Positions 1 through 44,064 of a stretch of DNA of 44,064 bases are shown one piece after another. Both the position numbers and the translations under genes were made by a program. The stretch's first letter is position 1. Each line of letters begins with the position of its first letter. Below the pieces are notes generated by a model. The model saw nothing but the letters and a program-made list of their open reading frames with translations. It had not been told where the DNA came from and searched no databases. Location of the stretch: NCBI GenBank assembly GCA_001917995.1, contig MNFB01000057.1:1-44064 (forward strand), in the 5' to 3' direction. Source of the DNA: Thaumarchaeota archaeon 13_1_40CM_4_38_7. Its GTDB lineage: Archaea > Thermoproteota > Nitrososphaeria > Nitrososphaerales > Nitrosopumilaceae.

Positions 1-82
1 TTATTATCGTGGGTTTTGTCCCATAGAACATAATCAGTACAGCAGCAAGTTTGTTCTTTGAATTATTCTGAGCTTCTGGCAT
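1..82 (-). CDS. Possible 5' end of a small protein running off the left edge (MPEAQNNSKNKLAAVLIMFYGTKPTII...)
   Basis: My reverse-strand translation: ATG at 82, open to the window edge, hydrophobic segment. Truncated, so weak. Confidence 0.3.
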   Translation of the reverse strand, partial: MPEAQNNSKNKLAAVLIMFYGTKPTII

Positions 83-377
83 AACGGGGTTAGTTAGAAC
101 GTCCTTAATTTTTTTGATAGCCAATGATGTGTCAGATAATCAATTTGTTTTGTGTAATTTAATTTCTTCAGTTACTTTTGAATTGCTAAAAATTTAGGAA
201 TGGGCTATTTTGTCAGTGAATTAATTCTGTGAATACACTAGTTTCGGTAGAACAGATAATGACGTGTTGACTAGTGACATCTTAGTTGTAACATAGAGCC
301 ACTTTTGGTGTCTGTGTAACCCTATTGTCAAGTTGCATATAGGGGGTTTTATAATCAAGTAATCTAGAAAATCTTCT

Positions 378-1133
378 ATGACAATCACATATGAGCTAAA
401 TCCACCAAAAGTAATTCAGGATACGGTACTGTCCCATGAGGAACTACAGAACTCTGTGAACAAACTAAAAGCCAAGGCCTTTGAGGTCAGTAATGTTTGC
501 AATAGTATTCATGTAACTGATTCCGTACTTGGTATACCCAGAATTTCTCCAATCACAATAGGAGTTTTTATCCGCAATTCTAATGACAAAATAGAGCTTT
601 CTGCTAGTGTACGTGTACGAGATAGAAACCTCACTTCTCTAACTCAAACAATTTGTGATGCCATATTACTTGATCTAAATGCTGTTCTTATTCTTAAGGG
701 CGATCCACCTCCGGCAGGACCAAAAGATTCCAAGCTTGTGCCAAGTGAGGTTGTTAAACAGTTCAACGAACAAGGTTTTGGAAAAAAAATTGATCTTTTT
801 CTTTCATTACCTAGCAATCCAAACTTTGAAAAAATACACAAAAAAATTGAAGCACAGCCGAAAGGATTTGTTACCCAAGTTATCAGCTCACAGGATCAGA
901 TTACAAAAATAGTGGATAAATTAAAACCTCAGGGATTTAAAATAATTCCTTGCATACTTTTACCCTCGGAAAAAAATTTGCAATCTGCAAAGAGACTAAA
1001 TTTTGACTGGTCGAATTACAGTAATGATGTTGTTGGTTTCATAAAAGAAGCTCACAAAATTTCAGGCAATGTACTAATAAGCTCTCCAAATGATTTTAAG
1101 AGGGCTCTTGAGGTACTAAAGAAGTTAACTTGA
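378..1133 (+). CDS. Methylenetetrahydrofolate reductase-like protein
   Basis: ORF 251 aa with MTHFR-like segments (AILLDLNAVLILKGDPP; GFVTQVISS); directly upstream of MetE-type genes. Confidence 0.65.
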   Translation: MTITYELNPPKVIQDTVLSHEELQNSVNKLKAKAFEVSNVCNSIHVTDSVLGIPRISPITIGVFIRNSNDKIELSASVRVRDRNLTSLTQTICDAILLDLNAVLILKGDPPPAGPKDSKLVPSEVVKQFNEQGFGKKIDLFLSLPSNPNFEKIHKKIEAQPKGFVTQVISSQDQITKIVDKLKPQGFKIIPCILLPSEKNLQSAKRLNFDWSNYSNDVVGFIKEAHKISGNVLISSPNDFKRALEVLKKLT

Positions 1134-2053
1134 TATCATCTTATGCTGTGGGAATTTATCCACGATCTGAAGAGCTTATCGAAGCCACCCGTAAAATCGC
1201 AAAAAATCTTCCTTCGTTGTATTTGAAAGAAAAAAAGGAGTATATAGCAATACAAAAAAAGGCAAAGCTTGGTTATGTTTGCGATCCACTTTTAGATTGG
1301 GATGACATGTTCAGACCGTTTTCAAAGTTAAAGTCAGTTAATCTTGAAGCACTTAATCGAATCTATGAGACAAACACATTCTATAGAAGACTTTCCTTTG
1401 ATGGTCCCTTAAATGACGTTGGGAACATAATAAAATCTAACTTGGTAGTTTCCCTATTGCCAAAAAATAGGGCAGTATGTGTTCCTGATCCTTATACATT
1501 TGCGGATGTACATTTTAGCCGAAAATACAAAAAAAATGAATTTCCCAAAGCAATAGCAAAAATGCTTCGCAAGGAAATAAATAACTTGGTAAGATCTGGT
1601 TTTCAATTAATACAGCTTGTTGCCCCATCAATTGCGTATAATCCAAAAGTTGATTTTGGACTACTACATGAAGCATTAAATATTATTACTCGTGGTCTTA
1701 AAGCAAAGACAATTCTTCATCTTTACTTTGGCGATGTTTCAGATAAAATTGAAAGTCTTTTGGAATTACCTGTTTCTGGTCTTGGTTTTGATACCACATC
1801 CACATCAATATCCTCAATTAAAAAACATAGCTTTGCAGGAAAATTGCTTGCAGTAGGTTTGATCAACTCGTATAACACAAAGTTGGAAGATAAAGAAGAA
1901 AGCATTTCTAAATTAAATAGTGTCATATCAACTACAAAGCCTGATGAAACGTTTGTCACAACAAACTTTGATCTTCAATATTTACCAAAAGATTTTGCAG
2001 TTAGAAAGATATTGAGGCTTGGAGCTATTGCAAGAGGAGTTAAAAGTGAGTAA
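1130..2053 (+). CDS. MetE-like TIM-barrel protein lacking Zn ligands (non-catalytic MetE half)
   Basis: ORF 307 aa, TTG start in a TTGA overlap with the upstream stop; aligns by eye with the downstream MetE (PDPYTFADVHF vs TGAYTLADWSY). Confidence 0.65.
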   Translation: MISSYAVGIYPRSEELIEATRKIAKNLPSLYLKEKKEYIAIQKKAKLGYVCDPLLDWDDMFRPFSKLKSVNLEALNRIYETNTFYRRLSFDGPLNDVGNIIKSNLVVSLLPKNRAVCVPDPYTFADVHFSRKYKKNEFPKAIAKMLRKEINNLVRSGFQLIQLVAPSIAYNPKVDFGLLHEALNIITRGLKAKTILHLYFGDVSDKIESLLELPVSGLGFDTTSTSISSIKKHSFAGKLLAVGLINSYNTKLEDKEESISKLNSVISTTKPDETFVTTNFDLQYLPKDFAVRKILRLGAIARGVKSE

Positions 2054-3059
2054 ATATTTCCCGACTCAAGAGATAGGTAGCCTGAAAAAACCTTCATGGC
2101 TTTTGAATGTGGTAAAAAATCCTGATGTATCAAAGAAGGATAAGGTAAAGGCTAGAAATGAAGCTGCCTTGTTAAATATTAAAACGCTTGAGGATATTGG
2201 TCTTGACATAGTTTATGATGGAGAGGTGAGGCGAGTTGAGATGTACGAAGAACCAGTTAGATATGTAAAGGGGTTTGAGTTTGCAGGACGTGTTAGATCA
2301 TGGGACAACAAATACTATAACAAGGCAAGAGTTACAGGACAGATTGGTTACAAAGAAAATTTTCATGAGGAAGAATTCGAATTTATCAAAGAAAATGCAA
2401 AACGTGATATCAAAGTACCAGTGACTGGAGCTTACACTCTGGCAGATTGGTCTTATAATGAATATTACAAATCAAAGGGAGATTTAGTCATGGCATTAGC
2501 AAAAAAAGTTGTTAGACCTCTTGTACAAGATCTCGTTAAGCAAGGTGCAAAAATTATTCAAATAGATGAACCTGCAGCAACTACTCATCCATCTGAGATG
2601 GAAATCTTCCGAGAATCAATAAACGAATCTGTCAAGGGAGTAAATTCAAAAATTGTTGTACATGCATGTTTTTCAGGAAATGATTATGAAGCCTTGGCAC
2701 CACAGATGCCAGAGATAAGAGCCCAACAGTATACACTAGAATTTGCAAACCGAGACACGTGGAATTTGGGAGTAAATGACAAAGAACGAAAGGGGTATCA
2801 CGTCCTCAAGTTATTCAAAGAGTATGGATTCAAAGGTGAGATTGGCATAGGTGTAACCGATGTTCATGTTGACAAAATTGAAACACCACAACTTATTCGT
2901 GATAGAATAATCTATTCTTCCAAGGCTTTGGGGGATCCCTCTAAAATTTATGTAAATCCAGATTGTGGTCTTAGAACTAGAACGAGAAGTGTTGCCTTTG
3001 AAAAATTAAAAGCCATGGTTGAAGGTGCAAAGATGGCAAGAGTTGCAATCAGCACCTAG
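2046..3059 (+). CDS. metE: Cobalamin-independent methionine synthase, catalytic (C-terminal/core MetE) domain
   Basis: GTG start at 2046 (VSKYFPTQEIGSLKKPSWL); Zn-ligand motifs HACFSGN and NPDCGLRTR; QIDEPA motif. Confidence 0.85.
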   Translation: MSKYFPTQEIGSLKKPSWLLNVVKNPDVSKKDKVKARNEAALLNIKTLEDIGLDIVYDGEVRRVEMYEEPVRYVKGFEFAGRVRSWDNKYYNKARVTGQIGYKENFHEEEFEFIKENAKRDIKVPVTGAYTLADWSYNEYYKSKGDLVMALAKKVVRPLVQDLVKQGAKIIQIDEPAATTHPSEMEIFRESINESVKGVNSKIVVHACFSGNDYEALAPQMPEIRAQQYTLEFANRDTWNLGVNDKERKGYHVLKLFKEYGFKGEIGIGVTDVHVDKIETPQLIRDRIIYSSKALGDPSKIYVNPDCGLRTRTRSVAFEKLKAMVEGAKMARVAIST

Positions 3060-3096
3060 ATTAAAATTGAAGATTAGAGCTTTTTGTTGTTATCAG

Positions 3097-4143
3097 ATGA
3101 ATTTATTGGTAGTACCGGTTTGCACAATTTTGTTTGTATTAACTTTATTTTCATTTCATCTTGCCTCTGCTGAGGTGTGGATCCCAAACAACGAGTTTGG
3201 TGGATATTACGACTCAAATGGCACATACACGGTAATAGGAGCTGTAAAAAATTCTGAGGATAAAGCAATAGTTCCCACGATTGTCTTTCACGTTAAGGAT
3301 GACAATAGAACTATCTCTAAATCTTTTACCCTTTCAACCGTAGATGCAGCAAAAGATATTCCATTTAAAATTAAACTACTAGAAGTTCAAGGTAAAGGTG
3401 TAATCCTTGAGAAACCCGAGGTTACTTTTGTTGTTGCAAGTCATAATGCTATAAACGTAGATGTAGTTTATGGTAAAACTCTTGTAAAACATCCGGATGG
3501 ACATACGTCTGGTTTTATTTTCAACAACGGTACCACTACCGTCTATGGTGTAAAAGTATACGCTGTAATCTATGGCAGAGATGGCAAGTTCCTAGATGTT
3601 GGCAAGAGTGTTGAAATCATTGATAAGATGGAACCTGGTGAAAAATTTGCATTTTCAATGTATCCTGACCCCACTCTTGCGTCTAAAGTTAGCTATTACA
3701 GCTGTTTTGATTTAGGTGCTGACCCAACCCAAACTGTTGCCGTAGAGAGAGACGGGAACAAGTACTATTTCACTTATTTGTCTTCAGGTTACGTTACTGA
3801 TGCAAAATTTGATGATTTTCAGCAAAAGATTATCCTTACTGCAAGAAACCCATTTCCTGATACTCAATTTGTAAATTTCATGTTTCCAGAAGAGTCAGGT
3901 GATCAAAAGTTTTCAGTAATCTCAAATGGTGCTGCGATTGATTTCTTACAAAGTAAAGACCCTGATGGTTATTGGCACGTGGCCTTCAATCTACTACCCA
4001 AATCCACTTCTTATGTCTCAATAAGTGGTTTTGAAGAGCATCCGTTACTACCTGTGGGCAATTACAGAAACTATCTTTTAATAATAATACCAATTGCTGC
4101 AGCTGTAATAAGTGTCATTATTTGGAAAAAGAAATCAGGTTAA
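3097..4143 (+). CDS. Secreted/membrane-anchored protein with an N-terminal signal and a C-terminal TM helix
   Basis: MNLLVVPVCTILFVLTLFSFHLASA signal; beta-rich body; C-terminal LLIIIPIAAAVISVIIWKKKSG. Start at 3097 is preferred over 3019, which overlaps metE. Confidence 0.6.
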   Translation: MNLLVVPVCTILFVLTLFSFHLASAEVWIPNNEFGGYYDSNGTYTVIGAVKNSEDKAIVPTIVFHVKDDNRTISKSFTLSTVDAAKDIPFKIKLLEVQGKGVILEKPEVTFVVASHNAINVDVVYGKTLVKHPDGHTSGFIFNNGTTTVYGVKVYAVIYGRDGKFLDVGKSVEIIDKMEPGEKFAFSMYPDPTLASKVSYYSCFDLGADPTQTVAVERDGNKYYFTYLSSGYVTDAKFDDFQQKIILTARNPFPDTQFVNFMFPEESGDQKFSVISNGAAIDFLQSKDPDGYWHVAFNLLPKSTSYVSISGFEEHPLLPVGNYRNYLLIIIPIAAAVISVIIWKKKSG

Positions 4144-5195
4144 GAAATTCTGGCGAGATTTTTTTCTTCTAAAACTTCGTTAAGTAGTTTCAAGTCAAAG
4201 ATATTGCTCAGATCAGGTTTCTTATCACCCAAAAATCCTAGATCATAAGCATCATCAGCAGATTTGTAAAGTGAGCTTTTCACCGGATCGTATGTTACCT
4301 CCATTCGTGAAAAGGCTTCTTGGAGTTCCTCTACTGGAATTGTCTTGCCCGTTAATTTTTCATTCTGTTCATTGAAAATTCTGATTGCTTCTTCTCGGTT
4401 ATTGCTTATCCAGATAGTTTCGTCTACATGAGCCTCAAGTAGTTTCTTAATTACATCTGGATGATTCTCCAAGTAGTCCGTTCTTACCACAATTAGGGCA
4501 GTAACAAATTTTCCGCCAGGCCAGAGATCTCTTTCATCTAGAAAGATTTTGCCGTTTGCCTCTTTGACAAGTATTGCCCCCCATGGTTCTGGTACCCAAG
4601 CTCCATCAATGTCCTTTTTGACCATCATAGTAAGTATGTCAGGATTCTTGGCTGGTATCGCCTGAACATTACCACCATTCTCAGAAGTTTTGTATCCATT
4701 TTTTATCAGATAGGCTCTCAGAGCAACGTCTTGAGTATTGCCAAGTTGAGGTGACGCAAATTTTTTACCCGCAAAGTCTTGAGTTGTTTCTATACCTGAG
4801 TCATTTCGAATTACAAATACTGCCCCTCCGCTTGTCGCTCCTGCAATAATTCTTAGGTCTTGACCATCGGATTTTAGATAGCCGTTAATTGCTGGATTTG
4901 GGCCTACATAAGTCACGTCGATTCTATTTGCAAAAAGCGCTTCAATTGCAGACGGTCCAGCATTGAAAACTTGTGTTTCTATTTTTACATTTCCAAGATT
5001 CCTTTGAAAATCACCGTTTCCCAATCCAATAACTGCTTGTGCATGATTTATGTTAGGAAAATAACCAATCCTCAATGTATTAGCGGATGTCGCTACTTGA
5101 TGGGATGTTTGTAATCCCGAATTCTGCATTAATGACGACGCAATTACAATTGCAATAATTGTCCCCGCAATAGCAAATTTAGATTTTGGTGTCAA
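4140..5195 (-). CDS. NitT/TauT-family ABC transporter substrate-binding protein
   Basis: SsuA/TauA-like: LRIGYFPNINHAQAVIGLGNGDF, YVGPNPAINGY, GAWVPEPWGAIL; N-terminal signal anchor. Confidence 0.85.
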   Translation of the reverse strand: MTPKSKFAIAGTIIAIVIASSLMQNSGLQTSHQVATSANTLRIGYFPNINHAQAVIGLGNGDFQRNLGNVKIETQVFNAGPSAIEALFANRIDVTYVGPNPAINGYLKSDGQDLRIIAGATSGGAVFVIRNDSGIETTQDFAGKKFASPQLGNTQDVALRAYLIKNGYKTSENGGNVQAIPAKNPDILTMMVKKDIDGAWVPEPWGAILVKEANGKIFLDERDLWPGGKFVTALIVVRTDYLENHPDVIKKLLEAHVDETIWISNNREEAIRIFNEQNEKLTGKTIPVEELQEAFSRMEVTYDPVKSSLYKSADDAYDLGFLGDKKPDLSNIFDLKLLNEVLEEKNLARIS

Positions 5196-5208
5196 TATTC
5201 CATCTGCC

Positions 5209-6006
5209 CTAGCGATGAAGATCTAGTCCCCATTTTCGTCGCACTTTATCTTCCAGTTTGTACAACAAAAGTCTGTCAACCAATAGACCAATTGCAAAAA
5301 TTGTAATCATGCTAGCAATTACCTGACTCATATCAAGGAATTCTCTTCCAACAGATAGAATATGCCCCAGTCCTACAATTGACATTAATATTTCTGCACC
5401 TATGATTGCATGCCAAGCAAATGACCATGCCTGCCTTAGACCAATTATTAGGGATGGAGTTGCTGCCGGGATTGTAACGTATCTGAATAATAAAAATCCT
5501 CTTGCGCCCATGTTTCTTGCAGCATCAAGATAGATTGGAGGTATGTTTCTGATGCTACTGTATGTGGATATCATTATTGAGAATATTGAACTCATTATAA
5601 CAACAAACATGATTCCAAATTCGTTGAAGCCTATTAGTAGAATGGAAAATGGAACCCAAGCTATACTAGGAAAAGATAACAGCCCTGCTGAGAATGAATT
5701 CAATGTTTTACCAAAGCCCTTGAATTTTATCATAGTAAATCCAATGAGTATCCCAAGAGTGGCTGAAATTGTAAAGGCTCCAATCAGTCTTGCTAGAGTT
5801 ATGCCTATGCTTTGAGGCAATGACCCATTCCATATTATTTTGGCAAAATTTTCTGCTACCAGTATAGGCGAAGGTAGAGAAATCTTTGGCCAAATTCCAA
5901 GCATAAATATGATTTGCCACATACCAAGGAATGCTGCTACGAATAAAGCTGCATTTGCAGCATCATGAAGATTATGTGAGCCTTTGAATTGGGTATTTTC
6001 ATTCAT
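5209..6006 (-). CDS. ABC transporter permease (NitT/TauT type)
   Basis: Multi-TM protein; DAARNMGARGFLLFRYVTIPAATPSLIIGLRQAWSFAWHAIIGAE permease EAA-type motif. Confidence 0.88.
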   Translation of the reverse strand: MNENTQFKGSHNLHDAANAALFVAAFLGMWQIIFMLGIWPKISLPSPILVAENFAKIIWNGSLPQSIGITLARLIGAFTISATLGILIGFTMIKFKGFGKTLNSFSAGLLSFPSIAWVPFSILLIGFNEFGIMFVVIMSSIFSIMISTYSSIRNIPPIYLDAARNMGARGFLLFRYVTIPAATPSLIIGLRQAWSFAWHAIIGAEILMSIVGLGHILSVGREFLDMSQVIASMITIFAIGLLVDRLLLYKLEDKVRRKWGLDLHR

Positions 6007-6809
6007 TGTGTGTCATCCTTCGCATGTGGCATGACTTCACTTTTTAATTCTTCAACAATCTGATGATAATATTTCTGTAGATTTTCATCTTCTGCAAGTC
6101 GTGGTCTCCTATAATCAATTACGATCTCTTTTTTTATTTTGGCAGGTCTGTTTTTGAAAATTGCAACTTTATTTCCAAGTATAACAGATTCTGAAATATT
6201 ATGAGTTACAAATATGATGGTTTTCTTAGTTCTTTCCCAGATCAATTGCAATTCTACTAAAAGTAAGTCTCTTGTCTGTGAGTCGAGAGCTGCAAAAGGT
6301 TCATCCATTAACAAAACCTCTGGATCCATTGCCAGAGCTCTTGCAATTGCAACTCTTTGCTTCATTCCTGTCGATAGTTGATAGATGTAAGAGTCTGCAA
6401 ACTTGGTCAGTTGCATCATGTCAAGGTATCTATGTGATAGTTCCCGGCGTTCTTCTTTTGGAATACCAGCAATTTTTAGTCCAAATTCTACATTATCAAT
6501 TACCTTAAGCCACGGAAATAGAGCTCCTTCTTGAAAGACCATTATCCTATCAGGACCTGGAGTTGAAATTAGTTTTCCATTAAGCAGAATTTCACCTGAA
6601 TTAGGTTTTTCAAGTCCCGCTACAACATTTAAAAATGTAGATTTGCCACATCCAGAAGGACCAACAATGCATATGAAATCACCTTCTTCTACATTCAGAT
6701 TAATTCCATCTAATGCTACAACCGTCTTACCATTATGATCAAAATGTTTTACAATGTTTTTTGCTTGTAATTTAGTCAAAAGAGATAATCCCCTGTCTAC
6801 TATCGGCAA
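6003..6809 (-). CDS. ABC transporter ATP-binding protein (NitT/TauT type)
   Basis: Walker A GPSGCGKST, signature LSTGMKQRVAIARAL, Walker B VLLMDEPFAALD. Confidence 0.93.
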   Translation of the reverse strand: MPIVDRGLSLLTKLQAKNIVKHFDHNGKTVVALDGINLNVEEGDFICIVGPSGCGKSTFLNVVAGLEKPNSGEILLNGKLISTPGPDRIMVFQEGALFPWLKVIDNVEFGLKIAGIPKEERRELSHRYLDMMQLTKFADSYIYQLSTGMKQRVAIARALAMDPEVLLMDEPFAALDSQTRDLLLVELQLIWERTKKTIIFVTHNISESVILGNKVAIFKNRPAKIKKEIVIDYRRPRLAEDENLQKYYHQIVEELKSEVMPHAKDDTQ

Positions 6810-7019
6810 GATACGACACTAGAAATGCCATATCCCAAGCGATCAATTTCATATAACACTGTTATAATAATGCGGTTAAATAGTGTTCTAATTTTAGCTT
6901 AGACTAATTTAGTTTATCTCATTATTTTAAAAATAATTTTTTGCTTTTATGAGAAAATAAATTTAGAAATTGCTAAAGCATAAAAGATAAATGCGAAATT
7001 CTGATCACAGAAGACCTCG

Positions 7020-8207
7020 ATGAAAGGAAAAGCAGTTCTGGCCTTCTCTGGTGGACTGGACACATCAGTTGTTGTAAAATATCTTCAAGAAAAACACAAC
7101 CTCGATGTTGTTACAGTGACAATAGATGTTGGCCAAGGCGATGATCAAAAAAAGATTGCCGCAAAGGCAAAGAGTCTAGGAGTTATAAGACACTACAATT
7201 TAGATGCTAGGCAAGAATTTGTAAGAGATTTTATCTTCCCTTCTATTAAAGCAAATGCACTTTACCAGAAAAAATACTGTCTTGCAACAGCGCTAGCAAG
7301 GCCGCTTATTGCACAAAAGGTTGTAGAAATAGCAAAAAAGGAAAACGCGAAGGCGTTAGCTCATGGCTGTACTGGAAAAGGAAACGATCAAGTGAGGTTT
7401 GATGTCACAATGCGATCTAGATCTGGTCTTCCAATTATTGCTCCAATTCGGGATCTTAATCTTACACGTGATGTCGAATTAAAATTTGCAAAAAAACATG
7501 GTATCAAAATTGATACTGCGGCAAAGAGGTTTAGCATCGATCAAAATTTGTGGGGAAGGGCAATAGAAGGTGGAGAATTGGAAAATGCGTATGCTGAACC
7601 TCCAGAGGATGCGTTCATCTGGGTAAAAACAAAGGATCTACCTGAAAAACCGCAGTATTTGGAGATCAAGTTTAGCCAAGGAGTACCGGTATCAGCAGAC
7701 GGCAAAAATCTCAAGCCAATAGAACTTATCGAATATATCAACAAAAAGGCTGGAAATTGTGGTATTGGAATAGTAGACCACATAGAAGATAGAGTGGTAG
7801 GCATAAAATCACGAGAGGTCTATGAAACACCTGCGGCTACTTGCCTCATTGAGGCACATACCGATCTAGAAAAGATGACGCTTACAAAACATGAACTGAA
7901 ATTCAAGTCCATAGTTGATTCAGAATGGGCATGGTTAGCATATTCTGGACTCTGGCAAGATCCTCTGAAATCTGATTTAGATATGTTTATCAATGCGACG
8001 CAAAAGAGAGTTAGCGGAACTGTAAAGCTAAAAATGTTCAAAGGAAGTCTGCGAGTTGTTGGAAGGAAATCGAATTATTCGTTGTATAGGCATGACTTGG
8101 CAACATACGGATCTGGTTCTACTTTTGACCAAACTCTTGCAAAAGGATTCGTTGAATTATGGGGACTTCAATCAACAGAAGCTAATAAATTACTAAAAAA
8201 GAGGTGA
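7020..8207 (+). CDS. argG: Argininosuccinate synthase
   Basis: AFSGGLDTSVVVKYLQ ATP-pyrophosphatase motif; AHGCTGKGNDQVRFD; 395 aa. Confidence 0.96.
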   Translation: MKGKAVLAFSGGLDTSVVVKYLQEKHNLDVVTVTIDVGQGDDQKKIAAKAKSLGVIRHYNLDARQEFVRDFIFPSIKANALYQKKYCLATALARPLIAQKVVEIAKKENAKALAHGCTGKGNDQVRFDVTMRSRSGLPIIAPIRDLNLTRDVELKFAKKHGIKIDTAAKRFSIDQNLWGRAIEGGELENAYAEPPEDAFIWVKTKDLPEKPQYLEIKFSQGVPVSADGKNLKPIELIEYINKKAGNCGIGIVDHIEDRVVGIKSREVYETPAATCLIEAHTDLEKMTLTKHELKFKSIVDSEWAWLAYSGLWQDPLKSDLDMFINATQKRVSGTVKLKMFKGSLRVVGRKSNYSLYRHDLATYGSGSTFDQTLAKGFVELWGLQSTEANKLLKKR

Positions 8208-8218
8208 GAGATCAAAGA

Positions 8219-8386
8219 ATGAATTGCCCAGAATGTGACGCCAAAATAAAAATTCCAGACGACGCAAGTGTTGGAGAAATAATTTCTTGTCCTGATTGTG
8301 GGGCAGATTTTGAGATTGCTTCCAAAAACAGTGGCGTATGTGAATTAAAACATGCTGAAAAAGTAGGCGAAGATTGGGGAGAATAG
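8219..8386 (+). CDS. lysW: LysW amino-group carrier protein, copy 1 (C-terminus EDWGE)
   Basis: ATG at 8219: MNCPECDAKIKIPDDASVGEIISCPDCGADFEIASKNSGVCELKHAEKVGEDWGE; two CPxC motifs and the canonical EDWGE tail. Confidence 0.95.
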   Translation: MNCPECDAKIKIPDDASVGEIISCPDCGADFEIASKNSGVCELKHAEKVGEDWGE

Positions 8387-9244
8387 ATGCCGAAGGTTCG
8401 CATTGTGTTCGATAGAGTCCGCGTAGAGGAAAAAATGCTAGAGCAAAAAGCAATTGAGCTAGGACACGATACGAAAATGATTGATGCCAAGACAACCCAG
8501 ATTAACACAGAGAGTAAGAAAAATAATTTTGATTTTGGAGACGTAGTAATCGAAAGATGTGTTAGTTATTTTCGCGGTCTTCATTTTACAGCATGCCTTG
8601 AGTTTCTCGATGTTCCTGTAATCAACAAATTTGAAGTAGCTAATAATTGTGGAAATAAAATGCTGACTTCTCTGTTATTAAGAAAACATAATGTCCCTAC
8701 GCCAAAAACCTACTTTTCCTTTTCCTCAGATGCGGCGCTTGAGACGTTAGATAAAGAGGGATATCCGCTAGTTATCAAACCCATCACAGGTAGTTGGGGA
8801 AGGGGCGTTATGGCCTTAAAGGATAGAGATACTGCCGATGCAATAGTAGAAGTAAGAGAACTAAGTGATGGCCCTCTAGATAGGATATATTACTTGCAAG
8901 AAATGGTAAGGAGGCCTCCAAGAGATATTCGAGCTATAACTGTAGGGGAACAAGTGATTGCTGCCATGTATAGAACTTCAACTGACAGTTTTAAAACAAA
9001 CATAGCTCTTGGGGCAGAACCAATCGCCTGCGAAATCACCAAAGAGCTCGATGATGTTTGCGTCAAAGCATCCAAGGCTGTTGGCGGTGGAATTTTGGGA
9101 ATTGACGTCATGGAAGATGAAAAGCACGGGCTTGTTGTTCATGAAATAAACAACACAGTAGAATTTAAGGGGCTGGCAAAGGTTGCAAAACGAAATATTC
9201 CAAAAGAAATGATCGAGTATGCAATTGCTTCAGCTATAAGATAA
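8387..9244 (+). CDS. LysX/ArgX-family ATP-grasp ligase, copy 1 (likely glutamate-specific ArgX)
   Basis: ERCVSYFRGLH, KPITGSWGRGV, RPPRDIRAITVGE, VVHEINNTVEFKG; follows lysW1. Confidence 0.9.
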   Translation: MPKVRIVFDRVRVEEKMLEQKAIELGHDTKMIDAKTTQINTESKKNNFDFGDVVIERCVSYFRGLHFTACLEFLDVPVINKFEVANNCGNKMLTSLLLRKHNVPTPKTYFSFSSDAALETLDKEGYPLVIKPITGSWGRGVMALKDRDTADAIVEVRELSDGPLDRIYYLQEMVRRPPRDIRAITVGEQVIAAMYRTSTDSFKTNIALGAEPIACEITKELDDVCVKASKAVGGGILGIDVMEDEKHGLVVHEINNTVEFKGLAKVAKRNIPKEMIEYAIASAIR

Positions 9245-9274
9245 ATTATACTATGTTATGCTAGGAGTGTATCA

Positions 9275-10327
9275 ATGAAAATCGGTGTAGTCGGAGCATC
9301 AGGGTATGTAGGAGGAGAAATTCTCAGACTACTTGTCAGCCATCCCAAAGTAGAGATAGCAACGGTTACTTCAAGGCAGTATGTTGGAGAGTATATCTCT
9401 AGAGTTCAACCTGCCCTGAAAGGATTTACTGAGCTAACATTTTCTGAGCTTGATTACGACAAGTTGTCAGACAAATGTGATCTAGTGTTTACAGCGGTAC
9501 CACATGGAACAGCAGTAGACATTGTAAAAGCACTTTATGATCGTGGTATGAAAGTAATAGATTTGAGTGCGGACTATCGATTACACAACGCGCCTGATTA
9601 TGACAAATGGTATGGATGGCAGCATCCATATCCTGAGCTGCTTTCAAAGTCAGTATTTGGAATTCCAGAAATGCACAGAGAAGAAATCAAAAAAGCTCAG
9701 CTAGTTTCATGCCCTGGATGCATGGCGGTGACATCCATTCTTGGATTATACCCAATCATAAAGAAGAACATTATAGATTCGGAACACATTGTAGTAGATT
9801 CAAAGATTGGATCGTCAGGAGCTGGGGCTGGTTCTGAGGCAGGGACTCATCACGCGATGAGATCTGGAGTCATAAGACCCTACAAACCAGCTAAACACAG
9901 GCACACCGGTGAAATTGAACAAGAGCTAAGCCAAGTAGCTGGTAAGAAAATCAAAATATCCATGAGTCCTCATGCAGTGGATGTAGTAAGAGGAATTTTG
10001 TGTACAAATCACACTTTCCTTACTCAGGAAGTAAGTGAAATGGATATCTGGAAGATATATCGTGAGCAGTACCAAAACGAAAAATTCATCAGACTAATTC
10101 GTGACAAGAAAGGATTCTATAAATTTCCTGATCCAAAGTTTGTAGTAGGATCCAACTTTTGTGATGTTGGATTTGATATAGACGAGGACAATCATAGGTT
10201 AGTTGTACTCTCAGCATCAGACAACCTAATGAAAGGGGCCGCAGGTTCTGCCATACAAAACATGAACGTTATGGCAGGATTCAATGAGATGGATGGTCTA
10301 GCGTACTCGCCATTAACTCCTGTGTGA
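9275..10327 (+). CDS. argC: LysW-phosphate reductase (ArgC/LysY)
   Basis: VGASGYVGGEILRLL; VSCPGCMAVTSILGLYPI; AGAGSEAGTHHAMR; 350 aa. Confidence 0.93.
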   Translation: MKIGVVGASGYVGGEILRLLVSHPKVEIATVTSRQYVGEYISRVQPALKGFTELTFSELDYDKLSDKCDLVFTAVPHGTAVDIVKALYDRGMKVIDLSADYRLHNAPDYDKWYGWQHPYPELLSKSVFGIPEMHREEIKKAQLVSCPGCMAVTSILGLYPIIKKNIIDSEHIVVDSKIGSSGAGAGSEAGTHHAMRSGVIRPYKPAKHRHTGEIEQELSQVAGKKIKISMSPHAVDVVRGILCTNHTFLTQEVSEMDIWKIYREQYQNEKFIRLIRDKKGFYKFPDPKFVVGSNFCDVGFDIDEDNHRLVVLSASDNLMKGAAGSAIQNMNVMAGFNEMDGLAYSPLTPV

Positions 10328-10331
10328 AAAT

Positions 10332-11132
10332 ATGATAACGATCAAGATAGGAGGAAGTGTGGTAGATGGTCTTCACCCTTCTACAATCTCAGACCTAAAA
10401 AAAGTATCTCAACATGAAAAAATAATACTAGTACATGGTGGTGGTAAAGAAGTCACCAAGATTTCTGAAGCTCTTGGAAAAGAACAGAAATTCATAGTAT
10501 CTCCTGGTGGAATAAAGAGTAGATATACTGACAAGGAGACAATAGAGATTTTTACGATGGTCATGTCAGGCAAGATAAATAAAATGATTGTCAGAATCCT
10601 ACAAAAAAACGGAATCAATGCAGTTGGTCTTTCTGGAATAGATGGAAAAATAATCCAGGCCGAAAGAAAAAAGAAGCTAATTGTGATAAACGAAAAAGGA
10701 AGAAAGATGGCAATTGATGGTGGATATACTGGAAAAATACAGGATGTAAATTCTAGTCTTGTAAGTGTAATCTTGGATCAAGGATATGTTCCAGTCATAT
10801 CCCCCATAGCACTAAGTGAAGAGTTTGATTTTCTAAACGTAGATGGCGACCGAGCTGCTGCATATGTAGCAGGAAAAATGCACTCAGACAAGATCCTATT
10901 CCTTACTAACGTAGATGGTTTGATGATGGACGATAAACTAGTCAAAAAGTTATCCTTATCAAAGGCAAAGGAAATTTTACCAAAAATAGGATTTGGCATG
11001 GAAAAGAAAATTCTTGCTGCAACAGAAGCACTGGAGTTAGGCGTAAAAGAAGCATTAGTTGCAAATGGTCAAAAGGAAAATCCAATATCATCGGCCATTG
11101 CTCACGATAATTGTACGGTGATTTCAAGATGA
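10332..11132 (+). CDS. argB: LysW-amino acid kinase (ArgB/LysZ)
   Basis: MITIKIGGSVVDG; ILVHGGGKEVTKI; GLSGIDGKIIQAERKKKLIVINEKGRK. Confidence 0.92.
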   Translation: MITIKIGGSVVDGLHPSTISDLKKVSQHEKIILVHGGGKEVTKISEALGKEQKFIVSPGGIKSRYTDKETIEIFTMVMSGKINKMIVRILQKNGINAVGLSGIDGKIIQAERKKKLIVINEKGRKMAIDGGYTGKIQDVNSSLVSVILDQGYVPVISPIALSEEFDFLNVDGDRAAAYVAGKMHSDKILFLTNVDGLMMDDKLVKKLSLSKAKEILPKIGFGMEKKILAATEALELGVKEALVANGQKENPISSAIAHDNCTVISR

Positions 11133-12304
11133 CTGAAGATCAATTCATGGGAAATATCTATCAAAGATTTCCCGTTACAATTGAACGTGGACTTGGAGCT
11201 CATGTATGGGACATAAACGGAAAGGAGTACATAGACTGCATGGGTGGTTATGGCGTAGCTCTAGTAGGCCATTGTAATCCTCGTGTAGTTCAAGCTCTTA
11301 AAACACAACTTGAAAAGATCATCACTGTTCACAGTTCCCTTTACAACAAAACTAGAGAAGAGTTTCTTGAGAACCTCATTAAGATAGCGCCGAAGAATCT
11401 GGGTCAAGTATTTCTTAATAACAGTGGAACCGAAGCGGTTGAGGCTGCCATAAAATTTGCGCGTAAATTTACTGGAAAGAAAGGAATGATAGCTATGAAT
11501 GGATCGTATCATGGAAAGTCATTTGGTTCACTTTCGGTTACCTTCAGCCCAAAGTACCGCAAATCGTTTGAACCACTTGTAGAAAGTGTTTCATTTACGC
11601 CATTTGGTGATATTGATGCTTTACGTTCTAATGTAAATTCTGAAACAGCACTTATCATTCTAGAACCGATTCAAGGAGAAAGTGGAATTCATGTTGCTCC
11701 AGATGGCTTTCTGCAAGAAGTAAGAAAATTGTGTGACGAAAAAGGAATTGTTTTGATATTTGATGAAATTCAGTCAGGTCTAGGAAGAACAGGCAAAATG
11801 TGGGCAAGCCAACACTGGGAAACTGCTCCCGATATCATGTGTCTTGCAAAAGGAATAGCTGGTGGAGTTCCTATGGGCGCCACTCTAGTAAGGCCAGATA
11901 TTTTGGCTTCAATTAGCAAAGGTGAACAGTCATCTACGTTTGGTGGAAATCCTCTTTCTTGTGCAGCAGGAACTGCAACCATTAAGGCCCTTACTGAAGA
12001 CCAATTAGTGGAAAATGCTGTAAAAAAGGGAAAGATTTTTCACGAGGGATTGGAAAGACTAAAAGAAAAGCACAAAATAATTCGCGAAGTTCGAGGCAAG
12101 GGTTTGATGATTGGGGTAGAAATGAAATTTGATGTAAAAGATATTTTATTTGATGGAATCGCAAATAACCTATTACTACTTTATTCAGGCAAGAACATAT
12201 TACGATTATTGCCTCCGCTCGTAATTTCCGAAGCAGACATAAACAAAGCTTTAGAAACTCTCGATATCATATTATCAAAGGAGGAACAGCGAAGAAATGT
12301 CTAG
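11129..12304 (+). CDS. argD: LysW-semialdehyde aminotransferase (ArgD/LysJ)
   Basis: Class III PLP aminotransferase: LIFDEIQSGLGRTGKMWASQHW, LAKGIAGGVPMGA; ATG at 11129 overlaps the argB stop. Confidence 0.92.
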   Translation: MTEDQFMGNIYQRFPVTIERGLGAHVWDINGKEYIDCMGGYGVALVGHCNPRVVQALKTQLEKIITVHSSLYNKTREEFLENLIKIAPKNLGQVFLNNSGTEAVEAAIKFARKFTGKKGMIAMNGSYHGKSFGSLSVTFSPKYRKSFEPLVESVSFTPFGDIDALRSNVNSETALIILEPIQGESGIHVAPDGFLQEVRKLCDEKGIVLIFDEIQSGLGRTGKMWASQHWETAPDIMCLAKGIAGGVPMGATLVRPDILASISKGEQSSTFGGNPLSCAAGTATIKALTEDQLVENAVKKGKIFHEGLERLKEKHKIIREVRGKGLMIGVEMKFDVKDILFDGIANNLLLLYSGKNILRLLPPLVISEADINKALETLDIILSKEEQRRNV

Positions 12305-12716
12305 AGACAAAACAGATGATACTATAATTGAAATGTTAAAAAAAGATTCAAGACAGTCTTTTGTTGAAATTGGTGTAAAACTGAGTCTTTCGGAATCGGC
12401 TGTCAGAAGAAGAGTCAAGAATTTAACTGATGGTGGTGTGATAAAAAAATTCACCATTGAAACCGGCGATGCTAACTCTACTAGTGCAATAATCCTAATT
12501 TCAGTGGATTCTGCAACAGACACATCCAAAGTCTCAGCAAAGCTAGCAAAGCTACAAGGCATTCACACAGTTTATGAAATTACTGGTCAATATGATATTG
12601 CTGTAATCATCAGAGCGCCAACAATCACGGACATAAATGTCTGTATAGATAATCTACGAAAAGTTCCTGGTGTTTTTGACACCAATACAGTAATAATACT
12701 TCGAACTGTAACTTAA
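12297..12716 (+). CDS. Lrp/AsnC-family regulator (LysM-like)
   Basis: N-terminal HTH (KLSLSESAVRRRVKNLTDGGVIKKFTIE) plus RAM domain; sits inside the amino-acid cluster. Confidence 0.88.
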   Translation: MSRDKTDDTIIEMLKKDSRQSFVEIGVKLSLSESAVRRRVKNLTDGGVIKKFTIETGDANSTSAIILISVDSATDTSKVSAKLAKLQGIHTVYEITGQYDIAVIIRAPTITDINVCIDNLRKVPGVFDTNTVIILRTVT

Positions 12717-12737
12717 AACGAAGTTCGGCTCCTTCTT

Positions 12738-12765
12738 TTATGTAATGACGTGAATCGTCACATAA
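12738..12765. promoter_or_regulatory. Inverted repeat TTATG-TAA-TGACG-TGAAT-CGTCA-CATAA upstream of lysS
   Basis: Read from sequence; nested inside a second inverted repeat TTCGGCT (12724-12730)/AGCCGAA (12777-12783). Confidence 0.6.
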
Positions 12766-12798
12766 ACGCCAAATTTAGCCGAATTCTGTACGAATATG

Positions 12799-12806
12799 TT
12801 TATATT
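12799..12806 (+). promoter_or_regulatory. Candidate TATA box (TTTATATT) for the lysS operon
   Basis: AT-rich box 27-34 nt before the ATG at 12833, consistent with a leaderless archaeal transcript. Confidence 0.5.
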
Positions 12807-12832
12807 TGTTAAATTTTGATACTAAATAAGCA

Positions 12833-14023
12833 ATGGAAGATCCGAATTACTACGCATACATGCATAACGAAACTGGTACAAAACCAAAAAAGATTCGTAT
12901 CCTAGATAGTACTCTAAGAGAAGGAGAACAACATCCTGGTGTAACATTTTCGAACAAGCAGCGGATTCAGATTGCATGGATGCTTGATTACTTTGGCGTT
13001 GACCAAATAGAAATTTCTCCAGTAGTGTCATCTGATCATAAAGAAGCTACAAAGACCATAATCAAGCAGGGATTAAGAGCTGATATTGTAGCACACGTAC
13101 GTGCACTCAAAGAAGATGTTGACATTGCACTTGACTGCGATGCTACTTGGATGGCAACATATCTTGGCATATCAGACATACATATGAAAGACAAGCTGAG
13201 AATAACCCGGGAAGAAGCCATGAAAAGAGCGGTTGAAACTGTTGAATATGCTAAATCGCATGGTTTGAAGATGAGATTTACAGTAGAGGATGCCAGCAGA
13301 GCAGAACCTGAATTCTTGATTAAGATATGCAAGGCAATCTCCGATGCAGGAGTTGATAGAATAAGCATACCAGATACAGTCGGAATAATGAGACCAAATG
13401 GTATGTATAATCTTGTGAAAACTGTTCGTGATGAAATCAAGACCCCCCTTGATGTACATTGCCATAATGATATTGGTCTGGCATTATCAAATGCTTTGGC
13501 AGGATGTGATGCAGGCGCAGAACAAATCCATACTACAATTGACGGAATTGGTGAAAGAACAGGTATACCTGCTCTTGCAGAGACAGCAGTTGCACTGACA
13601 TATCTTTACAAATCTCCAAACAATTTCAGATTAGATATGCTAATGGATCTCTCAAGATTGATTGAGCAATACACAAACATAGTTCCATACGATTCCAAGC
13701 CTGTTGTTGGTGCAACGGCCTATAAGCACAAGGCTGGAACACACTTGGCTGCCATCCTTAGAAATCCTGCCGCATACGAGCCAATTGAGCCCAAAGTTGT
13801 CGGTAACAGAAGGAGGTTAGTTTTTGGAGAGCTTGCTGGAAAGAATGGTGCTGCCTACCTCATGTCGCTTTTAGGCCTAGACCAGAATGATGAGAATGCA
13901 AAAAAGGTAGCTGCGGGGCTCAAGAGTCTAAGAATGGGAGATTTACTTGAAATTCCTTTAGATGATAGGCTAGAAAAAAAGATAATTAATGACACCCAAG
14001 TGAAAGTAAAGACAGGTAAATAA
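12833..14023 (+). CDS. lysS: Homocitrate synthase (LysS-type)
   Basis: RILDSTLREGEQHPGVTFS; DVHCHNDIGLALSNALAGCDAGAEQIHTTIDGIGERTG; next to lysW/lysX/lysK. Confidence 0.85.
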   Translation: MEDPNYYAYMHNETGTKPKKIRILDSTLREGEQHPGVTFSNKQRIQIAWMLDYFGVDQIEISPVVSSDHKEATKTIIKQGLRADIVAHVRALKEDVDIALDCDATWMATYLGISDIHMKDKLRITREEAMKRAVETVEYAKSHGLKMRFTVEDASRAEPEFLIKICKAISDAGVDRISIPDTVGIMRPNGMYNLVKTVRDEIKTPLDVHCHNDIGLALSNALAGCDAGAEQIHTTIDGIGERTGIPALAETAVALTYLYKSPNNFRLDMLMDLSRLIEQYTNIVPYDSKPVVGATAYKHKAGTHLAAILRNPAAYEPIEPKVVGNRRRLVFGELAGKNGAAYLMSLLGLDQNDENAKKVAAGLKSLRMGDLLEIPLDDRLEKKIINDTQVKVKTGK

Positions 14024-14024
14024 T

Positions 14025-14189
14025 ATGAAATGTCCAGAATGTGATGCCAACATCAATCCCCCAAAAGACTCTATGGAGGGAGAGATAATTACTTGCCCAG
14101 ACTGTGGTGCAAGTTTTGAGCTTACAAAGGGGTCGTCCGGCTTTGAGTTGAAACCAGCACAAACTGTTGGTGAGGACTGGGGCCAGTGA
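14025..14189 (+). CDS. lysW: LysW amino-group carrier protein, copy 2, with variant C-terminus EDWGQ
   Basis: 54-codon ORF missed by the track: MKCPECDANINPPKDSMEGEIITCPDCGASFELTKGSSGFELKPAQTVGEDWGQ*; 3' end reads GGT GAG GAC TGG GGC CAG TGA. Confidence 0.93.
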   Translation: MKCPECDANINPPKDSMEGEIITCPDCGASFELTKGSSGFELKPAQTVGEDWGQ

Positions 14190-15034
14190 GCTCAAGATTA
14201 TCGATTCTCTACGATACCATAAGGTGGGAAGAAAAAGCTCTCTTCGATGCAGCTAAAACAAAGGGCGTTGATGCTAAGATGGTAGACTGTAAGAATTTGT
14301 TTGTAAATCTAGATAAAAGCAAAGAAGACTTTGGAACTGTTATCCAAAGATGTGTTAGTTATTATCGTAGCCTTCACTCTACCGCAGCGCTTGAGGGTAA
14401 AGAAGTCAATGTGATAAATTCTTTGAACACTAGTATTTTTGCTGGAAATAAACTGTTTACTCATATGCTGCTAGTAAAACATGGAATACCTACTCCCTTC
14501 AGTGCCGTTGCCTTTTCAGAAGATGCTGCGCTTGGACTTCTTGAGAAAAGAGGTTATCCAATGGTTTTGAAACCTACGATTGGAAGTTGGGGCAGGATGA
14601 TAGCTTTACTAAAAGATCGCGATTCAGCCCAAGGCATCATGGAAACTAGAGAGAGGATGTACCCAATTTATCAGGTATATTATTTAGAAGAGTTTGTCAA
14701 CAGACCGCCTCGTGATATTAGGGCTATCATGATAGAAGACAGGGTTGTTGCTGCAATATATCGATACTCAGGCGATGGGCAGTGGAAAACGAACATGGCA
14801 TTAGGTGGTAGGGCAGAAGAATGTAAGATTACCAAGGAACTTGAGGATGTTTGTGTCAAAGCAAAAAATGCTGTTCAAGGCCAAATCGTTGGGATAGATT
14901 TGATGGAAAGTAAGGAAAAAGGACTGGTAGTTCATGAGATTAACAATACAACGGAATACAAAAATACCGTAAGAGTTACTGGCGTAGATATACCAGCCTT
15001 GATGATTGATTATGCAATAAAGTCGAGAAAATAA
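14186..15034 (+). CDS. lysX: LysX-family ATP-grasp ligase, copy 2 (likely alpha-aminoadipate-LysW ligase)
   Basis: GTG start in a 4-nt GTGA overlap with lysW2; IQRCVSYYRSLH, KPTIGSWGRM, NRPPRDIRAI, HEINNTTEYKNTVRVTGVDIP. Confidence 0.9.
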   Translation: MSSRLSILYDTIRWEEKALFDAAKTKGVDAKMVDCKNLFVNLDKSKEDFGTVIQRCVSYYRSLHSTAALEGKEVNVINSLNTSIFAGNKLFTHMLLVKHGIPTPFSAVAFSEDAALGLLEKRGYPMVLKPTIGSWGRMIALLKDRDSAQGIMETRERMYPIYQVYYLEEFVNRPPRDIRAIMIEDRVVAAIYRYSGDGQWKTNMALGGRAEECKITKELEDVCVKAKNAVQGQIVGIDLMESKEKGLVVHEINNTTEYKNTVRVTGVDIPALMIDYAIKSRK

Positions 15035-15037
15035 GAA

Positions 15038-16180
15038 TTGGACTCTTCAATAACCATTACACCTAGGTATTCAGTAAAGATGCTAGAGAAGGTTCTAAGA
15101 CTGTACACTCCTTCCCTATCAGAAAAACAACTAGCCGAGTTCTTAGCTGACAAATGTGACGATCTAGGATTTGAAAATATACGCATAGATGAAGTAGGAA
15201 ATCTTACTGCAACAAAAGGATCTGGTTCGCCAAAAATCTTGCTTTGTGGTCATATGGATACAGTGCCAGGAAAGATAAAAGTAAGAAATGAAAATGGATT
15301 CATTTATGGTCGCGGAGCTTCTGATGCAAAAGCACCACTAATGGCAATGCTTCTAGCAGCTGCTTCCCTTCAAAACAATAATGGAACAATAGTATTTGCA
15401 GCAGTTGTAGACGAAGAGGGAAATGCAACTGGGATCAAGAGTCTTGTAAAACAAAAGCTTGACATAGATTATGCAATTTTTGGAGAACCAAGTGGAATTA
15501 GAAATATTACAATTGCCTACAAGGGTAGGATAGCCATAAATCTAAAAGTAAATGTAGGAAACAGTGCTCATGCAAGTGCACCATGGCTTGCGAAAAATGC
15601 AATCGAAGAATCATATATTTTTATAAATGCTCTAAAAAACGCATTGGAAGGTAATCAATCCAACAAACCAAAAAGCAAGATGTTAACTGCGGCACTCACA
15701 GAAATTAAGGGTGGCACAAGTCATAACGTGACTGCACTAGAGTGCGATGCTATTTTGGACATAAGGATACCAGTAGATATGAATTGCAAGATGGTAGGAG
15801 AAAAGATTGCGACTACAGTTCAAGAGATTGCAAAGAAACAAGGAGTAAATGCATTTTATTCTATATTGGATGAAACTGAGCCCTTTGAGGCGCCACACAA
15901 TTCTCCACTTGTCAGGGCGTTAACACTAGGCATCATTGATATAGAAAAGACAAGACCCCAGCTGATAAGAAAGACTGGAACTGGTGATATGAATATCATA
16001 GGAAATGCGTTGAATATACCGGTTGTAACTTATGGGCCAGGCGATCCTCATGCCTCTCACACAATTGATGAACGAGTATCGACAGATGAATATCTTAGGA
16101 GTATTGAGGTGTTTAAACAAATGATGCATCACATTAGAAGATTACATGCAAACCCAATTAAATCGCAAAAAGCAACATAG
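15038..16180 (+). CDS. lysK: [LysW]-lysine/ornithine hydrolase (M20 peptidase family)
   Basis: ILLCGHMDTVPGKI; IYGRGASDAKAPL; AVVDEEGNATG; TTG start just after lysX2. Confidence 0.88.
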   Translation: MDSSITITPRYSVKMLEKVLRLYTPSLSEKQLAEFLADKCDDLGFENIRIDEVGNLTATKGSGSPKILLCGHMDTVPGKIKVRNENGFIYGRGASDAKAPLMAMLLAAASLQNNNGTIVFAAVVDEEGNATGIKSLVKQKLDIDYAIFGEPSGIRNITIAYKGRIAINLKVNVGNSAHASAPWLAKNAIEESYIFINALKNALEGNQSNKPKSKMLTAALTEIKGGTSHNVTALECDAILDIRIPVDMNCKMVGEKIATTVQEIAKKQGVNAFYSILDETEPFEAPHNSPLVRALTLGIIDIEKTRPQLIRKTGTGDMNIIGNALNIPVVTYGPGDPHASHTIDERVSTDEYLRSIEVFKQMMHHIRRLHANPIKSQKAT

Positions 16181-16230
16181 TTCTGCAACCCAAACCGAAG
16201 CTCAAAATATACAACAAATAAAGCTCTTCT

Positions 16231-17277
16231 ATGTTATGGTTTGTCGGTCTTGGCATTTCTGGCATAGATGGAATTAGTTCAAACGCACTCAATATCATAA
16301 AAAAGGCCGATATAGTTTTTCTTGAAAATTTCACGAGTCCTATTGGAAAACAGGAAGTATCAAGAATTAGAAAGCTTTCTAAAAAGAAACTCAAAATTGC
16401 ATCGCGATGGATGGTTGAAGATGGAAAGGCCATACTTTTGGCCTCCAAAGGAAAAACTGTTGTTCTCCTTTCATATGGAGATCCATATGTAGCAACGACT
16501 CACATTGAGTTGCGTACTAGGGCAGAAAACGAGAAAATTATAACAAAGACAATACATGGTGCGTCTGCAATAACATCACTTGTCGGAGAGTGTGGGTTAC
16601 ATCATTACAAGATAGGCAAGCCTGTTACCATCATGAGGGAACTACTATCGTTGACTACTGTGTATTACACCATTTATGAAAATATGATAAAAAACAGTCA
16701 TAGCATCTTGATTCTGGAATATAACAATGATGCCAATTTCTTTTTAGACCCTAAGGAGGCGTTTTCTAGTCTTCTTCTTACTGAAGATTCAGAAAAAAGA
16801 TCCGTAATAAATGAATCAACGTTTGCGATAGTTGCTTCACGAATTGGTACAAAGAATCAAGGCATCATTGCTGGCAAATTGTCATCTCTTATGAATACTA
16901 ATTTCGGCAAGCCACCACATACCATCATCATACCAGGCAAGATGCATTTTACAGAGCATGATGCGATCAAGGTCTTAGCAAAATGTTTGGACGAACCATT
17001 AGATAACTCATCGAAAATTCAGAAAATATCTGAGCAAATGCTTCTAAAATATATTCCAAAGGCAAGAAAAGCCCTTGAGGAAGTAAGACGAGTGTTCAAA
17101 GATGATAAAGTGTTGCAACCAGTTATAGAAAATGCGCAGCTATACCTAGACGATGCTGAGAAATTTCAAAGCGAAGGAAAAGATGAGCTTGCGGTGTTGA
17201 GTGTAGGATATGCAGAAGGTTTGATAGATGCACTTCGTCTTTCAAAAGGAATAGATCCTTGGGCACAGAGTTTATAG
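16231..17277 (+). CDS. dphB: Diphthine synthase (DphB) with C-terminal DUF357-like helical extension
   Basis: MLWFVGLGISGIDGISSNALNIIKKADIVFLENFTS; GDPYVATTH; C-terminal ~90 aa QLYLDDAEKFQSEGKDELAVLSVGYAEGLIDALRL resembles DUF357. Confidence 0.88.
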   Translation: MLWFVGLGISGIDGISSNALNIIKKADIVFLENFTSPIGKQEVSRIRKLSKKKLKIASRWMVEDGKAILLASKGKTVVLLSYGDPYVATTHIELRTRAENEKIITKTIHGASAITSLVGECGLHHYKIGKPVTIMRELLSLTTVYYTIYENMIKNSHSILILEYNNDANFFLDPKEAFSSLLLTEDSEKRSVINESTFAIVASRIGTKNQGIIAGKLSSLMNTNFGKPPHTIIIPGKMHFTEHDAIKVLAKCLDEPLDNSSKIQKISEQMLLKYIPKARKALEEVRRVFKDDKVLQPVIENAQLYLDDAEKFQSEGKDELAVLSVGYAEGLIDALRLSKGIDPWAQSL

Positions 17278-17306
17278 ATTAATCAAGTGGTAGAAGATTT
17301 TGTTTA

Positions 17307-17933
17307 GTGATAGATTTGGATATATTTAACAAGGAAATAATTTCAGCCTTTTATGTTACATCACTTTCTAGAGAGAACCCTGTAGATGTTCTTAGAAGAA
17401 AGTTGTCTTTGAGTTCTGACCATCTCACAGAAAGAATAGAATCTCTTGTGGAAAACAGCTTTATTGAAAAAGACAAGAAAACTTTGACTGAACTGGGTAG
17501 GGGTTCAATAAGAGTAGTTCTTGCAGGCGGTGTTTTTGATATTATTCACCCTGGACATTTGCACACACTGAGGGCTGCAAAAGCGTTGGGAAACGTTTTG
17601 GTTGTTGTAATTGCAACTGATAAAACTGCGCAAAAGATAAAAAACAGAATACCGCTTCACAACATGGAATTACGAAGAGATTTGGTTAGTTCACTTTCAA
17701 TGGTTGATTATGCTATGGTTGGCCATGAAGGAGATATTTTCAAGACAGTCAAGTTAGTTAAACCTGATATTATAGCTCTAGGATACGATCAGATTCATCA
17801 GGAGAAATTCATAGTAGATGGGTGCAAGAAAATTGGTGTTGACGTATCCATTGCGAGATTACAATCTCCTGTTCCAGACATAAAAAGCTCAAAAATTGAA
17901 AGCGATTACGGAAAATCAATTTATGGACTGTAA
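17307..17933 (+). CDS. ribL: FAD synthetase (RibL-type cytidylyltransferase) with N-terminal helical/wHTH-like segment
   Basis: AGGVFDIIHPGHLHTLRAAKALG nucleotidyltransferase motif; ALGYDQ; ~65 aa N-terminal extension. Confidence 0.82.
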   Translation: MIDLDIFNKEIISAFYVTSLSRENPVDVLRRKLSLSSDHLTERIESLVENSFIEKDKKTLTELGRGSIRVVLAGGVFDIIHPGHLHTLRAAKALGNVLVVVIATDKTAQKIKNRIPLHNMELRRDLVSSLSMVDYAMVGHEGDIFKTVKLVKPDIIALGYDQIHQEKFIVDGCKKIGVDVSIARLQSPVPDIKSSKIESDYGKSIYGL

Positions 17934-17950
17934 GCATTTGAAAATTATTG

Positions 17951-18637
17951 TTATTGGATAGGTTTTACAGGTACACGTATTGAGATCTGAGAACCGATAG
18001 ATAGTTTAGTTGCTTTTTTTATATTGTCTTTGGAAATTAATTCTATTACAGAATCATCATGATGAGTTCTCTCTAATAGGATCAAGGCTGTGTCAAGGTT
18101 GTTAACTCTTGCTGGATAACATTTTACCCATCCGTACGTGCGCTTACCATCTGAAAAACCATTTATCATTATACCCGGATAGGCATCAAGAGTTCGTTTT
18201 GCTTCAATGAATTCCTTGTCTTTCAACTTTACATTTAGGGTACCAGCAAATGGAATATAGCCAAGTTTTGTCTTGAATTGCTTTGCATATCCTTTCAATG
18301 ACATATAGTAAGCTCCTTCCCCCATACCAGAAATTATTGTGCCTTTGAACTCAATGATTGAAGGCGATGTTTCAAGGTCTGATTTTAGAATTGAAAATAT
18401 CTTTGAGATCTCTGCATGGCCTTTGGTCGTTATCCTTACAGAAACTTTTTGTCCACTTCGTAATCTCTCGATATAGCCACTTTCCTCCAGCTCCAGAAGA
18501 TGTTTTGACGCAGCTTGTTGAGATTTGCGGATACTTTTTCCTAGAGATGATGTAGTTATAGGTATGAAATTATATCGTGCGCCTTTTGCAAAAAGTTCTG
18601 CAAGTGTTAGAATGTGTTGTATTTTAAGTTCCAGCAT
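17951..18637 (-). CDS. ribK: CTP-dependent riboflavin kinase with N-terminal HTH (RbkR-like)
   Basis: N-terminal HTH (SLGKSIRKSQQAASKHLLELEESGYIERLRSGQKVSVRITTKG) plus RibK domain (GTIISGMGEGAYYMSLKGYAKQF; GYIPFAGTLNVKL). Confidence 0.92.
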   Translation of the reverse strand: MLELKIQHILTLAELFAKGARYNFIPITTSSLGKSIRKSQQAASKHLLELEESGYIERLRSGQKVSVRITTKGHAEISKIFSILKSDLETSPSIIEFKGTIISGMGEGAYYMSLKGYAKQFKTKLGYIPFAGTLNVKLKDKEFIEAKRTLDAYPGIMINGFSDGKRTYGWVKCYPARVNNLDTALILLERTHHDDSVIELISKDNIKKATKLSIGSQISIRVPVKPIQ

Positions 18638-18642
18638 TGATC

Positions 18643-19788
18643 TTATGCAATACCAAGCTCTGTAAATGTTTTGAGTATTAATCCATCAGTTGATTTGAGA
18701 TTGGCCATTCTATGTCCCATGACACATTCAATCCCTGCTTGTTTTGCAGAATCAATTAATCTCTGTGTTATGATGCCATCTAGCACTAGATACTTTATGC
18801 CAGAACCTGGGGAAAGCTTTCCTACAACCTCACTTACTGGCACTTTGAAGACTTCGTTGAGTCCTTCATCCAGTGCTACTGCTTCAAGAGACTCGTTAAG
18901 TTCCGGATATACTTTCTTTGCAACATTTGCTAATGGCTCATCGCTGGGATCTTGCAATTTTGGTTTTGCGGTTTCTTTCTTCATGTCCACAGCAGTATCT
19001 TTGAGAATTTCTACTATCTGCATAGGCGTCAATTCCTCAACCTCTACACCCTCAGGTGCTCTATGTACAACATCGATACGAACCATTGATTTGAGTTCTT
19101 TGAGAATAAATCCGCCTGCTCTATCACCATCAAGGAATGCTACAACCTTTGATTTTGATTCACAGAGTGATTTTATTGACTCGTCAATTTTTGCACCTTC
19201 TATTGCAAGTGCATTTTCAAACCCTGCACGTAGAAGATTTATCACATCTGCACGACCTTCTACAAGTATTATCCAGGGAGAATCAAAAACTCCAGAGCCA
19301 CATGCTAGCTTTTCTTTCCCAAAAGTAGTTAGTTTACCAGCCGATGTGACTTCAGATACGTCCTTTAGCATTTCATCGCCTTCACTAATTGTCTTTGTTG
19401 ACCATTTTTGGACGATTTCGCGTGCTCTATCTACGATTTCCTTTTTTTTAGCAGTGCGTACGTCCTCAATTGCTTCCAGTTTGAATGTAGCCTGAAATGG
19501 TCCTACTTTATCAATACTTTCAATGGCAGCAGCTATCAAAGCTGCTGTATTGATGTCTGTACTCATTGGTAGTAATGCGTCCCCCTTTGTTTGATTAGTC
19601 GTAGTCGTAGTGTTGACCTCGATTCTTCCTACTTTGGAGACCTTTTGAAGTTCGTTTAGGTTCATCTCTGGGCCAAGCAGTCCTTCTGTTTGGCCAAAAA
19701 TTGCACCTATTATATCGGCCTTCTCAACGAGTCCATCGACGTCAAAGCTGAGCTTAACGTGATACTTGACAATTCCACTATATGGCAA
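18643..19788 (-). CDS. dnaG: DnaG-like primase (archaeal)
   Basis: Toprim VEGRADVINLLRAGFENALAIEGAKI ... VVAFLDGDRAGGFILKEL; 381 aa. Confidence 0.93.
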   Translation of the reverse strand: MPYSGIVKYHVKLSFDVDGLVEKADIIGAIFGQTEGLLGPEMNLNELQKVSKVGRIEVNTTTTTNQTKGDALLPMSTDINTAALIAAAIESIDKVGPFQATFKLEAIEDVRTAKKKEIVDRAREIVQKWSTKTISEGDEMLKDVSEVTSAGKLTTFGKEKLACGSGVFDSPWIILVEGRADVINLLRAGFENALAIEGAKIDESIKSLCESKSKVVAFLDGDRAGGFILKELKSMVRIDVVHRAPEGVEVEELTPMQIVEILKDTAVDMKKETAKPKLQDPSDEPLANVAKKVYPELNESLEAVALDEGLNEVFKVPVSEVVGKLSPGSGIKYLVLDGIITQRLIDSAKQAGIECVMGHRMANLKSTDGLILKTFTELGIA

Positions 19789-19863
19789 ATCATTAACCTC
19801 TTAATTTTTGATCAATCTAGTTTCTTTGAAGGATGATATAATGCTTATTGTTCGTCTCTCATC

Positions 19864-20232
19864 TTAATCTACATATGATGAGAGGTTCTCAACATTCCTT
19901 ACCTTGCCTTTCGTAATAGCAACGAGTTTTCTCTTAAAGGATAGGTCAATTGTCATCCTGTGTTCTAGCTGAGATATTATTCGGCGAGTGAGGTATCTAC
20001 CCTTTCTATCTGAATCAAGAAGTACGATGAGATGTCTGTATCGTGGCATCGAATCTACAAATTTCGTTAATCCTTTGAAACTATGAAATTGACACACTCT
20101 TCCAGAAAATCCCAATCTCTTCAGAGCATTTTCGTCCCTTTTCCCTTCAACGACAACTATGCTATTCTTCTTTGAGTTAAGTAATCTAATAAAATTTCGA
20201 ACCTCGGCTATTTCCGAATCGTCAACAATCAC
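19864..20232 (-). CDS. Small Toprim-domain protein (UPF0292-like)
   Basis: VVVEGKRDENALKRLGFSGRV ... LIVLLDSDRKGRYLTRRI. Confidence 0.82.
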   Translation of the reverse strand: MIVDDSEIAEVRNFIRLLNSKKNSIVVVEGKRDENALKRLGFSGRVCQFHSFKGLTKFVDSMPRYRHLIVLLDSDRKGRYLTRRIISQLEHRMTIDLSFKRKLVAITKGKVRNVENLSSYVD

Positions 20233-20273
20233 AAACTTATTTAGAACTAATAATATTAAGCAATTCTCAATAG

Positions 20274-20963
20274 ATGTCTGACATACTAATTATACAAAAC
20301 GCAAGATATGAGGGACCTGCGGTACTAGGAGAATTACTTAGGGCAGACGGCTTTGATACCACAACAGTCTTGGCAAAAAAAGAAAAGATACCTGCGATCG
20401 AACCACGTGCCATAGTGATTCTTGGTGCACCTGAAAGTGCAAACGATGATTTTCCATACCTTAGGGAAGAACTTAATCTTATAAGAGAATCAGTCAGAAA
20501 GAACATACCGGTACTTGGAATATGCTTAGGATCTCAACTTATTGCAAAGTCATTGGGGGCCAGAGTCTACCAAGGAAATAGGAAAGAAATTGGTTTCTAT
20601 CAAGATATCGAATTTGATAATACAGTTGACTCGAAACTTTTCTATGGTATCAAGAGTCCTGCAATGGTATTTCATTGGCATGGAGATACCTTTGACCTTC
20701 CCAAGGGCGCCATAAGATTGGCTCATTCAAAGGATTACGAAAATCAGGCATTCAGGCTTGATAGTTCCGTAGGCGTACAATTTCATCTTGAAGTAGATGA
20801 ATCAATCATACGATTGTGGCTTGAAAAGTCAAAAAACGAACTCAGTAAGGTTTCTTACATTAATCCAGAAGAAATAGCTAAAAAAATACCCCAGAATATA
20901 GACACGATTCAAAACAACATGAGAACATTTTATCGAAATTTTAAGTCAGAATTTAATCTTTGA
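20274..20963 (+). CDS. Class I glutamine amidotransferase (GMP synthase GATase-like)
   Basis: VLGICLGSQLIAKSLGA nucleophile elbow; VFHWHGDTFDLP; VQFHLEVDES. Confidence 0.86.
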   Translation: MSDILIIQNARYEGPAVLGELLRADGFDTTTVLAKKEKIPAIEPRAIVILGAPESANDDFPYLREELNLIRESVRKNIPVLGICLGSQLIAKSLGARVYQGNRKEIGFYQDIEFDNTVDSKLFYGIKSPAMVFHWHGDTFDLPKGAIRLAHSKDYENQAFRLDSSVGVQFHLEVDESIIRLWLEKSKNELSKVSYINPEEIAKKIPQNIDTIQNNMRTFYRNFKSEFNL

Positions 20964-21037
20964 CAAAAGTTTAATATAAAGACAATTAGACTTTCGAATT
21001 TAGTTATGATATTACAAATTAGAATGTACGCCAGAGA

Positions 21038-23197
21038 TTGTCAGTTTTTAAAACACAGAGAGGAAAGCCTGTTTTGAGTACTGTTACAAAGATTTTTGAA
21101 GAAACCATTTCAACTGATCATAAAGTAATAACAGAAGATCTTTCAAAAGCAGTCCTAAAGAAATATGGTGTCAAAGTTCCTGGATATGCGCTAGTTGAGA
21201 CTGCCAAAGATGCAGTTAGGGCAGCTAAGAAACTCGGTTTCCCACTTGTCATGAAAGTTGTGTCACCGCAGATTCTTCACAAGACGGATGTCGGTGGAGT
21301 AAAGGTTGGATTACAGAATGAAAAAGAAGTAAAGAAAGCATTCACTGACATGTATTCAAGACTCTCAAAGAAGAAGGGAGTTCAGTTAAAGGGAATCTTA
21401 CTTGAGAAGATGGTTCCACAGGGCGTAGAACTCATTGTAGGACTTCAAAACGATCCTCAGTTCGGTCCAGTAATAATGGTAGGATTGGGAGGAGTCTTGA
21501 CAGAAATTTTCAGAGATGTTGCTTTCAGAATGCTTCCAATTACAATAGGTGATGCCAGGTCGATGTTAGCTGAACTGAAGGGTTCAAAGATTCTACAAGG
21601 CTACAGGGGAAGTGAACCAATCGATTTGAATATGCTTGCAAATGCACTTGTTCAGATAGGAAAGATAGGAACGGATAATGCTGGCTACTTTGACAGTGTT
21701 GACTTTAATCCAATAGTGGCATATCCAAAATCATACTATGTAGTTGATGCAAAAATAATTTTAAGAAAAGAATTCAAAAAAGATGCAATCTCTACTGCAA
21801 AACCAAACATAGAGTTTATGGAAGCATTCTTCACACCCCAGTCTATCGCACTTGTTGGTGCGTCTGCTACACCCGGTAAAATTGGAAATTCAGTTCTAGA
21901 CAGCATAGCAAAGCATGACTATAAGGGTAAAGTCTATCCCATAAACCCCAAAGCTGAAGAGATTCTTGGGCTCAAATGTTATCCCTCACTTGACAATATC
22001 ACCGAACCAATTGATCTGGTTATAGTTTGTGTTGACCTTTCTGTGACTCCACCGGTTTTGGAGGCCTGCTCAAAGAAAGGAATTCATAATGTTGTCATTG
22101 TTTCTGGCGGAGGCAAAGAACTTGGTGGTGAGAGAGCAGCCTTCGAAGCTGAAATAAAGAGAGTCTCTGAACAGAACAGAATCAGAATCATTGGTCCAAA
22201 CTGCATTGGTATGTTTAATGCGGCAAACAGACTAGACTGTGCGTTCCAAGGCCAAGCAAGAATGATCAGGGCAAGGTTGGGTCCTGTTGCCTTGCTATCT
22301 CAGAGTGGAACAATGGGAATAAGCTTCCTTGAGACTGCAGATTCTTTTGGATTGTCAAAGATGGTAAGTTATGGTAACAGATCAGACGTAGACGAAGCAG
22401 ATATGATATGGTATCTGGCAAACGATCCTCAAACGAAGGTGATTGCACTTTATGTTGAAGGATTTGGCGATGGTCGCAAATTCATTGAAACTGCAAAGAG
22501 TGTGATGAAAGAAAAACACAAGTCCGTAGTAATTTGGAAGAGTGGAAGAACAGCACTTGGAGCAAAGCAAGCCGCTTCACATACAGGCTCGCTTGGTGGT
22601 TCAAACGCTATAATCATGGGAGCTTTCAAGCAAGCAGGAATAATTTCTGTCGATAGTTATCAAGAGCTTGCTGGAGTAGTAAAGGGACTAGCTTGGCAGC
22701 CAGCAGCAAAAGGAAATAGAGTTGGCCTAGTAAGCAATGGTGCGGGTCCAATGATTGGAGCAATAGACCAGTTTGAAAAATTTGGATTAGAACTAGGAAA
22801 GGTATCAGAAGCTACAGTAAAAGAGATGAAAGAACATTATCCGGCAACATATGTGATAGGAAATGGCAATCCTGTGGATGTCACTGGTGGAGCAAATGCA
22901 GACGATTACAGATTTGCAATTCAAAAATTCGAGGATGATCCAAACATCGACATCATAATGCCGTGGTTTGTATTTCAAGATGACCCGTTAGAAGAGACCA
23001 TAATAGATTATCTTGGCGAATTTTCCAAGCAAGCCAAAAAACCACTCCTCATAGGCGGAAATGGTGGTCCATATACTCAGAAAGTTTCAGGCCTCATAGA
23101 AAAACGTCAGGTACCTGTCTATGATGATATCAGAACATGGGTGGCAGTAGCATCATCTCTACACCAATGGGGAAAGCACGTAACAGACAAGGTTTAA
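21038..23197 (+). CDS. ADP-forming acyl-CoA synthetase (candidate 3-hydroxypropionyl-CoA synthetase)
   Basis: ATP-grasp ([20 protein letters not shown]) and CoA-binding ([19 protein letters not shown]) domains; [12 protein letters not shown]; next to an enoyl-CoA hydratase. Start may be 21074. Confidence 0.85.
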
Positions 23198-23222
23198 TTT
23201 CCTCATTGTTGGGAATCCCACC

Positions 23223-23981
23223 ATGTCTTTGGTTACCGTTTCAAAATCTGACGGAATCTGTACTGTAAAGATAAACAGGCCAGACAAGTACAACGCTATG
23301 AATATGGATGTAGCAAATGAACTTATCAAAGTCTTCAAAGAAATTGATACTGATGATTCAGTAAAAGTGGTAATACTTACTGGAGAAGGAGACAAAGCAT
23401 TCTCCGCTGGTGCAGACATTGCATACATGTCTACAATATCTCCTATCGAGTCAGAAGCGTATGCAAAGTTGGGTCATCTTCTAACTTATACGGTTGAAAA
23501 TTGTAGCAAGCCAACGATAGCTGCAATTAATGGATTTGCACTTGGTGGTGGATGTGAATTGGCTCTTGCATGTGATATCAGAATAGCTTCTGATACAGCC
23601 AAGATAGGTCAACCAGAAGTGACAATTGGCATATGCCCAGGCTGGGGTGGAACACAAAGATTGCCGAGAATTATTGGAATAGCTAAAGCAAAGGATCTGA
23701 TTTACACTGGAAGACAAGTAAAGGCAGATGAGGCAAAGGAGATGGGATTGGTAAACAAGGTAGTTGAACTTTCAAAATTGATAGAAGAGACAACCAATAT
23801 TGCTAAGATGATTGCACAAAACTCTGCTATGGCTGTAAGAATGTCAAAGGTTGCCATAAACAAGGGTAGAAATTCAGATATTGATACCGCTCTTGCACTT
23901 GAACTTTACACCTGGGGATTGTGCTTTACTCATCCTGACAGAACAGAGAGGATGACTGCTTTTGTTAACAAATCAAAGTAG
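23223..23981 (+). CDS. Enoyl-CoA hydratase family protein (candidate crotonyl-CoA hydratase/3-hydroxypropionyl-CoA dehydratase)
   Basis: [50 protein letters not shown]. Confidence 0.9.
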
Positions 23982-24055
23982 ATGCCTACTTTTCAGTTAT
24001 TCCTAATATGTCTGGTATGAAAAGATTCTTATAATTTCGAGGCTCAATCAAATCT

Positions 24056-24406
24056 ATGAGTAATACTCAAGCAACAAAACTGCTTACAATCACACCTAAA
24101 GCGGCAGAAAAGGTATCGGCTTTCATGAAAGAGGAAGCTGAACAACCAGAATTTCTGCGAGTATACGTACAGGGAGGCGGCTGCTCTGGCTTGTCCTATG
24201 GAATGGGCTTTGAGAAAAAGGCTGAAGAGGACGACCTTGTAATAGAAGAGAATGGTGTAAAAGTGCTAGTTGATAGCTACAGTGCCGATTATCTGAAAGG
24301 CGCGAATATTGACTACATTGAGAGCCTAATGGGAGCTGGATTTAAAATTAACAATCCAAATGTAACCAAGTCTTGCTCTTGTGGTCACTCATTTAACACC
24401 TCTTAA
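24056..24406 (+). CDS. HesB/IscA/ErpA-like iron-sulfur carrier
   Basis: VYVQGGGCSGLSYGMGF and CSCGHSF, the three conserved cysteines. Confidence 0.93.
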   Translation: MSNTQATKLLTITPKAAEKVSAFMKEEAEQPEFLRVYVQGGGCSGLSYGMGFEKKAEEDDLVIEENGVKVLVDSYSADYLKGANIDYIESLMGAGFKINNPNVTKSCSCGHSFNTS

Positions 24407-24465
24407 ATTCAGAATTTCTTAATTTTTATTTTGTATTATACCAGAGTTAGTTCTAGTTTAATCCT

Positions 24466-24693
24466 TTAGATCACAATTAGAGTCATTGTTGTAAGAACAT
24501 GCGGTATCTTTCGTACATATTTTGTGATTGTTTGTTCTAAGATAATAGAATCTTGGGCTTCAATCTCTGCTATAACATCGTAGAGACCCAAAACTCCGGT
24601 TACTTCCTTTACACCTTTTATTTCCAAAATGCTTCTTATTACTTGATTTTCTTTTCCTGTTTCACAGTGAATTGCAACAAATGCCTTTGTCAT
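24466..24693 (-). CDS. Stand-alone RAM (Lrp/AsnC ligand-binding) domain protein
   Basis: MTKAFVAIHCETGKENQVIRSILEIKGVKEVTGVLGLYDVIAEIEA; no HTH. Confidence 0.85.
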   Translation of the reverse strand: MTKAFVAIHCETGKENQVIRSILEIKGVKEVTGVLGLYDVIAEIEAQDSIILEQTITKYVRKIPHVLTTMTLIVI

Positions 24694-24720
24694 TTCTGAT
24701 TATCTATCTTAGAACTTTGC

Positions 24721-25968
24721 CTATGGCCAGAGGCCTCTTGCTTCATATGCTTCTAGTACTCTTCCGACAGCGAGCACCATGCTGGCGTTTCTCATATCTA
24801 CTTTGTGTTTCTTTGATAGTGTATAAGTATCATTAAAGCCGCTCACAATGTGCTGCTCCATTTTACCTGCAACTTCATTAAAGGTCCAGTAGTATCTTTG
24901 TAGGTTTTGCACCCACTCAAGATATGAAATACATACTCCTCCCGAGTTTGCAAGAATGTCTGGGATTACCATTATCTTCTTTTTGTATAGAATTTCATCT
25001 GCTTCTGGAGTCGTAGGTCCATTAGCTGCCTCTGCAATTATCTTACAGTGAATATTTCGTGCTATCTGAGGGGTGATTTGGTTTTCAAGAGCGGCTGGAA
25101 CTAGTACATCACATGGGGTCGTGAGAAGTTGCTCTGTTGATATCTTTTTGCTTCCTGGATATCCGACTACACTTCCATGCTTGTTCTTATAATCAAGTAC
25201 TTTTTTTGAATCTAGTCCTTTGCTATTTATTATTGAACCCTTTGAATCACTTACTGCGATTACCTTTGCACCCATCTTCTCTATGTATTCGGCTGAAAAT
25301 GTTCCGGCATTACCATATCCTTGGATAACAACTTTTGCCCCCTTGAGTCTTAATCCTACTTTCTTTGCGGCCTCCCTCACACAATATGCAACTCCTAAAC
25401 CAGTTGCGACATTTCGTGCCAAAGATCCTCCAACCGCAAGTGGTTTTCCTGTAATGACTGCGGGTTCGGCTTGGCCGTGCATCATGCTAAAGACATCCAT
25501 TATTTGTGCCATCTCTTTTCCTGTTGTGTATACATCAGGAGCTGGAATGTCTTTTCCTGGTCCTATTATCTCAGATATTGCATATGCATATCTACGTGTT
25601 AATCGTTCTTTTTCATCTGCAGAGAGTCTCTTTGGATCACAGATGATTCCTCCTTTGCCTCCTCCAAAAGGAACATTGACGATTGCGCATTTCCATGTCA
25701 TCCACATCGAAAGTGCCTTTACTTCTTCTATTGTTACGTCGGGATGATATCTAATTCCTCCCTTGTGTGGTCCTCGAAAATCATTATGTTGAGATCTAAA
25801 TCCTGTGAATACTTTGATCTTACCGTTATCCATTTTGACGGGAAGAGAAACAGTTAGAACTTTTTTTGGTGTTGCAAGCATTTCGTGAACGCCTGGATCA
25901 AGTTTCAAAATTTTTGCAGCGTTTGCAAGTTGCTTTAGAGCATTCTGCCAAGGATCGATTTTAATCAA
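24721..25968 (-). CDS. gdhA: Glutamate dehydrogenase
   Basis: GPHKGGIRYHPDVTIEEVKALSMWMTWKCAIVNVPFGGGKGGI; 415 aa. Confidence 0.96.
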   Translation of the reverse strand: MIKIDPWQNALKQLANAAKILKLDPGVHEMLATPKKVLTVSLPVKMDNGKIKVFTGFRSQHNDFRGPHKGGIRYHPDVTIEEVKALSMWMTWKCAIVNVPFGGGKGGIICDPKRLSADEKERLTRRYAYAISEIIGPGKDIPAPDVYTTGKEMAQIMDVFSMMHGQAEPAVITGKPLAVGGSLARNVATGLGVAYCVREAAKKVGLRLKGAKVVIQGYGNAGTFSAEYIEKMGAKVIAVSDSKGSIINSKGLDSKKVLDYKNKHGSVVGYPGSKKISTEQLLTTPCDVLVPAALENQITPQIARNIHCKIIAEAANGPTTPEADEILYKKKIMVIPDILANSGGVCISYLEWVQNLQRYYWTFNEVAGKMEQHIVSGFNDTYTLSKKHKVDMRNASMVLAVGRVLEAYEARGLWP

Positions 25969-26028
25969 TCTTAACCGATATGTCTCACTGAATATTCTAT
26001 TTAAGTTTGTTGAGAAATCAGGATCCTA

Positions 26029-26385
26029 TTACTTCGAAGATTGGTCTGAACCTTGCATGGCGTTTGATCTGCCTATCTTTGAAGTAATCAGATCTCTCAA
26101 ATCGTCATCTGTTTTGTTTGTAGAATCTATGTCAAGAGACTTTGCAATAGTTTCAAGCTTCTGCCGTTCTGACATTACTGGACCTTCAACTGGTATTCTG
26201 AAATCTCCTTTAGCCTTTTGAAATTCTTCTTGGACAGCATTTTTTGTCTTGTTGTATTCACCCATTATCTTACCAATCTTTCTTGATGCCTCAGGAAGAC
26301 GTTTGGTTCCAAGTAACAAGATTAATGCTACAAAGATAATGATAATCCATTCATTACCTAAAATGTCAAGTGAGAAGTCAATCAT
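26029..26385 (-). CDS. tatA: Sec-independent translocase TatA/TatE family protein
   Basis: ATG at 26385: MIDFSLDILGNEWIIIIFVALILLLGTKRLPEASRKIGKIMGEY. The ORF-track start (26586) lies inside the MFS gene. Confidence 0.88.
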   Translation of the reverse strand: MIDFSLDILGNEWIIIIFVALILLLGTKRLPEASRKIGKIMGEYNKTKNAVQEEFQKAKGDFRIPVEGPVMSERQKLETIAKSLDIDSTNKTDDDLRDLITSKIGRSNAMQGSDQSSK

Positions 26386-26419
26386 GTTTAAGACTTTATG
26401 CCTTTCCGAAATTAAAGCT

Positions 26420-27559
26420 TTAGATGGTAATTGTTTTTTTCTTTGACACGGAAATAGCAGCAACTGCAAGACCCATGATGAATAGTAGCAAATATGGAGT
26501 ACTGGTTCCAATGGAGTTAGCCATAATTCCCGCGATAAGTGGACCTGCGGCCCATCCAATGCCAAATGTTGCTTCATAAGCTCCAATCAAGCCTCCAACA
26601 TCCTCCTTCCTTGTTCTACGCATTATTATCTCAAATGTTAATGGAAAATATACACTAAAACCAAATCCCAATATCAGCACAGCAATAACAAACTCTGTAA
26701 TCGAATGAGAATAAAACACAACCAACATACCAACGGCAATGGAAAGAATCACGCTAATCAAACTTGGCAAGAATTTTTTCATTAAAAAGTCTGAAGGTAA
26801 TAAAGAAACCAAACGAGAAATTCCAAAAATGAAGAAAAGCAACTCTATGTTTGATTCTGATATTGACTTGTCACTCATATAAGCTGGTAGAATAGTTAAA
26901 AAGATTCCAAAGGCCGCACTACAAAATAGGAGAATAATCATAACAACTGGAAACTTCATTATCTGCTTCGAAGAAGAAATTGAGAATTTTGTATGCTGGT
27001 TTGTTTTGCCATTCTTTGTGAGCAGTAGTGCAGATATTATTGATGTGGCAAGTGCAAATGCTGCAAACTGAAAGAGAACTCGATAAGTTACATCCAGATT
27101 CTGCAGTAGAAATGAACCGACTAGTGGCCCCATCATAAGGCCTATAACAAAAAACGCCATAAATCTAGAAATTGATTTAACACGTGTTTCTGGACTCGAG
27201 GCTTGCGAAATTATTGATTCGCAAGGAGGCCAGAAAAAAGAATGCGCTACTCCTGTCAATGTCCTAAAAATGATAACCTCTGGAACAGAGTTTGCTATAG
27301 ATAGAAGATAGACAGAGGCTGCGTCAAGTGCAAGACCTAGTGAAAGAAGAATGCCGTTGTTGAACCTATCAAGTAGTAATCCGACAAAGAGTGGAATAAA
27401 CATGTAAGGAACATAGTTTGAAAATCCAATTATTCCAAGATCAAAATAGGAGGCGCCTACCACTTCTTTTGAGAATACAGGAACTATTGGATTATGCATA
27501 CCGTATGAAAAACCAACTATTAACGCAGTAATGTAGACTAGGACTACACGTCTATTCAT
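26420..27559 (-). CDS. Major facilitator superfamily transporter
   Basis: MNRRVVLVYITALIVGFSYGMHNPIVPVFSKEVVG; about 12 hydrophobic segments; GLLLDRFNNG loop. Confidence 0.85.
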   Translation of the reverse strand: MNRRVVLVYITALIVGFSYGMHNPIVPVFSKEVVGASYFDLGIIGFSNYVPYMFIPLFVGLLLDRFNNGILLSLGLALDAASVYLLSIANSVPEVIIFRTLTGVAHSFFWPPCESIISQASSPETRVKSISRFMAFFVIGLMMGPLVGSFLLQNLDVTYRVLFQFAAFALATSIISALLLTKNGKTNQHTKFSISSSKQIMKFPVVMIILLFCSAAFGIFLTILPAYMSDKSISESNIELLFFIFGISRLVSLLPSDFLMKKFLPSLISVILSIAVGMLVVFYSHSITEFVIAVLILGFGFSVYFPLTFEIIMRRTRKEDVGGLIGAYEATFGIGWAAGPLIAGIMANSIGTSTPYLLLFIMGLAVAAISVSKKKTITI

Positions 27560-27560
27560 C

Positions 27561-28250
27561 TTACTTGTATGCAGCAACCATGATTGCACCTCCCATCATA
27601 GCCTTTTCAAACTCTACGCTCGAAAATTTTTCAAGTAGTAAGGATTCTAGTTTTTTATTCACTGGCCATATTTTGTATGTTCTATAGAGTGCGGCAAATT
27701 TGAGACCAAGCTTTCCTCCTGCCATTATGGCTATAATGGGAAGTATCAACCGAAGATAGAATGAGACTCCCGCTCTAATCAATGCATTATCTGGTTTTCC
27801 TAGATCCACTATGACGAACCTTCCATCTTTCTTTAGAACCCTATGTATTTCTGATATTGCAGTTCTCAAGCTTATTGCATCACGTAATGAATACCCGCAT
27901 AGAACGGCGTCAAACGTTTCGTCGCGAAATGGTACATGTTCAAAGACTCCACATGCTAATGCTGGACTCTTTGTGAACAATCTACATGTGTTTTTGAGCA
28001 TCGATCTAAGTTGATCATATAGTGTGATTTTCAGATCATCACCACATATTTGTAATGCAGTCTTTGACATGTTACCAAAACCAGAACCCGCGTCAAGAAT
28101 TTTGTCTCCTCGTTTTACTCTTGTTTGAATTCCTCTTTGGCGAAATTCAGAGTCTTTTCCAAGTGAGATTGAAGAATTAACTTTATCATACACCGGAATT
28201 ATTTTTTCCAGAACATCGAGGACTTCACCCCAATTGTTTCCAAGACCCAC
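27561..28250 (-). CDS. SAM-dependent methyltransferase (UbiE/MenG-like)
   Basis: ILDAGSGFGNMSKTAL; FRDETFDAVLCGYSLRD; LKKDGRFVIVDLGKP. Confidence 0.8.
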   Translation of the reverse strand: MGLGNNWGEVLDVLEKIIPVYDKVNSSISLGKDSEFRQRGIQTRVKRGDKILDAGSGFGNMSKTALQICGDDLKITLYDQLRSMLKNTCRLFTKSPALACGVFEHVPFRDETFDAVLCGYSLRDAISLRTAISEIHRVLKKDGRFVIVDLGKPDNALIRAGVSFYLRLILPIIAIMAGGKLGLKFAALYRTYKIWPVNKKLESLLLEKFSSVEFEKAMMGGAIMVAAYK

Positions 28251-28284
28251 ACGAAAATAGGAAACACTGCATATTATATGTCAA

Positions 28285-29172
28285 TCAGAGTTTCATCTCT
28301 GACACCGCAGATGTGATTCCTTCTTGATATGAAGGATACATAAAATCACAGATTTTTGATATCTTTGCGTTTGATGTCGTAGTTGAAGCAGTCAGCAAGT
28401 TTACAAAATCTGAACCAAGAATTGCTTTGGCAATGAGTGTTGGAACAGTACGCGGAGTCTTTACCTTCAACTTATCACATAAGAATTTTACAAATTCTTC
28501 AAATACAACAGGATTTGAATCGGTAACAATAAACGATTGATTTGTTGCATTCTTTTCCGCAATAGATACTAAAGCAGAGACTACATCATCAACATGAACG
28601 AAACTTCTGTAATACTTGCCAGAACCTGGAATTCTAAAGGAGCCCTTCTTGAGCCTATCTATCATTATTGATTTGAACCAACCACCATTTCCATATACAT
28701 CGCCTAGATACGCAACAGTGACAGGAATTCCTTGTTCTTTGCAGCCCTCCTCAAGGAATTTTTGAGCCTCTAAGCGTATCTTTGCATAATCTGTGTTTGG
28801 ATTCAATGCAAAGTTCTCATCAATGGTCTTACCTTTAGGATCTCCGAACGCGCCTAGCCCTGAAATGTACACAAAGAATTTTGTCTTATTCTTAATTGCG
28901 CCAAACAGGTTTACTGTACCATCATAATTTGATTTTCTTTGTACCTTCTTGTCTTTTTCACCAGGCCATGCTGCGGCAAGATGATACACAACGTCATATT
29001 CATCAGAAAAGACAAAGTCAGGATATGTTAGATCTCCTCTAACACTCTTCACTTGAGGGTTTGAGATCTCACCTGATCTGACAAGGCAAGTAACTGATGC
29101 ATCTAGCCTCACTAATCTTTCAACTAGTCTTGAACCAATAAATCCAGTGCCACCAGTTACAAGAACCTTCAA
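28285..29172 (-). CDS. NAD(P)-dependent epimerase/dehydratase (extended SDR)
   Basis: MKVLVTGGTGFIGSRLVERLV; VVYHLAAAWPGE; TDYAKIRLEAQ. Confidence 0.87.
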   Translation of the reverse strand: MKVLVTGGTGFIGSRLVERLVRLDASVTCLVRSGEISNPQVKSVRGDLTYPDFVFSDEYDVVYHLAAAWPGEKDKKVQRKSNYDGTVNLFGAIKNKTKFFVYISGLGAFGDPKGKTIDENFALNPNTDYAKIRLEAQKFLEEGCKEQGIPVTVAYLGDVYGNGGWFKSIMIDRLKKGSFRIPGSGKYYRSFVHVDDVVSALVSIAEKNATNQSFIVTDSNPVVFEEFVKFLCDKLKVKTPRTVPTLIAKAILGSDFVNLLTASTTTSNAKISKICDFMYPSYQEGITSAVSEMKL

Positions 29173-29265
29173 CAGATCGAAGACAATTTTCTTGCTTAAA
29201 GGTTTAACCTAGAATGGAATCATGATCTTAACCAAAAATTAAATCATACGTATTCCTTTGATGAC

Positions 29266-31779
29266 TTGTTGCATTCTTGTCCCAAATGTAAATCCAAGAT
29301 TGATGTTCAGCGAACCTTCAATCAAAAGATTCTTTTCAGCTGTTCAAAATGCAAAATCGAGGACGTTATAGATTTTAAAAAAAACATAGATGAAGCATAT
29401 CTTGATTTTCTTTTAAAATTTGACAGTGGCGATATTTCAAGAAAAAAAGAATCACAGTCTATGCTAGAAAAAGAAGGTATTGTTCAAAGCGAAGATGAGA
29501 TAAATAGGATGGTTGGAGATTCAAAACTTGATGAGATAACAAAATCAGTTTTATTCTCAAAGAGACATTATGTATCACATTTTAAGTCAATTGAAGAACC
29601 AGAGCCTGAGATGGGCTCAAGTGTGATCGACTCTGGACTAGACTCTAGAATTATTGAGGTCTTAGAATCAAAGGGAATAAGCAAATTCTACAAGTTTCAG
29701 GAAGAGGCCATCAATCATATCATGACTGGAAATAATGTCATCATTACAGCGCCAACAGCATCTGGAAAGACCGAGGCTTTTGTCATACCAATCATTCAGA
29801 GAATTGGTGACAAAAAGATTCTTGCACATACAGTACAAGCTCTTTTTGTTTATCCTACAAAATCCTTGTCACGGGATCAATATCCAAAGATCAAAGATAT
29901 TGCTGATAGATTGGAAATTCAGAGTGCTGTCTTTGATGGAGATACAAAGGAAGATGAAAGAAAAAAAATTCTTGATTCTCCGCCACAGATATTAATCACA
30001 AACTTTGATGTGTTGCATTACCATCTCTGGCATAGAACTAAATTTGCTGGACTGTTAAATTCTGTAAAATTTCTTGTAGTGGATGAAGCACATGTGTATT
30101 CTGGTATCTTTGGATCAAATGTGCACTATATCATAAAGAGATTGAAAAGAATCGCTCCCAAGATACAGGTTGTTGCCTCTTCAGCTACACTTGAAAACGC
30201 TTTGATGTTTTGTGAGGAACTTTTCGGGACCAAAATGACTCTAGTGTCAGGAGCTGGCAAAAAGGGGAGAATAGAGTTTTGCATGTTATTTCCATCTCTT
30301 TTAACCCAACGTGCACTTATGATAGATATACTAAAAAAACTTACATCAAAGAAGCACAAAACTCTAGTTTTTAACAATTCGCATCTTAATTCTGAACTTT
30401 TAGCACTTCAAGCTAGAAGACAAAAAATTGACGTCAAGGTACACAGGGCAGGGTTAATGGCCAATTACAGAAGGTCAGTTGAGAATCTCTTCAAAAGTGA
30501 CAAATTGCTCTCAATTTCTGCTACTCCTACACTAGAGCTAGGAATTGATGTTGGTAATGTGGATGGAGTAATCTCTTCTACCATACCTGTAAATCGCCTC
30601 ATTCAAAGAATTGGAAGAGCCGCACGTAAAGGTCAGAATGGCTATGCTTTTTTGGTACTTGGAAATGATCCAATATCTCAATACTACAAGAATCATCCAA
30701 ATGATTACTTTGAGGATGTAGAACAAATCTACATAGATCCAAAGAATCCATTTGTCGAAGAATTCCAAGTTCTTGCCATGGCTTGCGATAAACCAATTGC
30801 AAGGCATGAATTACTAGAGCACAAAGACGTGATCCAAAGACATCTCTCGTCAAGCAATCTTGTATTAATTGAAAATAGATATGTTCCAAATTATGATCAG
30901 ATCAAAAAAATTCTTGAAGATTACAGCATTAGGGGGATAGGAAAGTCGATTGATATATTTTTAAATGGTAAGAAGGTTGGTGAAAGAATTCTTCCAATTG
31001 CACTTGAAGAACTGCATCCAGCTGCAGTCTATTTTCTAGCAGGTACTAGATATCGAGTCAAAGAATTAGGTTATCCAGAAAAAATGACGGCAAAATTGGA
31101 AGATCTACCCAAGGACTATCCCTACTACACAAAGGCCCTCACAGAAGAATGGCCTACTATTGAAACAATATTTGAGAAAAGATTAGCAAGTGGCATCGAG
31201 GTTGCATTTTGTAAATTACACATTCAAAAGAGAGTATACGGTTACGTAAACTTGGAAATAGGGCAAGAGGTAGCCCAAGGGCAGAAAGTACTTCTCGAAA
31301 GATCACTTGATTACGATTTTGTAACAAAAGGGATTGTCTTCAAGTCACCAAGACCAATAAATGAGATCGGAAAATCTGAAAACAAAGAATACGTTGAGGC
31401 AAGTGGATACCATGCTACAGAACATGTGATCATAGAAGGAAGCAATATGATAACCGGAGGAGTATCACAAGATCTAGGTGGAATTTCCCTAGGCACATCT
31501 GGTCTAATTTTCGTGTATGACTCTGCCATAGGAGGAAATGGTGCAAGCAAGGCTCTGTATGACAGACTTGAGAGGGCGCTTGAGCGAAGCTTAAACATAG
31601 TAAGAGAATGCCCATGTCAAAGCGAGGCAGGATGCCCTCGTTGTACATTTTCATATAGGTGTGGCAATAATAATGAGTATCTGCACAAGTTTGCTGCAGG
31701 CGAAATTTTACAGAGAATTTTAGATGGAGAGAAGACAGAGGTCTCAGAACCTGTTGAAGGTGATAAACCACTAGTCTAG
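29266..31779 (+). CDS. DEAD/DEAH-box helicase with N-terminal zinc ribbon and C-terminal DUF1998-type four-Cys region
   Basis: CPKCKSKIDVQ...CSKCK; ITAPTASGKTEAF; VVDEAHVYSG; IQRIGRAARKG; CPCQSEAGCPRCTFSYRCGNNNE. Confidence 0.88.
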   Translation: MLHSCPKCKSKIDVQRTFNQKILFSCSKCKIEDVIDFKKNIDEAYLDFLLKFDSGDISRKKESQSMLEKEGIVQSEDEINRMVGDSKLDEITKSVLFSKRHYVSHFKSIEEPEPEMGSSVIDSGLDSRIIEVLESKGISKFYKFQEEAINHIMTGNNVIITAPTASGKTEAFVIPIIQRIGDKKILAHTVQALFVYPTKSLSRDQYPKIKDIADRLEIQSAVFDGDTKEDERKKILDSPPQILITNFDVLHYHLWHRTKFAGLLNSVKFLVVDEAHVYSGIFGSNVHYIIKRLKRIAPKIQVVASSATLENALMFCEELFGTKMTLVSGAGKKGRIEFCMLFPSLLTQRALMIDILKKLTSKKHKTLVFNNSHLNSELLALQARRQKIDVKVHRAGLMANYRRSVENLFKSDKLLSISATPTLELGIDVGNVDGVISSTIPVNRLIQRIGRAARKGQNGYAFLVLGNDPISQYYKNHPNDYFEDVEQIYIDPKNPFVEEFQVLAMACDKPIARHELLEHKDVIQRHLSSSNLVLIENRYVPNYDQIKKILEDYSIRGIGKSIDIFLNGKKVGERILPIALEELHPAAVYFLAGTRYRVKELGYPEKMTAKLEDLPKDYPYYTKALTEEWPTIETIFEKRLASGIEVAFCKLHIQKRVYGYVNLEIGQEVAQGQKVLLERSLDYDFVTKGIVFKSPRPINEIGKSENKEYVEASGYHATEHVIIEGSNMITGGVSQDLGGISLGTSGLIFVYDSAIGGNGASKALYDRLERALERSLNIVRECPCQSEAGCPRCTFSYRCGNNNEYLHKFAAGEILQRILDGEKTEVSEPVEGDKPLV

Positions 31780-31839
31780 TTTTTTGTATGGATCTTGCCT
31801 AACGATACAAATTATTAATATCGTCTTTGAATCCTAACT

Positions 31840-32664
31840 ATGGAAAAGATTGCAGTAGTTACAGGTAGTTCAAGCGGCATAGGTTTTGAAACCTCGCTTG
31901 CTCTGGCTCGTGAAGGATATTATACATATGCAACAATGCGCGATACAAAAAAAGGCAACAAGATATTAGATATTGCAAAAAAAGAGAATCTCAAAGTGGA
32001 GGTCCTAGAACTTGATGTAGACAAAGAAACTAGTATCAAAAATGCAATTGGCGCAATAATACGTGATAAAAATAGAATCGACATACTAGTAAACAATGCT
32101 GGTTATGGCCTATTTGGATGTCTTGAGGATCTATCAATGGAAGATTTGAAGGCCCAGTTTGAAACCAACTTCTTTGGTGTGGTAAGAACTATTCAAGGAA
32201 TATTACCGATAATGCGCAAGCAAAAGTCAGGAATCATAGTTAATGTTAGTTCCGTAGCTGGAAGGATTGGATTCCCAGTATCCCCTGCATATATCAGTTC
32301 AAAATTTGCTCTTGAAGGTCTGAGCGAATCAATGCGATACGAGCTTGAACCTTTCGGTATTAAGACAATAATAATCGAACCTGGAGTTATCAAGACCAAT
32401 TTTATGACCTCACTAAAAAAATCAATGAAACCAGATTCTGTCTACAAGGAAATTGCTGAAAAAGTCATAAATGGAATAGCTATGATGGCGGAGATGGGTA
32501 CTCCACCTCAAGAAGTTGCAAGAACCATAATCAAGGCCATAACCTCAGAAAACCCCTTGCCTCGCTATCCAGTTGGCAATGACGCCATAATGTTTCTTGA
32601 GGCAAAAAAGAACAAGACAGACCTTGAGTTTGAAAATTATATAAAAAAGGAACTTTACAGTTAA
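31840..32664 (+). CDS. Short-chain dehydrogenase/reductase
   Basis: VVTGSSSGIGFETSLAL; NNAGYG; SSVAGRIGFPVSPAYISSKFALEG. Confidence 0.92.
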   Translation: MEKIAVVTGSSSGIGFETSLALAREGYYTYATMRDTKKGNKILDIAKKENLKVEVLELDVDKETSIKNAIGAIIRDKNRIDILVNNAGYGLFGCLEDLSMEDLKAQFETNFFGVVRTIQGILPIMRKQKSGIIVNVSSVAGRIGFPVSPAYISSKFALEGLSESMRYELEPFGIKTIIIEPGVIKTNFMTSLKKSMKPDSVYKEIAEKVINGIAMMAEMGTPPQEVARTIIKAITSENPLPRYPVGNDAIMFLEAKKNKTDLEFENYIKKELYS

Positions 32665-32776
32665 AATCCTGTGTTTTTACTAACAAATTTCGCACATTAT
32701 AGAAGTATTTATCTTAATTTTGTGGATTTCCCAATAATACTTTTGGTTAGATTGATATAAGTCGGCAAGTCAATTT

Positions 32777-34387
32777 TTGTCAAAGTCAACAGATTTAGGT
32801 AAAAATTCAGTGATATCAAAAATGAAATGGAAAACTCTTGAGCATAATGGCATAGCGTTTCTTCCGCCTTTTGAAACAAAAGGCATAAAGGTTAAGATCA
32901 GTGGGGAAAAAATTCCTTTGAGTCTAGATGTCGAAGAGATGGCATACCAGTGGGCAAAAAAGAAAGACACTCCTTATGTCAAAGATCAAACTTTCCAAAA
33001 GAACTTTCTTTCAGATTTTGTAAAGGTGCTTCCTGCAAAATACAAAAATATTTCATTTTCAGATATTGATTTCTCTGATGCCTTCAAGATAGTAGACCAA
33101 GAAAAAGATGCAAAGCTTACAATGACAAAGGAAGAGAAGAAAAAGCTTGCTGCTAGCCGTAAGGAAATTAGAGAAAAAATGAAAGCAAAGTATGGAAAGG
33201 CCATAATAGATGGAAAGGAGGTCGATGTTGCAAATTGGATGGCAGAGCCTCCGGGTCTTTTCATAGGACGCGGAGACCATCCGTTAAGAGGTCGTTGGAA
33301 ACCAAGAGTTACGGAAAAGGATGTCACACTAAACCTTGGAAAAGGCACAAAGGTGCCTCCTGGAAACTGGGGTCAGATAATTCATGAACCTGATTTTATG
33401 TGGCTTGCAAGTTGGCAAGATTATCTTACAGAAAAGAGAAAATATGTTTGGCTTTCTGATACTTCAGACCTCAAACAGGAGCGAGATAAGATGAAGTATG
33501 ACAAGGCAACCAAGCTTTCAGAACAAATCGGCAAAGTGTTAGATGTCGTAGTAAAGAAGATGTCTGACAAGGATGAAAAGATAAGAAGGGCTGCTACTGT
33601 CTGCTATCTAATCTATAAAACAGCCATAAGAGTAGGAGATGAAAAGGACCCAGACGAGGCAGACACTGTGGGTGCTACCACACTTCGGGTAGAACATGTA
33701 AAGCTACGGTCAAACGTAATAGAATTCGACTTTTTAGGTAAGGACAGTGTAAGATGGCAAAAACCGCTATCTATTGCAGAACATGAGAAGATCTTCTATG
33801 ATAATTTCAAAAAGTTTACTGATAAGAAAAAGCAGGATGATTTGATATTTGATGGAATTACATCAAGGAATGTAAACGAGTTTTTAAGCAAAATAGTAAA
33901 GGGACTTACTGCAAAGGTCTTCAGAACATATCTTGCAACAATTGTGGTTATGAAGTATCTAAAAAAGGTGGATGAACTTGATTCAAAATCAGAAAACATC
34001 AAGATATATCATGCCAAACTTGCTAATCTTGAAGCTGCTATAACATGCAACCATAAAAGAACAATACCGAAGAATTTTGAGGAAACCCTGCAGAAGAAGC
34101 GTGAGTCACTAAAGAAACTAAAGGAAAGTGCACCAAAGACTGAGAAACAATCTGAGAAACTAAAGCAAAGAGAAGAAAAATTAAAACTTACAATAGAACT
34201 TGCTGAAAAGACAAAAGATTACAATCTTGGAACATCTTTGCGCAATTACATCGACCCTCGTGTAATCAAAGCATGGTCTGATCAAGTTGGACTAGAATGG
34301 GAGAAGCTATATACTTCTGCACTTCAAAAGAAATTCCAGTGGGTTTCAAAAGCAGATACTAATTGGAAAAAGATTGTACAAGCCTAA
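32777..34387 (+). CDS. DNA topoisomerase IB (eukaryote-like, thaumarchaeal)
   Basis: NWMAEPPGLFIGRGDHPLRGRWKPRV; KTAIRVGDEKDPDEADTVGATTLR; catalytic-Tyr region LGTSLRNYIDPRV. Start could be the ATG at 32822. Confidence 0.94.
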   Translation: MSKSTDLGKNSVISKMKWKTLEHNGIAFLPPFETKGIKVKISGEKIPLSLDVEEMAYQWAKKKDTPYVKDQTFQKNFLSDFVKVLPAKYKNISFSDIDFSDAFKIVDQEKDAKLTMTKEEKKKLAASRKEIREKMKAKYGKAIIDGKEVDVANWMAEPPGLFIGRGDHPLRGRWKPRVTEKDVTLNLGKGTKVPPGNWGQIIHEPDFMWLASWQDYLTEKRKYVWLSDTSDLKQERDKMKYDKATKLSEQIGKVLDVVVKKMSDKDEKIRRAATVCYLIYKTAIRVGDEKDPDEADTVGATTLRVEHVKLRSNVIEFDFLGKDSVRWQKPLSIAEHEKIFYDNFKKFTDKKKQDDLIFDGITSRNVNEFLSKIVKGLTAKVFRTYLATIVVMKYLKKVDELDSKSENIKIYHAKLANLEAAITCNHKRTIPKNFEETLQKKRESLKKLKESAPKTEKQSEKLKQREEKLKLTIELAEKTKDYNLGTSLRNYIDPRVIKAWSDQVGLEWEKLYTSALQKKFQWVSKADTNWKKIVQA

Positions 34388-34431
34388 AGCAAGCTACATT
34401 TAATTGCATCAAGAAATTAGGCGTAATCTAT

Positions 34432-34524
34432 GCCGGGGTAGCTCAGCCTGGCCTAGAGTGCCAGTCCACATAAAGGGTAATACTCATAATCTGGAGGTCG
34501 TGGGTTCGAAACCCACCCCCGGTA
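34432..34524 (+). tRNA. tRNA-Met (CAT), elongator type, with a 17-nt intron
   Basis: Acceptor GCCGGGG/CCCCGGT, D-stem GCTC/GAGT, T-arm GTGGG TTCGAAA CCCAC, anticodon loop CTCATAA. Confidence 0.92.
34465..34481 (+). other. Archaeal tRNA intron at non-canonical position 30/31
   Basis: Removing TCCACATAAAGGGTAAT restores CCAGA-CTCATAA-TCTGG. BHB fold: GAG/CTC outer helix, TGCC/GGTA central 4 bp, 3-nt bulges AG|T and AT|A. Confidence 0.82.
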
Positions 34525-34555
34525 CTACAAAGTTAATGTTAAATTAGTTAGGATA

Positions 34556-35758
34556 ATGAAGTCCGCAATGGACGAATTTGAAGAGTTCGCTTATGCTCTC
34601 TTAGATCAACTCTCCGTTGAATTAAATGAGGAAAACGAAATAAAAGAATCACAGAAAAAGGCAACCGAAGCATTTGCTTCAAAGATAAGGTTTGATGAAG
34701 TCGAGGTCGTATGCAATAGGCTTTTCTCAGATATAGCCCAGAAAGTATCACAATTTACTGGATTATCCGTATCAAACCAAACAAAGGTAGAATTTCCTGG
34801 TTTGGTAGAATTTAAGCGGTTAAAAGGACGCAAGGTCTATCCCACAAAGGATTCGGAAAATTTTGTTGATGAACTCTTCTTAGCTATTGCAGAAGAGAAT
34901 CCAGAAAAGATAGCAACTCTAGCAAAAAATGACGTTGCAAGGTACTTGGTCTATTCTACGTATGCCAAATCCTACATTTCACAGATTTCCACAACTTATG
35001 GAGACTTTTACGAATCTGTAATACATCTAAACAAATTCATACTTTCAAGTTATCCAAAAATAATCCTCTACAAACAAGGCGCTCCTTATGATTTAAGATT
35101 TGAACAAGTAAATTCTGGGTACATGGGAGCGTTAAAGATGACTGTCTTAGAAGAGCAAGTGCATTCTGTTCAGAAAAATCTCTATGAAATAAACAAAGAG
35201 GCAGTAAGTGAAGTAAATGCGATTAATGAAGAGCTTGCTAGAATTATCATAGCCTTAGACGATTCTACAATAAAGAACCTGTGGGAATACTTGCAACTTC
35301 CATCAATACCAGATGAATATCCTGTTGCAATACGAGCGAATCTCTTTTTCACACTAAATCCTGATACTTTCATAGTTAGAGTTCTTGGTCCAGATGTCAT
35401 GACGTTTACAAAGGTTACAGTAGACCCGAAAATCCTAGAAATGATACCTCAACTCCTGGACATTTATCAAAGGTGGCTAAGGCCTATACAGATACACCAT
35501 GCTGCTTTTACTGCAATGGAAGGTATGGCAGAATTTGCGGTAAGAAATATTTTGAAAGATGATAGAGATTTTCAAAACTATTTGGTAACTTTTGCTAATA
35601 CTGATATCTCATCATATCAGATAAGGAAGAGCATTGGAACAGATTTCACTGAATATGTTTTTAGTAAACATGGAAAAAACACCTACAAGATCATACTTGA
35701 AAAGCCTCCGACAACACGAGAGCTCAAAAATCCTGAAAGTTATCTTAAGAGAATATGA
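34556..35758 (+). CDS. Conserved hypothetical protein (no family recognised)
   Basis: ORF 400 aa with normal codon use; overlaps the next gene by 4 nt (ATGA). An in-frame ATG at 34568 is an alternative start. Confidence 0.7.
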   Translation: MKSAMDEFEEFAYALLDQLSVELNEENEIKESQKKATEAFASKIRFDEVEVVCNRLFSDIAQKVSQFTGLSVSNQTKVEFPGLVEFKRLKGRKVYPTKDSENFVDELFLAIAEENPEKIATLAKNDVARYLVYSTYAKSYISQISTTYGDFYESVIHLNKFILSSYPKIILYKQGAPYDLRFEQVNSGYMGALKMTVLEEQVHSVQKNLYEINKEAVSEVNAINEELARIIIALDDSTIKNLWEYLQLPSIPDEYPVAIRANLFFTLNPDTFIVRVLGPDVMTFTKVTVDPKILEMIPQLLDIYQRWLRPIQIHHAAFTAMEGMAEFAVRNILKDDRDFQNYLVTFANTDISSYQIRKSIGTDFTEYVFSKHGKNTYKIILEKPPTTRELKNPESYLKRI

Positions 35759-36576
35759 GTGGATTTGATCCTTTTGTACCGGAATGGACCTCTTACGCAA
35801 AAAGCCCTCAATTCACTCTTGTGGAAAAATGTTTAAAGCTTGCGCAGGTACTTGAATTTCCAGATCTTAAGATAAATGATTACATACAAAAATTAAATTT
35901 ATTTGGTCATGGATTACGTAATTCTATCTCTGATGTAAAAAACCCAACCTATTTGGTTTCTAAGTTAAATGAATACATGTTTGATACTTTGGGCTTTGAA
36001 GGTGATACTGATGATTACTATAATCCACGAAACAATTTCTTAAATGTTGTAATTGACAAAAAAAGTGGAATTCCTATTACATTATCGATAATTTACATCG
36101 AGCTTGCAAATTACATTGGATTAGATCTTCATTCTGTCGGTTTTCCAGCTCATTTTCTAGTCAAATATTCCGAAGAGATGATTCTTGACCCTTTCAATAA
36201 GGGCCGTCTTCTAGATATCGATGATCTGCAGGAGATATTAGATAGAAGCTACGGTGGTAGCGTTAAATTTATTCCAGATTATTTAAACGAGATTGAACCT
36301 GAAAAAATTTTAGTCCGAATTGCAAGGAATCTTAAAAATTCATACACTCAGTCTTTCAACTACACCTTGGCCATGCGTTGCATAAACATGCTCTTAGAAC
36401 TTATCCCAGATTCGCCTGAGGAAATAAGAGATAAAGGAATTGTGCAATCTAGGCTTCTTCAAAATGACCTTGCATTAAGATCGCTTAACAAATATCTAGA
36501 ATTAGTACCAGAGGCAGATGACGTTGATTACATTTTGGATTTAATAAGAAGCATCAAAGAAAAGTCTAATCAATAA
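35755..36576 (+). CDS. SirB1-like transglutaminase-fold protein with C-terminal TPR-like region
   Basis: NPRNNFLNVVIDKKSGIPITLSIIYIELANYIGLDLHSVGFPAHFLVKY. Confidence 0.85.
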   Translation: MSGFDPFVPEWTSYAKSPQFTLVEKCLKLAQVLEFPDLKINDYIQKLNLFGHGLRNSISDVKNPTYLVSKLNEYMFDTLGFEGDTDDYYNPRNNFLNVVIDKKSGIPITLSIIYIELANYIGLDLHSVGFPAHFLVKYSEEMILDPFNKGRLLDIDDLQEILDRSYGGSVKFIPDYLNEIEPEKILVRIARNLKNSYTQSFNYTLAMRCINMLLELIPDSPEEIRDKGIVQSRLLQNDLALRSLNKYLELVPEADDVDYILDLIRSIKEKSNQ

Positions 36577-36739
36577 TTGATTTAACATCCTTACCTTTTT
36601 TTATTAACTTGTGTTCGTATCTTATTATTTTATTTTTCATTGTACCTTTCAGGATATCAACTTCGTTTCTTAGAGTAGCAACCTCGTCTTCCAGTCTAGC
36701 TACTCTTTCGTAAATAGATTCTTCATCGCCTGAGGTCAT
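36566..36739 (-). CDS. Small coiled-coil protein (57 aa)
   Basis: My reverse translation: MTSGDEESIYERVARLEDEVATLRNEVDILKGTMKNKIIRYEHKLIKKGKDVKSIID*; heptad-like; below the ORF-track cutoff. Confidence 0.7.
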   Translation of the reverse strand: MTSGDEESIYERVARLEDEVATLRNEVDILKGTMKNKIIRYEHKLIKKGKDVKSIID

Positions 36740-36811
36740 ATATCCAATCTGCGCTAGAAGTGATCTTAAAAATTTATGGTTTATTTTGTTGAGGGTTTTG
36801 TCAGTATTTTG

Positions 36812-36973
36812 CTACAGGGTGAATTCTGCATTGCATGCCTGACACTTGCCTTTTTCGGTGCCAATCATGCCTATTATCAAAATCTTTCCTATTGTCCCGC
36901 ATTTAGGACACAGACCCGTTGTGATGTTTTTTGGACCGCTTGTTCTTGGCTTTACTGTTTTTCTCCTTACCAT
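36812..36973 (-). CDS. Small zinc-ribbon protein (53 aa)
   Basis: My reverse translation: MVRRKTVKPRTSGPKNITTGLCPKCGTIGKILIIGMIGTEKGKCQACNAEFTL*; CPKC and CQAC. Confidence 0.75.
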   Translation of the reverse strand: MVRRKTVKPRTSGPKNITTGLCPKCGTIGKILIIGMIGTEKGKCQACNAEFTL

Positions 36974-37027
36974 TGATTCTAGAAGTTTGAAATTCCATTA
37001 TTAAGTCTAAGCGTAGATCGCAAAAGG

Positions 37028-37111
37028 CGCGGGGAGTGGGATTCGAACCCACGGGTCCTTGCGGACATGGGATTAGCAATCCCACGCCCTACCAGGCTAG
37101 GCGACCCCCGC
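37028..37111 (-). tRNA. tRNA-Ser (GCT)
   Basis: Reverse complement GCGGGGGTCGCCTAGCCTGGTAGGGCGTGGGATTGCTAATCCCATGTCCGCAAGGACCCGTGGGTTCGAATCCCACTCCCCGCG; long variable arm; anticodon GCT; no intron. Confidence 0.95.
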
Positions 37112-37161
37112 TCAAATGTGCTGGAATTCAAACTGTTAATTAATCTTGGTTAAGAATTTGG

Positions 37162-37905
37162 TTATTCTCCAAAGCGCTTGTAGTTTTCCACAAGATCCTT
37201 TAGAGGTATTCGCTTACTGCCAACAATTTTCAAATCGACCTTAATTTTTCCTCTTTCTATAGTAATTATGTTGTAAGTGTTTTCAAAAAGACCTCTCATC
37301 CTTTCTGATGACACGGTACCAGCGTTTGCAATTGAAAGGTTATCAAAATTCCAAAACCATGGCCTGTGTTTGTGACCACATATTACTAGGTCAATTTTGC
37401 TCGCTAATGCACTCCGCAGTACATCCCCAGAGTCAATCACAGTTACTCTGTCAGTTCCTGTGTCAGGGACTCCTATTAGGTGATGGTGCATTGCCAATAT
37501 CTTTGTCTTTTTTTCGTATCTTTTCATTGTTCTCTCAAGCCAGAGATTTTGTCTGTATCCGACCTCGCCTTCATCTCTATCTGGTCTTGCTGTTCCAAGA
37601 GTAACTAAAACAGTATCTTCATCAAGTTCGTTTACTTGATCAAAAGGAAAGAATTTCTTAAACAGGAGATAACCCGTGTTTCTATAATCATGATTTCCAC
37701 TAATTGAAATTATCTTTTCAGTTTTAAACTGGCCAAATTTTTCTTTACATTTCTCATATTCTTGCAATAGACCCTCGTTTGTAAGATCACCAGTTACTAC
37801 AATTACTGATGGTTTTAATTCATTAATCTCATATACAGCTTGATCAAATGCTTCTTCTCTAAACTGTGCTCCAACATGGACATCTGAGATTTGTACTATT
37901 TTCAT
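37162..37905 (-). CDS. Calcineurin-like metallophosphoesterase
   Basis: MKIVQISDVHVGAQF; VVTGDLTNEG; ISGNHDYR; MHHHLIG; CGHKHRPW. Confidence 0.92.
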   Translation of the reverse strand: MKIVQISDVHVGAQFREEAFDQAVYEINELKPSVIVVTGDLTNEGLLQEYEKCKEKFGQFKTEKIISISGNHDYRNTGYLLFKKFFPFDQVNELDEDTVLVTLGTARPDRDEGEVGYRQNLWLERTMKRYEKKTKILAMHHHLIGVPDTGTDRVTVIDSGDVLRSALASKIDLVICGHKHRPWFWNFDNLSIANAGTVSSERMRGLFENTYNIITIERGKIKVDLKIVGSKRIPLKDLVENYKRFGE

Positions 37906-38003
37906 ATCAAGGTATGATAACAAATACCGGTTTAAGGTTTGGCTTTTAATTTCTGATCCAAGAAAAAATTCTAGTTAGAGTTAAATATACTGCGTCTGCC
38001 ACC

Positions 38004-39041
38004 TTGGCTGATTTGACTAAAAAAGCGGCAATAATCAGGGGAGATGGTACTGGTCCTGAGCTTGTTGATGCAATGTTACATGTTTTAAGATCATGTAATT
38101 TTCAGAGTGAGTTGGTATTATGTGATGCTGGGTCTGAGCATTGGGAGAAACATGGTGGAGCGACTTACATTCCAGATTCGACTATGAAGTTGTTAGAAGA
38201 AAGCAACGCGTGTTACAAAGGCCCAACGACTACAATTCCACGACCAGATGCCCCAAGAAGTGTAGCAGTTACTATTCGCCAAAAGTTTCAGCTCTATAGC
38301 AATATCAGACCCATTAAGACGTATGACAGACTGTCACCAAATAGAAAGCTCGATTTTATCTGTTTCAGAGAGGCAACAGAAGGACTCTATTCTGGAATAG
38401 AGTTTAGGATTTCGGATGAAGCAGCTATTGCAATAAGAAAAACAACTAGAAAAGGATGCCAGAGGATAGTAAGAGCTGCCTTTACTTGGGCAAAACAACA
38501 CAGCATTAAGAAGATCTTTCCCATAACTAAAAGAAATATCCTCAAGGAGACTGATGGAATATTCTGGAATGAAGTTGAGAAAGCAGTAGCTGATAATCCA
38601 GGAATACAAGTGGAGGAATATTACATAGATAACATGACTCAACAGATAGTCAAGAATCCTGAGAGGTTTAACAATTCGATTTTGGTAAGCACAAACCTTT
38701 TCATGGATATCATATCAGAATGCGCTTCTGGAAACATTGGGTCAATTGGAAATGTCTACTCGGCAAACATGGGAGATTCGTATGCCATGTTTGAACCAGC
38801 CCATGGAAGTTCGCCAAAATATAAGGGATTAAACAAAGTAAATCCGACGGCTGCAATTCTGTCTGGAGCTTGGATGGCGGAATATCTTGACGAACCGCAT
38901 ATAAGAAATGCCATTTTTGCAGCAGCAGAACAGGTGATAAATGAAGGAAAGTACGTTACATACGATATTGGAGGCAATGCAACAACCTCAAAGATGGCAG
39001 AAGCTATCGCTGAAACCGCAAAACAAAAGTTAAGAAAATAA
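38004..39041 (+). CDS. Isocitrate/homoisocitrate/isopropylmalate dehydrogenase family protein
   Basis: IRGDGTGPELV; FREATEGLYSGIEF; NMGDSYAMFEPAHGSSPKYKG; TTG start. Confidence 0.88.
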   Translation: MADLTKKAAIIRGDGTGPELVDAMLHVLRSCNFQSELVLCDAGSEHWEKHGGATYIPDSTMKLLEESNACYKGPTTTIPRPDAPRSVAVTIRQKFQLYSNIRPIKTYDRLSPNRKLDFICFREATEGLYSGIEFRISDEAAIAIRKTTRKGCQRIVRAAFTWAKQHSIKKIFPITKRNILKETDGIFWNEVEKAVADNPGIQVEEYYIDNMTQQIVKNPERFNNSILVSTNLFMDIISECASGNIGSIGNVYSANMGDSYAMFEPAHGSSPKYKGLNKVNPTAAILSGAWMAEYLDEPHIRNAIFAAAEQVINEGKYVTYDIGGNATTSKMAEAIAETAKQKLRK

Positions 39042-39923
39042 TCAGATTTTAGATCTCAAAATGGATTTTGAGGATAGTATCACAATTGAAAGTGTTGATA
39101 GTACAAGTACCATATATGACATAGGACCAAACTCCGGTATGGCCTTTTCTTCTTTGTTTAATATGAAATTATTACCTGAAAGAAAATTCTGCTTGTTTTT
39201 GGTATAATTTGGAATTGAGATTACATCCATTGATACGTCGTTATTTGCGTTTGTATCTCCAATAGTATTTGCAGCATTAGCTTCAAGATTTAGCTGATAG
39301 TTTCCAACTGGTGGGTTATCCCATATGAAGCCGATAGGCATATTTTGTTTTGCTTGAACATTTGCTGTGGTATAATGGTCATAAAACAGAAAACCTGTTT
39401 GATTTCTTATTTTGAGTCTGAATAATATGGAATTGGCGTCAGAACCACCTGTGTTTTGTATCTGTTTGCTGACAATCACACTATTGGTAGCATTATCCCT
39501 AGTTACCGTGAGTGACCCATTTACCCATTGTAATTCGGGATGAGATGGACCACCCCTATTAACTATAATTATTCCAGCTGGCCTCATATCGATCTTGTCA
39601 TAATATTGGTATTTACCAACTACTCCAAAGAACTGTGTAAATATATAACCCGGAAGTATGGATCCGCTATCAAATATCCCTACTGGCTCATTATTTGATA
39701 TGCTGGTAGTCACCGTGTGTGTATGATTATCTTGATTAATCCATGTAATTGTGTCGCCAGTGGAAACATTCACTTGAAATGGCTCATAACAGGAGGGAAG
39801 TGGCTTGCAGTGATTGATAGTACTATTAACTATTGTAACCTGAAAATTTTCTGCATATGCATTATCTAGTAGAAAGTAGCAGCTAATAGCTACAAGGCCA
39901 AATGCAACACAATACATATTCAA
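39042..39923 (-). CDS. Secreted cupredoxin-like/CARDB-like protein with C-terminal PEFG-CTERM signal
   Basis: Signal peptide; DTITWINQDNHTHTV...GKYQYYDKIDMRPAGIIIV; C-terminus IPEFGPMSYMVLVLSTLSIVILSSKSILRSKI. Confidence 0.82.
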   Translation of the reverse strand: MNMYCVAFGLVAISCYFLLDNAYAENFQVTIVNSTINHCKPLPSCYEPFQVNVSTGDTITWINQDNHTHTVTTSISNNEPVGIFDSGSILPGYIFTQFFGVVGKYQYYDKIDMRPAGIIIVNRGGPSHPELQWVNGSLTVTRDNATNSVIVSKQIQNTGGSDANSILFRLKIRNQTGFLFYDHYTTANVQAKQNMPIGFIWDNPPVGNYQLNLEANAANTIGDTNANNDVSMDVISIPNYTKNKQNFLSGNNFILNKEEKAIPEFGPMSYMVLVLSTLSIVILSSKSILRSKI

Positions 39924-39997
39924 TGTATTTGCATTGACTATTTTATAGATAAATGAAATGCAGGTTTTATACGCAACCCTTATTCGTAGAAGAAAAA

Positions 39998-40546
39998 TTA
40001 GTCATCCTTGTGCATTTTTCTAGTACCTCCCACAAGTATCAACTCTTCAAAAAATAATTTCTTTGATGCAATTATCTTTGTACTCAATCCAAGTAATTGT
40101 GTTTGTTTTATTAGTTCATTATAATTTGCAAGTGAAGATGTTATGAAGATGAGTTTTCCTTTGTTGCCAATTGCTTTGTTAGCAGAACTTAGTATTTTGA
40201 TTGGAATTTCAACGCCATCTCTTAGACCATCTACAGCTGGGTCAGCTACCTCGTCAGACGGTAAATATGGAAGATTACATACTACCAAATCAAAAATCGC
40301 AGTTAAGGCATCTGCAGCATTACAGCATATACAGTTCTCAATTGATTCATGTGCTTTTTTTAATGCTTTGAGATCTGTATCAGTAGCTACTACTAGTTCG
40401 AAGTTTTTTGATAAAACTTGCGCAAGAAAGCCCGAGCCAGTTCCTATATCAAGCGCAGTTTTTCCCTTCTCATTCTGTAAATGCTCTGCGAAAAAGAGGG
40501 TATCTTCTGCAGGTTTATAGTAATTATTTGCTGATTCTTTTTGCAA
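39998..40546 (-). CDS. HemK/Mtq2-like methyltransferase
   Basis: TALDIGTGSGFLAQVL; VVCNLPYLPSDE (NPPY-like); 182 aa. Confidence 0.85.
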   Translation of the reverse strand: MQKESANNYYKPAEDTLFFAEHLQNEKGKTALDIGTGSGFLAQVLSKNFELVVATDTDLKALKKAHESIENCICCNAADALTAIFDLVVCNLPYLPSDEVADPAVDGLRDGVEIPIKILSSANKAIGNKGKLIFITSSLANYNELIKQTQLLGLSTKIIASKKLFFEELILVGGTRKMHKDD

Positions 40547-41231
40547 TTTCTATTATCTCACCATGAGGTAAATCTTCCAACCTGTCATCAGAATCTATTG
40601 TTATTCCTAATTGTTTTCCAATATTTCGTATGGTTTTTCTCTTAAACGAAAAGAGTTTGTTAATATTTCGCACTATCTTATCAGATAGCTGATGTTTTTG
40701 GGTCAGACCTATAACAATTGAATCTACTTGTGGAGGCGGACTAAAATTTGATTTTTTTACATTCATTAGATTTCTTATTTCCATAGAATAGCTGGCAAGT
40801 ACTGATATTGCTCTTATATCTCTAGAACCTGTTTCGGTAACTAGTTTTTGGGCAAATTCTTTTTGTACCATTATCACAGCGTGTGAGAATTTTCGTTGAA
40901 CCAACCATTCTATTGCTTGACGACTCTTAGAATACGGAAGATTTGAGACAAAAATCGTGAATCTATGATTCATCTCAAATGCATCCCCACATTCCAAGAC
41001 TAGATTTTGCATGCGAGAAAATTTCTTTTTTGCTTGTAAATAAAGCTCCATATCTCTTTCCACTGAGATTACTTTCTTTGCATTCTTGCACAGATATGGT
41101 ATTAGAATTCCTCTTCCGGTTCCAACTTCAAGAACAATGTCATCTTTTGTTATGTTGGAGAAATTAACTATTGATTTTGCCACCGAGTCGGATATTAGAA
41201 AGTGCTGCCCAAGTGAGCGGCGCTTGTTCAT
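40524..41231 (-). CDS. ksgA: rRNA adenine N6,N6-dimethyltransferase (KsgA/Dim1)
   Basis: RRSLGQHFLISDSVAKSIV; VLEVGTGRGIL; VSNLPYSKS. Confidence 0.93.
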   Translation of the reverse strand: MNKRRSLGQHFLISDSVAKSIVNFSNITKDDIVLEVGTGRGILIPYLCKNAKKVISVERDMELYLQAKKKFSRMQNLVLECGDAFEMNHRFTIFVSNLPYSKSRQAIEWLVQRKFSHAVIMVQKEFAQKLVTETGSRDIRAISVLASYSMEIRNLMNVKKSNFSPPPQVDSIVIGLTQKHQLSDKIVRNINKLFSFKRKTIRNIGKQLGITIDSDDRLEDLPHGEIIEIAKRISK

Positions 41232-41788
41232 CTCCTAACAAAGAGATTCATCCTTGTTTCACCAGTAATCTCTTCGATAATTCTTTTTGCAATTTGTTTT
41301 ATAGGTTCTTTTAATCCTACTCTTTCTTGGAGATCTTTGAAATCTGTGAATTTTCTCGTTTCTCTCTCTGCTAGCATAGACTTCATGTAGGTTTTGCCAA
41401 TACCTGGAATAAGCTCTAACGCATGAATTCTTGGCGTTAGTGGTTGTGCATTATTTAGATAATCCACAAATCTTTGCTCGTTGTGAGTAACAATTTTTTC
41501 CACTACCCCAAGTAATTCGCTTTGCGCAGAGGATGAGATTTGAGAATATTCTAGCCTCCCTAGAACAGATAGAATCTTGGTCCTACCTTCTTTTCCTATA
41601 TAGACTCGTTCACCTATTTCAAAAGTAGAATTTGGAATTGCCAATAATTCAAGTATGGTTAGTCTTTCTTCTCCCAAAGCCGTCACGATAATTCCATCCC
41701 TACCTCTTACTGTGGTTGACTTGCCTCTGGTTACAAAATCTAACACGTAAGCGTATTCTTCATACTTTCTAGTTTGAGCTCTCTCCAA
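41228..41788 (-). CDS. DUF655-family protein
   Basis: EEYAYVLDFVTRGKSTTVRGRDGIIVTALGEERLTILELL; HhH-like LELIPGIGKTYMKSMLAERE; conserved archaeal neighbourhood. Confidence 0.85.
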   Translation of the reverse strand: MERAQTRKYEEYAYVLDFVTRGKSTTVRGRDGIIVTALGEERLTILELLAIPNSTFEIGERVYIGKEGRTKILSVLGRLEYSQISSSAQSELLGVVEKIVTHNEQRFVDYLNNAQPLTPRIHALELIPGIGKTYMKSMLAERETRKFTDFKDLQERVGLKEPIKQIAKRIIEEITGETRMNLFVRR

Positions 41789-41807
41789 GAAAACTCTACT
41801 CCTGAGA

Positions 41808-42134
41808 TCAGGCGTTCTCCTTGATGATCTTTAGCATTTTTTCGAGTGTTTCAGCAAGGATTAGTTTTTTCCAGCCGAAAGTAAACGCTCTAAGTTCAGC
41901 TTCAGTAGTTGGGAGATTGTTTACAATTTCTACTGCTTCTTCCTCAGTTATTCCACAGTCTTTTACCAACTGTTGCTTGAGTTTTTTTCCAGCCTTTGCG
42001 TCAATCGTTGAAAACTTGCTAACATAATCGTAGGTCCATCTTTGAATCTGATCCATGGAATCAGGTTCTACTTTTTCCATAATTTCCTTAACCTCAGGAA
42101 TAGAAATGGCTTGTTTCTTCTTTACTTCTTCCAT
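41808..42134 (-). CDS. rpoF: DNA-directed RNA polymerase subunit F (Rpo4/RpoF)
   Basis: RpoF-like helical 108 aa (SIPEVKEIMEK...EEAVEIVNNLPTTEAELRAF) between L21e and DUF655. Confidence 0.88.
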   Translation of the reverse strand: MEEVKKKQAISIPEVKEIMEKVEPDSMDQIQRWTYDYVSKFSTIDAKAGKKLKQQLVKDCGITEEEAVEIVNNLPTTEAELRAFTFGWKKLILAETLEKMLKIIKENA

Positions 42135-42137
42135 TTG

Positions 42138-42437
42138 TTACACACCAAACGGTTTGATATGATCCAACCTAGTGATTAAGGTTTTTGTCTTGTTGCCAAG
42201 TTTTACTGCTAATTTTACAGTCCTACGGCCAACAGCGTTCACAGTTCCTACTTTTCCGTGATATCTTCGATGCGGCAATCCCTTATGTTGTGAAGGATCT
42301 ATGATCACTAAGACTTTGTCTCCTACTTTATATTCTCTAAGTAAAAAAGAGACCCCTCTTACGCGGTCCTTTGTCATTACGGATCTTGCTTTGTGCATAA
42401 ATCCATGTGAATGACCTTTCGGTTTCTTAGTAGTCAT
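42138..42437 (-). CDS. rpl21e: Ribosomal protein L21e
   Basis: HGFMHKARSVMTKDRVRGVSFLLREYKVGDKVLVIIDPSQHKGLPHRRYHGKVGTV. Confidence 0.95.
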   Translation of the reverse strand: MTTKKPKGHSHGFMHKARSVMTKDRVRGVSFLLREYKVGDKVLVIIDPSQHKGLPHRRYHGKVGTVNAVGRRTVKLAVKLGNKTKTLITRLDHIKPFGV

Positions 42438-42545
42438 ATTGGCTAAGATTTGAGATGACCTTAATTTAACACTTACTGGCTATCAAAGAAAAGTTGGTCT
42501 CATCATGTATAGATGATTTTTCTGTTGTTAGAAAGGAGATTGAAC

Positions 42546-43541
42546 TTATTCCTCGAGTTCTTTCTTTTTCTTTTTTGTCTCTTCTTCCGGATCAGCAACA
42601 CCAGCCTCGGTCACTGTAAAGAGGACCTCTTGTTCTGGGTGATGCGGACTGTCTACCATTCTTGCAATTCTCTTCTTGCCAGATTTCTTAAAGTAGACTC
42701 TATAGGTGCTTGAATGTGCGACAACATTTCCTCCAATTGGGCGCGTTGGGTCACCAAAGAATGTATCTGGGGATGATTGTACTTGATTTGTGGCTAGTGC
42801 TGCAATATTGTATACTTCGGAAGTTCTAGTAAGCAGATGCATGAATTTATTTAATCGCTGCTGTCTTACAGAAAGAGTACCTCTTCCAAGAAATTCTGCT
42901 CTAAATAGTCCTACTGCAGAATCTACAACAATTAGTTTTATCTTATTTTCCTCAATTACAGGGCCAGCTTCTTGTAAGATTAATTCTTGATGCGCACTAT
43001 TGTATGCTTTTGCTACTATAATCCTTTCAAGTACTTTTTCTGGATCAAGTCCTTTTGCTTTTGCTATCGAAACAATTCTTTCTGGTCTGAATGTGTTTTC
43101 TGTATCAATGTACAAAACTCCGCCATCTAATCCACCTTCTTCTTTTGGTTTTTGAACGTTTACACACATTGTATGACAGAGTTGTGTTTTACCGGAACCA
43201 AATTCTCCGTAGACTTCGGTAACTGCTTGCGTTTCTATTCCTCCGTCAAATAGAGTATCTAGTGCATTAGTTCCTGTTGAGATCTTTCCTATATCCTGTC
43301 GTCTTTTGTAAATTTCAGTTGCAGTAACAAATTCCTTTTCAAGTTTGCCGTCTTCAATAAGTTGTTTCCTTGCCTTGTTTACTATGTTTACTGCAGTGTC
43401 AATATCCATACCAGTTATTTCTGAAACATCTACTGGGCCTCTCACAACAAGATCCAGTATATTATGAACACCTGCGTCACTAAGTTTCTTGGAAGTTACG
43501 GGACCTACCCCTTCTAGACTTTCTAATCTTAAATCGTCCAA
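42546..43541 (-). CDS. radA: DNA repair and recombination protein RadA
   Basis: Helix-hairpin-helix N-terminus; Walker A GEFGSGKTQL; LLTRTSEVYNIAALATNQV; TTG start. Confidence 0.96.
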   Translation of the reverse strand: MDDLRLESLEGVGPVTSKKLSDAGVHNILDLVVRGPVDVSEITGMDIDTAVNIVNKARKQLIEDGKLEKEFVTATEIYKRRQDIGKISTGTNALDTLFDGGIETQAVTEVYGEFGSGKTQLCHTMCVNVQKPKEEGGLDGGVLYIDTENTFRPERIVSIAKAKGLDPEKVLERIIVAKAYNSAHQELILQEAGPVIEENKIKLIVVDSAVGLFRAEFLGRGTLSVRQQRLNKFMHLLTRTSEVYNIAALATNQVQSSPDTFFGDPTRPIGGNVVAHSSTYRVYFKKSGKKRIARMVDSPHHPEQEVLFTVTEAGVADPEEETKKKKKELEE

Positions 43542-43550
43542 CTTACCGTA

Positions 43551-43563
43551 TCGTACGGTACGA
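43551..43563. promoter_or_regulatory. Perfect palindrome TCGTAC-G-GTACGA immediately upstream of radA
   Basis: Read directly; begins 10 nt upstream of the radA TTG start. Confidence 0.55.
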
Positions 43564-43666
43564 GTACCTAATAAAGTTGTTGATAAAAGGGAGAGGAATT
43601 CATCCTCTTTTGTTGATAGAGTAATTCCTAGGGTGATAGGAATCGAAACATCTAGATTGTTTGAAA

Positions 43667-44064
43667 TTACTTTTCATTGAATTCTATAGCTAGGTTCTCT
43701 AATCCAATATAGTAACTATCATCTTTTTCATCTAATCTAACTTGTCTTACATAACTTTGTATCTCTCCAGTTTGCCATGTCTTAACTATGAAATATCCAA
43801 ACATATCCTTGACTGTTTTTTTGGTTAAAACGCCATCATTGATGTAAATCCATAATAATTCTATTATGCCAAGAAAGTCATCCAAATCAAGTTCAACAAA
43901 CTGACCGCCATTTATTTTTAGAATTGGTTGTGATGAGTCTATTAATCGTACAATCTTCTCATTACGACTATTGAAGAAAAAATCATTATGCAAACGTAAA
44001 GTAAATTCAGCACGAGTTGTTTTTTTGGCGTTATTGGTTTGCCATACTAATACTAGTACAGTAA
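43667..44064 (-). CDS. Hypothetical protein, probably truncated at the right window edge
   Basis: The ORF track starts at a TTG (43993), but the frame stays open to 44064 (TVLVLVWQTNNAKKTTRAEFTLRLHNDFFF...). Confidence 0.55.
   Translation of the reverse strand, partial: TVLVLVWQTNNAKKTTRAEFTLRLHNDFFFNSRNEKIVRLIDSSQPILKINGGQFVELDLDDFLGIIELLWIYINDGVLTKKTVKDMFGYFIVKTWQTGEIQSYVRQVRLDEKDDSYYIGLENLAIEFNEK

Follow-up and report, generated by a model that had tools for sequence, protein, structure and literature searches.

The window, i.e., the whole 44,064-nucleotide stretch that was analyzed, carries a LysW-type lysine and arginine biosynthesis cluster in the order ArgG, LysW1, LysX1, LysY, LysZ, LysJ, Lrp-type regulator, homocitrate synthase, LysW2, LysX2, and LysK. 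The individual features are as follows.

7020..8207, + strand: argG (argininosuccinate synthase), arginine-side marker, named from sequence and context (ORF list, synteny)
8219..8386, + strand: lysW1 (argW), putative arginine-side carrier with an EDWGE end (profile; argG upstream, ArgX-type ligase downstream in most relatives)
8387..9244, + strand: lysX1 (argX), ATP-grasp ligase beside lysW1 (TIGR02144, 297.2 bits)
9275..10327, + strand: lysY/argC reductase, one copy in the cluster (TIGR01850)
10332..11132, + strand: lysZ, [LysW]-aminoadipate/glutamate kinase (NF010662)
11129..12304, + strand: lysJ/argD aminotransferase (TIGR00707, PF00202)
12297..12716, + strand: Lrp/AsnC-type regulator within the cluster, named from sequence and context (ORF, synteny)
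12833..14023, + strand: homocitrate synthase-type enzyme (HMGL-like plus HCS_D2), lysine-side marker (PF00682, PF22617; TIGR02146 below its cut-off)
14025..14189, + strand: lysW2, putative lysine-side carrier with an EDWGQ end (profiles; homocitrate synthase upstream, LysX downstream)
14186..15034, + strand: lysX2, ATP-grasp ligase beside lysW2 (TIGR02144, 327.8 bits; cut-off, 275.6; GSWGR at residue 133)
15038..16180, + strand: lysK, M20 [LysW]-lysine/ornithine hydrolase, candidate for action on the Gln gamma-amide (TIGR01902, PF01546)

Translation of positions 14025-14189 (+) gave the 54-residue LysW2, MKCPECDANINPPKDSMEGEIITCPDCGASFELTKGSSGFELKPAQTVGEDWGQ*, with the tail ...VGEDWGQ, and LysW1 (ATG at 8219, stop at 8386) ends in ...VGEDWGE, as read in the initial annotation. 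That annotation considered lysW2 to be absent from the ORF track, but the mechanical ORF list does contain the 14025-14189 ORF. The final sense codon of lysW2 is CAG (14184-14186), and its TGA stop shares four bases, as GTGA, with the GTG start of lysX2 (14186). The overlap had been held not to force Gln, and we agree, since a GAG codon would leave GTGA intact, Nitrososphaeraceae have Gln without an overlap, and one genome (G162) has Glu with TGA.

Both LysW proteins of the window exceeded the NCBIfam cut-off of 75 bits for profile NF041070 (carrier_LysW_Arch), with scores of 85.3 (LysW2) and 89.3 bits, and they are the only two LysW copies in the source genome (1.38 Mb, 80% complete). LysW2 also matched PF21344 (45.6 bits; cut-off, 27), and the window LysW sequence clustered with Nitrosotalea and other Nitrosopumilaceae sequences. 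Like the LysW/ArgW carriers of Thermus, Sulfolobus, Thermococcus, and Natrinema, LysW2 combines a zinc ribbon, with both CxxC pairs, and an acidic EDWG tail with an operon containing an adjoining LysX/ArgX ATP-grasp ligase that bears GSWGR and the shared downstream enzymes LysZ, LysY, LysJ, and LysK. Unlike these carriers, LysW2 has Gln in place of the terminal acceptor Glu (EDWGQ instead of EDWGE), a difference that is kept in relatives. Judged by its sequence, LysW2 is a Gln-ending variant of LysW and not a canonical LysW. The terminal Glu of LysW has been described as an essential acceptor, and an E-to-A mutation at this position leaves a haloarchaeon unable to synthesize arginine (PMC10433800).

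ArgG precedes the LysW1/LysX1 pair and homocitrate synthase precedes the LysW2/LysX2 pair. From this gene position, which is constant among relatives, we infer that the Gln-ending carrier is the lysine-side one. The solved chain closest to LysK is that of a [LysW]-lysine hydrolase (5xoy). The window LysK scored 263.6, below the NCBIfam [LysW]-lysine hydrolase cut-off of 363, and annotation pipelines may thus label it as a deacetylase of generic type.

The pattern GEDWGQ-stop and its companion GEDWGE were searched for in 301 genomes of the order, and selected genomes were searched with HMMs. GEDWGQ-stop was present in 202 of the 301 genomes, in which the reversed control pattern had no match. 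It occurred in 130/133 genomes of the ammonia-oxidizing Nitrosopumilaceae (the family of the window), 66/70 of the Nitrososphaeraceae, 6/7 of the Nitrosocaldaceae, and 0/91 of the remaining 14 families, the three names having been assigned to our families f1, f8, and f2 by identical or near-identical LysW sequences in named records. The initial annotation had named GAG in close relatives as a finding that would count against its reading; they carry CAG, apart from three genomes with GAG, and hence Glu, on LysW2 (G162, G296, and G047). A private mutation or sequencing error was rejected, Gln being kept in hundreds of genomes, including closed ones.

Nitrosopumilaceae usually have Glu on LysW1 and Gln on LysW2, the exceptions being Glu on LysW2 in G162 and G296 and two Gln copies in G084 and G253 (Cenarchaeum type). 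The same E/Q state is found in Nitrosocaldaceae, with the exception of one E/E genome (G047). Nitrososphaeraceae comprise Q/Q genomes (G022, G056, G086, G155, and G176), mixed genomes (E/Q in G193; Q/E in G092, G113, and G197), and genomes with a lone Q copy (G007, G041, G049, G063, and G079). Sampled outgroup families were E/E or had one E copy. The Gln form sits on the lysine side in Nitrosopumilaceae and on the arginine side in some Nitrososphaeraceae. The very stable state of the Nitrosopumilaceae means that the choice is not simply neutral.

Beyond these families, Gln-ending LysW was found in other Thermoproteota families (f25, f30, f48, and f51) and, among the matches listed, in Undinarchaeales, and seven of the eight pattern matches obtained in 148 genomes of Jordarchaeia and other Asgard archaea were LysW-like. 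Bacterial GEDWGQ matches, among those listed in the wider contig scan, were rejected as not being LysW; the pattern demands a Gly ahead of Glu-Asp, which limits its reach for bacterial LysW. Diverged LysW-like proteins of Asgard archaea ending in AEDWGQ or DEDWGQ (L393-L396 and L400) apparently represent more independent cases. The initial association of Gln with the second LysW therefore stands as to the residue but was too narrow, since either paralog can end in E or Q, and the alternation extends across several archaeal phyla. A search of the open-access literature, with subscription papers outside its scope, found no mention of EDWGQ and did find EDWGE in the expected papers. The author of the initial annotation was equally unaware of an earlier description, and Gln-ending LysW is a recurrent and apparently undescribed variant of LysW.

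Three closed, single-contig genomes of one genus (g27; G007, G041, and G049), 99% complete, have one LysW by HMM search, which ends in Gln and is near-identical to the LysW of named Nitrosocosmicus records. These genomes retain LysX1, LysX2, LysY, LysZ, LysJ, homocitrate synthase, and LysK. Closed genomes of other Thermoproteota families (G319 and G422) also have one LysW each, with a Gln end. Ammonia oxidizers, which grow on mineral medium, are expected to synthesize lysine as well as arginine. Because the closed Nitrosocosmicus-type genomes, with Gln as the sole LysW end, retain the two ligases together with every downstream gene, Gln-ending LysW is, by gene content, a working carrier and not a decoy. 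In Nitrosocosmicus-type genomes, a single LysW with a Gln end apparently supplies both ligases.

To follow the two residues in evolution, 143 LysX/ArgX proteins were placed on a tree with tips labeled by the last residue of the partner LysW. At least 13 E/Q changes were counted on this tree, which was built by a quick method and contains long branches, and 9 when only well-supported branches were trusted. Shuffled labels gave a mean of 45.9 changes; the real label is far more clustered, indicating that the states persist. Congeners can differ, with Gln in G422 and Glu in G387 and G472. In a sample partly picked for Q, all 66 loci found by HMM ended in E or Q, and no other last residue was found in any LysW examined. 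Five stray codons from a search with a free last codon (Ile, Arg, and Gly ends) were checked and proved to be chance matches outside lysW genes. Glu codons also lie one base from those of Lys, Gly, Ala, Val, and Asp, and the limitation of the LysW end to E and Q therefore points to a need at the gamma position. Gln is the sole other residue able to provide a gamma-carboxylate at this position.

The ligase motif GSWGR, reported to read the EDWGE tail (PMC10433800), was found in 65 of the 67 ligases with a Q partner and in all 70 of those with an E partner. Thirty of the 35 columns conserved in E-partnered ligases were equally conserved in the Q-partnered ones, and the other 5 varied, mostly conservatively. 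No LysX2 column separated E from Q partners (6 E versus 40 Q), and the E/Q column signal of LysX1 was confounded with phylogeny. No LysK column tracked E versus Q, and the conserved residues of LysK were intact. LysK was the only M20 homolog found in the ammonia oxidizers searched, with one match in the source genome. The apparatus for loading thus appears to be unaltered, and these data are most simply read as loss or replacement of the Gln amide at the gamma position.

We therefore favor deamidation or amide exchange for LysW2, a reading based on sequence comparison to which we assign a probability of about 0.6. LysW2 would be a functional amino-group carrier in which Gln is the encoded acceptor. 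The gamma-carboxamide of this Gln would either be hydrolyzed to the gamma-carboxylate or be replaced by the substrate amine, ahead of loading or in the course of it. The resulting LysW intermediate would have the usual gamma-glutamyl linkage, and one set of LysZ, LysY, LysJ, and LysK would handle both Gln- and Glu-ending carriers. The activity would probably reside in a core pathway enzyme, either LysK or LysX, with LysX running backward or exchanging the amide. The substrate that LysK cleaves is LysW-gamma-Glu-NH-R, and a Gln-ending LysW would present the same bond with R = H. We give even odds to the proposal that LysK or LysX performs this hydrolysis or exchange as an unrecognized step, convergent with PupQ/Dop, that would enable Glu/Gln switching in evolution.

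Amide activation would account for the genomes with Gln only, the recurrent E/Q switching, the restriction of the end to E and Q, the unchanged ligase motifs, and the lack of an extra gene, and it has precedents in Pup. Against it, no column of LysK or LysX2 tracks E/Q, so that the sequence does not point to an adapted deamidase. M20 enzymes usually take substrates with a larger leaving group, ammonia being a poor fit, and Undinarchaeales, which have the Gln form, show just a distant M20 match (30% identity), the presence of LysK there being unsure. Cheap and neutral activation would also predict a less constant E/Q state in Nitrosopumilaceae, in which the 130/133 genomes with Q indicate that something holds the states.

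Candidate deamidase genes were sought in and around the clusters. Q operons contained no extra gene, and the Jordarchaeia operon was exactly W-X-Y-Z-J-K; combined with the repeated switching, this points to a core enzyme as the likely seat of the activity. A Dop-like deamidase was rejected, since no Dop/PafA homolog (PF03136) was found in the source genome (80% complete); the family was absent from 59/61 genomes, and the Corynebacterium control matched. PF03136 genes of the PafA/Dop type occur in one congener of the source organism (G294; L385 and L387) and in one genome of another family (G005; L386), possibly through contamination or transfer. The class-I GATase gene near the cluster (20274-20963) was rejected because it does not follow the Q state, being present in genomes with Glu only (G162, G296, and G047) and in outgroups lacking Q and absent from Q-bearing genomes (G319, G409, G422, G301, and G303). 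Inspection of neighboring ORFs revealed no deamidase beside the unlinked lysW of Cenarchaeum-type and other genomes. Solitary LysW genes (L156, L158, L160, L162, and L130) lie beside glycerol-1-phosphate dehydrogenase-like, V-ATPase-like, or other genes, with no ligase nearby.

The parallel with Pup and Dop drawn in the initial annotation proved the best lead, although the likeness is one of logic alone. Pup, like LysW in the systems studied, is a small protein whose point of attachment is the gamma-carboxyl of the C-terminal residue, and the C-terminal G[EQ] of LysW alternates between species as that of Pup does (PMC2588565, PMC3511204). Actinobacterial species carry PupQ or PupE, some genomes having both, and Dop both deamidates PupQ and depupylates (PMC3511204). 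The folds are unrelated, however, the source genome and most relatives have no Dop or PafA homolog, and Pup is a protein tag, whereas LysW carries metabolites and its deamidase is putative.

Loading of LysW-Gln through its alpha-carboxylate is disfavored and, in our view, rather unlikely. Aminoadipate would be joined to EDWGQ by a peptide bond, the pathway would act on this form, and LysK would release the product in a carboxypeptidase-like manner. No deamidase would be necessary, which fits the lack of a linked extra gene, and M20 enzymes include carboxypeptidases. PEARL carrier peptides (3-thiaglutamate, ammosamide) likewise support biosynthesis on an amide-linked ribosomal carrier with proteolytic release of the product, and they are linked at their C-terminal carboxylate (PMC9303977); unlike LysW, they are loaded with aminoacyl-tRNA and have neither the zinc ribbon nor an ATP-grasp LysX. 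However, every residue has an alpha-carboxylate, yet each LysW examined ends in E or Q, the single LysZ, LysY, LysJ, and LysK of the cluster would face two geometries, the ligase motifs do not differ, and the systems studied use the gamma linkage (PMC10433800).

A sub-case of amide activation, distinctly unlikely as a specific route, is that LysX puts the substrate amine in place of the Gln amide in a direct exchange, with no free LysW-Glu. The amide would react with ADP and phosphate to give an acyl-phosphate, or it would undergo transamidation, and hydrolysis would not be required. We know of no such amide-exchange reaction for LysX. This route would account for free E/Q swapping at constant gene content, and the ligase PafA shifts Pup between proteins by its own depupylase activity (PMC5358908), but LysX is an ATP-grasp enzyme and does not have the PafA/Dop fold, and no sequence signature was found among the ligases compared.

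Conversion of Gln by an unlinked general amidase or by spontaneous deamidation, with pathway enzymes uninvolved, is highly improbable. It would fit the lack of a linked candidate gene, and a nonspecific amidase was once proposed by the authors working on Pup (PMC2588565). A suitable enzyme would nevertheless have been required independently in several phyla, the lone class-I GATase near the cluster does not track Q, and Dop/PafA-type enzymes are missing from 59/61 genomes, including the source genome.

The suggestion of the initial annotation that LysW2-Gln is an unloaded decoy or regulator, in which case LysW1-Glu would supply both pathways, has in its favor the presence of LysW1-Glu in the window's genome, the use of one LysW for both pathways in Sulfolobus, and the loss of function upon replacement of the terminal Glu by Ala in Natrinema (PMC10433800), but it is barely credible and is largely refuted by the closed genomes that own just a Gln-ending LysW beside a full pathway gene set and by the five genomes in which both copies end in Q.

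Abundant ammonia-oxidizing archaea have Gln at the position described as the essential acceptor, at times in every cellular carrier. Either lysine and arginine biosynthesis hides an overlooked carrier-activation step, or the loading chemistry departs from its textbook form; given that the Gln form is the only carrier of some species, an unrecognized activation step probably exists. Metabolic models based on the standard LysW scheme (e.g., Nitrosopumilus, PMC6038301) might need one more step.

In G007, G049, G063, G079, and G041 (L133-L137), lysW1 was lost and the argX-type ligase was kept directly after argG. In G128 (L150) and G207 (L149), no LysW1 or LysX1 was found between argG and lysY, and the locus has a single Gln-ending LysW with LysX2. 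The single-contig genome G248 (L163) retains homocitrate synthase and LysX2 but has no lysW2 between the two, and its sole LysW ends in Glu.
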